Below, one piece after another: positions 1-64,000 of a DNA stretch of 64,000 nucleotides. The first letter of the stretch is position 1; each line of letters opens with the position of its first letter. The notes beneath the pieces are model-generated. The model ran no database searches, was not told where the DNA came from, and was given only the letters and a program-made list of their open reading frames with translations. Location of the stretch: NCBI GenBank assembly GCA_035544215.1, contig DATKHY010000007.1, positions 558,001-622,000 of the forward strand, written 5' to 3'. The position numbers and the translations under genes are program-made. The DNA is from Candidatus Binatia bacterium (lineage in GTDB: Bacteria > Vulcanimicrobiota > Vulcanimicrobiia > Vulcanimicrobiales > Vulcanimicrobiaceae).

Positions 1-786
1 GATCGGGACTGCGACGTCGGCGAGCGGTAGGACCCGCACCTTGCCAGACTTGGGCGCCTTGAAGCGCAAGCCGTAGATCTTCGTTTCTTCAAGCGATTCG
101 GAGACGATGAGGCGCCTTCGCTCGAAGTCGATGCTCTTGGACCATCGCAGCGCAAGCAGCTCGCCTCGTCGCAGTCCGGTCATAGCCGCCAGCGCTACCG
201 GGCACTCGAACCGCGTCCGCTTTGCGGCCTCCAGGAGCATTGGGATCGTCTGCTCGTCCAGTGCTAAGGCGCGCTTTGCCACTCTCGGGCTGCGCACGGC
301 GGCGGCCGGGTTGGCTCGAAGCCAGCCCAGCGTCTTGGTTCCATATTCCAGCGCGGTGTGAAGGACGCGGTGCACGTGGAGACACGATTGGCCGGACAGC
401 CCATTTGCGCGTACCTTGGCGTAGGCACTCGTTATGTCAGCGGAGCTGAACTTGCGCAGGGCGACCTCCGCAAGATGGGGCTTGAGGTGCAGCCGGACGA
501 TCGACGCATAGCGCTGATAGGTGGTCGGAGAAATGGTCTGCGATTTGGGGGTTGGCGTTACGTACGTGAGCCAAGCATCGAGCAGATCGCCGACGGTTTT
601 CGTCGATTCGTCCGCCCATTGGCCTTCGTCGTAGCGGCGAAGCACGCGGCGTTCGCGCTCCTGCGCTTCAGCTCTCGACATTGTGCCGAGCTTGATGCAT
701 TTTTGGAGCCGCGGTTGATTGGGCAGGCGCGGTAAGTCAAAGGTGGTGTACCAGACGTTCCCGCGCTTGCGGAGAAAGCCTCTCAT
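1..786 (-). CDS. tyrosine recombinase (phage-type integrase), C-terminus cut off by window edge
   Basis: The minus-strand frame is open from an ATG at 786 to the window edge (262 codons, no stop). The N-terminal part has the usual layout: an arm-binding-like start with WYTTFDL near residue 12, then a SAM-like core-binding domain (about residues 65-165). The catalytic domain begins with TGLRRGELLALRW (residues 203-215), which holds the first catalytic arginine of the tyrosine recombinase family, and continues to PKSGKVRVLPL (about 245-255), the conserved beta-hairpin lysine region. The second half (HxxR and the nucleophilic Tyr) lies outside the window. It starts one base after the stop of a putative excisionase, so the two are probably co-transcribed. 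With the relaxase upstream it points to an integrative mobilizable element. Family assignment is firm; the integration target is inferred from the tRNA-Ser scars at 16.9 and 22.2 kb. Confidence 0.92.
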   Translation of the reverse strand, partial: MRGFLRKRGNVWYTTFDLPRLPNQPRLQKCIKLGTMSRAEAQERERRVLRRYDEGQWADESTKTVGDLLDAWLTYVTPTPKSQTISPTTYQRYASIVRLHLKPHLAEVALRKFSSADITSAYAKVRANGLSGQSCLHVHRVLHTALEYGTKTLGWLRANPAAAVRSPRVAKRALALDEQTIPMLLEAAKRTRFECPVALAAMTGLRRGELLALRWSKSIDFERRRLIVSESLEETKIYGLRFKAPKSGKVRVLPLADVAVPI

Positions 787-787
787 G

Positions 788-1039
788 TTAAGCCTCCGGT
801 ATGCGGCCGAAGGCGGCGGTCAAGCTGCTCAGTTCGCCTTTCTTTGCCAATTCCTCTCGTAGGATATCTTTGGCTATTCGCGTCTGGCGCTTGCCGAAGT
901 TCGCCGCCGGCAGCAACCCCAGCTTTATCGCGGCATAGACTGCACTCGGGGTGACGCGAAGCAACGCCGCCGCTTCTCTAACGGTGAGGATTTCTGGAGC
1001 GCTTTCCCAGGAGAGACTCGTTCGACCCAAGTGCTTCAT
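788..1039 (-). CDS. excisionase-like helix-turn-helix protein (Xis/MerR-type)
   Basis: An 83-residue protein with the motif EILTVREAAALLRVTPSAVY (about residues 16-35), the classic helix-turn-helix core of excisionase/MerR-like DNA-binding proteins, followed by a GLLPAANFGKRQTRIAKD wing-like stretch. ATG 1039 is preferred over an in-frame TTG two codons earlier because GAAGG lies six bases upstream. It ends one base before the integrase ATG, a layout typical of xis-int pairs, where the small protein controls the direction of recombination. It could instead be a generic helix-turn-helix repressor of the integrase operon. Confidence 0.82.
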   Translation of the reverse strand: MKHLGRTSLSWESAPEILTVREAAALLRVTPSAVYAAIKLGLLPAANFGKRQTRIAKDILREELAKKGELSSLTAAFGRIPEA

Positions 1040-1089
1040 ACACAACCTTCAATTTCACCAACGCGCGTGGGCGTGAGAACAAAGAGCCC

Positions 1090-3499
1090 TCATCGGTCTA
1101 TCGTCATGGCGTCGCGTGCACGTTGCTCTTTACGAATGCTGTACTCAACATCTCGCCGTATCTCGTTCGGCAGAGCTCGATAGCCGCGCTCGATCGCGGC
1201 TGCAAGGTCGTCGAGCCGTAAGACCCCGATCGCAAGGTCACAATCGATGCGCGCGACGCCGGCACGCTCGAGGACGTTCAGTCGCCGCTCGATTCTCGGT
1301 ACTTCGTCGCGAGCGGCACGCGCGTTATTCATTTCCCGCTCTAGGCCCAACGATGCGTCGACGTAGCGCCGGTAGACGCGTTGGTGGCCGGCCAGCTGTT
1401 TTTCAAGCTGCGGCAAGTCACGCCGCTCGAACTCATGCGTTGCCTCCGCGAGCGCCTTTTCGTAGCGCGAGCGCTGCTCGCCGCATAAACGCTCTTCTTC
1501 TTTTTCCGCGGCGCGGCGTGCCAGCGGGTTCCACGACCGCTTCTCTCTGCCGAGCTGCGCGAGCCGAACGCGCTCGGCATCCGTGCAGCGGGTAGCCTCG
1601 GCCGCACGCTCGTGAATTCGTCGCCGTTCGGTGGCTAGCGCTCCGTCGAGTGTCGGTGGACGCTCGACTTGCTCCAGGTGCTGACGCTCGAGGCGAGCAT
1701 GCTGATAGCGCCCGTCTTCTTCCGCGCGCATGACATTGAGCCGTAGACGTATCTCGGCTAGTGCCACAGGACGCAGCTCACGCTGCGGGACGCGCTCGCT
1801 TCGGTTGCGCGTCGGACGCACGAGCGCATCGACTACCCGCTGCGCTGCGAGGTCGCCCGCACGTGCCCGCTCCGTGACGAATGATCGATACGCGAGCGGC
1901 TTCTCCTCACGCGCCAACCTCCGCTCCGACGCCAGCACGATCTTCGTCGCCTCCCAGCGCACGCGCGCGGCGTCGTACTCTTTCGCGCGCCGGCGGCCCA
2001 TGACCGCGTCGACCGACCAGTACGCGAGCTGCCGGGCAAACACACCGCGCGTGCCCAGCCGCGCCACTGCGCGCAAGAGCAGGCGCGCTTCGCGCCGCCG
2101 CTGGGCATCGCGCTGCCGTTGCCCTCGTTCGCGCTCCCAGGCTGCATCCCGGCGTGCGCCCATCGCCCCGGCACGTTCACTGAAGAAGCGGTCGCGGTAG
2201 GCCCGGTACTCTGACCGTAGCCGCGCATGGTCGGCGATGCGCTCGGCATCGCGCAGCGCCCAGCGCGGATCACTGCATGCTTCGTGTTCCGCCCGATCGT
2301 AAAGCGCGCTGCGGCTGCGCTTCAGTGGCTGCTCCGGTGTATACGGACACGGGCCAAACCGCTGCTCGAGTGCGGCTTTCTTACAGCGCGGATGGATCCG
2401 CGACGCTCCGCAGCCTTTCGCCTGGGGATCCCTGCCCGCTGCAAACGCCAGGCCCTGCACCCGCGCACCGCGCCGGATCAGCTTAACGACGATGCCGTCG
2501 AGATCGAGCCTCTGCCCGAGTTCCTCCCACGTTTTCGACGCATCGATCGCCGTCAGAATCTTGGGACGAACCGAGCCAGCCCATGACGCGGAGCGCGCAA
2601 TCTCAGCGACACGTTCGCGCGCGGGAGTGAACGGGCCGAATTGCGACTCCATCGCCCGCAGTGCACAGCGCGCATCGATGCGTGACGCCGCACAACCCGG
2701 CGCTCTGCGATCCAACCCTTCGGCGAATGCCAGCCCTTGAACGCGCTCGCCGCGACGAACGAGCTTCACGACGACGCCGTGCGCACCCAGGCGCTGATGC
2801 AGGTCGCTCCAGTCCTTGGCGCGATCCACGGCATCCAGCACATAAGTCCGCGCACTCTCCTGCCATGGCAGCTCGCCGCGCTCGTGCAACCGGCGGTACG
2901 CACCGTCGCTGAGCCGGCGCTGCGGATCGGGTGGGGGCGTATACAGATGCTCGACGTGCTGCACGATGTCGCGGTTGTGACGTCCGACCACGATCGTCCA
3001 GCCACGTTCGGCCGCGATCTCGGCACAGACCCGCTCGCGTTTGATCCGCTCGCGCCAGAGGTCGTTGGCTTTGCCATCAGGGCCGATACGGTTGGCGATC
3101 ACATGGGCGTGGAAGTCGTCGGTATCCTTGTGTGCCGCGAGCACGTACTGGCTCTTCTCCATCCCAATCGCCTTGAGCAGCCGTTCCGCATCGCTCACCA
3201 CCTGCTCGCGCGTGGGGCGTTCGTTCTTGGCATAGGCGATGATGAGATGATAGACCGGATCTTTTGCGCCTGGACAGCACGGCGACGGCCTCCATCTCGA
3301 TCGCCGCCGTCTCCACTGACATGGCCCCACGCAGATGCACCCACTCGGCCTTCTCCGGCGCGCTCGCATAGCTAACGCCACCCTCAAAGGAGTGCCCGGC
3401 TTCAGCGACAGCGCGCTGATGCGTGTGCTCGGTGATATAGTCGACCCCGATCGCGAACGTGCGGGTATGGGCGCGCGCCGCTACCGCTTTCGAAATCAT
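1090..3499 (-). pseudogene. MobA/VirD2-like relaxase interrupted by a one-base frameshift
   Basis: The gene starts at ATG 3499 with a GGAG ribosome site. Its first 79 codons contain the VDYITE segment with the likely nicking tyrosine. The frame then breaks in an AAAA run (plus-strand TTTT at 3262-3265). Family homology resumes in the next frame at KDPVYHLIIAYAKNE and continues to 1090. The metal-binding histidine motif AHKDTDDFHAHVIANRIG follows. The central part carries two tandem copies of a module containing WxxLxxRL, VVKLxRRG and VQGLAFA. The long C-terminus is Arg/Glu-rich and probably coiled coil. Joined, it would be about 800 residues, normal for such relaxases, which nick oriT and lead plasmid or element transfer. 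Removing one A restores a continuous protein, so this is either a recent inactivating slip or a sequencing error in a homopolymer. Confidence 0.85.
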
Positions 3500-3558
3500 G
3501 GCATCTCCGCAAAAGGAAAAGCCCCGAGCGCGCGCTGGCGCTACGGGACTCATAGTTT

Positions 3559-3580
3559 CGCCCGCATTATTATGCGGGCG
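3559..3580. repeat. perfect 9-bp inverted repeat upstream of the relaxase (candidate oriT stem or operator)
   Basis: CGCCCGCAT (3559-3567) and ATGCGGGCG (3572-3580) form a perfect stem with a four-base TATT loop, 60 bp upstream of the relaxase start. Hairpins in this position are common in the origin of transfer recognised by the adjacent relaxase. No nic site can be assigned by eye. Alternatives are an operator or part of the relaxase leader. Confidence 0.45.
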
Positions 3581-3830
3581 TTAGTCATGCATGCTTTGTT
3601 ACGTCAAGTATACCACAGATGCAAGTGCGCCGCCATCCTTTCTTTACGTGGTCCGGCCGCTGCACCGGGGGTTTGTCAACGCAGGAGTGGCATGCTCTCA
3701 TTCGCTTTCTTCTTGAAGCGCAGCGCATGCAACGTTATACTTTTGTCCATGCTCTGATCGTAGCAGCGAGGTTTCGGAGCATAGCCGCGCTCTTTTTAGC
3801 GATCGCCTCTTTTCAAGACGCAAGCCGGTA
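3581..3830. other. non-coding stretch between the relaxase and the VWA operon
   Basis: No convincing coding frame is seen here on either strand. Read on the minus strand, TTGACG (complement of 3602-3607) could serve as a -35 box for the relaxase. The rest shows no recognisable element. Confidence 0.4.
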
Positions 3831-3867
3831 GTTGGGCGCACAACGCCTTCGGCGCTGCGCCCCCAAC
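3831..3867. repeat. strong stem-loop with a TTCG-type tip upstream of the VWA operon
   Basis: GTTGGGCGCA (3831-3840) pairs with TGCGCCCCCAAC (3856-3867) with a small bulge, and the loop folds again as GCCTTCGGC. It lies about 180 bp before the first gene of the kinase/phosphatase operon. It may be a terminator for leftward or rightward transcription (there is no T tract), a structured leader or a REP-like element. Confidence 0.4.
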
Positions 3868-4046
3868 CTGGAGCAACGCCAGGGTCGCGCGCCCTTGTCG
3901 CGCTCAGCCGGAACTGGACCAAGCTACGATCCGTATGGCCCAAGCGCGGAGGGTCGAAGGCAGCCGCAGCGAAGGGCCTCATTCCCCGCCGATGGGTTAA
4001 CGATCGGAGGGTCGACCCCATCTTTACCGACCTGGGAGGCAATGTC

Positions 4047-4769
4047 GTGACGACCGACTCCACTTCAACTGAACTCCCGCAGCAACAGGCGTACTCGGAA
4101 AGCCCTACAACCGGCGGTCTCGCTGATGTTCAGTTGGCCGAGAATCCGGAACCGCGCTGTGCCTGTTTGTTGTTGCTCGATACCTCTTACAGCATGAACG
4201 GTGAGCCAATCCGCCAGCTCAATAGTGGCCTTATCGGCTTCAAAGATGAACTCATCGCGGACGAACTCGCGGCCAAGCGCGTCGAGGTCGCTGTGATCAC
4301 TTTTGGGCCGCCACAGCTCCTCTGCGACTTCACCGAGGCTACCGTATTTCAGCCGCCAACTCTAACGGCAAGCGGAGATACACCGATGGGGGCGGCGATT
4401 ACGATGGGTCTCGATCGACTGCAGGAACGCAAAAAAACCTACGATGCTGCGGGCATAAGCCGCTTTCGTCCGTGGGTCTTCTTGATCACCGACGGGGCGC
4501 CGACCGACTCGTGGGCGGGGGCAGCCCAACTTGTGCATGATGGTGAAGCGCGCGGCGCGTTCTCCTTCTACGCCGTGGGAGTGCAGGGAGCCGACTTTGC
4601 CAAGCTCAACGCAATCGCACCGCCCAACCGCCCGGCAGCAAAGCTAGACGGCCTGCGCTTTCGCGATCTTTTTAGCTGGCTATCGAAATCGATGCACGCC
4701 GTCTCGCGCAGCACGCCTGGTACCGACGTCAACCTCAGCACACCAGGCTGGATCAGCGCGCCCGGCTAA
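4047..4769 (+). CDS. VWA-domain protein, TerY-like (first gene of a phosphorylation triad)
   Basis: The protein has 240 residues from GTG 4047, which has GGGAGG eight bases upstream. A von Willebrand A domain fills most of it: the MIDAS metal motif DTSYSM (D45, S47, S49), the threonine in SGDTPMG near residue 112, and the aspartate in FLITDGAPTD. The C-terminus (about 215-240) is Ser/Pro-rich and looks disordered. VWA proteins of this type (TerY) are known to travel with a PP2C phosphatase and a protein kinase in stress or defence loci, and the next two genes are exactly these. The stop overlaps the next ATG by one base, so translation is probably coupled. The target of the complex is not visible in the sequence. 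Confidence 0.88.
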   Translation: MTTDSTSTELPQQQAYSESPTTGGLADVQLAENPEPRCACLLLLDTSYSMNGEPIRQLNSGLIGFKDELIADELAAKRVEVAVITFGPPQLLCDFTEATVFQPPTLTASGDTPMGAAITMGLDRLQERKKTYDAAGISRFRPWVFLITDGAPTDSWAGAAQLVHDGEARGAFSFYAVGVQGADFAKLNAIAPPNRPAAKLDGLRFRDLFSWLSKSMHAVSRSTPGTDVNLSTPGWISAPG

Positions 4770-5533
4770 TGTGGCGCGTGGCGCGCGCAAGCGCCACCGG
4801 CACTTCGCACATGCAAAGTGATACGCCCTGTCAGGATCGTCAGGCTATAGGCACTGTGCTCAGTCCCGATGGCGCGACCTCCCTGATCGCGGTTATCGCG
4901 GACGGAGCCGGTAGCGCGACCCATTCGGCCGAAGGCGCTGAGCTCGTCTGCCATACGCTGTTGGAATTGGCCACCGCCTCATTGGAGCGTAACAGCGACC
5001 TTGACGAGCTCGACGATACTATCGTACGGACATGGTTCGCTCAGGTGCGCGAGGCGTTGCGCGCGCGCTGCGCGCGAGACGATCTGCCGATGTTCGATTT
5101 CTCCGCAACGGCCGTGCTGGCCATCGCCGGCGCTCAGCAGACTCTTTGCGCGCAGATCGGTGACGGCGCCATCGCCTTGCGCACGAGCGTCGACCACTCC
5201 TTCCAGATCGCGATCTGGCCGCAAAACGGGCAGTACGCAAACGAAACAACGTTCGTGACTGACCCCTATGCAGCCGAACTTGTCGCGCTCTATCGCACCG
5301 AGCGCGTTGACGATGTCATTCTATTCTCCGACGGGCTCGAGCGCGTAGCGCTGGATCTTGCCGCTAAGGCGCCGTTTCCAAAATTCGTCGAACCTCTCGC
5401 GCGCTTCGTCCGCGGTGAGGCCACTCTGGAAGAGCAACTGGACGCTCAGCTGCGAGCTTTTATCGAATCAGCGCCAATAAACAAGCGTACCGATGACGAC
5501 AAGAGCTTAATCGTCGCATGCCGACTGCCATAA
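4769..5533 (+). CDS. PP2C-family protein phosphatase
   Basis: A 254-residue PPM/PP2C serine/threonine phosphatase. It begins with a substrate-pocket segment (SDTPCQDRQAIG), followed by the first metal-binding motif AVIADGAGSATHSAEGA. Further motifs are QIGDGAIAL near residue 130, LFSDGLERVAL near 190, and the final acidic motif RTDDDKSLIV near 245. All expected metal aspartates are present, so it should be active. It overlaps the preceding stop (TAATG) and its 3' end overlaps the kinase start by 16 bp, indicating one tightly coupled operon. In the TerY-P triad the phosphatase is thought to reverse phosphorylation by the partner kinase. The domain assignment is clear; the biological substrate is unknown. 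Confidence 0.9.
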   Translation: MWRVARASATGTSHMQSDTPCQDRQAIGTVLSPDGATSLIAVIADGAGSATHSAEGAELVCHTLLELATASLERNSDLDELDDTIVRTWFAQVREALRARCARDDLPMFDFSATAVLAIAGAQQTLCAQIGDGAIALRTSVDHSFQIAIWPQNGQYANETTFVTDPYAAELVALYRTERVDDVILFSDGLERVALDLAAKAPFPKFVEPLARFVRGEATLEEQLDAQLRAFIESAPINKRTDDDKSLIVACRLP

Positions 5534-7521
5534 CCCCCCGTTTCTATGATTCGGCAGGCCGCGACGTCGCTCTCGCAGGCGAGCTCGGCGAGGGCGGCGA
5601 GGCAAAGGTGTACGCCATCGCGGGCGATCCAACGCGTGTACTTAAGGTGTACCTCAGGCGCCCTCCGATGGACCAGCTGCCCAAGCTGCGCGCCATGGCC
5701 GCGCTTAAGAACCAGGACCTGCTTAGCGTAACGACGTGGCCTCTCGACGTTTCGTTCGTCAAGGACCAGCAGTTGGCGGGCTATACGATGCCGCGGCTCA
5801 AGGACTTTCACCCACTTCATACTCTCTTCGGGCCCAAGGCCCGCCAGCAACTCTATCCAAATATGACGTGGAAAGCGTTGGTCACGATGGCAAGCAATAC
5901 TGCCCAGGCCATCGCCGTGTTGCATCATTTCAACATCGTGATGGGCGACGTTAACGCCAATAATATCGTCGTACACGACGATAGCAAGATAACCCTTGTT
6001 GATTGTGATTCCTACGCATTCACCTATAATGGAGAGCTGTTCCCTTGTCGCGTCGGCATGGACGAATACCAACCCCCAGAATTGCAACCGGATCGCTGGA
6101 GCACTTTGCCCCGTACTCAAGAGGGCGATCGCTTCGGGCTAGCAGTTATCATCTTCCAGCTTCTCATGATGGGCCGGCACCCATTCGAAGGCGTCAACAC
6201 ACACAGGAAGCTCGCGGATCCCACGCGCGCCGCGAATATCGCGCGCGGTTTCTTCTTCTACGGGCCCGGCGCCGCCGTTCACGGCCTGCAACCGCCGCCG
6301 GCTGCGCTGACTCTCGGTGCGCTCTCTCCACGCGTCGCTAACCTATTCGTGCGCGCTTTTGCTGGAACGCCAGCTCAGCGTCCAACGGCACTCGAATGGC
6401 ATGCCGCGTTAGTCGACCTTGCCAGCCAGCTCATCTGCTGTAAGGCTAATCCAACACATGTCTATCTCAAGTCCGGACAGTGCCCGTGGTGCGCGATCGA
6501 ACGCCAGACAAAAGGTCAGATTTCCTACTTTCAGCTTCCTGTTCCGTTCAGTAGCGACGGCAAAATCGACGACTCCATTTGGGCAACCTTTCCAGATGCC
6601 AAACTCACTGAGCTCTGGCGCGCCATCTTGGGTCTAGGTGCACCTACAGTCACCTACAGACCGACCCGTGGCGCCGTGCGCGCCATCACATTGCGCCCCA
6701 AGCCGCTCCCGCCTGACCTTCGAAAGCGAGGTCTGATTCTAGGCGGCGCGCTTGCAGTAGCTTGGAGCCTCATTCTGATCCTTTTGCTTACTCAGCACGG
6801 TATGATTGCGAGCGCCTTGGCGGTCGTTACTCTTTGCGCTTGGCCCTTTGTGCGCATTGAAGGTAACGGCGAGTTGCAAGAGCGCCGGGATTCTCTCGCC
6901 GCAGCGCGTGAAGATTTCAACCGTGCCGAAGATCGTTGGCGCAGCTTAGGTGGCGCCATGGAATATCACGAATTACGAGCACGCTTAGAGGCGGTCACCA
7001 ATTCGCTACTTGGGCAGCGGCAGAGGTATGACGCGGAAGTTTCCGCGCTCAAAGCACACCAGCAAGAAGCCAACCGGCGGGCTTTCTTAGACGGACAGCT
7101 TATCGCGAGTTCCAGGATTAAAGGAATTGGCCCGAAGCTGACCGGGACATTAGCGGCGTGGAACATCGAATCCGCGTTCGACGTTGACTACACTAGGATC
7201 GTCAACATCCCTGGATTCGGGCCCGCCAAGGCGAGCGCATTAGTATCATGGCGCACCGGTCTGGAGCAACAATTCAACCGCAGGCCGCCCGCGCCGCTGG
7301 CGGACGCGGTCCTCCGCCCCGTTACCACAAAGTACGTGCGCACGCGCGTCCAAGGTCGAGAAGAGCTCATCGCCGGAAAGACTCGCATTGCCTCCCTGCT
7401 TCCGGAGCTAGCTAAAGCTGCGCCCGAGGCGCAAGCGGCCGCGGCTGCCTCACGGGCTCGGCTCAACCAGGCCATGGCCGATGCGCTTGTCATGCCGCGC
7501 TTTATCTACCGGACGTCGTGA
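5518..7521 (+). CDS. membrane serine/threonine kinase with zinc-ribbon-like motif, coiled coil and helix-hairpin-helix C-terminus
   Basis: 667 residues. The N-terminal kinase domain has the glycine loop GEGGEAKVY, an ATP-lysine in VLKVY, the catalytic loop MGDVNANN (residues 142-149; MGD replaces the usual HRD), the metal aspartate in VDCDSY (about 162-165) and a PPEL segment for APE. Cysteines at about 305-306 and CPWC (322-325) suggest a small zinc ribbon. Two membrane helices follow at about 405-445, then a coiled coil to about 525. Next come two helix-hairpin-helix motifs (IKGIGPKLTGTL and IVNIPGFGPAKASALVSWR, about 533-580), a fold that usually binds DNA. It is the kinase of the triad and overlaps the phosphatase gene. 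A membrane kinase with a DNA-binding-type tail would suit a sensor of invading or damaged DNA, but that role is inference. Confidence 0.88.
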   Translation: MPTAITPRFYDSAGRDVALAGELGEGGEAKVYAIAGDPTRVLKVYLRRPPMDQLPKLRAMAALKNQDLLSVTTWPLDVSFVKDQQLAGYTMPRLKDFHPLHTLFGPKARQQLYPNMTWKALVTMASNTAQAIAVLHHFNIVMGDVNANNIVVHDDSKITLVDCDSYAFTYNGELFPCRVGMDEYQPPELQPDRWSTLPRTQEGDRFGLAVIIFQLLMMGRHPFEGVNTHRKLADPTRAANIARGFFFYGPGAAVHGLQPPPAALTLGALSPRVANLFVRAFAGTPAQRPTALEWHAALVDLASQLICCKANPTHVYLKSGQCPWCAIERQTKGQISYFQLPVPFSSDGKIDDSIWATFPDAKLTELWRAILGLGAPTVTYRPTRGAVRAITLRPKPLPPDLRKRGLILGGALAVAWSLILILLLTQHGMIASALAVVTLCAWPFVRIEGNGELQERRDSLAAAREDFNRAEDRWRSLGGAMEYHELRARLEAVTNSLLGQRQRYDAEVSALKAHQQEANRRAFLDGQLIASSRIKGIGPKLTGTLAAWNIESAFDVDYTRIVNIPGFGPAKASALVSWRTGLEQQFNRRPPAPLADAVLRPVTTKYVRTRVQGREELIAGKTRIASLLPELAKAAPEAQAAAAASRARLNQAMADALVMPRFIYRTS

Positions 7522-8381
7522 CGACTCTCGCGTTTCCTCCAGCAAGCTTGCCGCCTGCCACGACCGACCCGATCTTGACCGGGCTCATGACCCATGTCTT
7601 GCAGCCCGGCGAAATTATACTGCTCCAAACGCAGACGAACGTCGACGAGGCCATCATGGTTACGACGGCGCGCATAATCATCGTGAAGGGGCCTACGCGC
7701 AGGCCCGATCCCTCTCATAGCGGGCGCTACTTTCCACTCGACTCCGTCATCGGCATTCAGACCCGCGGGTGGTTTGGCGTCGGATTTCTCGCGATTATCA
7801 CCGCGGATACTGCGCGAGAATGGATCCCCTGGGCCGATCGATGGCGTTGCAGCTTTGGTGTGACATTCGCCAACAAGCACTTGGGAAATACTGTGGCATC
7901 GTACCTTCGCGCGCTTCTTGCCCACCTCGCCGAACAAAGGCGCCTTGCGCTGCTTAACGCCCCATTGCAGCCAATTATACCGACGGTCGGTGTGGCGGCT
8001 GGCGCCGGTGAGCAATTCTACATGCAAGTTCCTGCCGTTTATTATGCGCAACATTCCTACACGGACTACGTCGGCGGCTGGCAAGGCATGTCGTTTCGTG
8101 TTATGCGCGGCGTATACTACCGCATCGGTGGATCGCGCGGCCGAGGCGTGCGCCGGCAAACGCTCCAGCCCGACGACCGCGGACAACTGCTCATCGGGAA
8201 CCAACGAGTGCTCTTCGTGGGTAACGAGAAGGACATCGCAATTCCGCTAGCACACATCACCGCAGTCAGATCATTTGTTGACGGTTTGCAGATCGGTGTT
8301 GCCAATAAACCCTTGATTCAGTTCTCGACGCCTGACCAGATGCCAGGCCAAGTGCTCAAACGGATCCTAGGCATCCCGTAA
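7518..8381 (+). CDS. fourth gene of the kinase operon, possible PH-like protein of unknown function
   Basis: 287 residues from GTG 7518; its start overlaps the kinase stop in a GTGA, so it is co-translated. Two segments resemble bacterial PH-like beta barrels. One is LQPGEIILLQTQTNVDEAIMV to about residue 80, with ARIIIVKG and the FPLDSVIGIQTR strand pattern. The second is near residues 210-280 (GQLLIGNQRVLFVGNEKDIAIPLAHITAV). There is no signal peptide or membrane helix. I recognise no specific family; the PH-like call rests on the strand pattern and the typical phrase about lines of defence between PH strands. The overlap makes it the likely partner or substrate adaptor of the kinase/phosphatase pair. 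Confidence 0.6.
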   Translation: MTTLAFPPASLPPATTDPILTGLMTHVLQPGEIILLQTQTNVDEAIMVTTARIIIVKGPTRRPDPSHSGRYFPLDSVIGIQTRGWFGVGFLAIITADTAREWIPWADRWRCSFGVTFANKHLGNTVASYLRALLAHLAEQRRLALLNAPLQPIIPTVGVAAGAGEQFYMQVPAVYYAQHSYTDYVGGWQGMSFRVMRGVYYRIGGSRGRGVRRQTLQPDDRGQLLIGNQRVLFVGNEKDIAIPLAHITAVRSFVDGLQIGVANKPLIQFSTPDQMPGQVLKRILGIP

Positions 8382-8395
8382 GCCAGCCACGCGCC

Positions 8396-9016
8396 CTAAC
8401 GCGAGACCGAGATTACCGGGTGGAGCTCGGCGCCATTTTTCGATGCGCCACGTTGCCCATGCTCCGTGTCCCAAAAGCCCACGCCAGTTACGGTGACCTC
8501 CGGCGGCGTCGCGCCGTGATAGTCCAGCCACCAAAATCTGAGTCGTTCGGCAGCGTGATGTCCGATAGATTCGACGACGGCTCTAGCTGATCTAAAGGCC
8601 GTTCCCCACGGTGAGTTCGTGCAATAGGGCGCGGGAATTTCCGCGAGCATGGATTGCCCGGTTTTCAGATCAACGAGAACCACGTGAAAATCGCTGTCAG
8701 GCTCTAACCGATAGCCAACTAGCCGAGCTTGCACGCGCCACAACGTCGTTTCAAAAGGAGCAGCACGCGCTGTCAACGCCTCTGGCTGACTAGGTGTATG
8801 AAGGCTCACTAGGCGCGAGACGGTTGAGTTCACCGCCGGGCCACGTGCCGCCGCTGCGGCTTCCCGATCCATCAAAACCTTCACATTCCAGCGCTCTACC
8901 CCACACGCACTGCCAAATCGCGTTTCGGCGCTTCCGCGCGCTTCGTACCTTGCCGTAGCAAACACGGCAAGCATGATCGCTAGCAAGAGCGGTGTACGTA
9001 GTAGGCGGCCGCCCAC
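8396..9016 (-). CDS. secreted protein of unknown function
   Basis: 206 residues from GTG 9016, one base after the stop of the rmuC frame, so probably co-transcribed with it. The N-terminus (LLRTPLLLAIMLAVFATARYEA) is a signal peptide or single membrane anchor. The mature part has VERWNVKVLMD, a W/R-rich strand (TTLWRVQARLVGYRLEPDSD), FHVVLVDLKTGQSMLAEIPAPYC and a late TVTGVGFWDTEHGQRG. This resembles a family of hypothetical exported proteins that accompany nucleases or metalloproteases in soil bacteria, but I cannot assign an activity. It is convergent with the kinase operon, leaving only 14 bp between them. Confidence 0.6.
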   Translation of the reverse strand: MGGRLLRTPLLLAIMLAVFATARYEARGSAETRFGSACGVERWNVKVLMDREAAAAARGPAVNSTVSRLVSLHTPSQPEALTARAAPFETTLWRVQARLVGYRLEPDSDFHVVLVDLKTGQSMLAEIPAPYCTNSPWGTAFRSARAVVESIGHHAAERLRFWWLDYHGATPPEVTVTGVGFWDTEHGQRGASKNGAELHPVISVSR

Positions 9017-9017
9017 G

Positions 9018-10849
9018 CTAGTCTACTGTCTCTCCCGGGTGAATGGCCGTAAGCGGCAGCACATTGTTACGAGCGGCACCGTCACCATTGTAAGCAGGTT
9101 CGCTGGTAACGCTCGCGTCCACCTCAGCTTCCGCTTCCTCGTGCTCCTGGTCCTCAATGGTAGGCCCCAGAATGATCTCTGCGGTTGCCTCTGGCAACTT
9201 TTCAACGCCGCGGAGCTTCCGATGCATGGCGCGCGTTCGAATACCGAGAGCGTCGACGGATTTGCTGGCGGTGTTCAGCTGCTTCGCTAACCTGTCGACA
9301 ACCTCATTATACTTTCCGAACTCACTGCTCACTGCTCCGAGAATCTGCCAGACCTCGCTTGATCGCTTCTCGATCGCAAGCGAACGGAAGCCCATCTGCA
9401 GTGCGTTAAGCAGCGCAGTAAATGTCGTCGGCCCAGTGAGCGTTACGTGGTAGTCACGCTGAAGCTGCTCGAACAAGCCTGGGCGCCTAAGTACTTCCGC
9501 ATACAAGCTCTCCGTTGGCAGGAACAAGATGGCGAAGTCTGTGGTTCTAGGCGGCGCGATGTACTTCTCCTTAATCGTCTTTGCGGCAAACTTGAGCTTA
9601 TTTTCGAGCTCCTTTGACGCCTCCATCACAGCGGCGGCATCGCCGGCTTCTGCTGCACGTACTAGACGCTCGTAGTCCTCAAGCGGAAATTTCGCGTCTA
9701 TGGGGAGCAGTACCTCGCCCTCGTCATCACGCCCTGGTAACCTAACCGCGAACTCGACTCGCTCGTTGGTGCCCTCCTTAATCTGTGCGTTCTTTACTAC
9801 TTGATCTGGCGATAGAAACTGATCCAGTAATGTTTCTGCCTGAACTTCACCAAATGTTCCGCGAGCTCGCACATTAGTCAGAATGCGCTTTAGGTCGCCG
9901 ACACCGGCTGCGAGCGCTTGCATCTCGCCGATCCCGGTATGAACTCTTTCCAGTTGCTCAACGACTCGGGCAAACGACTCGCCAAGCCGGGTGTCTAAGT
10001 TGACTGCAGCTTTTCGTCGACGGTCTTTCGCATCTCCTCAAGTTTCGCGGCATTGTCAAGGCGAATCGCTTCCAAGCGACCGTCGACGGTTTTTGCTAGA
10101 GAAACAAGAGAAGCGTTTACACCGTCAAGCCGCTCTTTCTGTAGGGCGCTAGATTGATTGAGCGCGTCCGAGAGCTTTAAGCTCAACGACTCGCCCGTTA
10201 ATCGTAACCTCTCATCAACGGACTTACGTGTTTCTTCAAGCTTAGAAATATTTTCTAGACGAATCGCCTGAAGCCTATCATCAACAGTCTTTGTGAGAGA
10301 GGCAATGGAGACGTTTACTCCGTCAAGCCGCTCCTTCTGCTGAACGTTAGATCGATTGAGAACTTCGGAAACGTTCGCGCTTAGCGATTCCCCTGTTAAT
10401 CGCAGCCTTTCATCGACCGATTTCCGCATACCCTCGAGCTTGGCGGCGCTTTCCAGGCGAATCGCTTCAAGTCGCTCATCGACCACTTTGGTAAGAGAGG
10501 CGATCGACACGTTTAGGCTGTCGAGCCGCTCCTTTTGTTGTGCACTGGATTGCTGCAGCGCCTCGCACATCCGAGAACTCAACGACTCGCCCAGTTCATG
10601 AAACGCGGCGAGAGTGGTTCTCTGATGCGTTGCCAGATTCTCCGTGAGCTCTTGCCGCAGAAGGCGCCCTTGTTCGGTCTCGATTTGGCCGATGCGGTCG
10701 GATTCGCTACGCAGAGCTATAGTGAGCTCATCGGTCGTGACGTTCTTGATCGGCCGGCTGGCACGAACAGCGGCTAGAATCGCAAAACCAGCCGCGACGA
10801 TACACGCTGCCAAAATAGCTAAGCCGAGTCCAGAACCCGACAGCATCAT
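9018..10849 (-). pseudogene. rmuC: RmuC-family protein split by a one-base frameshift
   Basis: Two frames together make one RmuC (DUF: DNA recombination protein that limits inversions at short inverted repeats). Frame one (10849-9995) has an N-terminal membrane helix (LGLAILAACIVAAGFAILAAV) and a long coiled coil made of three near-identical units of about 66 residues, each with QKERLD, SIASLTK and RKSVDERLRLTGE. It stops at TAG 9997-9995 right after VDEKLQST. The next frame continues immediately as LDTRLGESF and VHTGIGEMQALAAGVG, then the conserved nuclease-like domain (RGTFGEVQAETLLDQ, NERVEFAVRLPG, LLPIDAKFPLEDY, FLPTESLYAEVLRRP, GPTTFTALLNALQMGFRSL). One base is missing near 9998-10000. 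The protein is either inactivated or the base was lost in sequencing. Confidence 0.88.
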
Positions 10850-10918
10850 GCTCCTTCAGGCCTCAAGGTCGCCTAAGTTGCCAGAAAGTGGGCGGCCGCA
10901 GGGACTTTTTGTACCATT

Positions 10919-10946
10919 CGCTGCCTTGTTTGTGCGCTGCCTTGTT
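10919..10946 (+). repeat. 12-bp direct repeat upstream of abiE
   Basis: CGCTGCCTTGTT occurs at 10919-10930 and again at 10935-10946, a 16-bp period (about 1.5 helical turns). It sits 35-60 bp upstream of the proposed abiE promoter, so it could be an operator half-site pair. No protein can be assigned to it from sequence. Confidence 0.4.
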
Positions 10947-10979
10947 GGGGGATAGCTCCGAATGCCAGAGCGCCTTCCT

Positions 10980-11009
10980 ATGACGCAAAATATAGCATTT
11001 TGCTATACT
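10980..11009 (+). promoter_or_regulatory. promoter with overlapping palindromic operator for abiE
   Basis: ATGACG (10980-10985) and TATACT (11004-11009) with an 18-bp spacer fit a sigma-70 promoter. Inside the spacer and -10 box lies a perfect palindrome, TATAGCA-TTT-TGCTATA (10991-11007). A repressor bound there would block RNA polymerase. AbiEi antitoxins are known to bind inverted repeats in their own promoters, so autoregulation is likely. The ATG of abiEi (11019) is only 10 bases after the -10 box, so the transcript may be almost leaderless. Confidence 0.5.
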
Positions 11010-11018
11010 TGGCGTAAA

Positions 11019-11540
11019 ATGCGCAATGGAACGGAGGACCGCCTGCTTGCTCTGGCTGAGGACCAAGAGGGCTACTTTGCCCTGAAGGACGCGGTCGCGT
11101 CAGGCATCCCCGCGCCCCTGATTCTACAGCTTCATGCCAGAGGGAGACTCGAGCGCCCCGCACGCGGAGTCTACAGGATCGTTCGCTTCCCAGCTTCCCC
11201 CCACGGCGACCTCTGGCTTGCCGTCCTATGGCCGCGCGGCACAGCCACCGTCAGAGGCGTCCTCTCAGGGGAAACAGCGCTGCTTTTACATGGCGGGACG
11301 GACGTAAATCCCAGCCTCGTCCATGTCACGGTGCCCAAGCGCTCGCGAATCGAACGAAGGCCGCCGACCCCGATTGTGCTCCACTTCGATGACCTCGACC
11401 CCGTAGATACCGAACTCATTGAAGGGCTCCCTGTCACGAGCGCGCAGCGCACCCTACGCGATCTGCGTGCCGATCCGGCGCAATCGCGCTACGCTGATGC
11501 CTTCGAGCGGTCGCTCAGGGCGCGTGAAGTTACGGATTGA
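11019..11540 (+). CDS. abiEi: AbiEi-family antitoxin (type IV toxin-antitoxin)
   Basis: 173 residues from ATG 11019; an upstream in-frame ATG (10962) would run through the promoter palindrome and is disfavoured. The N-terminal winged-helix segment is EDQEGYFALKDAVASGIP, followed by LHARGRLERPARGVYRIVRFP, which is diagnostic for AbiEi proteins. The C-terminal part has the ALLLHG and VHVTVPKRSRIERR motifs and the ending PVTSAQRTLRDL seen in the AbiEi C-terminal domain. The antitoxin represses its operon and counteracts the nucleotidyltransferase encoded next. The stop overlaps the toxin TTG start (TTGA), so the two are coupled. Confidence 0.87.
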   Translation: MRNGTEDRLLALAEDQEGYFALKDAVASGIPAPLILQLHARGRLERPARGVYRIVRFPASPHGDLWLAVLWPRGTATVRGVLSGETALLLHGGTDVNPSLVHVTVPKRSRIERRPPTPIVLHFDDLDPVDTELIEGLPVTSAQRTLRDLRADPAQSRYADAFERSLRAREVTD

Positions 11541-12976
11541 AGCCGCAGATCACCTTTCGCGAGCTGCAACGGCGAATCAGTACGCTCGCGCTTCGCCTCG
11601 GTATACCTGTGCAAAGGCTCTACCAACGCATCGCTACCGAAGTACTCTTCAACGTTCTTGAGATCGCACGAGAGCGCGGCATCATCGACCGTTATGCGAT
11701 CAAGGGCGGAATGGCCCTCGAGGTTCGCTTTGGCATGCGTGCTCGCGCGTCGCGTGACGTCGACGTGAGCGTTCCCGTCCCTTTCGAATCTATACCTGAT
11801 CTTCTTGACGATATATTGGCGGTTGGTTTCGACGCCTTCACGATCCGACGCCGAGGACCACTGCGCGTTCTGGAACGAGCTAAGGTCTACCGTGCAGAGT
11901 TGAATGTCGAATTCGCCGGCAGACGACTCTATCGCCTTGATCTTGATATCAACGGGTCGGAGTTCGAGCCGAGCACCGAGGTCATACCCAGCGGCATGCT
12001 CACAGAGCTTGGACTCCCCGGGCCGGTCCACGTTGCGTTGCTCGAAGTGGCCGCTCAGCTCGCGCATAAGATTCACGCCGCCACCCAACCATCGACCGAT
12101 GTCTACACAAACGAGCGCTACCGGGACGTTCTTGACGCTTTGATTATCGCGGACTCTACGACGCTGGATTATGAATGGGCGCGTGTCGTCTGCGGCGCGG
12201 AGTTTGCACGGCGAGGTACGCACGGGTGGCCGCCGCGCTTCGACCTCGATGAGCGATGGAGCGCTGGATTGCGTGCCGAAGTTGCTGCTCATGGCGACTT
12301 TCCGGCGCCCCCCGAGCTCATTGCGCAGCGTTTCAACAACCTTATTGCAGCCATAGAGGGTGTTCCTATGTATGAAGTCTTAGAAACCAAACTGATCGAG
12401 GTCTCGGCCGACACGCTCACCGCGGATGCGAGGGGATCCGGCGAACTGGGTGCGCTACTAGCACAAGGTTGGCAAATAACGAATATGAGTCGAGATGTAT
12501 CAAACGCCCGTCGCCAGTTCATCGTACTCGAGCGTAGACGCGTTCACGCACGCGCCGCCCGAGAGATTCCACGGTTACAGGCACGCCTCGAAATGCAAGG
12601 TCCGCCGGCTGTCCGCGAAGTAACGCCCCTGCGAGGCGTGCTAAGGAATACTGGCGCCCCGGCGAACTATGTAAGAGTAATTATTCCGGGCATACCGCAG
12701 GATTATATGAGGCGCTCGACCACCCGCTTCGGAACGATCACCATGGGTGACGAGGTTCCGTTCGCGGTCCCCGTCACACTGGGGATCCTCCAGCAACCGG
12801 ACGCGCCTGGTCCGTGGGAGATCGCTTTCGAGTACGAAGACGATGTCGGACAGAAGTTTCGCCAAACTGGCGAGCTCGACCCCTATGCCTCGTTCAACAA
12901 CGTACGGCTGTATCAAGTCCTCGGGCTTCGCGGGCCGATGCCGATCGAGGGATACTCCGTGCCTTACTCGCCCTGA
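11537..12976 (+). CDS. abiEii: AbiEii-family nucleotidyltransferase toxin with long C-terminal extension
   Basis: 479 residues from TTG 11537, overlapping the antitoxin stop. The nucleotidyltransferase signature is complete: IKGGMALEVRFG (K56-G57-G58) and SRDVDVSV with D74 and D76. LAHKIHA follows near residue 180. AbiEii toxins block growth, probably by modifying tRNA, and protect populations against phage. Most members are about 300 residues; here about 190 extra residues follow. Part of this (MYEVLETKLIEVSAD to FIVLERRR) looks like a small alpha/beta domain of the DUF4177 kind. The end (about 380-470: YVRVIIPGI, GTITMGDEVPFAVPV, GPWEIAFEYED) looks like a beta sandwich. The core call is firm, the extension assignments tentative. 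Confidence 0.85.
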   Translation: MKPQITFRELQRRISTLALRLGIPVQRLYQRIATEVLFNVLEIARERGIIDRYAIKGGMALEVRFGMRARASRDVDVSVPVPFESIPDLLDDILAVGFDAFTIRRRGPLRVLERAKVYRAELNVEFAGRRLYRLDLDINGSEFEPSTEVIPSGMLTELGLPGPVHVALLEVAAQLAHKIHAATQPSTDVYTNERYRDVLDALIIADSTTLDYEWARVVCGAEFARRGTHGWPPRFDLDERWSAGLRAEVAAHGDFPAPPELIAQRFNNLIAAIEGVPMYEVLETKLIEVSADTLTADARGSGELGALLAQGWQITNMSRDVSNARRQFIVLERRRVHARAAREIPRLQARLEMQGPPAVREVTPLRGVLRNTGAPANYVRVIIPGIPQDYMRRSTTRFGTITMGDEVPFAVPVTLGILQQPDAPGPWEIAFEYEDDVGQKFRQTGELDPYASFNNVRLYQVLGLRGPMPIEGYSVPYSP

Positions 12977-14973
12977 CGCTGTTCGCTACGATTACTCTCG
13001 GTAAAAGCTTCGCAACGACTTCGGCGCCTGTGTAATGCATCTAGTACGCTGCGAGCCGTCCTTACCTTCATCGCTTCGGGGGCATCATCGAATCGCCGCA
13101 GCCAACTCAACGCATCGTCGAATCGCTTCAATTTTACTAACGCAATCGTCAACTTGTCGGTCCAGTATCCAATCTCCAACGAATCGTCCCTAGTTTGCAC
13201 GGCCCGTTCGTACATTGCGTCGCACAAGGCCGAGGCCGCGGTTACAACGGCCTCGGGGCCTTTCTCTTGCCACGTTGCATCCCGAGCTCGCTTATACGGC
13301 TCCGAATCATGGAAAGCTCGCGTCTCGTCCCAACGCCGACGATTCTCCTGCTGTTCTTCGACAGTGAGCTCGGAGCCGGTCCTCGCATATCGTTCTATGC
13401 GCTCGATCGGGCCGGTGGCGAACTGCGTGAACGCAGGGTTCATCATGATTGGGCGAGGCAAGCTGACGCGGACTCCGACTGGCGAGACCGTAATGGTTGG
13501 ACCCGGCACGGAATCGAGCGCCTTGAGCGCGGCGATCCGTTGTGCCCTTTGCGATTCCGGGAGAGAAGCAAGAAACGAAATGACGGTAATCGCTTCCTTA
13601 CAAAGAGCCGCAAGACCGGGTTTCATTCCTGGTGCCGTGTTCAGCGCGCGGAGTTCGACCAGTAGGGCGTTCAAGTCGCAACAGCCGACAAAAGGTGTAC
13701 GAAGGAGGGCGTCCATGCGAACCGCTAAGTATTTAGCAGTAAGTGCGACGAAGCCACCGTGAAACGCGCGCGCGTATTCACGTCGTTGCGCGTCGCTCAT
13801 GGTTTCGACACGCGCGTAGTAATCTGGCCCAGGCATGAGCCCGGTAATACGAAGCGAGTCCACAGCCGGGTCCATCGGTAGCTGCAGGAAGCGGTAGGAA
13901 GCAGCAAACTTTTCAAATGCTTCCTCCTGATCGGAAGCCCTCTCTTCAGCTTCGCCGACGCGTTTGAGGATTGCGTCGTAGCGCTTCTGATCGATGATGC
14001 CGAGTCGCAGCAGGTTATCGGCTTGACGACCATGATTTGGTATGAATCTGATCGCTTTGGGATCGCAACATGCTTCCGATGCTTTTCGGTAGATCGGACC
14101 TAAAATTAGTTCTCGCTTTCCTCCGTCCTCCACGAGCGTTCCTAAGTCGTGCAATACTCGTTTAGCGTCGTCGGGGCGGTTGCAGGCTGCGAGCAGTTCG
14201 CATAACTTGGCTACTAGGTCCCAAGATCGGAACTGCGCCTCCAGGTTGGCGATGCTCAAGGTGTTGTAGACCTCAAATGCAGCGTCGGCTGCAAGGTCGT
14301 CTAGAAGCATAGAAAGTTTGCCGAAGCGGACGCGCACAAAGAACGAATCCACGTCATTTGCGACAATGGGCTGCGATCCAGTCGCAAGCGTCTCCTGGGC
14401 CACCCGTCTTCGGATGACAGCTGAGAACAACTCGTAGGCGTCGTTTATCCTCCGCATCGTCTCGTTGTCGCCGCCGACGTCTGGATGATAAGCCAAAGCA
14501 GCCCTGCGGTATGCGGCTCTAAGATTCTCGAGCGTGAGCGGCGGTGTGAGGTCAAGGAGCGCGTAGCCCTGAGGGTCTCGAGACCTCGCCTCAGCGGCTG
14601 AGTCACCAACAACCATCGCTGGAGAGACCGAGAATGCAGCGGTCTCTCTTGCTATGGCGAGTGCAATCTGGTCTTGGGCGTCGGGGTCACGTTCGTACAG
14701 TAGAACCGCGTTCGCACGGTTTAAAAACTCATCACGAAAGTCGCGATGCTCGCGCATCGTCTTTAGGCCACGGTCGTAGGCCTCCGCCTCCAGGTACCGA
14801 TAGTACATGGCAAGCGCGTTGATCCCATCGACCAGGTTAGGAGCTTTTCGGGTTACGAGCTCGGCAGGAATCGGCTCCCTCCCGGGCTCGGCCGCCTTTG
14901 GTATCGAATCAGACTCCTCGGGCTGCGCTTCTCCGTTCGATTTGGTGCCGAACAACTGCTTGAACCAATTCAC
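12964..14973 (-). CDS. large J-domain protein (DnaJ-like co-chaperone of the island)
   Basis: About 669 residues from GTG 14973 (VNWFKQLFGTK); a longer frame reaches 15030 but its first codons are Arg-rich and less likely. A J domain lies about 135-205 residues from this start: LLDLTPPLTLENLRAAYRR, then YHPDVGGDNETMRRINDAYEL with the HPD tripeptide needed to stimulate Hsp70 ATPase. The N-terminal 90 residues and the C-terminal 430 residues are helix-rich with possible TPR-like repeats. No zinc-finger or DnaJ C-terminal domain is present, so it is not housekeeping DnaJ. Stand-alone J proteins are frequent accessories of stress and defence islands. It is convergent with abiEii (13-bp overlap), so it belongs to its own transcript. 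Confidence 0.78.
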   Translation of the reverse strand: MNWFKQLFGTKSNGEAQPEESDSIPKAAEPGREPIPAELVTRKAPNLVDGINALAMYYRYLEAEAYDRGLKTMREHRDFRDEFLNRANAVLLYERDPDAQDQIALAIARETAAFSVSPAMVVGDSAAEARSRDPQGYALLDLTPPLTLENLRAAYRRAALAYHPDVGGDNETMRRINDAYELFSAVIRRRVAQETLATGSQPIVANDVDSFFVRVRFGKLSMLLDDLAADAAFEVYNTLSIANLEAQFRSWDLVAKLCELLAACNRPDDAKRVLHDLGTLVEDGGKRELILGPIYRKASEACCDPKAIRFIPNHGRQADNLLRLGIIDQKRYDAILKRVGEAEERASDQEEAFEKFAASYRFLQLPMDPAVDSLRITGLMPGPDYYARVETMSDAQRREYARAFHGGFVALTAKYLAVRMDALLRTPFVGCCDLNALLVELRALNTAPGMKPGLAALCKEAITVISFLASLPESQRAQRIAALKALDSVPGPTITVSPVGVRVSLPRPIMMNPAFTQFATGPIERIERYARTGSELTVEEQQENRRRWDETRAFHDSEPYKRARDATWQEKGPEAVVTAASALCDAMYERAVQTRDDSLEIGYWTDKLTIALVKLKRFDDALSWLRRFDDAPEAMKVRTARSVLDALHRRRSRCEAFTESNRSEQRQGE

Positions 14974-15262
14974 AGTGCCTGTACCAGTTCGTCGCAAGTT
15001 TCGCTCGCCATCCCGGTGGCGCGGCTTCAACTTGCCGTTAGACTTCGAGCAGCGAGTGCGCGCTCGAAGATGGACTCTTTGGGCCGACGAGAAGGCGAGC
15101 CGACCCGGTAGAAGATTATACTCCGGGCTCTACTGCTGAGGTCTGGTTCGATAGGCGAGAAAGGCTCTACGCCAGACGACCTTCGAAGGCAGAGGGCGAA
15201 GCACGCATAACCACGGTCGTCAAGAAGCCGGACCATCGGCTGATTCTTGGAGGTAGCGCGCA

Positions 15263-16747
15263 GTGAACGACAGGACACGTACCAATATAACGGCTTCGAT
15301 GCTCTACGACCTGGATGCCTGCGAACACCGTCCATGGATGGACCTTTTCGCCGACCAGAATGCACGCGACGCAGTGAGCCCTTTCGTCGAGTTGCTCTGG
15401 CGCCGCGGTCGCGCTCACGAGGAAGAAGCGGTTGCTGGTGTCGAGATGCTCAACCTACGTATGCTGCCGGTCGAGGAACGCGAGACCGCCACGCTCGAGG
15501 CGATGCGAAACAGCGTCCCTCTCATTTACGGAGGGCGAATCTCCAGCGGCGATCTGCTCGGTGAGCCCGACCTCCTTCGGTGGGAAGACGGTCGATACGT
15601 GCCCGGCGACATTAAGTCTGGTGCCGGTGACGAAGGGCCATCCGAAGAGCGCCGACCTAAAAGGCGCTACGCGGTTCAGTTAGCTTTGTACGTTGACATC
15701 TTGGAACGACTCGGTTTGTCGGCGGGACGCCGCGGCTTCATTTGGGACATTCATGGCGACGAAGTGCCATATGATCTCACGATAGCCAAGGGTAAGAAGA
15801 CTACCGAAACGCTCTGGGGCGATTACCAGAACTCCTTGTTGATTATGCGCGAGATCCTGTCGGGCGTGCGTAATCCTGGGCCGGCGTATCACGGGGAGTG
15901 TAAGTATTGCGTCTGGTACAGTACATGCATGGCGGAACTCGCACGAATGGACGACCTGACGCTGCTCCCTGGACTTGGGAAAGCCAAGAGGGAACCGTTT
16001 CTTCGCTTTGTAAAGACGAGCGCGGAGTTGGCGGCCGCTCCTCTCGAGCGATTCCTCGACAATAAGGGCAAAAGTATTCTTCACGGGATTGGGGCTGATT
16101 CCATAGCCCGTTTTCAGGCCCGAGCTGCTCTGAAGGGGACGAAGGGCGCTCCGTATCTACGCGTCCCTTTAGTCTTGCCGCAAAGCGGTGTCGAGTTATT
16201 TTTTGACATCGAAACCGACCCCATGCTAGAGCAGTGTTATCTTCACGGATTCGTCGAGCGGCATCAGGCCGACGACTCCACCGAGCGGTACGAGGGGTTC
16301 TTTTCCGTCGCTCCCACTGCCGATGGCGAGCGCGATGCATTTGCGGCCGCGTGGGACTACTTAAGGCGCGTCGGGCCTTGCGTCATCTACATCTACTCGA
16401 AGTACGAGCGCACATGGTGGCGGGCGCTACAGAGGAAGTACCCCGACGTCTGCGCGCCCGGGGATATCGAGCGCCTATTCGATCCTTCTGTTACCGTAGA
16501 CTTGTACGAAATCGTCTCAGAAAGCACTGAATGGCCCACGAACGATCACTCCATCAAAACTCTCGCTCAGTACCTTGGTTTTGAATGGCGTGATCCTCAT
16601 CCATCTGGCGCCGCATCCATCGAATGGTACGACCGTTACTGTCGCGGAGATGCATCCGCGAAAGGGCGGATACTAGAGTACAACGAGGACGATTGCCGCG
16701 CAATGAGGGTTCTAGCGGATGCGTTGCGTTCACTCGACACTCAGTGA
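15263..16747 (+). CDS. TM0106-family nuclease: Cas4/RecB-like PD-(D/E)XK domain plus RNase H-like domain
   Basis: 494 residues from GTG 15263, with GGAGG ten bases upstream. The first half is a PD-(D/E)XK nuclease: GEPDLLRW (about residue 100), GDIKSG (about 115) and AVQLALYVDILE. It has a Cas4/AddB-like set of four cysteines: C19 in DACEHRPW and C213-x2-C216-x5-C222, positions suited to an iron-sulfur cluster. A helix-hairpin-helix-like LLPGLGKAKREPFL follows. The C-terminal half is an RNase H-like DEDD exonuclease domain (FFDIETDP near 314, YNEDDCRAM near 475). Proteins of this architecture are annotated TM0106 family and are assumed to process DNA or RNA ends. It stands alone, next to the left attachment scar. 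Confidence 0.88.
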   Translation: MNDRTRTNITASMLYDLDACEHRPWMDLFADQNARDAVSPFVELLWRRGRAHEEEAVAGVEMLNLRMLPVEERETATLEAMRNSVPLIYGGRISSGDLLGEPDLLRWEDGRYVPGDIKSGAGDEGPSEERRPKRRYAVQLALYVDILERLGLSAGRRGFIWDIHGDEVPYDLTIAKGKKTTETLWGDYQNSLLIMREILSGVRNPGPAYHGECKYCVWYSTCMAELARMDDLTLLPGLGKAKREPFLRFVKTSAELAAAPLERFLDNKGKSILHGIGADSIARFQARAALKGTKGAPYLRVPLVLPQSGVELFFDIETDPMLEQCYLHGFVERHQADDSTERYEGFFSVAPTADGERDAFAAAWDYLRRVGPCVIYIYSKYERTWWRALQRKYPDVCAPGDIERLFDPSVTVDLYEIVSESTEWPTNDHSIKTLAQYLGFEWRDPHPSGAASIEWYDRYCRGDASAKGRILEYNEDDCRAMRVLADALRSLDTQ

Positions 16748-16803
16748 AGATCACAAGCTGCGGCAGCCCCATCCGTCACGCTCCGATATAGGGCGGTAAG
16801 CAC

Positions 16804-16839
16804 GTTAGCAAATCCAAAATTTGCTAACAATTTGCTAAC
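16804..16839 (+). repeat. arm-type integrase-binding repeats, set 1 (TTTGCTAAC)
   Basis: Three copies of a 9-mer: GTTAGCAAA (16804-16812, inverted) and TTTGCTAAC at 16820-16828 and 16831-16839, the last two 11 bp apart (one helical turn). They lie 94 bp before the tRNA-Ser-like core at 16933. Short repeats in this phasing beside a core are what tyrosine integrases bind as arm sites. The same layout recurs at 22082-22116 with one base changed. Confidence 0.6.
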
Positions 16840-16932
16840 GGGATAGGTCCCGATAGATACTCGGACGTCACGATACATCCCGTTTTCGTGCTCAATCGAC
16901 GCTAGCGGTGACTTGTCGGGACGGCTTTGGTG

Positions 16933-16962
16933 ATTTTCAAGTCCGCCGGATCGAACCGCTCC
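16933..16962 (-). pseudogene. tRNA-Ser-like fragment, attachment-site core of the left scar
   Basis: Read on the minus strand the segment gives GAGCGGTTCGATCCGGC, then GGACTTGAAAAT: the D-loop and the anticodon loop CTTGAAA of tRNA-Ser (UGA anticodon). Homology stops after the anticodon on one side and after the D loop on the other, so it is not a functional tRNA. It aligns with the longer tRNA-Ser half at 22211-22250 in the same orientation and probably marks an old recombination point of a tRNA-targeting element. Confidence 0.55.
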
Positions 16963-16967
16963 CTCGA

Positions 16968-17249
16968 ACGGTGGGGCGCGCTCGCGAGCGGGGCGACCCC
17001 GTTACGGGCCAGGGGGCTGTGGGTCCGCGCGGTTGCCGTACGCTCCCATTTCGGGCGGCACCGGAGGGTTCCCCGACCGCACGGGCTGTCACGGCCGCCT
17101 CAACCAAAAGCGTTATCTGATAAGCCTAAACGTCACTCTCCGTCATCAGGGGGCACGCGACGAGATGGCCGCTTATCGAGTCGAGTCTCCTTGCCTCCAC
17201 CCACAGAAACCCCGATTCTACGGGCGTTTTTCTGTTCTTATGGGCTAGC
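16968..17249. other. non-coding stretch right of the left attachment scar
   Basis: There is no convincing reading frame. GCGAGCGGGGCGACCCCGTT is GC-rich and self-complementary in part, and CAGAAACCCC (near 17200) with GGGCGTTTTTCTG (17222-17234) could form a hairpin followed by T-rich sequence, a possible terminator. Nothing else is recognisable. Confidence 0.35.
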
Positions 17250-17267
17250 GGTTGCAAAATGGTTGCA
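17250..17267 (+). repeat. possible arm-type repeat, set 2 (GGTTGCA)
   Basis: GGTTGCA at 17250-17256 and 17261-17267 are direct repeats with an 11-bp period, the same phasing as the TTTGCTAAC sets. They may be arm sites of a different integrase that once used this region. Confidence 0.4.
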
Positions 17268-17339
17268 GTCCCTCGTTAATGCCGCCGTTCAAGTAGCGTA
17301 GCTGCTTTCAGGTCCTAAAAAGGCTGGGATGGATAGGGC

Positions 17340-17746
17340 GTGACCGGTACGATTAAAGTAGTCCGTTTTTCGATCTCCGGTCATCGCGTCGCCCGTGTAC
17401 TCGACGTGGTCGCCGAGCGTCGCGGCTGTCCCGAAACCCTCGTCATGGACAATGGCACGGAACTTACGAGCTTGGCGATGTTGATCTCGGCTCGCGACCG
17501 GCGTGTCCGCCTGCACTACATCGGACCCGGAAAACTCAGCCAAAATGCCTACGACGAAAGCTTCAACGGCAAGTTTCGAGATGAGTGCTTGTTCGAGATG
17601 AGTGCTTGAACGAGAACAACGTTCGATTCGCTCGCCGAGGCCCGCGAAGAGATCGAACGTTGGCGCCGCCACTACAACAGCGTGCGGCCGCACGGCGGCC
17701 TCGGACGGCAGACGCCCGAACCGTTCGCGCAGTCACTCCAAAACTA
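17340..17746 (+). pseudogene. IS3-family transposase (OrfB) remnant
   Basis: The C-terminal part of the DDE integrase core is present: FSISGHRVARVLDVVAERRG, LVMDNGTELTS with the second catalytic aspartate, and YDESFNGKFRDECL with the catalytic glutamate. After this a perfect 17-bp tandem duplication (17575-17591 and 17592-17608) shifts the frame. The last part reads on in another frame as LAEAREEIERWRRHYNSVRP, ending in a TAA at 17744-17746. The N-terminal half with the first aspartate is missing, and no terminal inverted repeats are seen. It is a dead IS fragment. Confidence 0.85.
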
Positions 17747-17878
17747 ACCGACTTTGCCTCGAAAGTGACATAACTTTTGGGCACCATCACGCACTATCCG
17801 GCTAAGGGTTCAGGTATTCAGAGCTCACAGGGCGCCCACAGCCTGCGGATGCAGCTACGCCGCGTAAGCGGCGGCCTC

Positions 17879-18457
17879 CTAACGAATCGTTATTCGTACA
17901 GGGTTGGATCTATCAGCGGTCGACGAAGTGAACGATGGGCCCCTGCTGTCGACGCCGGTCATCTGAAAGAATTCAAGCCGTGGAACAGCAACCAACGTAT
18001 AATTCCCCGGTCCACTTAGGGAATAGCCCCAGTCCTTGATATCGGCCCACGGCGAGTTCGCTGCGGCAGCGGTTGGGAAGTCATAGCCTATAACTAGGCT
18101 TCTTCCGCCGGTGAAATGCCACATGTCCAGCATGCTCCCGGGATAGCCACCGAGAGGGTGGCGTGACCGGGCTACACGGCCACCGCTCCCAGAAATGATA
18201 AGTTCGCAAGCAATCCATGGCGGAACCGAGTGGACGGCGTAGAGGTCAGCAGTATTGTTATGGATCGTTAGCCTTACTCGGATTGGATCACCTTCTCTAT
18301 ATACTGACTGATTCGACTCAAGGCGAACCGAAAAGATGCCACCACGCTGCGCGTTTTCCTGGGCAACACCGTAGGGGCTTCGAAGTGCGAGCGTCAGTGA
18401 GATCGTGATCGTAAGGAACGCGACGATCGACGCCTTAGAAAGCTGGTAGCGACGCAT
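17879..18457 (-). CDS. secreted protein, possibly BsuPI-like
   Basis: 192 residues from ATG 18457, which has GAGAAGG upstream; a longer frame exists but would overlap the upstream gene. The N-terminus (SIVAFLTITISLTLALRSPYGVA) is a signal peptide. The mature part begins FSVRLESNQSVYREGDPIRV, followed by RLTIHNNTADLY, the pattern of an immunoglobulin-like or BsuPI-type beta sandwich. It ends in NYTLVAVPRLEFF. Function is unknown. It follows the large lipoprotein gene by 22 bp and is probably co-transcribed with it. Confidence 0.55.
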   Translation of the reverse strand: MRRYQLSKASIVAFLTITISLTLALRSPYGVAQENAQRGGIFSVRLESNQSVYREGDPIRVRLTIHNNTADLYAVHSVPPWIACELIISGSGGRVARSRHPLGGYPGSMLDMWHFTGGRSLVIGYDFPTAAAANSPWADIKDWGYSLSGPGNYTLVAVPRLEFFQMTGVDSRGPSFTSSTADRSNPVRITIR

Positions 18458-18479
18458 TAAACGGTGACCTTCTCGCCTT

Positions 18480-20324
18480 CTAACGGGACCACACTGATTT
18501 GGTAGAACTACGTCTGGGGCGCTTTTGAATGGCGGGCGGCCCTGGACAGTCGCTGCCTGGCTGATAAATCTTCGGCCACGCGACAAGATCTTGATTTTTG
18601 CCCGATGACGTGACATTTGCAAAGCCATTCGACAGTCGCCACGTCAACCCGCTGAAAGCAGCGGTGCCTCCCCAGTGCCAACTAAGAACTCCGAAGTTAA
18701 CCCAAATTGCGCCTGTCGAGGCTCTTTTTGGTCGATACATGAAGTAGTCGGTAAAAAAATCATCGACCGTGAGGCTTTGCATCCCTGGCTGATCGAGCGG
18801 ATAGTTGGGAGCGTCGAAGGTGGGACCGTAGGTAACTTGGCTGCCTGCTAAAAACAGGTCAGCCCCTAGGTTATTGCCGGAGCCATTGACATTATAGATC
18901 CAGCAGCCGTCGAGCCACCTGGTGTTTCCAGGACCAGTAGTAGGGTATGGGGTTGGGATTGACGAGGGGCTGTAGGTAGGTTGCGATATGACCTGCTGAT
19001 TTTCGGCATAGTAGCCCCCGAAATCTGGCGGAGCGGTCGCGGTGTACGTTGATATAATGCCCGCAGCCGGTGACGGAGCCGCGGTTCCGAGCTGAAGGAA
19101 TGGTTGGTTCGGGATTCCCCTGTATGTAACCGTCGGCGTGTTAAAGGTGGCGGACATCTGTCCCAGTTGCGGCGCCTCTATGCTATATAGCGCGAGTGCG
19201 GTCATAAGGACCCCGTTAACGTATGCCGTCACCACCACCCTCGACTGGGAATTCGGCATAGTCCCCACATACCAATAGAACTTTGCCGGGTTGCCCGGGG
19301 TAGGAAAGATGGGCAACACGTCTGAGACGGACGGGGCGGTTATGGGGTCCTGGCTGATGATCGACGCATTTCCGAAAGTCGCCCAATTGACATTGGTCGG
19401 ACTACCGCCGTCGGTCCGCTTTGCAGTCAGGTTATTTTCTAGGCCGATCACCGAGCTGGGAGAAGGGGCCGCCCCCCCTGGCGCGCTAACGTCTTCGTTA
19501 AGCCGATTGTCGTAAATGATCAGGCCTACTGGTGGTGGCGCCGTTGGCCATGGGGTTCCGCCATTAGTAGCAGTAGGTACAGGCGTTGGGCGCACGGTTG
19601 GGGCCGGTCCCGGGTTGACTGACATTGTAGCAGCTATCTCAGTTACGGGGCCGCTGCAGCCAATACGGTCGCACAGAATATATCCACCCCGGACTGTGTA
19701 ATCAGCTACCCAACCGTAGATGTTATCCGCGCCACGACTGATCGTCGCATTCACGACATCTAAACGGTTGCACTGCCAGTTCCCCAGGCCGGTCGGGGAA
19801 GGAGACTCGCCTGCCGTCACCATTGGACTCGGCATAGGACCCGCGTAGGACTCGGCCATGGTCCAATATGTCGGCCCACAGTACCACGTGGGTCCGAGAC
19901 TGCCAGGTGTAGCAACTTGCCAAAGGTTGTTGAACGTGAGGGCGTCGCTTGGCATAAGCCAGCATTTATAGGTTGGATACGTTCCCGGTCCATTCGGAGC
20001 ACCCGTCATATAACAATACGTCCCATGTTTCGATCCGTAAACGGTCCTGGGCGGCATATAGAAATCAAAAGGGCGTATGGTTTTGCAACGATGCCGGTGG
20101 CGACATATAACCCTCGTCCGGTGCATCGGCGATCCGCTGAAAATGACATAAGGAGCCCCAGCAGGTGGCAAGGCTGAAGTGCGGCTCCCCGAACAAGCGC
20201 TCGCGATAGCAATCGCTGATAGAACGCAAAAAACAAGGCGTGCATACTTCGTCGAGGTGTGATCGAACGGCACCGCCCGCTGCTCGCGGGAACCTTCCCT
20301 GCGCCCAAGCACGAAGCTGCTCAT
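18480..20324 (-). CDS. large secreted lipoprotein of unknown function
   Basis: Up to 614 residues. The most plausible start is GTG 20273 (17 codons in), as it places a signal peptide (ARLVFCVLSAIAIASAC) with lipobox cysteine followed by SGS at the N-terminus. The mature protein is rich in Tyr, Trp, Pro and Thr with many paired cysteines (CRHRHRCK, CYMTGAP, CDRIGC), and has Pro/Thr-rich linkers (TVRPTPVPTATNG, STPSPSS-like stretches). I recognise no enzymatic motif; it looks like a cell-surface protein with several beta domains. The cysteine pattern in the first 250 residues differs from the cysteine-poor second half, which suggests two modules. Confidence 0.6.
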   Translation of the reverse strand: MSSFVLGRREGSREQRAVPFDHTSTKYARLVFCVLSAIAIASACSGSRTSALPPAGAPYVIFSGSPMHRTRVICRHRHRCKTIRPFDFYMPPRTVYGSKHGTYCYMTGAPNGPGTYPTYKCWLMPSDALTFNNLWQVATPGSLGPTWYCGPTYWTMAESYAGPMPSPMVTAGESPSPTGLGNWQCNRLDVVNATISRGADNIYGWVADYTVRGGYILCDRIGCSGPVTEIAATMSVNPGPAPTVRPTPVPTATNGGTPWPTAPPPVGLIIYDNRLNEDVSAPGGAAPSPSSVIGLENNLTAKRTDGGSPTNVNWATFGNASIISQDPITAPSVSDVLPIFPTPGNPAKFYWYVGTMPNSQSRVVVTAYVNGVLMTALALYSIEAPQLGQMSATFNTPTVTYRGIPNQPFLQLGTAAPSPAAGIISTYTATAPPDFGGYYAENQQVISQPTYSPSSIPTPYPTTGPGNTRWLDGCWIYNVNGSGNNLGADLFLAGSQVTYGPTFDAPNYPLDQPGMQSLTVDDFFTDYFMYRPKRASTGAIWVNFGVLSWHWGGTAAFSGLTWRLSNGFANVTSSGKNQDLVAWPKIYQPGSDCPGPPAIQKRPRRSSTKSVWSR

Positions 20325-20669
20325 TTGCTGGGAACCCTAGCGGACCCTGCGGCAGCCGGCAGCCGGCTTGCGCACCCAGCGTTCGTCAGACTCAATACGG
20401 GCGGCCACTCGGTTCTATCCTCGGCTTTTCTGGCCAATCGGACCGGCCTCGGTATGAGACGCCAACTTTCCCTTGCTTGCCTGCCTCGATTGAGCGGACG
20501 AGGGACAGTATGCTAGACTCACTTTGCGGTCCCGACATGAACCGCCGCTACGTCGTTGAGCTGGGAAGCGGTACTGCAAGATCTGAAATGGATTCTAATA
20601 CATGAAAAAACGTCGCGAGTGCTCCTTGAGATCGTGCGTAGGCGGGCTAAGATCGGGATCGCTTAAACT
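20325..20669. other. intergenic region without recognisable features
   Basis: 345 bp between divergent genes. A short repeat GGCAGCC occurs twice around 20350-20360. No gene, hairpin with T tract, or clear promoter stands out. It must hold the promoters of the lipoprotein (leftward) and the membrane protein (rightward). Confidence 0.4.
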
Positions 20670-21800
20670 TTGAAGAAGATCGGCGCACTTTTGCCACACT
20701 CGGTGCAAGCAATGCCCGAGGGAAAATCGACTTTCGTGGCCGTTTATGGGCTCGTTCTCATTATCGCGTGGATAGTTGTTGGCGCGGCCAATGTGGCCGG
20801 TAAGGGCGACGATTGGCGCATATTTTGGGGTGCTGGCCACAATGTTGGATCGCTCGCGCTTGTCACAGCATCCCACTTCGCTTATACGCCCGGGGCAGCT
20901 TGGCTCCTTTGGCCCTTCGCACACTTACCAATAGCAACGGGATATTATATCTACGTCGTTCTTATGACAGCGTGTGCGACACTCGCGGCGCTGCTCGCAT
21001 CTAAGATCTATCATTTACCTTTCGAGGTTGCCGCTTTAATGGCTCTTGCGTGGGCACCTTTTACGGTCGCTATATGCTTGGGCCAAAACTCGCCCGTCGC
21101 TCTTCTCTGCGTTGTCATTGTAATCTTCGCTATAGTGCACAACGACCAGCCGTTGTCGGGGATAGGTCTAGGTTTCCTCATTTATAAGCCAAGTGACGCA
21201 ATCGCCATTGCATTTCTTCTTGCAATCTTTAGACAATGGTGGGCGCTTATTATCGCAGGCGTTTTTGCTATTGGCTGGTACTTGTTGAGCGTTAGTGCGA
21301 CGAGGGATTGGGGTTGGCCAATTCCTTATATCCAAATGCTCTCGACCCTGTATAGTAGAGACGCAGCGATGAATTCCGATTTTGCGATCAGCGTGCCGAC
21401 GTTTCTTATGCGATTCGGCATATCGACTCCGGTTGCGTGGCTGGTCGGTGGGACGATATTATTCGGAAGTGCTCCTCTGCTGCTTCGCGCCCCGCGCCTC
21501 GAAGCCGCCAGTTGGGTTCCGCTAATAGGCGTCGCCGCAAGTCCTCACGCTTGGGGGTATGAAGCGATTCTTGCTTTACCAGCCTTTTGGCTCACCACTG
21601 TTCGTCTGAATAAGATTAGCTTGGTTTTGCTGATTCTCTCATACCTCGCAGCTCCCTTCTATTTGTTTGTTCGCGCGATTCACTTTAATGTGCTTGCCCT
21701 CCCCGTTCTTGGAGGTGTCATGCTATGGGTCTGCATCAGAATACAAAGCAAGGGTTGCCGACCTGTAGAACACACAGGTATGACGAAGGCGTCAGACTAG
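20670..21800 (+). CDS. multi-pass membrane protein, GT87/DUF2029-like glycosyltransferase
   Basis: 376 residues from TTG 20670. About nine hydrophobic helices are spread over the whole length, the first at FVAVYGLVLIIAWIVVGAANVA. The first extracytoplasmic loop contains GDDWRIFWGAGH, and later come CLGQNSPVALL and KPSDAIAIAFLLAIFRQWW. This matches the layout of GT87 (DUF2029) mannosyltransferase-like proteins, with an acidic loop after helix one and a GQNS/KP pattern (usually GQ-N, K-P). Those use polyprenyl-phosphate sugars to build envelope glycans. The region is more AT-rich than its neighbours, consistent with transfer. The acceptor is unknown. Confidence 0.65.
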   Translation: MKKIGALLPHSVQAMPEGKSTFVAVYGLVLIIAWIVVGAANVAGKGDDWRIFWGAGHNVGSLALVTASHFAYTPGAAWLLWPFAHLPIATGYYIYVVLMTACATLAALLASKIYHLPFEVAALMALAWAPFTVAICLGQNSPVALLCVVIVIFAIVHNDQPLSGIGLGFLIYKPSDAIAIAFLLAIFRQWWALIIAGVFAIGWYLLSVSATRDWGWPIPYIQMLSTLYSRDAAMNSDFAISVPTFLMRFGISTPVAWLVGGTILFGSAPLLLRAPRLEAASWVPLIGVAASPHAWGYEAILALPAFWLTTVRLNKISLVLLILSYLAAPFYLFVRAIHFNVLALPVLGGVMLWVCIRIQSKGCRPVEHTGMTKASD

Positions 21801-22081
21801 AGAGCGGTGGCCTCAATTAGTTGAACATCCTCTTGTGTGATGACTTCACGTACTGCGGGTCGAAAAGACTGCGAAGAGGAGGAGCGTCGTGAAACGTTCT
21901 CGTCGCAACCACAACGAAAACCCTCCACCTATCCTTGGTAGTGTGAATGCGTATTCGTCAGGCCTTTTTCGCCGGTCGCCCTTTCGGGCCGGAATCACTT
22001 TGCAAAAGAAGCCATCAGCGGCAACGGGATACAGCTGGCGACGAACCGTGATCGTCGCAACTTACGGAGGACTCAGAATCC

Positions 22082-22116
22082 GTGAGCAATTACAAATTTG
22101 CTCACCATTTGCTCAC
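22082..22116 (+). repeat. arm-type integrase-binding repeats, set 3 (TTTGCTCAC)
   Basis: GTGAGCAA (22082-22089, inverted), TTTGCTCAC at 22097-22105 and 22108-22116: same order, orientation and 11-bp phasing as set 1, but with C in place of A. The bases after the last copy (GGAATAGGCCCGG) resemble those after set 1 (GGGATAGGTCCCG). The tRNA-Ser half begins 95 bp further on, against 94 bp in set 1. Confidence 0.6.
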
Positions 22117-22210
22117 GGAATAGGCCCGGCCTAGTCCCGCTACGGCGCTGAAGTTCCAGCTCCACGCACCTCCCGGCACTTGGCGGCTCTTATCGAAATG
22201 AGCGGTGTGC

Positions 22211-22250
22211 ATTTCAAGACCGCCGCATTCAACCACTCTGCCACCTCTCC
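22211..22250 (-). pseudogene. 5' half of tRNA-Ser(UGA), truncated after the anticodon loop
   Basis: On the minus strand from 22250 the sequence has the 5' acceptor strand GGAGAGG, then TG, the D arm GCAGAGTGGTTGAATGC, the anticodon stem GCGGT and loop CTTGAAA (anticodon UGA). Beyond the loop the expected 3' half (variable arm, T arm, CCTCTCC) is absent. Such a break in the anticodon loop is left when an element recombines there and supplies another half elsewhere. The intact copy is not in the window. Confidence 0.75.
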
Positions 22251-22295
22251 AAGTCCCCGCCGATGTCGATGTTTATTGCGGTTTCCGCAATTGGG

Positions 22296-22344
22296 CTTGC
22301 TAACGGAGAATGCCTAGCAGAGCCACTTGCTAAGATTTGCTAAC
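22296..22344 (+). repeat. TTGCTAAC-type repeats right of the tRNA-Ser half
   Basis: CTTGCTAAC (22296-22304), CTTGCTAAG (22326-22334) and TTTGCTAAC (22336-22344) lie on the side opposite to set 3. Together they give the right core arms on both sides, as in a complete attachment site. The sequence variant is that of set 1, not of set 3. Confidence 0.5.
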
Positions 22345-22350
22345 GTAAAG

Positions 22351-22480
22351 TTAGGCCCTCTCCGGAACCAGCAACGAACGGGCGAGCTCGTTGACCGCCT
22401 GGCGGCCGAAGCTGTGCCCCAACGGCATCCGCAATTCAGCACGAAACGACGCGCCGGCGTCGTCGGCAACACAATGTTTT
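22351..22480 (-). pseudogene. C-terminal gene remnant of unknown family
   Basis: A minus-strand frame ending in TAA (22353-22351) reads DAGASFRAELRMPLGHSFG, then RQAVNELARSLLVPERA. It has the composition of a real coding tail but no start codon and no upstream continuation, and lies between the tRNA-Ser repeats and a small gene. It is probably the left-over 3' end of a gene lost when elements moved. Confidence 0.35.
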
Positions 22481-22505
22481 GGAATAAGGGCTCGGGGTGA
22501 AAAGC

Positions 22506-22820
22506 CTAAGGGACCTGCCGCTCCAAAGTGAGCCGTACAAGTTCTGTGGTTAGATACTCCAGGGCGTCCGGCGGCGGGGTGGCGCTTTCGCGGCGGCAGA
22601 TTTTCAACACCGTATCTCGCGATTCTGCTACGTCTACGAGGCTCTTGCGCCTCGCTAGTTTGCTTGCAGCGGTCTTCATGCGCGTCCAGACGCGCTCCAT
22701 CTCGCTCATGTCATCGCACGCTATAAATGAAATCGCTGCGCCAGGAACTTCCAAACACGCGAGAGTCTCGCCTTTCCTTACTAACCTGACCGGCGATACC
22801 GTCGGCTTTACCGTGCCCAT
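22506..22820 (-). CDS. small hypothetical protein
   Basis: 104 residues from ATG 22820 with GAAGG six bases upstream. An N-terminal beta-rich part (VRLVRKGETLACLEVPGAAI, FIACDDMSEMERV) is followed by a basic helix (KTAASKLARRKSL) and a helical end. No signal peptide or known motif is present. It is the first intact gene outside the attachment scars. Its high-quality ribosome site and normal codon use support a real gene; function is unknown. Confidence 0.55.
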   Translation of the reverse strand: MGTVKPTVSPVRLVRKGETLACLEVPGAAISFIACDDMSEMERVWTRMKTAASKLARRKSLVDVAESRDTVLKICRRESATPPPDALEYLTTELVRLTLERQVP

Positions 22821-23115
22821 GCGCCTTCGGTGCTACCTTAGTCTGAACCATATATTACTCAACCTTCAATCGAAGCTTTTTTTCGTACAACTGTTGAGAA
22901 CCTAAGGGGTTGTGAAAAGTTGCCCGACGATCGATACAAACGACATACGGATACGACACCCAGTTGTTTCAAGAATCCAACAGATGACTCCAAATGGTGG
23001 GTTTTGTCGAACGTATACCTGTTTCTGCAGCGAATTTCGAACGAAAGCACCTTGAAAGCCGCCTGCGAGGCTAACCAGGCCAGCTCAGTCCGTGTGGTGG
23101 ATTCGAAACTAGCTG
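22821..23115. other. AT-richer intergenic region
   Basis: There is no coding frame with gene-like composition. It contains runs such as CTTTTTTTCG (22877-22886) and should hold the promoter for the small minus-strand gene. No terminator hairpin was found after the desaturase. Confidence 0.35.
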
Positions 23116-23979
23116 CTAGCCGCCAATCAATTGCTGGCGTGAGCCGCTGCGCCCGACTTCGCGGAGTCGCTGCATCGATTTACTCGGGATCTTGATTCGA
23201 TCGGCAAGCCGCAGAAAGGCGAGCATTCTAACGTGCCACCACGTCATATCGATCTCAAACCAGCGCAGCCCGTGGCGCGCCGAAAATGGAAAGGCATGGT
23301 GATTGTTGTGCCAGCCTTCACCCCACGAGATGACCGCTACCCACCAACAGTTAGTCGATCGATCGGTAGTCTGGTAGTTGCGATAGCCAAGCATATGGGA
23401 CGCGCTGTTGACCAGCCACGTCGAATGATAACCGATCACCAGCCGCACGAAAATGCCCCAAATCACCCACGGCCATCCGCCGAGCGCAAAGAGTGCGGCC
23501 CCTAGTGCGATCTGAAGCGGAATATTGAGGTATTGAAGAACGCGATAGAATGGCTCGGCGTAGAGGTCGGGTGCAAAGTGAACGATTTCTTCGTCCGAGG
23601 GGAGCGCGATGTTGTGCCGGTAGATCCAGTCCATATGCGCCCACCTGAACCCGTGACGGATGTTGTGGGGATCACCCTCTTGATCGGCACGCGCGTGATG
23701 CTTTCGGTGCACCGCCACCCACCGGATCGGGTCACCTTGCAGCGCGAGTGTTCCGAAAATCGCCAGCAGGTATTCGAGCGGTTTAAAGAGTCGCAAACTG
23801 CGATGCGTCAGGGTGCGGTGGAAGCACAGCGAAATGCCTAGAGCTACAGTGGCATACGATACGACGGCTGCGGCTGCCAGAGCCGGCCATTGAACGAAAC
23901 CCGGCAAGAAGAGCGCAAGCGCGCCGATGTGAATTCCGAGTAACCCGAAACCTTTAACGGAACCGTAGATCCTATCCAT
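23116..23979 (-). CDS. acyl-lipid/acyl-CoA delta-9-type fatty acid desaturase
   Basis: 287 residues from ATG 23979. The three histidine boxes of membrane desaturases are complete: CFHRTLTHRS (HxxxxH), AVHRKHHA (HxxHH) and WHNNHHAFP (HxxHH). Four hydrophobic stretches lie in the expected places, for example GLLGIHIGALALFLPGFVQW, AAVVSYATVALGISLCF, and two around LQIALGAALFALGGWPWVIWG. These di-iron enzymes insert a cis double bond into acyl chains and adjust membrane fluidity. The gene begins five bases after a STAS-domain gene and is probably co-transcribed with it and the LuxR regulator. Confidence 0.9.
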   Translation of the reverse strand: MDRIYGSVKGFGLLGIHIGALALFLPGFVQWPALAAAAVVSYATVALGISLCFHRTLTHRSLRLFKPLEYLLAIFGTLALQGDPIRWVAVHRKHHARADQEGDPHNIRHGFRWAHMDWIYRHNIALPSDEEIVHFAPDLYAEPFYRVLQYLNIPLQIALGAALFALGGWPWVIWGIFVRLVIGYHSTWLVNSASHMLGYRNYQTTDRSTNCWWVAVISWGEGWHNNHHAFPFSARHGLRWFEIDMTWWHVRMLAFLRLADRIKIPSKSMQRLREVGRSGSRQQLIGG

Positions 23980-23984
23980 GCGCC

Positions 23985-24380
23985 TCAACGTTTCAAGCTT
24001 GGTGGACGCGCACTTCGCTTGACCGCTCGGCCATTCCCGCAAAACGCATGGTGAAGTATGGGTGCGAACCTCTGCGGCCCCGTCGCATCATCGAGGCATG
24101 TCACCACGCGAACGACGTCGTTCATTTTTAGCAAATCGAAGAGCCTTCGGACGAGCGGCTGACCGAGGATAACGGTTTCACGATCGAATCCTTTGTCGTG
24201 GCGACGGGCGTGCATTCTCAACATCTCAGTTATGCATGTAGCGTCTAGGTACCTTACTTCGCTAAAGTCCATGATCACATGTGGCTCGCTGCAGAGACCA
24301 TCGAGTTCCTCGGACCATTGCCGCTTGCACGTCACATCGTACTCTCCAGAAAAGACCATTAGGGCGATTTGCGACGTCAA
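23985..24380 (-). CDS. STAS-domain protein (anti-anti-sigma-like)
   Basis: 131 residues from TTG 24380 (GGAG five bases upstream favours it over ATG 24359). Strand SGEYDVTCKRQWSEEL, then PHVIMDFSEVRYLDATCITE is the STAS core, with a Thr (T in DATC) at the position of the phosphorylatable Ser/Thr of SpoIIAA-like proteins. It ends in a basic tail. Such proteins relay signals to anti-sigma factors. It lies between the LuxR-type regulator and the desaturase on the same strand, which suggests it belongs to the control of membrane composition or stress. Confidence 0.75.
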   Translation of the reverse strand: MTSQIALMVFSGEYDVTCKRQWSEELDGLCSEPHVIMDFSEVRYLDATCITEMLRMHARRHDKGFDRETVILGQPLVRRLFDLLKMNDVVRVVTCLDDATGPQRFAPILHHAFCGNGRAVKRSARPPSLKR

Positions 24381-24471
24381 GGGTTCTCCGTTCGGACCGG
24401 TGGGAGGGCGCGTGCCCCCATCCGGTTGCCTGTTTGGACCCCTCAGTGTAGCGCGGAAAAGAAGGATCGCG

Positions 24472-25503
24472 CTATCGTGAAAAGTGCCCCATCTCCCCCG
24501 CGCTCTCCCAGCCTAGGACGCGAGCGATCAGCTCACTGCGGTTCCGGCTCTTGGTCTTGTCGACCATGCTCCTGATGTGGTGCTGAACCGTCGACGTGGC
24601 GATGTGCAGCCTTTGGCCGATCTCCTCGAGCCTCTCTCCATCAAGCAGCATCGCCAGCACCTGCAACTCACGTGGCGAGATATGAAAGTGGGCAGCCGGC
24701 CCTGTCAGCGACTTCGGAGGCTTTAAGCGGTCGATGCGGACGCCGATGAAGAGTCCCGCCGGGCCCGACATTGGCTGCGTTCGGACGACTAAGAATGGGA
24801 CGGGATGCGCTATGCCCGTCTTTTGCGTACCGGAGTCGGCGCGCCATTCGGCTATTAGGCCCCGGACGGCTTCTTCGAGCACTCCGGGCAGACGATCGGC
24901 TATCCTAGTACGCAGCCCCGTAAGTGCTACGCGGCGCTGCTGTTCGGCAGTCCATGCGAGTACGATCTGAAGGTCGCGGTCCAGCACGTAGAACGACTCG
25001 CCCGAAGCCTCCAACGCTTCTGTGGTGCGCTCTTCATCGCCGGGCCGATTGTCGACGGCTGGGCGAGCCTGTCGTCCCGTCTTAGAGTCTAGGCGCAGCG
25101 CGGAGAGGCGCTCCGACGTAGCGTCGAGGGACAATGCCAAAACGCTGATCTCGCTCGACGTAAACGGTCCCAGCTCGCTCGTGCGGAGGAGCGTAAGGAT
25201 CCCGAAGCTGGCATTAGCGTCGGCGAATAGCAGAGTAATTCCGCTTTCAAAATCGCCGAGTGGGCCGAGCGTCGCGGCAATGCGAGGGCCCTTTTTTGCT
25301 TTCTCGCGTTGGCGCTCGAACTCGTCCTCGAGGCGCGTTAGCTCGCCTCCATTGCCCTGCGAGTCAATCAAGAGGCCGGCTAGTTGCCCGTCGGGCATCA
25401 GACGCGCAAAGGACCAGCGTGAGGCCGGCACCACGCGCAGGATCGCCTTGATGATGGGATACGCAGGATCCGACTCTGGAACGAGATCCACTAGAAGCGT
25501 CAA
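24472..25503 (-). CDS. LuxR-type transcriptional regulator with sensory N-terminus
   Basis: 343 residues from TTG 25503. The C-terminal 70 residues are a LuxR helix-turn-helix: HISPRELQVLAMLLDGERLE, EIGQRLHIATSTVQHHIRSM and VDKTKSRNRSELIARV. The N-terminus (about 1-150) looks GAF-like (FESGITLLFADANASFGILT), followed by a PAS-like segment (about 165-260, SFYVLDRDLQIVLAWTAEQQ). There is no receiver domain, so it senses a small molecule or partner directly. A receiver-domain protein is encoded divergently 130 bp away, and the STAS/desaturase genes follow downstream on the same strand. Confidence 0.8.
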   Translation of the reverse strand: MTLLVDLVPESDPAYPIIKAILRVVPASRWSFARLMPDGQLAGLLIDSQGNGGELTRLEDEFERQREKAKKGPRIAATLGPLGDFESGITLLFADANASFGILTLLRTSELGPFTSSEISVLALSLDATSERLSALRLDSKTGRQARPAVDNRPGDEERTTEALEASGESFYVLDRDLQIVLAWTAEQQRRVALTGLRTRIADRLPGVLEEAVRGLIAEWRADSGTQKTGIAHPVPFLVVRTQPMSGPAGLFIGVRIDRLKPPKSLTGPAAHFHISPRELQVLAMLLDGERLEEIGQRLHIATSTVQHHIRSMVDKTKSRNRSELIARVLGWESAGEMGHFSR

Positions 25504-25632
25504 CTTACTCTCACGCGACGATACGGGACTTTTTCACGATGGTCAGTCTCTAGCCCCCAATGGTATAGTGAGAATACTTCTTCTTTTGCTGCGTGGCGAC
25601 GTACTGCTTCGCCCGCCTGAAAGCGCAAAAAT

Positions 25633-26031
25633 ATGGCCCGCGTATGCTGCTTGGCCGCTGTCGACCCAAAGGACATCCCGCTACTCAGCGCTGCATTGAA
25701 GGGCGCAGGCGAGCCGGGCCTTACGGTCGCGGCGCATCTCGATGTGGGAGAGCTGGCGAAGCTCGCGCCTGACGTTCTCATTGCCGACGTCGATAGGCAA
25801 GAAGTGGACCCGCTGGAGTTGTTGCGCCAACTGCGTTTCGTTTTACCGGAGTGCGTCATTGTGGTCTACACCGGGGCGGTAGACCGTTCTTGGGGCCGCG
25901 CATGTCATCTGGCTGGCGCCAGCTGTGTGCTCTCCAAAGAATCGCGCAAGCCACTACTTGTTTCCGGCTTGCAGCACGCAATACAAAGTGGCTGCTTCAC
26001 CGACCCACGTGTTTCTGCGCAGGCTCGATGA
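25633..26031 (+). CDS. stand-alone receiver-domain (response regulator-like) protein
   Basis: 132 residues. CheY-like fold: VCCLAAVDPKDIPLL at the first strand, LAPDVLIADVD with the acceptor-type aspartates, VIVVYTGA with the switch threonine, and CVLSKES with the conserved lysine near residue 105. No output domain is present. It is divergent from the LuxR regulator and may act with it as an unlinked switch. The first-strand acidic pair is reduced (only one D near residue 11), so phosphorylation may be weak. Confidence 0.65.
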   Translation: MARVCCLAAVDPKDIPLLSAALKGAGEPGLTVAAHLDVGELAKLAPDVLIADVDRQEVDPLELLRQLRFVLPECVIVVYTGAVDRSWGRACHLAGASCVLSKESRKPLLVSGLQHAIQSGCFTDPRVSAQAR

Positions 26032-26141
26032 AACATCGATACCATCCCATATGCTCCTGCACAGTTGGCGCTTAGAGGCTTTTCGCACCAGCGCACACAA
26101 CCTCACACAGCTCCCGCAAACTAAATCCACGAAAGGCCCCG

Positions 26142-26315
26142 ATGAAACTCAAGGACGCGATAGCCGAAATAATGCGCTGTCGCATAGTGGACCCTGGTCG
26201 CGCCGCGATGCTCGAAGCACAGGTTTTAAAGCGAGGCTCGAGCGTTAACATCGATCCTCCCGACGATCCCCAACCGGAAGCGGTTCGCAAAAGGCTCGGC
26301 TTGCATAGCGGATAA
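26142..26315 (+). CDS. 57-residue small protein
   Basis: ATG 26142 to TAA 26315, with GAAAGG six bases upstream. The protein begins MKLKDAIAEIMRCRIVDPGR and ends RKRLGLHSG; it looks like a two-helix, charged, cytoplasmic protein. It follows the receiver gene by 110 bp. I recognise no family. The amphipathic N-terminal helix and good ribosome site make it plausible. Confidence 0.4.
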   Translation: MKLKDAIAEIMRCRIVDPGRAAMLEAQVLKRGSSVNIDPPDDPQPEAVRKRLGLHSG

Positions 26316-26352
26316 GATTTGACGGGCGCCAGTCTTTAAACGTCGCGATTCC

Positions 26353-27468
26353 TCACGGGATCCATACCACCGCGTGCCACGTACCGGTACTCGTCAATGC
26401 GGAGCCGACGATGTGGCCGGCCGTGTCGATCGCATACGCCTCGGAGCTCGAGAACGTGTTGGGCAAGTACTGCTGAAGGTCGACGGTGGACGCCGCGCTG
26501 CCGTTCCAGAGCAACGCATGCAGCACATGCGAGGCGGTGTGCCCGTATCCCACTTGTACCTTCCCCTGGGCGGCGCGAGCACACGAATCGGTGAAGCCCG
26601 AGGGTTGGAGATCGACCATGCTCTTGGAAGTACCGTGCCACAGAAGTGCGTGGGTCACGCTCATCCCGGCGGGCACGCCGCAGCCAACCTCGCTCTTCGA
26701 GCCCAACCCGGTGGCATAGGCCGACGACAATGTCGACGGTGTGAGGTCGACCTTACTCGCAGCGGTGCCGTGCCAAAGAACGGCGTGAGCGGAATTCGTC
26801 GTGCTCGAGAAAGCGTAGCCCGCCTGCGTGGTACCGCGTACCACATAGGCTTCGGAGTACGCAAAGCCGGCAGGGTTCAGGTCGACCGGCGTCTTCAGCT
26901 GCCCGAGCTTCCATATCAACGCGTGTTCCGGTGATCCGCCGGACCCCGCGATAAACGTTCCGTCGGTGCCGTACGCATTCGATCCCGGTTGACAACTTCC
27001 GCAACTGCCGGACGGGTTCAGGTCGGTGAAGGTGTGCGAAGAACCCTGCCACAGTGCGGCGTGCGGATAACCGAAGTAGCCGCCGTCATTCGTGATGAGG
27101 GTCCCGACGATCAGCGTACCGCCGGCACCATACGCCCATCCTTCGACGTAGTAATTGGGCAAGAGCACGACCGGCGGGCCCGATCCCGGCCACGCAAGGG
27201 GGTAATAGACCTTGGCGGAACAAGCCTTGCCGCACGAAATGGTGTGATCGAAGTACGTTCCGGCGTCCGCGCTGAGGCTCTCACTGTAGCCGTACGCATC
27301 CTTGCCGTTTGGTCCGGGGCCGAGATCGACATACGTGTAGGCCGTCCTCGCTAAGGCCACACCACTGGGGCCGGCGTTCGGAGTCATAGTCGATTGAAGC
27401 GCACCGGAGCATCCGGCAAGAATAATCACGCTGCAGGTGACAGCGGCGACGTTTATGCGCGAGTTCAT
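26353..27468 (-). CDS. HAF-repeat secreted lipoprotein
   Basis: 371 residues with AAGGAG before ATG 27468 and a lipobox (SVIILAGC). The mature part is a tandem of about 45-residue repeats with the pattern HALLWHGTSKSMVDLQPSG, each with an H(A)(L/V)(L/I)W core followed by xxDLxP. This is the HAF-type extracellular repeat, which probably forms a beta propeller. Its ligand is unknown. It lies 29 bp downstream of the serine hydrolase gene and may share its transcript. Confidence 0.75.
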   Translation of the reverse strand: MNSRINVAAVTCSVIILAGCSGALQSTMTPNAGPSGVALARTAYTYVDLGPGPNGKDAYGYSESLSADAGTYFDHTISCGKACSAKVYYPLAWPGSGPPVVLLPNYYVEGWAYGAGGTLIVGTLITNDGGYFGYPHAALWQGSSHTFTDLNPSGSCGSCQPGSNAYGTDGTFIAGSGGSPEHALIWKLGQLKTPVDLNPAGFAYSEAYVVRGTTQAGYAFSSTTNSAHAVLWHGTAASKVDLTPSTLSSAYATGLGSKSEVGCGVPAGMSVTHALLWHGTSKSMVDLQPSGFTDSCARAAQGKVQVGYGHTASHVLHALLWNGSAASTVDLQQYLPNTFSSSEAYAIDTAGHIVGSALTSTGTWHAVVWIP

Positions 27469-27497
27469 GGTTTCTCCTTAACGGACACTACTAATCT

Positions 27498-28733
27498 TTA
27501 AGCAGGCTTTGGGGCGTACTTTTTGATGGTCGCGTAGAGCTGAGCGAAGAGCTGCGCGATGTGGCTCTCGGATTCAATAGGGCGGCTGTTCGCGAAGATC
27601 GCGACGACGAGGCCTGAGTCGGGAAAGTAGATGTGAGCGGCACGGAATCCCAGCGTCTCGCCTTGGTAAAACCAAAACGTGCCCATCTGCGCATTGTACC
27701 GCTCCACCACACCCAGACCAAATCCTGAAGGATCGTCGGCGGTCGGCTTGGCGAGCGGCTTGGCCGTCTTCGTCGAGACGAGGGTCATCATCTCCGCTCT
27801 CTGCTTTGCCGGCAACAGCGTCGTGCTCGTGTAGAGAGCCCGGGCCCAAGTGATGAGATCCGCCGGCGTTGAGACCATAGAGCCCGCACCTTGTGCCCAG
27901 GACAGGCTGTCGCCGCTCACGTCCTTGCCGCGGAGCGGCTGCAGCCCCTTATCCGCTTGTTCGTAGTAGCCGGCGACGACGTCGCGCGCAATCTGCGGCG
28001 AATAAAGATGCGACGTGTAGAACGTGTGCCGCAGCCCGACGCTGCTCGCAATTCGTGCGATCTCAGCTGAAAAGCTCTTGCTGTCGCTAAGCGCCGAGAC
28101 TATTTCCTGGGCGATGAGGTATCCGGTGTTAGAGTAGTGGTACTTCGAACCCGACGGAAATTTGATCTGTGGATAGATCGTGCGAATGAGCGCGTCGGCG
28201 GGCACATTTGCCATGGGATCGCTCGCGTACGACGTCTCCCAGGAAGGTAGATTATCGTACGATTCGAGCCCGCTCGTCATACGGAGCAGCCGCCGCAGCG
28301 TAAGTTTCGCATAAGCGGGGTATTGCGGCAGATACTTACCGATGGGGGCGTCGATCGAAAGCTTTCCCTTGGCTTCGAGTTGCAGAATTGCGACGGCGGT
28401 GAACGCTTTCGTATTGCTGCCGATTTGATAGAGACTCGTCGGAGTCACCGGCGTGCCGCCCCCATAGGTCGTCGTGCCGCTCGTCACCGTAATGGTGGGT
28501 TGATTGGGTCGATAACTTACCGCGAGCGATAGGGACGAAAGGCGCTCTTTCGCTCCGCGCGTCTTGAGGTACGTCGCGAGATCGCTCCGCAGCGCCGAGA
28601 CCAGCTGCGAATTCGCTTGCGTCGCAGTTTTGGGCGTCGCGCCCGAGCCGGAGCCAACGCCCAGCGTGAACGAAGTCGCCGCAGCGGCAAGCAAAAGCAA
28701 AGAGATCGGCCGATGTCTGCTGAGTGGAGCCAC
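27498..28733 (-). CDS. secreted serine hydrolase, beta-lactamase/D-Ala-D-Ala carboxypeptidase fold
   Basis: 411 residues from GTG 28733, with a signal peptide (ISLLLLAAAATSFTLGVG). The catalytic SxxK motif is in LYQIGSNTKAF, and the YxN motif is in YHYSNTGY. Also present are RMTSGLESYD and WAQGAGSMVSTPADL, typical of class C-like penicillin-binding hydrolases (PF00144). Substrates in this family range from peptidoglycan stem peptides to esters, so the exact activity is open. It is located 56 bp downstream of GH47 on the same strand. Confidence 0.88.
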   Translation of the reverse strand: MAPLSRHRPISLLLLAAAATSFTLGVGSGSGATPKTATQANSQLVSALRSDLATYLKTRGAKERLSSLSLAVSYRPNQPTITVTSGTTTYGGGTPVTPTSLYQIGSNTKAFTAVAILQLEAKGKLSIDAPIGKYLPQYPAYAKLTLRRLLRMTSGLESYDNLPSWETSYASDPMANVPADALIRTIYPQIKFPSGSKYHYSNTGYLIAQEIVSALSDSKSFSAEIARIASSVGLRHTFYTSHLYSPQIARDVVAGYYEQADKGLQPLRGKDVSGDSLSWAQGAGSMVSTPADLITWARALYTSTTLLPAKQRAEMMTLVSTKTAKPLAKPTADDPSGFGLGVVERYNAQMGTFWFYQGETLGFRAAHIYFPDSGLVVAIFANSRPIESESHIAQLFAQLYATIKKYAPKPA

Positions 28734-28789
28734 TCCGCTTATAATTCGGCTTGACCGAAGGCGCAGCCTGCAAGTACGGTCACGCTAGC

Positions 28790-30163
28790 TTACCGGCGTA
28801 ATCCACGCATGATCTTGCCCTCGGTGTTGAGGTAGTAGTGCGCCGCGTCGAACCTCGGCGATTCGGCGAACATGAGGTACAGGTACTTAAAGTTCTCCGA
28901 GAACGAATAGGCCGGAAAGTAGTCGCCTCGCACCATCGGCCGCGGTCGCACGTCCGTAAGCACGGTGTATCCATTGGCAACGCGGCAATGCTCGCGTAGC
29001 GCCAAGAAGTATCGGTAGGCTGTCCGACGATACTTTTCGTCGTGCGTGAGAAACCATAAATCGAATGCCGCGTTCGGATATTCGGGACGCATCCAATAGC
29101 GTGGGTCCACGATCGAGAGGTCCGGATAGAAGATCGCTTCGGGTATCAGCTCGTAGCGGTCGATCACGGTCGTCCATGAATCGTAAAACGCTGCGCCCAC
29201 GGCGGGAAAACCGCCCTTGGCCACTAGCTCGGCGTAAAACGACGACAGCTCAGTGATCGAAGCGTCTCCCGTCGGCAAACCCGTGCGGAAGTCGACCGCT
29301 TTGAACCACAGAAGCCCGCCGACGTGCGTCACCTTGTACGCGAGAATCGCCTGGGTGAGCGTTTCCCACCACTCGCGGCAGCTTTCGATCCCGAGCATCT
29401 GCCAACCGCCCCAAAGATATTCGTAAAAGGAGTCGGCCGGCTCGTCCGGCGCGACGTCGTCGCTACCGATATATTCGTCCTTTTCGACGTCAAAGTTCGT
29501 GCCGAGCAGATTCAGCGACGATCGTTTTGCGATCACGGTCTCATATGCTTTGAGGGACGCGTCCACATACTTCCGATCGCCGGTGAGACGAGTGAGATCG
29601 CCAAACTCCAGAACATTCGATCCGATCTCAGCCAGATTGCTCTCGGGCCTGCTGACGGCTCCCGTGCGCAGATTTGCATAGCGGTACGGAGCTCCCGAGG
29701 GTGACTTCGTGAAGCAGACCAGCAATCGATTGGCCAAGTCGCGCGCCCCGTCGAGCAAAAAGCCTTCCCCCGTAGCGTAGTATCCCGTCACCAGACCGGC
29801 GACCATGCGAATGACGGCCTCGAACATCTGCACGTCGCCATCGACATCGAATTCTAGGTGCGACCGAAGCCAGGTAACGCATGCGTCGAGCTCGGCGTCG
29901 AGCTCCATAACGTAGAGTGTATCTAGTGCCTCGATGATCGAGAGTCCGAACGAATGATCCGGAAGGAAGAAGTTTTTCGGGGCTCGACTGACTGGCCGAA
30001 ACTCGTCGTATCCCCAGGCGAACTGCTTGTAGCCGTTCCAAACATGAAGGAACTCTTCACGGATCTCCTGCGCCACCGTACGCGGAGCCGGCGTACCGTA
30101 GGCGCCCGGTGTCGCAACAATCGCGGATGCGGCGGCCGTTTTAAGAAATTCGTTACGCTTCAT
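28790..30163 (-). CDS. glycoside hydrolase family 47 alpha-1,2-mannosidase
   Basis: 457 residues with a GGAG ribosome site and an N-terminal export signal (FLKTAAASAIVATPGAYG). GH47 landmarks occur in order: WNGYKQFAWGYDEFRP, ALDTLYVM, MFEAVIRMVAGL with a likely catalytic Glu115, SNVLEFGDLTRLTGD, RPEYPNAAFDLW, SFSENFKYLYLMF and YYLNTEGKI with the calcium-binding threonine. GH47 enzymes trim alpha-1,2-linked mannose. They are typical of eukaryotic N-glycan processing and uncommon in bacteria. It is 14 bp after the upstream gene (30178) and probably in one operon with it. The secretion signal implies action on external mannans or glycoproteins. Confidence 0.88.
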   Translation of the reverse strand: MKRNEFLKTAAASAIVATPGAYGTPAPRTVAQEIREEFLHVWNGYKQFAWGYDEFRPVSRAPKNFFLPDHSFGLSIIEALDTLYVMELDAELDACVTWLRSHLEFDVDGDVQMFEAVIRMVAGLVTGYYATGEGFLLDGARDLANRLLVCFTKSPSGAPYRYANLRTGAVSRPESNLAEIGSNVLEFGDLTRLTGDRKYVDASLKAYETVIAKRSSLNLLGTNFDVEKDEYIGSDDVAPDEPADSFYEYLWGGWQMLGIESCREWWETLTQAILAYKVTHVGGLLWFKAVDFRTGLPTGDASITELSSFYAELVAKGGFPAVGAAFYDSWTTVIDRYELIPEAIFYPDLSIVDPRYWMRPEYPNAAFDLWFLTHDEKYRRTAYRYFLALREHCRVANGYTVLTDVRPRPMVRGDYFPAYSFSENFKYLYLMFAESPRFDAAHYYLNTEGKIMRGLRR

Positions 30164-30177
30164 TCGTACTCCGGTTC

Positions 30178-30918
30178 TTACGGCGAATCAAAGTACGACC
30201 TTGGCGCGTCGGTAGGGAATGCGATCTCCTGCAGCTCCTCCGATACCGCTTCGCCATCGGTGGAGGCCGCAATGTGAACGATACTCCAGATCGGCGGTTC
30301 TCCTACCGGGGCAAAATCGTAGGTGACGAGCGCCACCGAGCGTTTGAAAGGGAGCGCGTAAACGAGCCGAACGACTTCGTAGTTGTTTCGCGCTATCCAG
30401 AGATCGCGCAACGGATATGCGGCCGGATCGCGGACGGGTTGGAGCACGAGATGCGCCGCATCGGCGCCGTCGATCCGCTCGTTGCCGGCGAAGGTGATGC
30501 GATAAGCGACGTCGACCGCCGTAACGGTTGCGATCGTCCGCAAGGGATCCTCGGCTAGACCGGGCGGCGGCGATGCCCGCGGCGTATCTGGCGCCGGCCA
30601 ACGCCGATAGAATCCCAGCGGTGCACCATCCGGACCCGTGATATGTCCACCGCGCATGAGTGGGATCGGCCTCGAGCCGCCGTGAGCTACGATCTGAGCG
30701 TAGGTGCGCCCGTCGGAAAGCCGGACGATGAACTCGACATCGGCCCCGGGGAAGCAACGCGCCTCGAGAAAAGTCGCCGCGCAGGGCAGCACGAACGATT
30801 CATAGCGCGGCACGATCCGTGCGCTCCACGTCGCCTGCGCTCGGAGAAAGAGCTGAGCAGCGGTAAGGCCGGCGTCGATCGGTACGGGCATCGGAAGATG
30901 ACGCCGAAGGGGGTTCAC
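30178..30918 (-). CDS. hypothetical protein upstream of GH47
   Basis: 246 residues from GTG 30918. A beta-rich protein: FIVRLSDGRTYAQIVAHGG, TIATVTAVDVAYRITFAGNE, AHLVLQPVRDPAAYPLRDLW, NYEVVRLVYALPF and VALVTYDFAPVGEPPIWSIV. This strand ladder resembles outer-membrane lipoprotein-sorting (LolA/LolB-like) or DUF-type beta folds, but no signal peptide is seen with this start. It ends 14 bp before the GH47 start, suggesting a shared operon. I cannot assign a function. Confidence 0.55.
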   Translation of the reverse strand: MNPLRRHLPMPVPIDAGLTAAQLFLRAQATWSARIVPRYESFVLPCAATFLEARCFPGADVEFIVRLSDGRTYAQIVAHGGSRPIPLMRGGHITGPDGAPLGFYRRWPAPDTPRASPPPGLAEDPLRTIATVTAVDVAYRITFAGNERIDGADAAHLVLQPVRDPAAYPLRDLWIARNNYEVVRLVYALPFKRSVALVTYDFAPVGEPPIWSIVHIAASTDGEAVSEELQEIAFPTDAPRSYFDSP

Positions 30919-30959
30919 CGCCTCGTATTCTTTACCTGGCAGGAGCCTTTAGGAACGCG

Positions 30960-30989
30960 AAATGGGGTGCGCTGCGACGCACCCCATTT
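30960..30989. terminator. perfect 12-bp hairpin terminator after the S53 gene
   Basis: AAATGGGGTGCG (30960-30971) and CGCACCCCATTT (30978-30989) form a perfect stem with a six-base loop. It lies 20 bp after the stop of the S53 peptidase (minus strand) and ends in a short T run, so it likely ends that transcript and separates it from the hypothetical/GH47 operon. Confidence 0.75.
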
Positions 30990-31008
30990 GCCTTAGTAGC
31001 GGCAGAGA

Positions 31009-32862
31009 CTAAAGAGCGTTGGCTAAGGCCCAGCCCTTCGGAGCACCGATGCCCGCCGCTTGATTGTACCGCGATGCGTTGCACGAGTACGCGCCGTTAT
31101 TGCCCGACGTGCACGGCGTATAATACGTGCTGTAGCCCGTCTGCGAGAACAGGCTGTATATCGTGGGATCGACCCAGCCCAGCTTCGCGGAGTGCAGTTC
31201 GTTGGCTTCGATGATCAGCGCGACCGACGCCGGCGACGACCACGACGTGCCTAGGTACTCGCCCCAGCTGCCGCCCGTGAACACCGCGACGGGGAAGAAC
31301 GGCAGCGAGTAGTCGGGCTGATTGCGCCCCGACGTGATCATGCCGGTGATCCCGTTTTGGTAAGTGGGCAGGGCGAAGACGGTCGACACACCGCCGCCGC
31401 CGGAGTATCCGCTCACGCTACCCATCGTGACGCTGGTGAGAACTCCACCGCTGGTGTCGGTGAAGTCGATGCCGCCGATGGACGAGAAGTACGGATCTCC
31501 GGCCGGCGCGCTCACGCCTAGGCCGCCACATTCGTTGCTTCCCGAGTCACCGCTCGACGCCGAGAATTCGACGCCCTCCGCGGCTCCTTGCTGGGCGATT
31601 GCGTTCGTGGAATCTGCGAACGGAACGTCGCTCGATTCGCATCCGCCGAACGAGGAGTTCACGGCGGTGGCCTTGCCGTCGGTCAGCACCTGATTATAGG
31701 CGTCCTCAATCTGCTGATCCCCGAGCGAGCCGATGTCGTACACGATGATGTTCGCACCGGGAGCCAACCCGGAGATGGTTTGAACGTCGAGGTCGGTTTC
31801 GGCATCGTCGCCGCTGCCGCCGCCGTCCACGGCCTCATTGGTGATGGTGCCGGTCTGGGTCACGCCGGCTGCCGATAGATACGTCGCAACGTAGCTCGTG
31901 TTCACGGGATCGTCGATCACAACGGCCGCCGTATACCCGGCCCCGTTGCACCCGTGCTGCACGGGGAAATCAAACGGCTTGGCCACGCCCGTGGCCAACG
32001 TTCCGTACGAGTTCGTCAGGGGCCCGTTGTCCGGAGGAGCGTTGTTGCAGCCGCCGCTCGGCGTCGGGCTCGCCGTTGGCGTGGGCGTCGGCGTCGGAGT
32101 AGGCTTCGCCGTCGGCGTCGGCGTGGGACTCGGCGTCGGCGTCGGCGTCGGAGTCGCTGTCGGCGTCGGAGTCGGGGTGGGCTTCGCCGTCGGCGTGGGC
32201 GACGGCGTCGGTGTCGGATGACGACGCCGGTCTGGCTCAGCGACGGTGCGAACGACGATCAAGTTATTGAGCGAAACGTCGCGAACGAGCGGCGCAATCT
32301 CGCGCGGCGCGGTCGCCGGCGCGAGGTTCGTGTAACGTTCGCCGTGCTTGCCCTGATGGACGTTGTGAATCTCGGTCGAAAAGTAGCGCTCGACGACCGC
32401 GGTCCGGCCCGTCGCATCGATGATCGTACGATTGGGAAAAGTCCGCACGATCGTGAAGCCCGCGCCCCGCAGAGCCCGTACGACGCGCTGCTCTTGCGCC
32501 AATGTGGGCGCGTAGCGGTCGTCAAACTCCTTGCGCGTGAGAAAACGCCGTGAGTGCGCACCCGGAGCGCTGATCATCGCGACGAAGCGATTGAGTTCGG
32601 CCTGATGATTGTAGCGGAGCGTCAGCGAGACCCGAACCGGCGCGTTAGCCGGACGACGGCCGACGTCGGTATACGCCAGGTCGCCGCTCGGCTTTGGAAT
32701 CGACGTCAGAGGCTTGTCCGCGGACGCCGTGCGCACCGAGGACTCGGCCGCCCCGTTGCCGGCGCCGGCGCTCCAAGGCAGTGAGGCGTTTTGACCGCCG
32801 CACGCGGTAAGCGCCAGTGAGAATCCGAGGGTGGCTGCAATCGCGCGTGTTGAGCTTCGCAT
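31009..32862 (-). CDS. S53 (sedolisin/kumamolisin) peptidase with Pro-Thr linker
   Basis: 617 residues from ATG 32862 (GGAG upstream), a lipoprotein (lipobox ALTAC). The pro-kumamolisin activation domain spans about 60-190 (RRFLTRKEFDDRYAP, IVRTFPNRTIIDATG, VVERYFSTEIHNV). An unusually long PTPTP/AKPTPT linker follows (about residues 215-275; plus-strand 32045-32220 is a GTCGGC hexamer array). The catalytic domain has the acid pair in AETDLDVQTISGLAPGA, the oxyanion aspartate in SASSGDSGSNE and the nucleophilic serine in GTSWSSPASV. Acid-active serine proteases of this clan degrade extracellular protein. A terminator follows the gene. Confidence 0.92.
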   Translation of the reverse strand: MRSSTRAIAATLGFSLALTACGGQNASLPWSAGAGNGAAESSVRTASADKPLTSIPKPSGDLAYTDVGRRPANAPVRVSLTLRYNHQAELNRFVAMISAPGAHSRRFLTRKEFDDRYAPTLAQEQRVVRALRGAGFTIVRTFPNRTIIDATGRTAVVERYFSTEIHNVHQGKHGERYTNLAPATAPREIAPLVRDVSLNNLIVVRTVAEPDRRRHPTPTPSPTPTAKPTPTPTPTATPTPTPTPSPTPTPTAKPTPTPTPTPTASPTPSGGCNNAPPDNGPLTNSYGTLATGVAKPFDFPVQHGCNGAGYTAAVVIDDPVNTSYVATYLSAAGVTQTGTITNEAVDGGGSGDDAETDLDVQTISGLAPGANIIVYDIGSLGDQQIEDAYNQVLTDGKATAVNSSFGGCESSDVPFADSTNAIAQQGAAEGVEFSASSGDSGSNECGGLGVSAPAGDPYFSSIGGIDFTDTSGGVLTSVTMGSVSGYSGGGGVSTVFALPTYQNGITGMITSGRNQPDYSLPFFPVAVFTGGSWGEYLGTSWSSPASVALIIEANELHSAKLGWVDPTIYSLFSQTGYSTYYTPCTSGNNGAYSCNASRYNQAAGIGAPKGWALANAL

Positions 32863-32982
32863 ATCACTCCGATCTGGGTAGCAAACGGTGGTGACTCCCT
32901 TGCGGGGACTAATGCTCAGCTGCCCCCCGCTTGCCCTGCTTGAATCCCCGGAATCCCGCCCGCGTCGCAGAAGGGTCCGGCG

Positions 32983-34722
32983 ATGCGCAAGACCCTCTCG
33001 CGAGCTCTCCTCATCCTTGTGACGCTGGTCGTCGTGACCGTCTACTACGTGCCGATCGGGCACGTCGATTTCGTGGAGGGCTGGGGCGAGGGCACGTTCG
33101 GCGTCAGCATTCCGCCTCGTGCGCCGATCGTCGTCGGCGTCGACCGCGGCTCTGTCGCGGATCGGGCCGGTGTACGCGTCGGCGACCGCCTCGTGGATCG
33201 CGGAGACTTTGAGATCGCGTCGCGCGTGCGCTCGCCGTATCCGGGGGAGCGCGAACGCCTCGAGTTTGCACGCGGCACCGTCGCGTATTGGGTAACCTTG
33301 ACCGCGGCGCCTAACCCGCACTTCGGCATCTCGCAGCGCATCGGCGGAATCTTGGCGTACGTTCCACCGACGGTCTTCTTGATCGTGGCGTTCTTGCTCG
33401 TCTTCTTGCGCCCGTCGATAATGTCGTGGTCTTTTTACGTTTTTGCCGTGGGCTATTTCGGCACGAGCCCCGTCTTCATGTACTGGTCGCACGTGCTGCC
33501 GCCGGCTGCGTACTTCGCCCTCTCCTTCGTGATGAGCACCGTCTTCGGTGCGTGGAGCGTCCTGCCGCTGCTTCCGTTCATCTTACGCTTTCCCAACGGC
33601 GACGCGCTCGGATGGCGGCGGAAGGTCGATCCCTGGGTTTGGGTTTTTCTCGCGGTGTCATACGCCACGTACGTCGTCGAGTGGCACTACTATTCGTCAT
33701 CGGAATCGGTTCCCGCCTGGGACACGATCGCGAGCGCGGTGATACCCCTCGTCACCTTCGCCTTCGCCGGATTGATCCTAGCGAAGAATCTCGTGGAGGC
33801 GACGCCGAGCGATCGGCAGCGATGGGGCTTCCTGGCGATCGGGACGCTCGCATCGTTCGTCGCATATGCGGTCTATTTCGTCCCCGGCGTGCCCTTCGCG
33901 GTCGGACAAGTCGTCGGCTTCGCCGTCGTGTTGATGCCGATCTGCATCGCGTACGCCGTCTTCAGGCTGCGCGTACTCGACGTAAATTTCGTCCTCAACC
34001 GCGCACTCGTGTACGGACTCCTGTCGCTGGCCGTCGTGGCGTTCGTCTCGCTCTTGGACTGGTTCTTCTCGCGCGTCCTCGCGATCGGCCGGCTCGCGCT
34101 CGGGCTCGAGCTCGCGGCGACGATAGCGGTCGGCTTTTTGCTGGATCGCATCAATCGCGGTACGGAAAACCTCGTCGAAACGATCTTCTTTCGCCGGCGC
34201 CGGCTCGCCGAGAGGCACTTGCGCCGTGCGGCCGCGGCCCTTCCGTACGCGACAGACGAAGCCGCGATCGTCGAAGGCTTGGTGCAGGTGCCCGTCGACG
34301 CGCTGGAGCTGGCAGCCGCGGCTCTCTACCGGCGCTCCGACGGCGGCGCGCGGTTCGAAGGCGTGGCAACGTCGAGCCAAACCCAGATCGCTCCCGCCGG
34401 CTTCAGCGCCAACGATCTCCTGGTGCGCATGTTGCTGGCCGATGAGAGCATCGTCTGGCTCGACGACGTGCGCTCGCATCTCGATGCGGCGAACGCCGCC
34501 ATCTACACGCTCGCTGTGCCCGTAACGGTGCGCCACGAGCTCGTCAGCTTCACGCTGTACGGCGCGCACGCCAACGGGGCGGAGCTCGACCCAGACGAGG
34601 TCGAGATGCTCAAGGAACTCGCGCGTGAGGCGGCCAGAGCGTACGACCACGTCGAGGCCGAGCGCAGCCGCGAACGGTATGCGCAACTGATGACCCGGGA
34701 GACCGCGCAACCTGCGGTCTAA
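32983..34722 (+). CDS. PDZ plus multi-TM plus GAF-like sensor without kinase domain
   Basis: 579 residues, with GAAGGG before ATG 32983. An N-terminal membrane helix precedes a PDZ domain (about 40-110: GTFGVSIPPRAPIVVGVDRG, SVADRAGVRVGDRLVD). About eight to nine membrane helices follow (110-385). Then comes a cytoplasmic GAF-like domain (about 400-545: RRLAERHLRRAAAALPYATD to LAVPVTVRHELVSFTLYG) and a helical end. The layout matches sensor histidine kinases whose HATPase part is missing. With no output domain, it must signal through a partner. The O6-alkylguanine transferase begins two bases later, which may indicate coupling. Confidence 0.7.
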   Translation: MRKTLSRALLILVTLVVVTVYYVPIGHVDFVEGWGEGTFGVSIPPRAPIVVGVDRGSVADRAGVRVGDRLVDRGDFEIASRVRSPYPGERERLEFARGTVAYWVTLTAAPNPHFGISQRIGGILAYVPPTVFLIVAFLLVFLRPSIMSWSFYVFAVGYFGTSPVFMYWSHVLPPAAYFALSFVMSTVFGAWSVLPLLPFILRFPNGDALGWRRKVDPWVWVFLAVSYATYVVEWHYYSSSESVPAWDTIASAVIPLVTFAFAGLILAKNLVEATPSDRQRWGFLAIGTLASFVAYAVYFVPGVPFAVGQVVGFAVVLMPICIAYAVFRLRVLDVNFVLNRALVYGLLSLAVVAFVSLLDWFFSRVLAIGRLALGLELAATIAVGFLLDRINRGTENLVETIFFRRRRLAERHLRRAAAALPYATDEAAIVEGLVQVPVDALELAAAALYRRSDGGARFEGVATSSQTQIAPAGFSANDLLVRMLLADESIVWLDDVRSHLDAANAAIYTLAVPVTVRHELVSFTLYGAHANGAELDPDEVEMLKELAREAARAYDHVEAERSRERYAQLMTRETAQPAV

Positions 34723-34723
34723 A

Positions 34724-35281
34724 ATGCCCGCGCGCAACTCGAAGTCCCATAAGAGCGTTCTTGCCGATATGGATCGCGCGCTCTTTCGTTCGATGCTCGA
34801 GACACGCGTAGGCAGCATCCAACTGGCGGTGAACGGAGAGGGTGTTCTGGTCGAGATCTTACTGCCGAACCGCAGACCGATGGCATCGTCCTCAGAGCTC
34901 CTTCCGCCCGCTGCAGCGCACGGGATGAAAGCCGCCCGGGAACAGTTGAGTGAGTACTTCCGGGGCGAGCGCCGCGTCTTTGAATTACCGCTGGAGCCGC
35001 ACGGCTCGCCGTTCGAGCAGCAGGTGTGGACGAAACTTTTGGACGTGCCGTACGGAGTCACTACCTCGTACGGGGCGATCGCGGTGGAGCTCGGGCTGAC
35101 CAACGGCGCGCGCGCGGTCGGTCGCGCGAACGGATCGAATCCGATCCCGATCGTGATACCGTGTCACCGCGTCATCGGATCCGACGGCAGCCTGACCGGC
35201 TACGGCGGAGGTTTGCCGTTAAAGCGCGCGTTGCTCGAGTTGGAGGGTGCCGTCCGGCCACCGGAACCGCGCCTTTTCTAG
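34724..35281 (+). CDS. ogt: methylated-DNA--protein-cysteine methyltransferase
   Basis: 185 residues. The active-site motif is IPCHRVIG with the acceptor cysteine, followed by SDGSLTGYGGG. The helix-turn-helix preceding it is GVTTSYGAIAVELGLTNGAR and an AVGRANGSNPIPI segment holds the arginine finger and conserved Asn. Single-turnover repair of O6-alkylguanine is expected. It starts two bases after the sensor stop. A second, cysteine-less homologue lies at 60327-60821. Confidence 0.92.
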   Translation: MPARNSKSHKSVLADMDRALFRSMLETRVGSIQLAVNGEGVLVEILLPNRRPMASSSELLPPAAAHGMKAAREQLSEYFRGERRVFELPLEPHGSPFEQQVWTKLLDVPYGVTTSYGAIAVELGLTNGARAVGRANGSNPIPIVIPCHRVIGSDGSLTGYGGGLPLKRALLELEGAVRPPEPRLF

Positions 35282-35282
35282 T

Positions 35283-36755
35283 CTAGCAGCGTACCTGCTT
35301 GCGCAGGACCTCTTCCGCTGGCTTCAATGCTGTCGCGTCACTGCCACGGGATTCACATGCGACGTAACCGTCCGGACGAATCAGCAGCGAATCGCGGCCG
35401 CCATACGAGCGCAGCTCCAACACGTCCGAAAATCTTTCCGCGAGGCCCTGTGCTGCCGCTAGGATTGCGGAGCCGGCCGCCGGCACCATGAGAATGAAGC
35501 GATGCCCGATGCCGCGGCCGCCGCGCAGCGAGTCGTCAAAATACCTGCGCCCCGAACCGTCGACGACTGGGCTGCCTTTGTACGAGTTGCCCAGCCCGGA
35601 AAGCCGCTCGACGAACGCGCGCTGGATCTGCGGAATGTGGGTTACGACGGGTATGACCGTGTCCCTGATTCCCTGAGCGACCGGATTACTCGAGCCGAGC
35701 GCGGTCGTGAGAAAGTGCGTCGTTTCGATCACGCCCTTGACGATCGGATAGCGCTCCGGCGAATAGCTAGAGAGCAGCGCGTCGTTCGCGTCCCCGCGCA
35801 CGGCGAGATTGAGCTTCCAGGCGAGGTTCCACGCATCCTGAAGTCCCGTATTCATGCCCTGCCCGCCGAATGGGCTGTGAATGTGTGCGGCGTCTCCGGC
35901 AACGAACGCGCGGCCCGCCCGCATTTCCGCGCAGCAGCGATGGTGGATTCGGAAATAAGTGGACCAAACCAGAGATTCGGCCCTCAGGCCTTCGGGTGCG
36001 CGTTGTGCCAAAAGATCGTTGACGAGGTCGAGTGCCGGAGCGTCTCCGTCCAGCTCCCCGACCGTCGCGACGAGGCGACGCCGGGTCGGGCTCATCGGAA
36101 AGATCGCCAGCGGTCCGTCCTGGCTCGGACACAATTGCATCTCGTCGCTGCGAAGGACGTCATTGGTAATTGCGTCGGCGAGCATGAACTGCTCCGCGTA
36201 GTCCCCGCCCTCGAACTGCAGGCCCAGGACGTGGCGCACCGTACTGTGCGCGCCGTCGCACCCGACCAGATACTTCGCCTCGACCGCCGTCGTAACGCCG
36301 CCACGCTCGAGCGTCGCCTCGACGCCGGAGTCCGTCTCGCGCGCCGAAACGAGCGTCGTCTCGTACTCGACGTCGCCGCCCGTGCTGCGCAGATGCTCCA
36401 ACAGCAGTTTCTCCGTGACGTCCTGCGGCACCATGGCGACGTACGGATACGGCGTCTCGCTGGGCGCGAATTCGATGCAGCCGAGTCTCCGATCGTGCGA
36501 CGCGAACGCCACGCGGGTCACGCGATTGGCCGCCGTCGAGAACGGTTCGGCCAATCCAGCCATGTCGAAGATCTCGAACGTCCTCGGGAAGATCGCGAGG
36601 GCTTTCGAGTGCGTCGACTGCGTGGCGTTCGTTTCGACGATGCGATAACTCATGCCCAGTCGCGCGCACTCGTTGGCAAGGAATAGGCCGACGGGCCCCG
36701 CGCCCGCGATAAAAACGTCGACCTCGGGGGATTCTTGCGTAGCTGGATCGCGCAT
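35283..36755 (-). CDS. FAD-dependent aromatic-type monooxygenase
   Basis: 490 residues. The dinucleotide-binding motif is FIAGAGPVGLFLANECARLG (residues 15-34); the DG motif is VGCDGAHSTVRHVLG and the GD motif FVAGDAAHIHSPFGGQGMN. This is the PHBH-fold group that includes phenol and rifampicin hydroxylases. The N-terminal SKALAIFPRTFEIFD and the C-terminal thioredoxin-like part are typical. Substrate cannot be inferred. It is convergent with ogt and has no obvious partner genes. Confidence 0.88.
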   Translation of the reverse strand: MRDPATQESPEVDVFIAGAGPVGLFLANECARLGMSYRIVETNATQSTHSKALAIFPRTFEIFDMAGLAEPFSTAANRVTRVAFASHDRRLGCIEFAPSETPYPYVAMVPQDVTEKLLLEHLRSTGGDVEYETTLVSARETDSGVEATLERGGVTTAVEAKYLVGCDGAHSTVRHVLGLQFEGGDYAEQFMLADAITNDVLRSDEMQLCPSQDGPLAIFPMSPTRRRLVATVGELDGDAPALDLVNDLLAQRAPEGLRAESLVWSTYFRIHHRCCAEMRAGRAFVAGDAAHIHSPFGGQGMNTGLQDAWNLAWKLNLAVRGDANDALLSSYSPERYPIVKGVIETTHFLTTALGSSNPVAQGIRDTVIPVVTHIPQIQRAFVERLSGLGNSYKGSPVVDGSGRRYFDDSLRGGRGIGHRFILMVPAAGSAILAAAQGLAERFSDVLELRSYGGRDSLLIRPDGYVACESRGSDATALKPAEEVLRKQVRC

Positions 36756-36839
36756 AGCGCGCCGCTGTTCGGTGAGAGGGTCGAGCTTCCCCTGTGCGAA
36801 TGGGGCGCTCTATGGCTTGCTTTCTAACGAGGAGTCGTC

Positions 36840-38021
36840 GTGCGCAAATGCGGTCTTTCATGTTTCGGGTTCGTTCTCGGGTTCATCTTTCTGGCACCCG
36901 TCGCCGTGCGCTCTGCCGATCGCCCTTCGCTGGCGAGCCCATCGGTGCAGTCCGCGATCGTAGCCGCAGTGCAGCGCGATCGCGTGCACTATGGCGGACG
37001 CACGCCGGTGCCGGCGACGGTCATCGGCGTTTGGGACCGCAACGGGTACGGATTCGTACGAACCTTTGGATACGCGGATCTCGCGTCGAAGGCGCCGTCG
37101 ACGACTGCGGACCATTTCCGGATCGGCAGCAACACCAAGACGTTTGTCGTTGCTGTGTTGCTTCAGCTGGTTGCCGAGAAAAGGCTCGCGCTCGACGATC
37201 CGCTGAGCCGCTTCCAGCTCGGTGTCACGATCCCCGACGCCGGCAATATCACCGTCCGCGAACTTTGCGACATGCGCAGCGGGCTGTACGAGGCCTTCGA
37301 CACCCCGCAGTTTGCGGGGCTGAACTGGAAGGTCCCGGCGGACTTCAGCCCTCGAACGCTCGTCGCGTGGGCCGTGCAGCACAAGCCATACTTTGCACCC
37401 AACCGAGGCTATCGCTACAGCAATACCAACTATCTGCTCCTCGGTCTGATCATCGAGGCCGTCGCTAAGGACAGCGTGGGCGATCAGATCCGCAAACGCC
37501 TCATCGAGCCGTTCGGCCTGACCCATACGTCGTTCCCGCAGACCGAAGCCATGCCGGCGCCTTGGGTGCGCGGCTACAGCCTAGACGAGAACGGAAACTG
37601 GCAAGACGTCAGCAACACGGTGCCGGTCGCGTTCATGTGGTCGGCCGGCGCGATGATCTCGACTATGGACGACATCCGCCGCTGGGTCAAGCTCTTCGCC
37701 ACAGGCGCGGCCGGCGGCGGGACGACCTACGCCGACCTCATCAACTGCATACCGTTCGTAGGAAACACGTCGTTTGGGCTCGGCATTACGTGCAGCGCGG
37801 GGTGGTACGGGTACACGGGCGCGCTGCCCGGCTATAACACCGCCGACTATTACTCCCCCTCGACAGGGTTGACGATCGTCGCGTGGATCAACTTCCAGGC
37901 GAAACAGCCGGTGGAAGGGGTCGCGAGCGTCATGGTGCGAGACATCGCGCGCATCGTCACGCCCGGCCACGTCCCGTTCGTTTACACGCAAAGCGAATTG
38001 AAGAAAATGACCAGCCAGTGA
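36840..38021 (+). CDS. secreted serine hydrolase, beta-lactamase family
   Basis: 393 residues from GTG 36840, preceded by GAGGAG. Signal peptide GFVLGFIFLAPVAVRSADRP. The SxxK motif is in FRIGSNTKTFV and the YxN motif in YRYSNTNYLLLG; VPVAFMWSAGAMISTMDDI follows. It is homologous in plan to the hydrolase at 27498-28733, but short of close identity. It probably cleaves D-Ala-D-Ala-like peptides or esters in the periplasm. The stop overlaps the next gene's GTG by four bases (GTGA). Confidence 0.88.
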   Translation: MRKCGLSCFGFVLGFIFLAPVAVRSADRPSLASPSVQSAIVAAVQRDRVHYGGRTPVPATVIGVWDRNGYGFVRTFGYADLASKAPSTTADHFRIGSNTKTFVVAVLLQLVAEKRLALDDPLSRFQLGVTIPDAGNITVRELCDMRSGLYEAFDTPQFAGLNWKVPADFSPRTLVAWAVQHKPYFAPNRGYRYSNTNYLLLGLIIEAVAKDSVGDQIRKRLIEPFGLTHTSFPQTEAMPAPWVRGYSLDENGNWQDVSNTVPVAFMWSAGAMISTMDDIRRWVKLFATGAAGGGTTYADLINCIPFVGNTSFGLGITCSAGWYGYTGALPGYNTADYYSPSTGLTIVAWINFQAKQPVEGVASVMVRDIARIVTPGHVPFVYTQSELKKMTSQ

Positions 38022-38371
38022 AATCTTCGTCCGATGTCGACGACTACATCGCCGGCTTTCCTCCCAAGGTGCAGACGCTGCTGCGCAAGATGCGCGCTAC
38101 AATAAAGAAGGCCGCACCAAAGGCAAGCCAAAGGATCAGTTACGGCATGCCGGCGTTCGTCGTAAACGGAAAGATTCTCGTCTGGTACGCCGCATTCACG
38201 TCCCACATCGGTTTCTATCCCAAAGCGGCCGCGATTGGGGCGTTCAAGAAAGAACTAGCGGTCTACAATTTCGCGAAGGGTTCGGTCCAATTTCCCTTTA
38301 CCGAACCGCTGCCGGTGGATCTGATCGGCCGAATGGTGGAGTTCCGGCTCGAGCGAGAAAGGCGATCTTAA
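38018..38371 (+). CDS. DUF1801/YdhG-like protein
   Basis: 117 residues; GTG 38018 overlaps the preceding stop. It has the frataxin-like DUF1801 features: DVDDYIAGFPPKVQTLLRKM, IKKAAPKASQRISYGMPAF, ILVWYAAFTSHIGFYP and SVQFPFTEPLPVDLIGRMV. Proteins of this family are small, cytoplasmic and of uncertain function (possibly iron or ligand binding). The coupled start puts it in one operon with the hydrolase and the DUF1579-like gene. Confidence 0.85.
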   Translation: MKSSSDVDDYIAGFPPKVQTLLRKMRATIKKAAPKASQRISYGMPAFVVNGKILVWYAAFTSHIGFYPKAAAIGAFKKELAVYNFAKGSVQFPFTEPLPVDLIGRMVEFRLERERRS

Positions 38372-38938
38372 GTGGCACGACTCCTGCGCGTCTTCCCCTT
38401 TCTGGTTGCGGCGGCGCTGGCCGTCTCGTTCGTACCGGCGCCGGCTCAAAGCGTCGCTCCACCGACGAGTCGCGACGGCCGGAAGGACTTCGATTTCCTC
38501 TACGGGACCTGGCACACGCACTACCGGCTCCTGAAGAAACGCCTGAGCAACAACCATCAATGGTACGAATGCACCGGCACGTCGGTCGTTCGACCGTTCT
38601 GGAACGGATACGGCAACCTCGAAGACGGCGACCTTCGCTGCGCCGGCAGTCACATCGTGGGTATGACGCTGCGCATGTACAGCGCGCAGACTAATCAGTG
38701 GTCGCTCTGGTGGGGCACGAAGACGCGAGGCCTCGTCCCGCCGCCGCAGGTCGGGCACTTCGACGAGCACGGCGTCGGCCAGTTCTATGCTCGCGACAAG
38801 CACGAGGGCAAACCGATCATCGTGCGGTTCAAGTGGACGCTACAGGCCGGCGACCACCCATACTTCGAGCAAGCCTACTCGCCGGACGACGGGAAGACGT
38901 GGGAGACCAACTGGACGTGCGTCTATACGCGCGCCTGA
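38372..38938 (+). CDS. secreted DUF1579-like protein
   Basis: 188 residues from GTG 38372, directly after the preceding stop. Signal peptide RVFPFLVAAALAVSFVPAPAQS. It has the family hallmark KDFDFLYGTWHTHYRLLKK, then WYECTGTSVVRPFWNGYGNLE, MYSAQTNQWSLWWGT and FKWTLQAGDHPYFEQAYS. Lipocalin-like barrel proteins with this pattern are of unknown ligand. It is the third gene in the coupled row from 36840. Confidence 0.7.
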   Translation: MARLLRVFPFLVAAALAVSFVPAPAQSVAPPTSRDGRKDFDFLYGTWHTHYRLLKKRLSNNHQWYECTGTSVVRPFWNGYGNLEDGDLRCAGSHIVGMTLRMYSAQTNQWSLWWGTKTRGLVPPPQVGHFDEHGVGQFYARDKHEGKPIIVRFKWTLQAGDHPYFEQAYSPDDGKTWETNWTCVYTRA

Positions 38939-40080
38939 TCGCACCCGTGCTGTGCGCGGCGTGCACGCTCCTTTCCGCATGCGGAGGGATGCCGACTATC
39001 GCGGCACCCGAGACGATGCGGCCGATCCAGCCCGATCGCCGCATTATCGTCCGGCCGGGCCAATCGATTCAGTCGGCGCTGGATCGCGCGATGCCGGGCG
39101 ACACGGTCCTCGTCGAGCCGGGAACCTACGGCGAAGCGGGGCGCCCGTGCGCCTTTGATGGCAAGCAAACCTGCGGGGTCAGCGTCACCAGGGACGCGAT
39201 ATCGCTGGTCGCCCGGGGCGGCAAGAAGCCGGTCGTGTTGGAGGGTTCCGGCGCCCTGACGAACGGCATCGCGGTCGGCGTGTCCTCGGATTGCGCCGAG
39301 CATCGCCTGCGCGGAAGCCGCGTCATCGGGTTCGTCGTCAAGGGCTTCTCCGCATCGGGCTTCGCGCTTCGATGCGTCGACGATTGGGAGCTGGGCTACG
39401 ATGCCGCCGCGAACGATGGACTGTACGGCTTCGACTCCGATCTCTCGGATCACGGACGTCTCCACGACGGCGTCGCGGAGGGCGCGGCGCGAGCCGGCAT
39501 TCACGTCGGTCTGTCGCAGGACGTTCAGATCGACCATAACGTCGCTCACGACAACGTCATTGGATTCGAAGTGCGCGAGATGCTTCGCGCCGACGTCAAT
39601 CGCAACACGGCGTTCCAAAACACGGCGGGGATCTTCGAATCGATCATGCCCGGCGATCGCCTCGAGCGGAGTCGAGCGAATACCCTCAGCGATAATCTCG
39701 TGCAACGCAACGATCGACCGAACAAGTGCGCCAAGCCGAGCGACCCCGTCTGCATGATCCCGCCGGGAGTCGGTATCGCCGTCATCGGCGGCGCGCGTAA
39801 TATCAATGTCGGTAATCGCGTGATCGGAAACGAATCGTTCGGGATAGCAGTCCTCGACGTCTGCTCTGCGTTTCAGATACCGAAGAGCCGCTGCGACAAA
39901 CTGGGATTCGATCCGTTGCCACGCGCTACGCGCACGGAGCGGAACGTCACGCTGCAAAACGGCGTCGACTTGCTGTGGACGGCCAACGGCAGCGGAAACT
40001 GCTGGCTACGGAATCGTTCGAGGACCCGGATGCCGAATAAGTTGCCGCGGTGCTCGGATCCTCGAGCTCTCGTTTACTGA
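38917..40080 (+). CDS. parallel beta-helix lipoprotein
   Basis: About 387 residues from GTG 38917, overlapping the previous gene by 22 bp; a longer frame upstream is not credible. Signal and lipobox (LCAACTLLSAC followed by GG). The N-terminal IIVRPGQSIQSALDRAMPGD and TVLVEPGTY is the classic opening of right-handed beta-helix proteins. Regular coils follow, such as GIHVGLSQDVQIDHNVAHDN and IGFEVREMLRADVNRNTA, up to about residue 300. Such proteins bind or degrade polysaccharide; no catalytic set is recognised. It ends convergently with the next lipoprotein (7-bp overlap). Confidence 0.72.
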   Translation: MRLYARLIAPVLCAACTLLSACGGMPTIAAPETMRPIQPDRRIIVRPGQSIQSALDRAMPGDTVLVEPGTYGEAGRPCAFDGKQTCGVSVTRDAISLVARGGKKPVVLEGSGALTNGIAVGVSSDCAEHRLRGSRVIGFVVKGFSASGFALRCVDDWELGYDAAANDGLYGFDSDLSDHGRLHDGVAEGAARAGIHVGLSQDVQIDHNVAHDNVIGFEVREMLRADVNRNTAFQNTAGIFESIMPGDRLERSRANTLSDNLVQRNDRPNKCAKPSDPVCMIPPGVGIAVIGGARNINVGNRVIGNESFGIAVLDVCSAFQIPKSRCDKLGFDPLPRATRTERNVTLQNGVDLLWTANGSGNCWLRNRSRTRMPNKLPRCSDPRALVY

Positions 40081-40640
40081 AATTCGAGCGGCGCCTGAGC
40101 GGATTGGGTATCCTTTCCGCAGGTTACCGTGCCCGTCAGCGTGGCGGGACCCGAGTACTTCGGTCTCGGCCGAGCGATCGCATAGAGCACGAAACCTCCC
40201 GCGGTGGTGAGGTGAAGCGTCTTCGAGAATTTATCGATGGTTTTCTTGCCGGATGTGATGTCCCAGACGAGCTTGCAGTAGCCGACGTAGTGAATGTCGG
40301 TGTAGGAGATCGTGTACTGCCAGTATGACCCCGACGTCACGTAGCTCGACGGCCCGGTCATGCCGATGGTGTCGTTGGTGGTCGCACCGGCCACGCAGGA
40401 GATGCACGGTACGCCGCCCTGGTTGGGGCCGTTGGCGACGAAGTTCATCAGGAAGGCTCGCGCGCCCGCGTTGGGATGAATGGCGAGCGGACGAAACACC
40501 TCGTGCCCGTCGTAAGCTGATGCGGAAAGCGCTGACTGGGAGCCGGTCGAGGGCGTCGCGCCGCCTTGACTTGCGGTTGAACACGCGGCCAGCGCCGCGG
40601 CAAACGCAATAAAAAGAACCGTCCGAGTAATTACGGGCAT
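40074..40640 (-). CDS. lipoprotein of unknown function
   Basis: 188 residues; AGGTAATA and GGAGG precede ATG 40640. Lipobox FAAALAAC followed by STAS. The mature part has two cysteine pairs (VPCISC, YCKLVW with VTCGKD) and a Tyr-rich centre (SGSYWQYTISYTDIHYVGY). The end LTTAGGFVLYAIARPRPKY and ATLTGTVTC suggests a beta sandwich. It is unlike any family I know and has a second lipoprotein of similar style upstream. Confidence 0.65.
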   Translation of the reverse strand: MPVITRTVLFIAFAAALAACSTASQGGATPSTGSQSALSASAYDGHEVFRPLAIHPNAGARAFLMNFVANGPNQGGVPCISCVAGATTNDTIGMTGPSSYVTSGSYWQYTISYTDIHYVGYCKLVWDITSGKKTIDKFSKTLHLTTAGGFVLYAIARPRPKYSGPATLTGTVTCGKDTQSAQAPLEFQ

Positions 40641-40699
40641 TATTACCTCCATAAGGCCACAAGGAACGTCGCGGCCTATTACGCCGCGAGGACCGTCCG

Positions 40700-41062
40700 T
40701 TACTGCACGGAGCGGATGTATGTTACGGCCGAATGCCCGTTGGTATCCTTGACTTGGATTTTTTCCGTATCCAGGTGAGAGCACGAGCTGCCCTGGGGCA
40801 CGACGGTCCAGGCTCCGCCCGTCATGATCGGCGCCTGAACGACCCAGCACGTTCCGACGATTGTCTGCGCGCTGAACTCGCCCGTGTAGCCGTCCTCGAC
40901 CGCGATGAGCTCGAACGATTTCGCGATCGACTGATCGGCCGGATGGGAGGCCGTACCCTTGGGGCTGAGCTGGATCACGTTCGGCATGTAGTTGGAGTGC
41001 GTGCACGCGGCTAGGGCGCCTGCGGCAGTTAGGCTCAAGAAGACGCGCTGCGCGCTTTTCAT
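40700..41062 (-). CDS. small lipoprotein of unknown function
   Basis: 120 residues, lipobox AGALAAC followed by THS. The mature part reads FELIAVEDGYTGEFSAQTIV, GTCWVVQAPIMTGGAWTVV, then HLDTEKIQVKDTNGHSAVTY. One cysteine pair is likely. It lies 59 bp upstream of the 40640 lipoprotein on the same strand, with related style, so the two may be products of an old duplication. Confidence 0.65.
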   Translation of the reverse strand: MKSAQRVFLSLTAAGALAACTHSNYMPNVIQLSPKGTASHPADQSIAKSFELIAVEDGYTGEFSAQTIVGTCWVVQAPIMTGGAWTVVPQGSSCSHLDTEKIQVKDTNGHSAVTYIRSVQ

Positions 41063-41121
41063 GCTGACCTTTTATTAGGAGAGGCCGCACCGGCAGCCTG
41101 TCAAAGCTGCCGGGCCCCGAA

Positions 41122-41934
41122 CTACTTAGCGGCGCTATACGAGGGCGCGGCCCGCGTCCATGCCGCGACTTGAAGGGGGAGAAACGCGTGGCCGCCGGCC
41201 GCGATCGTCTCGCGTTCCAGGCGCGCCGCGAAGGTCTCGACGTCCACCTCGGCGGCGGCGACGCCGCTCTCCGGCGCCGGAAGCGAATCGCGCAGCATTG
41301 TCGCGAAGAAGCCGTAACCCATAGGGTCCGCACCGTGCACGGTGCGGAGATCCGTGCTCAGCGCCGGCACGCACAGTCCCGCAGCACTGAAAGTGTTCGC
41401 GAGGCGCAGGCCCATGTCGACGTGCGTGCCGCTGCGCTGCAGACCCTCGACGGCGCGACGCGCGAAGTCACGATAGAGCGGGAGACGTGGCCAGTCGGAC
41501 GTGTCCGCCCAGAGCATCGATTCGTAGTGCCACTCCTGAAACGCGATGCGTCCACCATCGTGGACGGTTCGAGCGGCGAGCCGCAACGATTCGACCGGAT
41601 CCTTCTGGTACGCGAGGTAGAACCGGCCGATCACCGCGTCAAATGGAGCCTCGAGCGCGTCTGCATCGAGTGGCATCGTCCGAAAGCTCACGCCGTCGAA
41701 ACCCTCCTCCGCGGCGCGCCGCCGCGCTTGTGCGACGACGCGCGGATGTTCGTGAGCGGCGACGACGCAGCCGTGGCGCCCGACTCGTTCGGCGACGAGC
41801 AACGCCAGATCGCAAACTTGGCGCCCGAGGACCAGGACGCGCATGCCGGGCGTGATCACGGCGTCCGCCAGCAGACCCTCGGTGAGCGCCCGCGCAAACG
41901 CCGCCTCGGCGTATTGACGATCGAAGCTTAACAT
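41122..41934 (-). CDS. class I SAM-dependent methyltransferase
   Basis: 270 residues from ATG 41934 (the frame extends upstream, but this would overlap the divergent STAND gene). Motif I is VLVLGRQVCDLALLVAERVG, with V-x-G rather than the common GxGxG. Then AAHEHPRVVAQARRRA (motif II), FDAVIGRFYLAYQKDPVES, and HDGGRIAFQEWHYESML. The C-terminal part has lid helices. It resembles small-molecule methyltransferases of the UbiE type. It is divergent from the STAND regulator (72 bp between starts), which may control it. Confidence 0.78.
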   Translation of the reverse strand: MLSFDRQYAEAAFARALTEGLLADAVITPGMRVLVLGRQVCDLALLVAERVGRHGCVVAAHEHPRVVAQARRRAAEEGFDGVSFRTMPLDADALEAPFDAVIGRFYLAYQKDPVESLRLAARTVHDGGRIAFQEWHYESMLWADTSDWPRLPLYRDFARRAVEGLQRSGTHVDMGLRLANTFSAAGLCVPALSTDLRTVHGADPMGYGFFATMLRDSLPAPESGVAAAEVDVETFAARLERETIAAGGHAFLPLQVAAWTRAAPSYSAAK

Positions 41935-42005
41935 AGCTTCATTGTCGGTCGCCGCGGCGTCAAAGACCACGAAGAGACTAACATTTTGCCCCGAAAGCCG
42001 GAGGG

Positions 42006-44429
42006 GTGAACGAGTCGCTCGCCGACGTTCTGCGCCTTTTCCGTTCGTCCGCCCATCTCTCGCAGGAGGCCCTGGCCGAGCGGTCGGGCTTGTCAACGCG
42101 GACGGTGAGCGACATCGAGACCGGCTCGGCGCGCACGCCGCGCTTGGTCACGGTCATGCTGCTCGCCGAGGCCCTCGGGCTGTCGCCTGAGGACCGGATG
42201 CGGCTCCAGGAAGCCGGGCGTAAACCTGCGGTGCGAACTGCCGACGCGCCTCAGCCCACTGCCGCTCTTCCAGAGACCGCACTTATCGGACGAGACGCCG
42301 ACGTCGCTCGTGCATCGGCGCTCCTTTCGCGCGAAGGGGTTCGCCTGGTAACGCTCGCGGGGCCGGCCGGCGTCGGAAAGACGAGCCTCGCGATCCGCGT
42401 CGCGGCTGAGCGCGCGAAGACAACCGGCGCCACACCTGTGCTGGTCGAGCTCGCGCCGGTAGAGGACCCGGCTCTCGTGCCCGCCGCCATCGCGAGCGCG
42501 CTCGGGATCCGCGAGTCGGCCGATGCTCCGGCGATCGACGCGATCCAAGCGTTTCTGCGAGGCCGCAAAGCCTTGGTCGTGCTCGACAACCTCGAGCACC
42601 TGACGCCCGCGGCGGCAAGGGTCGCCGCGATCTTGGACGCATGTCCCGCGCTCACCATCCTCATCACCAGCCGAGAGCCGCTGCATCTCCGCAACGAGCA
42701 CGTGTTTACCGTTCGGCCGCTGGAGAACGATGCGGCGATTGCGCTCTTCGTACAGCGCGCGCAGATGGTGAAGCCCGAATTCGAGTTCGGCCCTGAAAAC
42801 GCCGCCGCCATCCGGTCGATCGTCGATCATCTCGAAGGGCTACCGTTGGCCATCGAGCTCGCGGCACCGCGGCTCTTGTTGCTTGCCCCGAAGGCACTAG
42901 CGGCTCGGCTCGAACGAAGGCTCCCGCTCCTAGGCGATGCCGCCGCCGATCGCCCGCAGCGGCAGCAGACGATGCACGGTGCGATCGCCTGGAGCTACGA
43001 CTTGCTTTCGGAAGGGGAACAGCAGCTGTTTCGGCGTCTCTCGGTGTTGCACGGCGGTGGCAGCCTCGAAGCGGCGGCCGCGATCGCGGGCAATCACGGC
43101 GACGATCGATCGATCCTGTTCAGGATCGCGCCGCTCGTCGACAAGAACATGCTGACGCTCGCAGACAACGCGGACTCCGAGCCGCGCGTCTCGATGCTCG
43201 AGATGCTGCGCGAGTTCGCGCACGAGCGTCTGGTCGAGAGCGGCGAGCTCGCCGACGCGCAGCGCCGGCACGCCGAATACGTTCTCGCGTTTACACAGAC
43301 CGGAACTGGACAGCTTTCGGGCGCGGCCCAAGCGCAGTGGCTGACGCGCTTCGAACTGGAGCACGGCAACATCCGGGCGGCGTTGCAGTACCTGTCTCGT
43401 GAAAGCGCGGCGGCCTCGGGCTTTCGTCTCGTCGCCGCGGTCTGGCGATTCTGGTGGCTTCACGGTCATCTCACGGAGGGTATCGGTTGGATCCGCCGCT
43501 TTCTCGCGCTGCGCGGCGGCTCGCCCGCGAACGTACCGGACCCGCTCTACGCGTCCGTCTTGCGTGCGTTCGTGGTGCTGTTGTCGGCGCTCGGAAACTT
43601 CGGCGAGGCGCTCGCGTCGTGCGAAGAAGCCTTAGCGCTCCAGCGCAAGATCGGCGACGAACCGGGGCTCGGCGCGTCGCTTACGTCGCTCGGCATCATT
43701 TTCCAGTTTCGGGGTGAGTACGATCGCGCGCAGGATGTGCACGAAGAGGGTCTTGCGATCCGGCGGCGTCTCGGCGACCAGCTCGGCATCGCGAGCTCGC
43801 TTTCGAATTTGGCGTCCGTTGCCATTAGCAAGAACGAGCTTGCGCGGGCGGCTGCACTCGGATCCGAGAGCGCGGAAATTTACCGCGCAATCCGGCACGA
43901 GACGGGCCTAGCGCACGCTTTGATGAAGATCGGCCTCGCGGTTGCGGGCGAAGGCAGGCATCAGGCCGCGGAGGAGCTGTTCGCGGAGTGTCTGCGCATC
44001 CAGCGCGCCGTCGGCGACACCGGCAGCATCTACTATTCCATCGCCAACCTCGCGGGCACGGCCTACCATCGCGGCGATTACGCGACCGCAGTCGCGCGCT
44101 ATCACGAAGCGCTCGACCTGCTCGACGTGATGCCGAACAAGTCCGCGCTGGCGGGAACGCTCGACGGTATCGCCGCGACGATCGCCGCCCTCGGGGATCC
44201 GTCGCGCGGGGCCCGTCTGCTCGGGGCCGCGGACGCCTTGCGCCGCTCGATCGGGACGACGCTCTTCCCATCGGAGATGCGTAATTACGAGGCTTCGGTG
44301 GCGAGCATCCGGGCGATGTTGGGTGACGAAGCCTTCGACGTGCAGTGGCGCATCGGGGCCAGCGTCACGCTGCAGCGCGCGATCGAGGAGGCGCGCTGCA
44401 GCGTCGAGCTTCTTTCGCGGCCGGTTTAG
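42006..44429 (+). CDS. STAND-type regulator: HTH, NB-ARC ATPase, TPR
   Basis: 807 residues from GTG 42006. The XRE-type helix-turn-helix (residues 5-70: LSQEALAERSGLSTRTVSDI) precedes an NB-ARC-like ATPase with the P-loop LAGPAGVGKTSLA, the Walker B KALVVLDNLEHL and sensor LPLAIELAAPRLLL. A winged-helix-like stretch follows (to about 480), then TPR repeats to about 760 (GEALASCEEALALQRKIGDE, RAQDVHEEGLAIRRRLGDQ, YATAVARYHEALDLL). STAND ATPases act as switches that oligomerise when a ligand binds; with an N-terminal HTH this is probably an AfsR/SARP-like transcription regulator. The methyltransferase next to it is divergent. Confidence 0.88.
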   Translation: MNESLADVLRLFRSSAHLSQEALAERSGLSTRTVSDIETGSARTPRLVTVMLLAEALGLSPEDRMRLQEAGRKPAVRTADAPQPTAALPETALIGRDADVARASALLSREGVRLVTLAGPAGVGKTSLAIRVAAERAKTTGATPVLVELAPVEDPALVPAAIASALGIRESADAPAIDAIQAFLRGRKALVVLDNLEHLTPAAARVAAILDACPALTILITSREPLHLRNEHVFTVRPLENDAAIALFVQRAQMVKPEFEFGPENAAAIRSIVDHLEGLPLAIELAAPRLLLLAPKALAARLERRLPLLGDAAADRPQRQQTMHGAIAWSYDLLSEGEQQLFRRLSVLHGGGSLEAAAAIAGNHGDDRSILFRIAPLVDKNMLTLADNADSEPRVSMLEMLREFAHERLVESGELADAQRRHAEYVLAFTQTGTGQLSGAAQAQWLTRFELEHGNIRAALQYLSRESAAASGFRLVAAVWRFWWLHGHLTEGIGWIRRFLALRGGSPANVPDPLYASVLRAFVVLLSALGNFGEALASCEEALALQRKIGDEPGLGASLTSLGIIFQFRGEYDRAQDVHEEGLAIRRRLGDQLGIASSLSNLASVAISKNELARAAALGSESAEIYRAIRHETGLAHALMKIGLAVAGEGRHQAAEELFAECLRIQRAVGDTGSIYYSIANLAGTAYHRGDYATAVARYHEALDLLDVMPNKSALAGTLDGIAATIAALGDPSRGARLLGAADALRRSIGTTLFPSEMRNYEASVASIRAMLGDEAFDVQWRIGASVTLQRAIEEARCSVELLSRPV

Positions 44430-45460
44430 TGGAACGTTCCGGCCGGGTAAGTGGCAACGCCGTACGTCTGCGCGCCGCCGTTGAACGTGTTGAGTTTGGT
44501 CAAGGCCGGGAAGCTGTACTCGGTGACGCGTCCGTACATCCGATCGGCCACGAACAGCTTCGTGTCCGTCGAATCCATCGTGATGAACTCGGGCGTGCCG
44601 CCGGTCGCGAACTGCTTCGTCGACTGACCGCTCTGGAAGATGTCGAAGCCGGGGATGTACTGATCCACGCCGATCCATTCGAACGGCTTGCTCGTCGGCG
44701 ACTGCACGACGGCGATGCCGCCGGTCTGGCCGAAGCTGCCGCCGAGATTCGTGCAGTTGGCCGAACCGGGAAAGCACGTGAAGTCGGTACCGCTCGCGAT
44801 TTCGGTGCTCGGGTTGACCGTGTAACCGAGAGCGTAGATCGACGTCTGGCCCTGCATCGTCGAGTTGAGCAGCGCGATGCCCGATGTGGTGAAGCCGGAC
44901 GGGAAGTACCACGTCGTGCTTGGATTGGACGAGCCCGCCGGATACAGGTTGATGGTATTCTGACCGCCATAGAGCGGGACGTTGAGGACGTAGACGTTGC
45001 CGAAGCCGTCCACCTTGACGTCCCACGGATTGCTCATGCCGTTGCTGATCGTCGCTTTCGGCGAGCTGGAGTTGGGCGCGTAGACCGTGACGTCGTTGTT
45101 GAAGTAATTCGCGACGTACAGGTTGCCCTTCAGGTCGGTCGTGATACCATTGGGTTCGGAGATGCCGTTGGTGATCGTCCGGAGCACGGGCGGGTTCTGG
45201 GTCTTGCTTGAGGCGTTATAGACGCGGATCTCGTTGTTCTCGTTGTCGCTGACGTAGAGCAGCGTCATCTTCCTCTTCTTGTGATGGGCGTCTTGAATCT
45301 CTGCGTTCAGCTCGGCTTGCGATCCGAGCGCGTGCGCCGCGGACGACGCGGAAATGGGCGTGGGCAGCGAGGACGTGGCCCCACTGCAGCCCGCGAGGGG
45401 CGAGGCGACGGATGCAAGCGCGATAAGCGACCCGGCGCGAAGGGCGAGAGAGCGATACAT
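44426..45460 (-). CDS. NHL-type beta-propeller lipoprotein
   Basis: 344 residues, AAGGAA ribosome site, lipobox VASPLAGC followed by SG. After a linker, six repeats start with variants of LYVSDNENNEIRVYN, NLYVANYFNNDVTVYAPNS, NVYVLNVPLYGGQ, SIYALGYT, EWIGVDQYIPGFDI and LFVADRMYGRVTEYS. This matches NHL/SMP-30-like propellers, which bind ligands extracellularly. It is convergent with the STAND gene (4-bp overlap). Confidence 0.78.
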   Translation of the reverse strand: MYRSLALRAGSLIALASVASPLAGCSGATSSLPTPISASSAAHALGSQAELNAEIQDAHHKKRKMTLLYVSDNENNEIRVYNASSKTQNPPVLRTITNGISEPNGITTDLKGNLYVANYFNNDVTVYAPNSSSPKATISNGMSNPWDVKVDGFGNVYVLNVPLYGGQNTINLYPAGSSNPSTTWYFPSGFTTSGIALLNSTMQGQTSIYALGYTVNPSTEIASGTDFTCFPGSANCTNLGGSFGQTGGIAVVQSPTSKPFEWIGVDQYIPGFDIFQSGQSTKQFATGGTPEFITMDSTDTKLFVADRMYGRVTEYSFPALTKLNTFNGGAQTYGVATYPAGTFH

Positions 45461-45568
45461 TGTGCGAAGTTCCTTTCAAAGCGGTTGTGCGTCTGTATCG
45501 AGCCTACCGCCGCGGAGATGCCGGCACCACGAAGTTTCTAGACATTTGGGCACCGAAGGGGAGCTCGA

Positions 45569-46543
45569 ATGAACGTCTTGGTCTTGGGTGGGACGCGCTT
45601 TTTGGGGCGCCACACCGTCGAGACCCTCGCCGGACGCGGGCACCGCGTCGTGTCTTTCCATCGGGGAAGCACGCCGTGTGCGCTTCCGAGCGAGGTCGAG
45701 GAGCGATTCGGCGATCGCAACGCGGACTTGAGCGCGGTCGATACGGAGCGTTGGGACGCGATCGTCGACGTCAACGCCTTCGAACCGGAGCAGGTCGAAC
45801 GTTCGCTGCGCCTGCGGGCCGATCGCTATCTGTTCGTCTCGACGGTCAGCGTGTACGCAGATTTCTCGGTGGTGGGGATCGTCGAGGACGCCGCCACCAT
45901 CGACACCTTCGATCCGGCGGACGCGGCCGCAGCGTACGGCGGAAAGAAGGCCGCGTGCGAGCGGCTCGTGCGCGAGCGCTATCCGCAGAACGCCGTGATT
46001 TTGCGTCCCGGACTGATCGCGGGACGCTGGGACTACACCGGACGCTTTACGTATTGGTGCGAACGACTGCTGCGCGGCGGCTCCGTTCTGGTCGCCGCGC
46101 CGCCGGATCGCCGCGTGCAGTTCGTCGACGCTACCGACCTGGCGCGTTTCGCGGAGACCGCGCTGGCACGCGAGATCTGCGGCGTCTTCAACGTCGTCGG
46201 CCCATCGCGGCCGACTTCGATGGCCCAGCTGCTCCGCGAGGCCGCGTCCGTGGCGCGTGAGCGCGGTGCTCTGTCGTCGCGCTTTTGCTGGAGCGACGCG
46301 GCGTTGCTGACGGAACTAGGCGTCGAACCGTGGACCGAGATGCCGCTGTGGGCGCCCGGCGACGAGTGGAGCGGCCTGCTCCAGATTAGTAACGCCGCCG
46401 CGCTCGCGGCCGGTCTGGAGCTGCGCCCTATGGCAGCGACGGTGAGGTCCGTGCTGGATTGGACGCAGGCGGAGCATCCGCACAATCCGGCGGGGCTCGA
46501 CGCTGGGCGCGAGGCCGAGTTAATCGCTCAGATCGCGGGCTAG
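45569..46543 (+). CDS. NAD-dependent epimerase/dehydratase (extended SDR)
   Basis: 324 residues. The cofactor loop is VLVLGGTRFLGRHTVETLAG; the active-site region is FVSTVSVYAD (serine and threonine) with YGGKKAACERL (YxxxK). ILRPGLIAGRW and QFVDATDLARFAE are typical of extended SDRs acting on sugar nucleotides or isoflavone-like substrates. The N-terminal half is close to proteins called mRNA-binding/isoflavone reductase-like. Its substrate is not apparent. It stands alone. Confidence 0.85.
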   Translation: MNVLVLGGTRFLGRHTVETLAGRGHRVVSFHRGSTPCALPSEVEERFGDRNADLSAVDTERWDAIVDVNAFEPEQVERSLRLRADRYLFVSTVSVYADFSVVGIVEDAATIDTFDPADAAAAYGGKKAACERLVRERYPQNAVILRPGLIAGRWDYTGRFTYWCERLLRGGSVLVAAPPDRRVQFVDATDLARFAETALAREICGVFNVVGPSRPTSMAQLLREAASVARERGALSSRFCWSDAALLTELGVEPWTEMPLWAPGDEWSGLLQISNAAALAAGLELRPMAATVRSVLDWTQAEHPHNPAGLDAGREAELIAQIAG

Positions 46544-46559
46544 CGCGTATCGCAGGCCA

Positions 46560-47969
46560 TCACGACCGTGCGCTCCGGCGGGCTCGTGGTTTGACCTGCT
46601 GTCCGACCCAGTCCACGACCTTGTCCGAGCACTCCAGTTCGATATGTGAGACTGGAAACGTCTTCGCTACGGGCTGGGGGATATCGTCGGATTTAGCGGC
46701 CAGCGTCTCCACGACTCCATCCCAAGGTAGGGTTACGCCGCTGCCCTCGACGAGCACTTTCTTGAAGTAGTCCTCACTAAGCGCGCACACGCCATAGACA
46801 CGTACGAGACACATCCACTCCGTGCCGGCCGCCTCGACGAACGTTGGTTGCGGCGGTCGCATGTGATTGATGCCGAATAAGATCGTCGCAAGCTCGGTGG
46901 AGTTCGGGGCAAGCGACGCGATCATTCCGCTGTCGATAGCTTTGTCGACGTTGCCCGGCGGCTGGTCCGAGAACGAGTCGAGAACGCCCAGCACGAAACC
47001 CATCCGCCAGCCGTTCTCTTTCTTTGCAAGCGGCGTGCCGCGGAGCGGAAGCGGACCGCCGAGCAGCACGACGTGAGCGGGACGGGACGAGCGATCGAGG
47101 CGGGGGAGCGCCGCCAGCGTCACCAGCGTCCCGTAGCTGTGCGCCTCGACGTCGAGCGACTTCACGCCCGCCTTCTGGACGGTTTCCAAAAAGCTTTGAA
47201 AGAGCGGACCTTCGACGCTGGGCGGATTGAACCAGTCGTAGTCCCAACCCAAGATCTGCTCGTATCCGCCCGCATCCGCGATCCGTTGCGGGCATGGCGA
47301 CGGCGTCGCCGGAAACGACTCCTCGACGCTCGAGAAGATACCGTGGATCAGCACGAGCGTCGTTTTTCCGGCGAGGATCTTGCCATCTTTACTCCACGCC
47401 TTCCCGTCCCAGTAACGGGGTCCGGGCGGTTGCGTCCGATAGCGCTTGCTGTCGACGCCTATCCCCATCGCGACGTAGGCCGCACCGTCGAGCAGCATCG
47501 CCGGCAGCTCGGTGGTCACTTCGCGACTGATGGCGTCAACACGGTCGAGCGAGACAAAGCGTACCGTGCGGCCATTCGCATAGCCGATCTCGATCAACGA
47601 GGCGTGTCCGGCCGAAATCAGCCGGGCTTGCCCGGCGGGGTAACGCAGCGTCAGGCGAAGACCAGAACCCGCTAGCTTCGTCTCGTGCGGGGGCGCGGCA
47701 AACGTCACGCGCAATACGCCGGGCAGCATCTGCCACCCGCGATTGGGCGCGACCAGCTCCGCGTGCGGATCTTTCGCCACGACGATGCGGACCTGCGATC
47801 CGAGCGAACGCGACAACGGCGTGGCCGTATCGCCGGACGCGCGGTACGCCGCCGATTCCGGCGCGAAGGAAAAACCTCCGCTCTCCGGGCGGCTGCACGC
47901 AGCCAAAACCAGACTCACGCCGCCAAGCACAATTGCCGCCGTGCTGTATACCGTGCGCGACTTCAACAT
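46560..47969 (-). CDS. lipase-like alpha/beta hydrolase lipoprotein
   Basis: 469 residues from ATG 47969 with GAGGAGT upstream, lipobox SLVLAAC followed by SRP. The first half (to about 210) is a beta-rich domain of unknown role. The second half holds an alpha/beta hydrolase: TTLVLIHGIFSSVEESF (oxyanion HG), then VEAHSYGTLVTLAALPRLD with the nucleophile serine in AHSYG (Ala replaces the usual first Gly of GxSxG). VVLLGGPLPLRGTPL and a late VSHIELEC with the catalytic histidine follow. Lipase or esterase activity is likely; the substrate is unknown. Confidence 0.8.
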   Translation of the reverse strand: MLKSRTVYSTAAIVLGGVSLVLAACSRPESGGFSFAPESAAYRASGDTATPLSRSLGSQVRIVVAKDPHAELVAPNRGWQMLPGVLRVTFAAPPHETKLAGSGLRLTLRYPAGQARLISAGHASLIEIGYANGRTVRFVSLDRVDAISREVTTELPAMLLDGAAYVAMGIGVDSKRYRTQPPGPRYWDGKAWSKDGKILAGKTTLVLIHGIFSSVEESFPATPSPCPQRIADAGGYEQILGWDYDWFNPPSVEGPLFQSFLETVQKAGVKSLDVEAHSYGTLVTLAALPRLDRSSRPAHVVLLGGPLPLRGTPLAKKENGWRMGFVLGVLDSFSDQPPGNVDKAIDSGMIASLAPNSTELATILFGINHMRPPQPTFVEAAGTEWMCLVRVYGVCALSEDYFKKVLVEGSGVTLPWDGVVETLAAKSDDIPQPVAKTFPVSHIELECSDKVVDWVGQQVKPRARRSARS

Positions 47970-48066
47970 TCCGTCAACTCCTCTAGTAGGCGGGTCGATT
48001 CTCCGCCTGAGCGGTGTGAGGGTTCCCGAACTTGGCGAGCGTTTCCTCGATATGCGGCTGCGGTCG

Positions 48067-48747
48067 CTAGCGTATCGCGGACCACTCGGAGCGCGAGATC
48101 CCGTATACGTAGATCGGGTTGCCGAAGCGATTGCGCTCAAGCCGCTTTAGCCGGCGCATGCCGTTGCGCCGCGCAACGGCGATCGATGGACGATTCTGGG
48201 TCACGATGAACGATACGACGCGATCGACGCCAAGATGCGCAAACGCCCAGTCGCGGCAGGCGCGCGCCGCTTCCGTCGCATAGCCCGCGCCCCAGTACTC
48301 CGGGAGGAGCATGTACGCGACCTCCACGTCCGCGCGCGCATCTACGTCGTCCCAGTGGAGCAACCCGACCTGACCGACGAACGCGCCGTCCGACTTGCGT
48401 TCAACGGCCAGCAAAGAGTAGCCGAGCCGTTCGTAGGCGCCGCGCACTTTCTCGAGTACGCGGCCGGCATGGGCGCGATCGTAAACCGCGGGATAGTAGC
48501 GCATCACGCGAGGGTCGCTCATCAAGCGAAACACGAGGTGCGCCTCGTCGGGTCCGAATCGACGCAGGTGGAGACGTTCGGTCTCGATCGCGTCGAGAGC
48601 CGGCGTCGGCGTCGCTATTTTTTGCTCGCGAAAAAGCCGTTCGTGTTGCCGGCGGAATCCACGTAGTAACCGGCGATATCGCCGGTCTGATTGATTCCGG
48701 TGATGACCGTAGTTCCGACGGCGTTCGGCTCGTCGATCCGCTGCCAC
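48067..48747 (-). CDS. GNAT N-acetyltransferase (RimJ-type), start uncertain
   Basis: The acetyltransferase core lies in the last 180 residues: IETERLHLRRF, LMSDPRVMRYYPAVYDRA, GYSLLAVERKSDGAFVGQVG, VEVAYMLLPEYWGAGYATEA (acetyl-CoA loop) and TQNRPSIAVARRNGMRRL. This is the RimJ/RimL type, acetylating N-termini, spermidine or antibiotics. The only in-frame start is GTG 48747, which lies 130 bp inside the upstream gene. No ATG, GTG or TTG occurs nearer to the domain, so an unusual start, or coupled re-initiation after the upstream stop at 48615, must be considered. Confidence 0.8.
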   Translation of the reverse strand: MAADRRAERRRNYGHHRNQSDRRYRRLLRGFRRQHERLFREQKIATPTPALDAIETERLHLRRFGPDEAHLVFRLMSDPRVMRYYPAVYDRAHAGRVLEKVRGAYERLGYSLLAVERKSDGAFVGQVGLLHWDDVDARADVEVAYMLLPEYWGAGYATEAARACRDWAFAHLGVDRVVSFIVTQNRPSIAVARRNGMRRLKRLERNRFGNPIYVYGISRSEWSAIR

Positions 48748-49583
48748 GCTATGGATTTCCTTAGCGGATTGGTGAGCAGGAAGCCGTGGGTGCCGCCGGA
48801 GCTGCCGACGTACGATCCGACGATTTGATCGTAGACGGTGACGCCCAGGAACTTCGTATCGGTCGCGCCGGGATAGGAGAACTCCGTGTACGTTCCTAGA
48901 TGCAACAGGAAGCCGACGGAGTGGCCGCTCTTTTGCAGATAGCCGACGATGTCGCCGCGGCCGGCGATGCTCGTCGCGACCGCGTTGTCTCCGCCGGGTG
49001 GAGAGAGGGGTTTGTACTGATCCGTGACGATGTCCAGCGTGAATGGTTCGTTAACGCCCGTGGAGTCGGTGTAGAAGCCGACGGCGACGTCGGAGCTGTT
49101 CACGCCAAGCAACTCGGTAACCGACTTGCGCTTCGGCATGCCGCCGGCATGCTTGTAATTGGTCCAAATTCCGCCGACCAGGACCGTCCCCAAGATGTCG
49201 TTTTGCGAATCGCGGTAGAAACCCACGAACGTTCGCTTGTCGTTGAGGCCGCTGAGCTCGGTGTCCACGGCGCTGGGATAGCTCTCTTTTCGGAAGTTGT
49301 TCTGACCGTAGGGAGGGACGACGATGTACCCCGCGCTGGGATCGATCTTCGAGCCGCTGCCGTAGAATCCGGTGAGCGTCGCTCGGTCGTTGATCCCCAA
49401 AACTTCGTTGAACGTCGGATCGGCCGGATCGTCGACCGTCTTGAACGTGTAACCCGACGACGCAGCGGGCACGAGCGCGAGCGGAGCCTGCGGAGACGCG
49501 CTCGGGGCAGCGGGGCCCGCGCACGCTGCCAGGGCGAGCAGCGAGCCGAGGGTAATTGCGGCAAACGCGCGTTCGTTTAGCAT
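48615..49583 (-). CDS. HAF-like repeat lipoprotein
   Basis: 322 residues from ATG 49583 (a longer frame is less likely because the signal would be internal), lipobox LLALAAC followed by AGP. It contains tandem repeats of the type LGINDRATLTGFYGSGSK, SGLNDKRTFVGFYRDSQ, GVNSSDVAVGFYTDSTG and INQTGDIAGYYVDSAGN, each near 40-50 residues. These N-(D)-G-FY units resemble beta-propeller repeats of HAF-type proteins, with a different core than the protein at 26353. Overlaps the GNAT frame at its 3' end. Confidence 0.72.
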   Translation of the reverse strand: MLNERAFAAITLGSLLALAACAGPAAPSASPQAPLALVPAASSGYTFKTVDDPADPTFNEVLGINDRATLTGFYGSGSKIDPSAGYIVVPPYGQNNFRKESYPSAVDTELSGLNDKRTFVGFYRDSQNDILGTVLVGGIWTNYKHAGGMPKRKSVTELLGVNSSDVAVGFYTDSTGVNEPFTLDIVTDQYKPLSPPGGDNAVATSIAGRGDIVGYLQKSGHSVGFLLHLGTYTEFSYPGATDTKFLGVTVYDQIVGSYVGSSGGTHGFLLTNPLRKSIAWQRIDEPNAVGTTVITGINQTGDIAGYYVDSAGNTNGFFASKK

Positions 49584-49712
49584 GTTAACGTGAGTTATCG
49601 CTCGGTCGGACTGTGTAAGTCTTAGCATCGTTAGCCGCAATCATGACACCGATTGCGCCGCGAATCAATAGCGTTAACGCGTCAACGCCGCTAGCACAGC
49701 GAACAATTCTTT

Positions 49713-50384
49713 TCAGCACTTGCGCGTGAAGCTGTAGCCTCCGCCGCGCATGTGCTTGCCATCGGATGAAAGCGTCAGCGTGTGTTCGCCGTAGTAAGTG
49801 AGGACCACGGTCGTGCCCTTGATGATCCAGTTGCCCGAGACGCCGTCGCTGTCGGTCATGTTGCCGTTGAGGTCCGCCGTGAGTGTGAGTCCCGGCTTGT
49901 CGTCCGCGATCCAGGTGCCGACCAGGTTGACCGTGCTGCAGCCGGTAGGCACCGGCGTGGGTGTCGGCATCGGCGCGAGCGCTGTGATCGCGCCGCCGTA
50001 AAATTTGTGGGCGACGTCGAGACACAAAGTGTCAGCGCCGAATGGATTTTCTGGGAGCTGCACGGCGCAGGTGAACGTAACGACGTAGCCCTGCGAGAGC
50101 GGATAGCAGCGCACCGTCGCCGCCGCCGTCGCCGCGCCCGCCTGTGGGTTCTGCGCGGTGGCGATCCATTCGCCGCCGCCCGGGCTCGACTCGGTAGCGC
50201 CTTGAAGGAAGGCGCTCAGCGCGGCCTTGGCCTTCGCGCTGCATTCTTGGGCCGACCCGGTCGGGCTCACGTGCCGGATACCTACGGACATGTCGACGGC
50301 CGCCGGCGCGGGCACGCCGACCGAGGCGGCGCAGAACGCCGCGGCTGCCCCCAGCGCGGCACGCCGCAGCCCGCCGCGCGTCAC
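49713..50384 (-). CDS. secreted protein, paralogue of the preceding gene with extra C-terminal domain
   Basis: 223 residues from GTG 50384, overlapping the stop of its paralogue by four bases (GTGA). Twin-arginine-like start (RGGLRRAALGAAAAFCAASVG). The first 130 residues match the product of 50381-50785: DMSVGIRHVSPTG and YPLSQGYVVTFTCAVQLPEN. A Pro/Thr linker (PMPTPTPVPTG) leads to a second beta domain: NLVGTWIADDKPGLTLTADL, NGNMTDSDGVSGNW, GTTVVLTYYGEHTLTLSS, a lipocalin-like strand set. Function unknown. Confidence 0.65.
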   Translation of the reverse strand: MTRGGLRRAALGAAAAFCAASVGVPAPAAVDMSVGIRHVSPTGSAQECSAKAKAALSAFLQGATESSPGGGEWIATAQNPQAGAATAAATVRCYPLSQGYVVTFTCAVQLPENPFGADTLCLDVAHKFYGGAITALAPMPTPTPVPTGCSTVNLVGTWIADDKPGLTLTADLNGNMTDSDGVSGNWIIKGTTVVLTYYGEHTLTLSSDGKHMRGGGYSFTRKC

Positions 50385-50785
50385 GGCCCGCCTCCGAACG
50401 CTGTCGCGAGCTTGGTGCACAACGCGCTCGCGGTATCGGTGCTGTCCGGCGTCTGCACGGCGCACGTAAACGTCACGACGTACCCGTCGTCAAGCGGATA
50501 GCAGTGGACCGCTGCTGCCGACGAAGAATGACCGGCCGAATCCGCCGGGCCATAGGCCCTCCACTCCCCGGTGTCGCCGCTGCCGATCTCGGTGGCATCT
50601 TGCAACACCGAGTTCAACGCGGTCTTCGCGGCCGCGTTGCAGCTGCTCACGGGTTGGCTCTTGACGACCTTGCGCGCGCCGACGGCCATGTCCAGCGCCG
50701 CCGGCGCCGGCGGCGTGGCCGCGCCGAGCGCGAGGACGCAGCTTGCCGCGAGCAGCGCTGTGCGTCGTACCAACGGAAGCGCCAT
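50381..50785 (-). CDS. secreted protein, short paralogue
   Basis: 134 residues from ATG 50785, overlapping the stop of the upstream small gene (TGATG). Signal peptide VRRTALLAASCVLALGAAT. Mature part: DMAVGARKVVKSQPVSSC, AAAKTALNSVLQDATEIGSG, and the shared signature YPLDDGYVVTFTCAVQTPDS. Two cysteines in this signature are conserved in the paralogue. No known family. Confidence 0.62.
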   Translation of the reverse strand: MALPLVRRTALLAASCVLALGAATPPAPAALDMAVGARKVVKSQPVSSCNAAAKTALNSVLQDATEIGSGDTGEWRAYGPADSAGHSSSAAAVHCYPLDDGYVVTFTCAVQTPDSTDTASALCTKLATAFGGGP

Positions 50786-50994
50786 CAATCCCGCACCGTC
50801 AGGTCGGTCGGAGCGTTGAGCTCCGTCTTACTGCCCACGATGACCGCTTTAGGCTCGACGTTGCCCTTGGCCTTCGGCGGGAAGACCAGCACGCTGTCGG
50901 TACCGGAGCCGTGATAGCAATAGCGGCACACCGCTACGTACAACGCGCCGGCATCGTCGAGTGTGAGTCCCGTTAGGGCGCTTCTGAGCTCCAT
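50785..50994 (-). CDS. small protein resembling one NHL propeller blade
   Basis: 69 residues from ATG 50994, one base after the upstream stop. GLTLDDAGALYVAVCRYCYH, then GSGTDSVLVFPPKAKGNVEP and KAVIVGSKTELNAPTDLTV read like a single blade of an NHL/SMP-30-type propeller, such as those in the lipoprotein at 44426. No signal peptide is visible. It could be a degraded remnant of a propeller gene, but the coupled start and stop suggest it is still translated. Confidence 0.45.
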   Translation of the reverse strand: MELRSALTGLTLDDAGALYVAVCRYCYHGSGTDSVLVFPPKAKGNVEPKAVIVGSKTELNAPTDLTVRD

Positions 50995-50995
50995 G

Positions 50996-51247
50996 TCAGC
51001 GATTCCGCTCCTTGGAGAGCTCGCCGGCGACGTCGCGATAGAGCGATCGGGTGGCGCGGGCAACCAATTCCGCGACGCGGAACAGGCCGTCTCCCGAGAT
51101 CGTTATGCCCTGCCAGTCCACGGCCTCGTGTCGATGCACCAGCGCATACGTGTCGTTTCCGATGTCGAAGATCGCGAACTCGCTCGATTCGGCGATGAGC
51201 CGCCCGCGCTCGAGCATGTTCCGATCGATGCTCTCGACTAATTTCAT
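50996..51247 (-). CDS. small hypothetical protein, first gene of the overlapping operon
   Basis: 83 residues from ATG 51247 (GGGAG twelve bases upstream). SSEFAIFDIGNDTYALVHRH, then EAVDWQGITISGDGLFRVA and a helical end with LYRDVAGELSKE. No known motif or signal peptide. It shares the transcript with the next three genes and is divergent from tamB. Confidence 0.5.
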   Translation of the reverse strand: MKLVESIDRNMLERGRLIAESSEFAIFDIGNDTYALVHRHEAVDWQGITISGDGLFRVAELVARATRSLYRDVAGELSKERNR

Positions 51248-51321
51248 GTTAACAGATACTCCCGTTTACGCCATACTCGCCGGAGCGAGCGAGCCCCTGC
51301 GAGGATGATGACGTCCGCGAA

Positions 51322-54300
51322 ATGGGAAGAAGTCAAAACATGAAGCGCAGGCCAGGCCGCTTATGGTGGACCGCAGCAATCGCGGTGCTTTGTATCGTCG
51401 GGCTAGCTTTCTGGCAGTGGCAGAATCTCGCGCGTCGCGGCATCATCGCGGCCGCCGATGCGTTCACCGGAATGCGCGTCTCGGTCGACCGCATGACGCT
51501 GGGCGCAAACCGCGCCGTCTTCGAGGACGTGCGCGTCACATCGAAGCGCGACGAACCGATCGCGACGATCCCGCGACTCGCCGTTGCGTACGACCTCGGA
51601 GATTGGCTCGGCGGCAAGCGACTCTTCGGCCTGCGATCCGTCGTAGCGGATTCGCCGCACGTTACGATCGTTCGCCGGCGCGACGGGACGTATAACGTTC
51701 CGATCCCGCAGCTGCAAGGCAATCGCCGCGCAGGTGCCGGGCCGTTGAAGCTGACGGCGCGCGTGCACAACGGCTCGCTCGACGCGGTCGACCGGCGTCC
51801 CGGGTTCAATGAAGAGGGGCGCTTTTACGTGCGCGATCTCAACGTCGACGCCGACATCGTGAGCGCGGCACGCTCGCACTACACCGCAAGCCTGCGTTAT
51901 GGCGAACGAACGGACCGTCTCTTTTCGATCGACGGACGCGGCGACATCGACCCGCCGGACGGCTACGTGGATCAGCGCTGGACCGCACGCGAGCTTCCGA
52001 TCGCCGCTGCGATCGACTTCGTGGCGGGATCGCGGTCGCTGCGCTTCCTGCGCGGAACGCTGCGCGACGTTGACGCCCGCTACTTCGGCCTGCCCGACGC
52101 CCGCGGCGCGCTGCGCGATCGCTTCGCGGCGAGCGCGTCACTGTCCGGCGCGCGCATCGCCGTTGCCGGTCTCTCGAAGCCGGTTGACGACGTCCGCGGT
52201 CCGGTCGACGTTTACGACGACGGGCTGTTGACTCCGCGGCTCGACGCGAGCTTGGCCGGAACGCCCGTAACGATCGGCGGCGGCATCTACGGCCTGGGCA
52301 GCCCACGACTGCGAATGACGGTGCGCGGCAGCGCCGACGCGGCGGTGCTGCGCACGGCGTTCACGCAGGCGGCGCGACTGCCGATACGCGGCCAGTTGAG
52401 CTTCGCGCTGCTCGTCGAGGGCTCGGCTTCCAAGCCCGTCACCTGGATCGCGCTGGAGTCGCGTCGGCTGAGCTACGCCGCCGCTACTCTGGAGAGTGTC
52501 GACGGATTCGTCGCGTTCGACGGCCGCGAGGCGGACGTCTTGGGCGTGCACGGCGCGTATGACGCAGCTGATCTGAACGCGCGCGGACGCGTCGCGTTCG
52601 AACGGCGGCCCGGCGCTGTCGACATGATGCTCGGCGTGCGCGCGGGCCCGGGCCGGATCCCGTACGCCGGGTCGTTCCTGCCGGGCATGCGTCTGCAGGC
52701 GGCGGCACTCGCGACGGCCGACGATCCGAAGGCGATCGCGCTGCACGGGGCGCTGTGGGGCGCGAGCGCGTCCCAACGTCTCCACGCCCTCTTCAACGTG
52801 GACGAGCGTGGAGTAGGGACGGTAGGACCGCTCTATTACGAAGGTGCCAACGGCTCGTTGTACGCGCGCGTCGCGCTCGACCGCCCGCGCCGGTCGAGCC
52901 TCGGCATCGCCGAGGCGCGGGGCCTCGTGATCCCGCCGGCCCGAGCGACGTTCGACGGCACGATATTCGGCGAACAGCTGCGCACCAGAATCGGCGCGGG
53001 CCTGGTCGGGCGCCTGCGCACGCCGCTCGGAACGGCGAACGCACGCGCAGATCTCGCGCTAGCCAACGGAGAGTTGCGCGGCGCGGTGTTCGGCGACGTC
53101 GCCGGCGAAGCGAGTTTCGGCGCGGCGCTCAGCGGGCCGCTTCAATCGCCGCGCGTCGCCGGAACCATCGTCGTCGCCGGAGGGCGCTACCGCGACTTCA
53201 GCGTCAACGGCAACGCAGGCCTCGCGTACGCCGACGGAACGCTGCGCGTCCACGATGCGGCGGTAGCCGTGGGGCCGCTGTTCGCAGGAGTTGCCGGGAC
53301 GATCGCAGGTCTCACGGCCGCCGGCGACGCGAACGCGGCGCGCTACGATCTCGCGGCGCAGGTGCATTCTTCGGACGTCGCAGGGCTGCTCGCAAGCGTG
53401 TATCCGCGTGCGCCCTGGCCGGTTCAGGGAAGCGTCGACGCCGACGTGCGCGTGCGCGGCGTCGGGACCGCGCCGTCGTTTTCCGGCACGATCGCCGCGC
53501 CGGAAGGCTCGGTCAACGGGCTGGCGTTTCGCGATCTACGCGGAGGCGTGAGCGGCGACGCGCGCGCGCTGTCGCTGACCGGCGGCCGCGTCGTTGTCGG
53601 ATCGACGGCGATTGCACTGCACGGCGATGCGACGGCGCACAGCGCGAACGTTGGGATCACCGCGCCCCAGACAAATCTCGCCGACTTCAACGATTTCTTC
53701 GACACGGGCGACACGTTCGCCGGAACCGGAACCCTCGCGCTTCGCGCTACGCTCGCCGGAACGCACGTGGTCGCGAGTACGGGGGACGCACGCTTCAGCG
53801 ACGCGCATTTTCGGCGGCTCGTCTTCGGCACCGTCGCGGCGCGCTGGGCGACGGCTCGCGGGACGATCGACAGCGCGCTGCGCTTCGGCGGCCCGACAGG
53901 TCAGGTCGACGCGGCAGGCAGCGTAACGCCGGCGACGATGGCCGTGAACCTGCGCGCGTACGCGCGAGCCGTCGATCTCTCGACGTGGCTCCCGATGCTG
54001 GGATTGAGCGCCCCGATCACGGGGCGGCTCGACGCGCAGACGGCGGTCTCGGGACGCTACCCCGACATCGCGCTGAGCCTGCACGCCGCGGTCTTCGGCG
54101 GAACGGTGGGCCGCATGTCCGTCTCGCTCTTCGACGTGAGCGTTGCGGCGGCGCACGGGCGCGGAACGCTGCAATCCGCTCGCATCGACCTGCCGTCGTT
54201 GAGCACCACGGCCACCGGAAGCTTCGGCCTGCGGCAGACGGACGCGCTCGCGCTGGAGGTGCACAGCACGAGCCCGGATTTCGGCGCCTTTGCGTTCGCG

Positions 54301-55953
54301 GCGACCGGCAAGAAGGCGCCGGTCACCGGCGCGCTCGACTCGACGTTGCGCATTCAGGGCACGCGAGCCGCCCCGCGCCTGATCGACACACTCGCATTGC
54401 GGTCCATCCGGTACCGCGGTCTCACGATACCGCGGATCGCCGCGGAGATCGACGCCGACCGGCACGCCGTTACGGTACGCGGCGGAGAGGTCGATCTGGA
54501 GCGCGGCAAAGTGCTCGCGTCCGCGACGGTGCCGATCCGCGTGGCGCCGCGGAACGTGCGCCCCGGCAGCGGGCCCATCGCCGCTTCGCTGCGCGCCGAC
54601 GACGTCGAGGTTTCCAACTTCCTCGCGCTGTTGCCCAAGGACACGAAGGCGACCGGTCGCATCGACGGCGAGGTCGTGGCGCGCGGCACCGTCGGCCTGC
54701 CGCAGCTGAACGGCACGCTGTCGCTGCGCGACGCGACCTTCAGCGGGCCGATGGAGCGCTCGCCGATCACCGGAATAGCCGGCGACCTGTCGCTGGCGGG
54801 AAGCCGGGCGCAGCTGACGTCGCATGCGACCGTCGGCGGCGGCGCCGTGAGCGCGCAGGCCGCCGCGGCGCTGGCGAGTCTGCGAAGCGCGAAAGAGTCC
54901 ACGGTCAGCGCTCGTCTGACGGCGAGCAACGCGCGGCTCGACATGCCGGGCTACTTCCAAGGAGTGCTCGACGCGGACGTCGCGCTGGCGCGCACGGCTC
55001 CGGAAAATCCGGCCGCGACCGGCTCGGTTACCGTTTCCAATGCGCGCATTCCGCTCGATGCTTTTTTGAAGCAGCAAACCGGGGGTCAAGGCTCGGGCCT
55101 GCCCACCGTCGCCTTCAACAACGTGAGGATCGCGGCCGGACCGAACGTGCGCGTGCAGAGCCGGAACGTCGACATCGGAGCCAAGGGCGACATCACGCTG
55201 GCGGGCACGCTGAGCGCTCCAAAGCTGGCCGGAAGCTTCCGTTCCACTGGCGGCTCCCTGAGCTTCTATCGCAACTTCAACGTGGAGAGCGGCATCGTGA
55301 CGTTCGATCCCAATAGCGGCGTGATTCCCGACGTCGACGCGGTCGCCACGACCTTCGTCTCCGATCCTCCGACGGCAATTCGACTGAATGTCACCGGGCC
55401 GGCCACCCACATGAACCTGGCGTTAGCCTCGGATCCCTCGTACAGCCGCCAGCAGATCCTCGGCATGCTCGTCGGCGCGCAGCAGTTCGGCGCGGTGCGA
55501 GGCGTGCGATCGAGCGGAGGAAGCTTCTCCGCAGGCTCGGCCGCGGCCAACGTCGCGCTGGGCCAGCTCAGCACGGTGTTCACACGCACGATGCTCGAGC
55601 CGCTATCCTCCTCGCTCGCCGGGACGCTCGGATTCAACGAGGTACGCATCACGAGCGACATCCAGACGGGAGTCGGCGTCAGCGCCGTCAAGGCGTTCGG
55701 AAAATACGTCAACGCGATCTTCGCGCAGACCTTCGGTTATCCGAGGACGCAGAGCATCACGCTCGAGGCACATCCAAATCCGTCGACTGGGCTGCGCGCA
55801 ACGGCGTTCACCGCGCAGGGCCCAACGCTCTTAGCGCTGCAGCAGCCGGCGCCGATCGGCATGGACATCATGAATCTCAATCCGCTGACGCAGCTCCCGC
55901 CGCTCACGGGCACAAACGGCGTCACCTTCTCCTTCCAGGTGAAGTTCCCATGA
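51322..55953 (+). CDS. tamB: TamB-like translocation and assembly module protein
   Basis: 1543 residues; an N-terminal membrane anchor (LWWTAAIAVLCIVGLAFWQW) is followed by a continuous beta-rich taco-like shell. Repeats of the kind GTIAAPEGSVNGLAFRDLRG, LVGRLRTPLGTANARADLAL and VAGTIVVAGGRYRDFSV run to about residue 1330. The C-terminal DUF490/TamB domain has GGSLSFYRNFNVESGIVTFD, IRLNVTGPATHMNLALASDP, YSRQQILGMLVG and a terminal YPRTQSITLEAHPNPSTGLR region ending in VTFSFQVKFP. These proteins bridge the periplasm and aid lipid and protein transport to the outer membrane. This is strong evidence for a diderm cell. The stop overlaps the next gene. Confidence 0.87.
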   Translation: MGRSQNMKRRPGRLWWTAAIAVLCIVGLAFWQWQNLARRGIIAAADAFTGMRVSVDRMTLGANRAVFEDVRVTSKRDEPIATIPRLAVAYDLGDWLGGKRLFGLRSVVADSPHVTIVRRRDGTYNVPIPQLQGNRRAGAGPLKLTARVHNGSLDAVDRRPGFNEEGRFYVRDLNVDADIVSAARSHYTASLRYGERTDRLFSIDGRGDIDPPDGYVDQRWTARELPIAAAIDFVAGSRSLRFLRGTLRDVDARYFGLPDARGALRDRFAASASLSGARIAVAGLSKPVDDVRGPVDVYDDGLLTPRLDASLAGTPVTIGGGIYGLGSPRLRMTVRGSADAAVLRTAFTQAARLPIRGQLSFALLVEGSASKPVTWIALESRRLSYAAATLESVDGFVAFDGREADVLGVHGAYDAADLNARGRVAFERRPGAVDMMLGVRAGPGRIPYAGSFLPGMRLQAAALATADDPKAIALHGALWGASASQRLHALFNVDERGVGTVGPLYYEGANGSLYARVALDRPRRSSLGIAEARGLVIPPARATFDGTIFGEQLRTRIGAGLVGRLRTPLGTANARADLALANGELRGAVFGDVAGEASFGAALSGPLQSPRVAGTIVVAGGRYRDFSVNGNAGLAYADGTLRVHDAAVAVGPLFAGVAGTIAGLTAAGDANAARYDLAAQVHSSDVAGLLASVYPRAPWPVQGSVDADVRVRGVGTAPSFSGTIAAPEGSVNGLAFRDLRGGVSGDARALSLTGGRVVVGSTAIALHGDATAHSANVGITAPQTNLADFNDFFDTGDTFAGTGTLALRATLAGTHVVASTGDARFSDAHFRRLVFGTVAARWATARGTIDSALRFGGPTGQVDAAGSVTPATMAVNLRAYARAVDLSTWLPMLGLSAPITGRLDAQTAVSGRYPDIALSLHAAVFGGTVGRMSVSLFDVSVAAAHGRGTLQSARIDLPSLSTTATGSFGLRQTDALALEVHSTSPDFGAFAFAATGKKAPVTGALDSTLRIQGTRAAPRLIDTLALRSIRYRGLTIPRIAAEIDADRHAVTVRGGEVDLERGKVLASATVPIRVAPRNVRPGSGPIAASLRADDVEVSNFLALLPKDTKATGRIDGEVVARGTVGLPQLNGTLSLRDATFSGPMERSPITGIAGDLSLAGSRAQLTSHATVGGGAVSAQAAAALASLRSAKESTVSARLTASNARLDMPGYFQGVLDADVALARTAPENPAATGSVTVSNARIPLDAFLKQQTGGQGSGLPTVAFNNVRIAAGPNVRVQSRNVDIGAKGDITLAGTLSAPKLAGSFRSTGGSLSFYRNFNVESGIVTFDPNSGVIPDVDAVATTFVSDPPTAIRLNVTGPATHMNLALASDPSYSRQQILGMLVGAQQFGAVRGVRSSGGSFSAGSAAANVALGQLSTVFTRTMLEPLSSSLAGTLGFNEVRITSDIQTGVGVSAVKAFGKYVNAIFAQTFGYPRTQSITLEAHPNPSTGLRATAFTAQGPTLLALQQPAPIGMDIMNLNPLTQLPPLTGTNGVTFSFQVKFP

Positions 55954-57104
55954 TGACGCGCGCCGCTCAAATCGGTACGCTGGCGCTTGCGATATGCTTG
56001 GGCGCGGCCGCGAACGACGGAACGCCCGTCGGTTTCGTCGACCTTCCGCGGCTGCTCGCCGTCCATCCGTTGCACAAGGTTCTCGACGCGTACGATCGCG
56101 AGATCGCGGCGCTGCGCGGCACCCGCGCCGTTCCCGGGCTCGCCGACCCAGCCGCGCGCGCCGGCGCCGCCGCCGCCGCGCTTCGGCGCGACGCTGCGCA
56201 AGCGCAGGACCAGGTCCAACGCATCGCATTCACCGGCGATGCGCGCTACCGCGCTCTCGAGGCGCACGCGCTGTCCGCTGTCGCTGCGTCGCGCTACGGG
56301 CGCATCAGCGCCATGGACGCATACGTTGATGCGCTCGCCCGCGAAACCGGAGCGAACGTGCGCGGCTACGAGGCGGCGATCGCGCAGCAGACCGCGCGCG
56401 CGCTCGCGGCGCGGCAGCAGCAGCTGCGCGAAAAGGAGCTGGCGCTGGCATACGCTCTCGCGCAACGCGATGCCGGAGCGCGGCTCATGCTGCGGGCGAA
56501 GCTGGCCGACGCCCGGCTCCCATACGCGAAGCGCGCCCCCCTTGAGGCGGAGCTCGCGGCGCTGCGTAGGCGCGAGTCCGCGGCGGTGGCTGCGCTGCAC
56601 GCGCAAAATGTTGCCGAGCTCGCGCGCTATCGCCGACAGTCGGCCCGGGAGGCCGCCGCCGCCGGCGCGCAGATGGTCTCGCAGCTGCGATCCAAGGCTG
56701 ACGCGAATCTGACACTGCGGCGCAACGCGCTGCGCGCGGCCGGTTCGGCGCAGGTCGCTCCCGACTTGCCCACTCGTCTCGCGACTCTTGGTTCGAGCTA
56801 CCGGCTCGGCTCCGATGCCGTCGCGATCCGGAGCGGCCTTCAGTCTGCGGCGACGGAGCTTCCCCAGCGTTTCGCGCAACTCGCCGAGACGGACCGCGCC
56901 TCGCAAGCCGAGGCCGCGGCGCAACTCGCGAACCTGCAGCGCGATCGCGCGGAGCTCTATCGCGCGATGGTCGCGCAGATCGTCCGCGACGCGCAACGTC
57001 TCGGCCGGGAACGCGGGCTGCGGAACGTCGTGGTGTCGGCGTCGCGTCCGCGCAACGGCGTCGATTTGACCGTAGCGCTGGCGCGCGAGGAGTCGCGCTT
57101 CTAG
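55950..57104 (+). CDS. Skp/OmpH-like periplasmic chaperone, long form
   Basis: 384 residues, start ATGA overlapping the tamB stop. Signal peptide IGTLALAICLGAAAN, then the Skp hallmark VGFVDLPRLLAVHPLHKVLD. After this come about 300 residues of Ala/Arg/Glu/Gln-rich coiled coil, more than double the length of classical Skp (about 160). The last 40 residues (LGRERGLRNVVVSASRPRNG) resemble the OmpH C-terminal strand. Coupling to tamB suggests joint function in outer-membrane biogenesis. Confidence 0.75.
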   Translation: MMTRAAQIGTLALAICLGAAANDGTPVGFVDLPRLLAVHPLHKVLDAYDREIAALRGTRAVPGLADPAARAGAAAAALRRDAAQAQDQVQRIAFTGDARYRALEAHALSAVAASRYGRISAMDAYVDALARETGANVRGYEAAIAQQTARALAARQQQLREKELALAYALAQRDAGARLMLRAKLADARLPYAKRAPLEAELAALRRRESAAVAALHAQNVAELARYRRQSAREAAAAGAQMVSQLRSKADANLTLRRNALRAAGSAQVAPDLPTRLATLGSSYRLGSDAVAIRSGLQSAATELPQRFAQLAETDRASQAEAAAQLANLQRDRAELYRAMVAQIVRDAQRLGRERGLRNVVVSASRPRNGVDLTVALAREESRF

Positions 57105-57120
57105 GGGACCTGTGTGATTG

Positions 57121-57573
57121 CTACTGCGGTAGCTGCCGTAGCGGCTGCGCCGCGAGGCCGGACGCCTGGCGGATCTCGTCGACGTCCTTGATGAGTGCAT
57201 CGCCCGCCGAGGTCTTCGCGGGGCACTCGAGATCGGGCGAAACCCAACCCTGCCACTTGACGTGCATCGAGCTGCCGAACGAGGCGCTCTTCATGCACGG
57301 CACGGTCACCGCGTTGGTGCTTTTTGCAGTCGCGAGATCGGTGAAGAACCGCGCGGCCGTCGAGGCCGGGACCGTGAAAGGCTTAGCTTGACCGGTCGCG
57401 CTGGCGTCGCGATTTTGCGTCGTCAGCGACGCCTGTCCGTCGGACCAGACGGTGATCGAATACCCGACCGTGTTGGTCGAGCCGGAGTTGACGATTACGG
57501 CGCTGTCGCGCGCAGCTGCAGCCACGAGGCTACAAATCGCGAGAGCACAGAATAGAGTTGCACGGCGACGCAC
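57121..57573 (-). CDS. small secreted protein of unknown function
   Basis: 150 residues from GTG 57573, three bases after the stop of the S53-like gene, so they are co-transcribed. Signal peptide LFCALAICSLVAAAARDS. The mature part: TVGYSITVWSDGQASLTTQN, FTVPASTAARFFTDLATAKS, SSMHVKWQGWVSPDLECPA. It belongs to a type often found in this kind of genome, with cysteines in VPCMKS and LECPA. Possibly a partner or inhibitor of the peptidase, as it shares the operon; that is inference. Confidence 0.6.
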   Translation of the reverse strand: MRRRATLFCALAICSLVAAAARDSAVIVNSGSTNTVGYSITVWSDGQASLTTQNRDASATGQAKPFTVPASTAARFFTDLATAKSTNAVTVPCMKSASFGSSMHVKWQGWVSPDLECPAKTSAGDALIKDVDEIRQASGLAAQPLRQLPQ

Positions 57574-57576
57574 GAC

Positions 57577-58836
57577 TTAACTACCTCCAAGTTTCGGCGG
57601 CTTGCGGCCGTGACGCCAGAGCCACGCCGGCGCGTTTGCGCGCACCGAGCTCGGCTCGAGCGCGAAGAGCGCCGCGACGATGGGCGCCGAAACGCCAGTT
57701 CCTCCGGCCTGTTGCCATCCGCCTCCCGCGGATTCGTAAAAGGCGACGCCGGTGCTCGGATCCCCGACGGCCGACACGTCGGCGACGCTGCGCATCGCGC
57801 AGCCGCGCGCGCGTTGCCACGACGGCTTGGCGACATAGGCGCTGCAGGCGCTTCCGCCGGAGCGCCAAGCGCGCTCCGTCCAGCGGCCGGACGCGGCGTT
57901 CAAGGTCGTTCCGCCGACGCAGACGACGCCGGCAAAGCTGCAGGGCTGATTCGCTGTGCCGTCACCGGCACTCGCAGTGATCGTGCGGCCGGCGTGCGCG
58001 TACGCGGCGTCCGCCGCATTGGTTTCGTCGCTGCCGTACGAGTTGCTGATCGCCGTGGCGCCGAGAGCCACGGCGGCGTTGACGCCCGCGGCGAGATCGG
58101 CGTCTTTATCGCTGTTGGCCTGCACGAGCAGGAGCCTGCAGTTCGGACATAGCGCCGAGACCATTTGCACGTCGACGGCTTCTTCGGCGCGCCAATCGTC
58201 ACTCGCATCGGCGTTCGGCTTCGGTAACGGGCTCGTGTGTCCGGTCTGGTTCACGATCTTCAGGCAGCCGCTACCCGCGGTGCAGGCTGAAAGACCCATG
58301 CTTTTGCGATAGACCGCGAGGTCGCTCGCCGCGCTCGGATACCCGTACGCACCGACGATCGCTACGAGCACGCCGCGGCCGCGATTACGTGCCGCCTGCG
58401 CGGCGCCATACGCCGACTGCAGGTCCGACGCGCAATACGGTGCGCTCTTCGAGCAGGGGCGGTGCGCCTGGAGGCGGACGAGCGAGTCGCACTGGCGGCG
58501 GCCGGGCGACGCGGCGTGTGCGCAGGCGTTACGGAAGGCCGGCCGAGCGGGCGGACGAGGCGACGGCGAGTGACCGGCCGGCGCCGACGCGCGCGGCGTC
58601 GATGCGCCCGGCCGCGACATAGCCGGCCGCCCCGAGGTGACCGGCGGCTCGTCCGGCTGGTCGTCGGAACCGTCGCTGGAGGTGTCGCTCGTTTCAGGGC
58701 CAGCGCTGGATGCCGGCGCCTGGGCGCCGGGCTGCGACTCGACGCCGGGAAGCGCCGTCTGCTGCATCCCGCCGTTGCACGCGACGCACGACAGCGCGAC
58801 GACTGCCGCGAGGGCGCTCAGAATGACGGCTCGCAT
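57577..58836 (-). CDS. S53-type peptidase lipoprotein, short form without clear prodomain
   Basis: 419 residues from ATG 58836 (AAGGAAAC upstream). Lipobox VALSCVAC. A low-complexity Ser/Pro/Asp segment (residues 25-100) precedes a catalytic domain with the acid pair in DDWRAEEAVDVQMVSALCP, LVAIVGAYGYPSAASDLAVY, the oxyanion region SAGDGTANQPC and the nucleophile serine in GTGVSAPIVAAL. All S53 residues are present, but there is no pro-kumamolisin activation domain. It is adjacent to a related peptidase (58844-60241) and both differ from the S53 at 31009. Confidence 0.82.
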   Translation of the reverse strand: MRAVILSALAAVVALSCVACNGGMQQTALPGVESQPGAQAPASSAGPETSDTSSDGSDDQPDEPPVTSGRPAMSRPGASTPRASAPAGHSPSPRPPARPAFRNACAHAASPGRRQCDSLVRLQAHRPCSKSAPYCASDLQSAYGAAQAARNRGRGVLVAIVGAYGYPSAASDLAVYRKSMGLSACTAGSGCLKIVNQTGHTSPLPKPNADASDDWRAEEAVDVQMVSALCPNCRLLLVQANSDKDADLAAGVNAAVALGATAISNSYGSDETNAADAAYAHAGRTITASAGDGTANQPCSFAGVVCVGGTTLNAASGRWTERAWRSGGSACSAYVAKPSWQRARGCAMRSVADVSAVGDPSTGVAFYESAGGGWQQAGGTGVSAPIVAALFALEPSSVRANAPAWLWRHGRKPPKLGGS

Positions 58837-58843
58837 CGTTTCC

Positions 58844-60241
58844 TTAGAATGCACCAAGACCCTTAGGAGATCCCCAGCCCGTGGGTCCGTCGAAACCGAT
58901 CCGGGCGTAGCAGATGTAGTGGATGGTCGAGGCGCAGGTGACCCCGACCCCCGGATCGATGTTATTGCCGACCGTGACGTCGCTCATGTGTCCGGTGTGG
59001 TTCCTCCAGATGTTCTGCGCGCCGGCCTGCGTCGCCGCGTTGCCGGCCAGCGCATAGACGCCGGAGATGATCTGTGTGGACGCGCTCGTGCCGCCAAAGC
59101 CGAACCAGCAGCTCGTGGGACATCCACCGCCGGGCTCTTCCGAGTTATAGACCGCCACGGGGTTGCGCAACGAGGCGGTCGCCGACACGTCGGATTCGGA
59201 GCGCATGTGGCACAGTGTGTCGTGCTGCCAGGACGGCTTTACGATCTTTCGGCTGCAGCCGCTGCCGGTTGCGCCGCACGGCGAGCTGCCGCCGAAACCG
59301 CAGCGGTCGAACGTAAGGTCGTTCCAGACGGACTCGCTCCAGCCGCGCGCGTTGTGCGCCGGCACGAGACGCGTTCCGCCAGCGCACACGACGTACGTAT
59401 AGGAGCACGGCTCTTGCGGGCCGCCATAGTGTCCGCCGCCACCGTTATCGCCGGCCGCCGCGACGATCACGACGCCGCGCTGATGAAAGATCGAGTTGTC
59501 GCCGCCGCTCTCCGGTCCGCCCCACGACGCGCCGACGTACTTGGCGCCGAGCCTACCCGCGGTCTTCACGCCGGCATACAGGCTGCTCGTGTAGTTGTTG
59601 TCGGTTTGGACGAGCAGGATCTTGCAGTTCGGACAGATCGCGGACACCATGTCGAGGTCGAGCGACTGCTCGCCCTTCCAATCATCGCTCGGCCCCGACT
59701 CGCGGGGCAGCGGCGAGGGATTGCCGTTTTGGTTGACGATGCGCAGACATTTCGTCCCGGTACCACACGCCTTCAGCCCCATCGCCTTGCGGTAATACGC
59801 GAGGTCGCTCGCCGCGTGGTGGTATCCCCACGCGTCCACGATCGCGACCAGCCTGCCGGCACCTTTGCTCAGCGACGGCAAGGCATACGCCGACTGCAAG
59901 TCGACGGGACAGTACGCGTTGGTGAAGATACAGGTCTTTGCCGGATCAGCTAGATCCGCTCCGGCGCTCAGCGTCGGCGCGACGTCGGTGCGCACCATCG
60001 CCAAGCACTCCATCAATTGTGGATCCACGGAGGTCGGACAGAGCCGACGGACGGGATTCGCCCCGACGAACGGAGCTTCTCGACTCGCGGGTCCGGTCAG
60101 CGCGTCGGGCGGCGCAACGGCGCTTTGTTCGTTCGCCGAGGAATTCTGAGGATTTAGCGACGGATTGATCGAGCCGCCGGAACAAGCGGCGAGCACGAGG
60201 ATCGCGGCCAAAGGTAGGACTCGAGCGATTCCGCGGTTCAC
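58844..60241 (-). CDS. S53-type peptidase lipoprotein
   Basis: 465 residues from GTG 60241, with GGAGG six bases upstream. Lipobox LVLAAC followed by SGG. Catalytic domain: LVAIVDAWGYHHAASDLAYY, acid pair in GEQSLDLDMVSAICPNC, oxyanion AAAGDNGGGG, and nucleophile in GFGGTSASTQIISGVYAL (Gln in place of the usual Pro after GTSxSx). Many cysteines (about a dozen) suggest disulfides. No prodomain is seen. It is eight bases upstream of the second peptidase, so both are one operon with the small secreted protein. Confidence 0.82.
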   Translation of the reverse strand: MNRGIARVLPLAAILVLAACSGGSINPSLNPQNSSANEQSAVAPPDALTGPASREAPFVGANPVRRLCPTSVDPQLMECLAMVRTDVAPTLSAGADLADPAKTCIFTNAYCPVDLQSAYALPSLSKGAGRLVAIVDAWGYHHAASDLAYYRKAMGLKACGTGTKCLRIVNQNGNPSPLPRESGPSDDWKGEQSLDLDMVSAICPNCKILLVQTDNNYTSSLYAGVKTAGRLGAKYVGASWGGPESGGDNSIFHQRGVVIVAAAGDNGGGGHYGGPQEPCSYTYVVCAGGTRLVPAHNARGWSESVWNDLTFDRCGFGGSSPCGATGSGCSRKIVKPSWQHDTLCHMRSESDVSATASLRNPVAVYNSEEPGGGCPTSCWFGFGGTSASTQIISGVYALAGNAATQAGAQNIWRNHTGHMSDVTVGNNIDPGVGVTCASTIHYICYARIGFDGPTGWGSPKGLGAF

Positions 60242-60326
60242 AAGGGACCTCCAAGAATTCAGTCTGGTTCAATCTGAGAACGTCGCGGCTACCGCTGGCG
60301 TTCCGGCCTTGGGCCCGAGGACTTGC

Positions 60327-60821
60327 ATGTCGCACCTTCGAGCACCTATGGAGCGGCGCATTCCGACGCCGCTCGGGCGGGATTTGTTGATCGTGAGCAA
60401 CGGTCGCGCAATCGTCGCCAGCGATTTCGTCGCGCCCAAGCCCGCGTCGCAGACGAAAGCGGGCGACGCGCTGCTCGATGAGGCGAGCACTCAAGTGCGC
60501 GCGTACTTTCGGCGCCGCCTGCGCCGCTTCGATCTGCCGCTCGCGCTCGAAGGCACAGCGTTTCGCGTCGCGGTTTGGCGCGCGGTCGCCGCCCTCGCTT
60601 TCGGTGAGTTCGTATCGTACGCCGACGTGGCGCGGGCGGTAGGACGCCCGCTGGCGCACCGCGGCGTCGCGACGGCGATGAGTCTCACTCCACTCGATTT
60701 GTTCGTGCCGGCGCACCGCGTCATCGGCGCGGACGGCAGAATCAAGGGCGCGCCACCGAGCTCGTTGCGCGTGCGTCTGGCGGCCTTCGAGCGCGCGAAG
60801 GCCTACCGAGTCTCCCGGTAG
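60327..60821 (+). CDS. alkyltransferase-like protein lacking the acceptor cysteine
   Basis: 164 residues from ATG 60327 (GAGGA six bases upstream). It has the alkylguanine transferase fold: AFRVAVWRAVAALAFGEFVS, YADVARAVGRPLAHRGVATA and FVPAHRVIGADGRIKG. The PCHRV motif is PAHRV, with Ala129 in place of the acceptor cysteine, and the conserved Asn before it is Thr (SLTPLDL). Alkyltransferase-like (ATL) proteins with Trp or Glu at this position bind O6-alkylguanine and signal to nucleotide excision repair; here the residue is Ala. A catalytically intact homologue is encoded at 34724-35281. The gene overlaps the MFS-acyltransferase 3' end by 19 bp. Confidence 0.82.
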   Translation: MSHLRAPMERRIPTPLGRDLLIVSNGRAIVASDFVAPKPASQTKAGDALLDEASTQVRAYFRRRLRRFDLPLALEGTAFRVAVWRAVAALAFGEFVSYADVARAVGRPLAHRGVATAMSLTPLDLFVPAHRVIGADGRIKGAPPSSLRVRLAAFERAKAYRVSR

Positions 60822-63178
60822 GGCTCCGCGAGCGCCGCGTTGTCGAGCGTCTCGTCCAAGAAGCGCGCCTGGTATGCGACGATGTCTTCGACGAACGGGA
60901 ACTGCGGGTGCCGCCGGCGCGGGGCAACGCGGTAGCGATCGCCGTAGCGCTCCAGGATCTTCCACCCGACCATGCGCGGCAGCGCCGCGCGAACCAGACG
61001 CTCCGGGTCGCGCCGCAGCTCCGGATCGACGAACACGGCCTGCGGCAGCTCCGACAGCCGCTTCGCAACGGCGGCGCACGCCTCGGCGGCGCTGAACTCC
61101 GGTGCCGACTCGAGCCACGCGCCGAGCAGCTGGCTCGCAACGACGGGCCGTATCGCCGCGAGGCTCCGCACCAGCGTCGTCATGCCGCCGTCGCGCAGCC
61201 TCCCGAAACAAACGACGCGATACAGCATCGACAGCCGCGACGACACGAACGGGTCGTAGCTCACGCCGGCGAGATAGATCGTCGCAATCGGCGCCAGTCG
61301 CTCGATCGCTCCGCGCATCGGGCCGATGCGACCATCGATGGAATACTTGCCCTCCGGCGTCAGATAGAAAGTGCCGCCTCGCCGCACGACGTCTTCCATT
61401 AGCGCGAGGTCGCGCTCAACGTTCTCGCGCGTGTCGTCGAGGATCTCGCGCCGGTACGGCTCGCGCAGCGTCGCTAGCTTCACGACGGCGCGCGATTGCG
61501 CGAAGCAGCGCGCGCTGCGAAGGTCGGACGTCTTCGTATCCGGCGGGAAGAGCGCCGCCACGCGCTCGTCAAAAACTTCGCTTACCGGTAGTGGACCGTG
61601 GCGCCGCTGCACCGACCAGCCAAACGCGCTGACCGCGCGCGAGCCCAGCTCGTTCTCGATCGGCAGCATGCCGAGAGTGAGGAAGAGCGGCCCGGCGTTG
61701 ACGCGGCGCAGCAGCGCGCGCAGCCAGGGAAGCCGTTCTGCCAAGAACCCGGGCTCGTACATGCGCCGGGAGCTGGCCGTGAAGACGGGATGCCGCCACG
61801 GACCGCTGCGTACCGTCGTCGCGACCACGAGCACCATCGACTCGAGGTCGTGCTGATGATTCGCGACGATCAGCGTCGGGCCGCGCCGGCGCGGAATCTT
61901 TCCCCACACGCGAACACGATACGCGACGTGATCCCAAGCGAAATTAGTCGCGACCGCGACGAAACGCAGCGGCCAGCCCCACAGCGACGAGATCGGGCGG
62001 CGCCCCACCCGCAACACCGCCAGCGACGCGAGCGCGAAGCTGAAACCCGAGAGGCCGAAGACCGCCTGATAACCCGCGCGCGTTCCGTGAAAGAGTCCGA
62101 TCAGCCAACCGCCGACCAAAGGCGCGACGACGTTGGGCAGAAGCGTCGCGATGCCCCACAGGCCGAGATCGCGCGCGACGTCGCGGAGCTTTGGTATCGA
62201 ATCCATCGCGAGCGCCCAGCCGCTGGAGATGACGCCGCCGAAGCCGATGCCGAACAGCACGGCGAACGGCAGGATCCAACTCAACCCTGGGGCGAGCGCG
62301 AAGCCGATCGTCGCGACGGCCATCGCAGCGCCCGCGAGCGCCGTCACGATCTTGCGCGGAACGCGATCGGAGAGCAACCCGAGATAGAGGCTCGACGCCA
62401 CCGCACCCGCGATGGTCGCGAACGCGTACAGCGCGGTTCCCGCGGAGGGATCGCCGACCTTCTGCACGTCGCGGAAGTAGTAAAGCACGAACGTCTGAAG
62501 CATGATGAGCCCGAAGAAGACGAGCGTCCGTGCGGCGAAAACGACGAAGAAATCGTGCCAGTCGCGCACGTGCGCGTGCTCCTCGCCGTCGTAGACTCCG
62601 TCGCCGACGCCGAGCAGCGAGAGGCCGCCGACCGCCATGATCGCGGCCGCCGCCAGGAACGTCAGGCTCGGATCGGGCATGGCGCCCGCGATCGCGAATC
62701 CGAGCACCGTCCCCGCCAGCGTCGCCGCGCCGCGAACGCCCGACACGAACCCCCAGTGCCGTCGCGGAACCGATTCGGGCAAGAGCGCCTGATACGCGCA
62801 GAGCGCGACGTTGGCGCCCGCAGTAGCCAGCACCAGGAAGACTCCGAACGACACGAGCGAGTGCGCGTACGCGAGCGCGATCAGCGCGCCGACGTCGATC
62901 AGGATGCCTACCGCGACGAACGTGCGGCGCGAGCCGCCGTGCCTCCGCAGCGCGTCCGAGAGCCAGCCTCCCAGCGGCGGGACGACCATCGCGGCGAGGG
63001 CAGCGACGCTGGCCAGCACCGAGAGGACGAAGACGTGATTGCCGGGTGCCAAATGCACCGTTGCGGCGGGAACCGCGATCGTCATGAGCGCCGTATCCTG
63101 AAAGGTCAGCGGGAGCCACAGCGCATTGAGCATGACCCAACCGCCGATCTCGCGCGCGCGGCTTGAGGCGATACTCAA
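60803..63178 (-). CDS. MFS transporter fused to a PlsC-type acyltransferase
   Basis: 791 residues from TTG 63178, seven bases after the upstream stop (alternative ATG 63133). Residues 1-400 are a 12-helix major facilitator domain: PPLGGWLSDALRRHGGSRR is motif A, and GLLSDRVPRKIVTALAG marks its second half. Residues about 410-640 are a glycerolipid acyltransferase: ANHQHDLESMVL (H-x4-E instead of the usual H-x4-D), GTFYLTPEGKYSIDG (PEG motif) and ATIYLAGVSYDPFVSS. A helical domain ends the protein. The plan recalls LplT-Aas lysophospholipid salvage proteins, without the ligase part. Retrieval of lysolipids or glycolipid acylation is likely. Confidence 0.8.
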   Translation of the reverse strand: MSIASSRAREIGGWVMLNALWLPLTFQDTALMTIAVPAATVHLAPGNHVFVLSVLASVAALAAMVVPPLGGWLSDALRRHGGSRRTFVAVGILIDVGALIALAYAHSLVSFGVFLVLATAGANVALCAYQALLPESVPRRHWGFVSGVRGAATLAGTVLGFAIAGAMPDPSLTFLAAAAIMAVGGLSLLGVGDGVYDGEEHAHVRDWHDFFVVFAARTLVFFGLIMLQTFVLYYFRDVQKVGDPSAGTALYAFATIAGAVASSLYLGLLSDRVPRKIVTALAGAAMAVATIGFALAPGLSWILPFAVLFGIGFGGVISSGWALAMDSIPKLRDVARDLGLWGIATLLPNVVAPLVGGWLIGLFHGTRAGYQAVFGLSGFSFALASLAVLRVGRRPISSLWGWPLRFVAVATNFAWDHVAYRVRVWGKIPRRRGPTLIVANHQHDLESMVLVVATTVRSGPWRHPVFTASSRRMYEPGFLAERLPWLRALLRRVNAGPLFLTLGMLPIENELGSRAVSAFGWSVQRRHGPLPVSEVFDERVAALFPPDTKTSDLRSARCFAQSRAVVKLATLREPYRREILDDTRENVERDLALMEDVVRRGGTFYLTPEGKYSIDGRIGPMRGAIERLAPIATIYLAGVSYDPFVSSRLSMLYRVVCFGRLRDGGMTTLVRSLAAIRPVVASQLLGAWLESAPEFSAAEACAAVAKRLSELPQAVFVDPELRRDPERLVRAALPRMVGWKILERYGDRYRVAPRRRHPQFPFVEDIVAYQARFLDETLDNAALAEPYRETR

Positions 63179-63185
63179 AACGAAG

Positions 63186-63869
63186 TCAGTGCTTGACGGC
63201 GTCGATCAGCACGATGCCGCGTCCGCCGAAGTCGCGGAGCCGATCGAGTGCCGCTACGGCCGCGCCCAGAGGCGTGTCCGGGTTCGTCGCCTCGCTGATC
63301 GAAAATCCCATCTGGCGTTTCGCCTGCGCGTCGATTGGATCGCGCAACGTGCGCGGCATGAGCTTGAACTTGCCGATCAGTCCGAGCATCGGGCCGGCCT
63401 TCTCGTCCAGCGTCTGAGGATCGACGGCCATGACGACGACGCCGTGGCGCGATCCGTTAGCGCTTTCCTCGAAGGCGACGAAGTCCACGCCGAGATCGCG
63501 AGTGTGCGCGCGCACCGCGTCGACGCCGTTTCCGCGGATCGCGACGGTGTAACCGGCGGGAGGATGCGCGAGCAGATCGCCGAGCCACGCCTCGAGCGCC
63601 GGCATCATCGCCGGCGTTCCGGCGACGACGTCGTGGCCGTCGTAGGTGCCGGCGCCCTGCGAAAAAACCGCGCTATCCGCGAGGCCGGGCCGAGCGGTGA
63701 CGCGAGTGTGCCACGCGTGCGCCGACAGGACGCTCGCCCCCGCGAAAAGCGGAAACTCGATCGGATCGGTCGGCGACGGCGAGGGTCCCCCGGTGCCACC
63801 GTGGCTTGCGTTCGCGCAGCCCGCGAGCAAGCAAACCGCCGCGAGCGCCGCGAGGCCGGACTGCTTCAC
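63186..63869 (-). CDS. lipoprotein of unknown function upstream of the MFS-acyltransferase
   Basis: 227 residues from GTG 63869. Lipobox LAAVCLLAGC followed by ANA, then a Gly/Ser/Pro-rich linker. Mature part: FAGASVLSAHAWHTRVTARP, YTVAIRGNGVDAVRAHTRDL, GVVVMAVDPQTLDEKAGPM and RDFGGRGIVLIDAVKH. No recognised family. Its stop is seven bases before the MFS gene start, suggesting one operon. Confidence 0.62.
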   Translation of the reverse strand: MKQSGLAALAAVCLLAGCANASHGGTGGPSPSPTDPIEFPLFAGASVLSAHAWHTRVTARPGLADSAVFSQGAGTYDGHDVVAGTPAMMPALEAWLGDLLAHPPAGYTVAIRGNGVDAVRAHTRDLGVDFVAFEESANGSRHGVVVMAVDPQTLDEKAGPMLGLIGKFKLMPRTLRDPIDAQAKRQMGFSISEATNPDTPLGAAVAALDRLRDFGGRGIVLIDAVKH

Positions 63870-64000
63870 AACCGCGTCGCATTCGAGGAGAAGCTGCGCG
63901 CCCCCCGTAAGGCAGAGTGGCCTGTGGCGCGGGGATGCACAGCGCCGCCGTCAGATTTCGGGATGAAATACAAGAAGCGATGAGCGACAAAAGTAGAGCT
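63870..64000. other. window end, upstream region
   Basis: No complete gene. A plus-strand ATG at 63980 opens a frame that runs off the edge after seven codons; it is too short to judge. Confidence 0.3.

Follow-up and report, generated by a model that had tools for sequence, protein, structure and literature searches.

We identified, in the operon at 4047-8381, what is likely a signaling triad of the YegL-PphC-YegI type in a variable region bearing mobile elements, followed by one lineage-specific 3' gene. The core of three genes is a known one, present in Escherichia coli and many other bacteria; only the fourth gene is unusual. This links an earlier guess at a defense function to a family whose E. 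coli kinase/phosphatase pair has been studied biochemically but is of unexplained purpose.

Operon layout and the YegL-PphC-YegI family

The window (the whole 64,000-nucleotide stretch of DNA that was analyzed) contains the four ORFs on the same strand, with the outer coordinates given in a first-pass annotation of this DNA and with each ORF overlapping its neighbor (Table 1). The VWA and PP2C genes meet in a TAATG at 4767-4771, the PP2C and kinase genes share 16 nt (5518-5533), and the kinase and fourth genes share a GTGA at 7518-7521. The overlapping, coupled genes annotated at 4769, 5518, and 7518 are all present. Because the genes overlap, their co-translation is favored. A GGGAGG motif lies 7 nt upstream of the GTG of the VWA gene.

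Table 1. Features of the operon, of the encoded kinase, and of the adjoining element
Feature	Position	Strand	Size and basis
Tyrosine integrase	about -368 to 786 (L053:14632-15786), past the left end of the window	-	Phage_integrase 8e-25
HTH_17 excisionase-type protein, beside the tyrosine integrase	788..1045	-	HTH_17 1e-9
MobA/VirD2-like relaxase, element adjoining the operon	1090..3387	-	Pfam Relaxase 6e-21
VWA protein, YegL type	4047..4769	+	240 aa, GTG start; Pfam VWA, YegL identity, tree
PP2C-type Ser/Thr phosphatase, PphC/YegK type	4769..5533	+	254 aa; Pfam PP2C_2, PphC identity
Membrane Ser/Thr kinase, YegI type	5518..7521	+	667 aa; YegI identity, alignment, AlphaFold2, Foldseek
Fourth protein	7518..8381	+	287 aa, GTG start; C-terminal homologues
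Kinase domain	residues ~16-305 of kinase		
C-H-C-C site (C308/H314/C322/C325)	residues 308-325 of kinase		
Membrane hairpin	residues ~399-446 of kinase		
Coiled coil	residues ~449-526 of kinase		
Tandem HhH	residues ~529-587 of kinase		
C-terminal helix	residues 596-666 of kinase		

The first three proteins matched Pfam families above the cut-off. The VWA protein (VWA, 5e-7) has a complete MIDAS (DTSYS...T112...D149), of which D45, S47, S49, T112, and D149 were at least 93% conserved in an alignment of 34-35 sequences. The same level of conservation (at least 93%, 34-35 sequences) was found for the metal-site residues D45-G46, D132, D188-G189, and D243-D244 of the PP2C protein (PP2C_2, 3e-44). 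In the kinase (Pkinase, 7e-10), K43, D144, N146, D162, and D164 were invariant in 26/26 aligned kinases. Since the VWA, PP2C, and kinase motifs are conserved across homologues, they are not chance, and the first-pass reading of them as intact is upheld by the Pfam matches and this conservation.

Sequence comparison shows homology between the first three genes and E. coli yegL-pphC(yegK)-yegI. The same three proteins are encoded there in the same order, with identities of 58% for the VWA protein and YegL, 34% for the PP2C protein and PphC, and 31% for the kinase and YegI, each over nearly the full length. The match to this studied kinase/phosphatase pair had been missed in the first-pass annotation. 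The two loci also differ. In E. coli K-12, the opposite-strand gene yegJ lies between pphC and yegI, whereas no gene is interposed here. A fourth gene overlaps the end of the operon here but not in E. coli, and integrase and relaxase genes are present nearby, in contrast to the 13-kb context read around the E. coli triad, which contains neither.

According to passages of PMC13232886 that cite these results, the Ser/Thr kinase YegI resides in the inner membrane, phosphorylates itself on serine, and is dephosphorylated by PphC. The same paper reports that no condition inducing the E. coli triad was found (PMC13232886), and the literature that we found establishes neither a function nor a stimulus for it, nor a role for YegL. 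Because the identity to YegI is only 31%, the clients of the kinase described here may differ from those of YegI. Results obtained with the E. coli K-12 genes would inform all such loci.

We collected 36 loci by scanning genome contigs, 27 of which show the VWA-PP2C-kinase order found here. Four Chloroflexota loci have the order PP2C-VWA-kinase; the remaining loci are truncated or distant. Members of the family are spread over many phyla and lie both on chromosomes and on plasmids, the latter including plasmids of Deinococcus, Pseudomonas, and Granulicella. In the host phylum, strong kinase-profile matches were limited to two genomes (G025 and G119) and the own genome, with weaker kinase-domain matches in two more. 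PHROGs has one function-unknown family for each of the three triad proteins, indicating that phages carry relatives of them; when the kinase was compared with phage records, only 3 matched, none over 80% of its length.

The operon had been likened to the TerY-P triads of ter loci. As a yardstick, we used the ter-locus triad of the environmental Polaromonas plasmid pPNAP04 (L101), chosen over a ter locus on a K. pneumoniae plasmid. Both triads comprise VWA, PP2C, and a kinase in which the kinase domain is followed by a Cys-rich motif. Identities to the operon proteins were 26-31% for ter-locus VWAs, 30% over 69 aa for the Polaromonas ter PP2C, and 22% over 246 aa for its kinase. In a tree of 42 VWA rows, the three VWAs from ter loci formed a separate branch (100/100), and the operon VWA paired with that of locus L003 (96/73) among the YegL-type rows, separating YegL-type from TerY-type VWAs. 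The Polaromonas ter-type kinase has no YegI-type tail, unlike the kinase here, and the TerD and TerY-C genes of ter loci have no counterpart in this operon. The TerY-P assignment therefore holds for the make-up of VWA, PP2C, and zinc-ribbon-type kinase but not for the VWA protein, which falls outside the TerY clade. These comparisons place the triad as related to TerY-P but belonging to the YegL-PphC-YegI branch.

The fourth gene

The fourth ORF is coding, since the C-terminal half of its product has homologues (up to 40% identity). Including the own genome, a single-sequence search detected relatives of this half in 8 of 149 phylum genomes and a profile search in 10 of 149; plasmids, phages, and viral contigs gave no match. 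The regions read around these relatives contained no triad, and the profile search did not detect the family beside any other triad examined. Among 31 triad-bearing genomes or records, its single match (G157) lies outside the stretch read around the triad. The conserved four-gene unit proposed in the first-pass annotation is thus not borne out. By these searches, the fourth gene is a lineage-specific addition to the operon, seen once, and not part of a conserved unit. The GTGA overlap with the kinase gene would still suit a four-gene functional unit, in which a PH-like fourth protein is essential to the switch in this organism, through membrane docking or as a substrate. We give this reading only tentative credence, considering that the family is missing beside the other triads and that its relatives occur away from triads.

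For the fold of the fourth protein, the best PDB profile match was the beta-propeller sensor domain of PknD (0.0015), and PH/GRAM matches were only sub-threshold. Relatives of the C-terminal half matched GRAM (0.004-0.006), CheF-arch, bPH_3, and Vps36 profiles, all below threshold, and a weak match to BBS5 (0.037) was likewise sub-threshold. Single-sequence structure prediction gave no confident fold (pLDDT 30.8). The C-terminal half (residues ~134-284) is possibly PH/GRAM-like, and no assignment was obtained for the N-terminal half. The most likely role of such a protein, suggested here with little confidence, would be that of an adaptor, acquired by the operon in this lineage, that binds the membrane or a partner.

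Kinase architecture and a predicted switch

In the first-pass annotation, the kinase had been assigned to the membrane and credited with zinc-ribbon-like and HhH motifs. The family alignment and an AlphaFold2 model agree with this. Residues C308, H314, C322, and C325, which form a putative zinc site, were invariant in 26/26 aligned kinases. A hydrophobic segment was present at the position of residues 406-424 in 25 of the 26 sequences, and the canonical HhH hairpins IKGIGP and IPGFGP were kept across the family in the same 26-sequence alignment. In the model (mean pLDDT 85.6), a kinase fold is followed by a helical hairpin (residues 399-446) and a long coiled coil; in the HhH region, pLDDT exceeds 90. 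Foldseek with this model returned kinase matches, with PknB at the top. E. coli YegI shares the C-H-C-C site, membrane hairpin, coiled coil, and HhH tail. On the strength of the alignment, this predicted architecture is the family norm of YegI-type kinases: the putative zinc-type site, the membrane hairpin, and the HhH tail are found family-wide.

An on/off switch is probably formed by the membrane kinase and its cognate phosphatase. Hydropathy and the model suggest that the short two-helix hairpin holds the protein in the inner membrane, with the kinase domain and zinc site on one side of it and the coiled coil and HhH tail on the other all lying in the cytoplasm. Autophosphorylation and phosphorylation of substrates may begin when the tail or the zinc site oligomerizes or binds a ligand. 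The co-translated PP2C protein would strip the phosphates and keep the switch off, by analogy with the reported action of E. coli PphC on YegI. The VWA protein, via its metal site, could be an adaptor that links kinase, phosphatase, and client. As the output of the operon, we assume a stress-type response by default.

The tail could alternatively bind DNA, so that the kinase would be a sensor of DNA damage or of the nucleoid at the membrane, coupling the state of the DNA to phosphorylation independently of phages. The family-wide hairpins and the well-modeled HhH region are in line with this, but HhH motifs can mediate protein contacts too, the Pfam HHH_5 match of the region was sub-threshold (0.017), and no DNA-repair gene was found as a constant neighbor among the triad flanks examined. 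We regard a DNA sensor as rather unlikely.

Genomic setting and the question of defense

The location of the operon in a mobile or variable region, as proposed in the first-pass annotation, is supported by the nearby integrase and relaxase genes and by surrounding defense-type genes. The operon lies in a broad stretch of DNA with lower G+C than the DNA to the right, and only the segment at about 31-32.9 kb of the window aligned in the synteny comparison with the genus.

In this setting, the operon could be an anti-phage module, in which the HhH tail, or a loss of phosphatase activity, serves to sense infection or foreign DNA and the freed kinase halts growth. The operon has the integrase and relaxase genes on one side, with TIR proteins beyond them to the left, and AbiE-type genes on the other. 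A precedent is the prophage module KKP, in which kinases are the toxin, a PP2C phosphatase is the antitoxin, and a phage protein is the trigger (PMC11341870). What KKP shares with the operon is a Ser/Thr kinase counteracted by a phosphatase of the PP2C type; it has two kinases and no VWA is mentioned, and we liken the two by domain type only. TerY-P-like modules with an OB-fold kinase are stand-alone antiphage systems according to a report cited in PMC11090510. The CoCoNuT-associated TerY-P systems of the same paper are comparable in having a zinc-ribbon kinase and in tying the triad to defense loci, but, unlike there, no CoCoNuT-type GTPase/helicase gene was recognized adjoining the operon.

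We also surveyed the flanks of about two dozen triad loci (127 proteins), as raw tallies without a baseline, from which no enrichment is claimed. Wadjet JetC lies within a few genes of one YegL-type triad (L013, 327-3707), a type I restriction subunit is beside another (L018), OLD-like ATPases are beside two (L010 and L040), and WYL proteins flank two (L009 and L013). Housekeeping genes were also found: mdtABC/yegD/alkA beside the Escherichia triad and glyA beside Chloroflexota triads. Related triads thus occur in both defense and housekeeping settings.

The many relatives in ordinary settings and these mixed tallies argue against a defense module. So do the PADLOC results, with no match for the VWA protein, one weak match (0.008, a candidate system) for the PP2C protein, and only generic kinase-domain matches (PD-T4-6/MAD6) for the kinase; neither PADLOC nor NCBIfam gave a triad-specific match for any of the three. 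We consider an anti-phage module unlikely, and we do not favor a defense or DNA-sensing role as the main explanation. A four-part switch is improbable; in it, the fourth protein would be a lineage-specific subunit docking the kinase signal to the membrane or to a client, and the HhH-tailed membrane kinase would answer foreign or damaged DNA.

Several other features were recorded around the likely YegL-PphC-YegI-type triad. A tRNA-Ser (cga) predicted by ARAGORN at 287-360 (only 74 nt) was considered as an integration site and rejected; it lies inside the integrase gene and is probably spurious. Further left, at 410-2338 of the stretch L053 and outside the window, two TIR proteins of the ThsB type are encoded close to an Nmad2 protein, which suggests more defense genes upstream. 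To the right of the operon, rmuC (9018-10849, minus strand) is split into two ORFs, and the segment between them still encodes RmuC-type sequence in a different frame, which points either to a frameshift in this copy or to a sequence error. At 10962-12976 (plus strand), an AbiEi-type antitoxin gene is followed by the gene for a 479-aa protein, the first half of which is an AbiEii nucleotidyltransferase toxin and the remainder of which has no assignment. The end of this AbiEii-type gene is overlapped by a convergent gene for a 688-aa DnaJ-domain protein (12964-15030, minus strand), and a protein with RNase_H_2 and PDDEXK_1 nuclease domains is encoded at 15263-16747 (plus strand).
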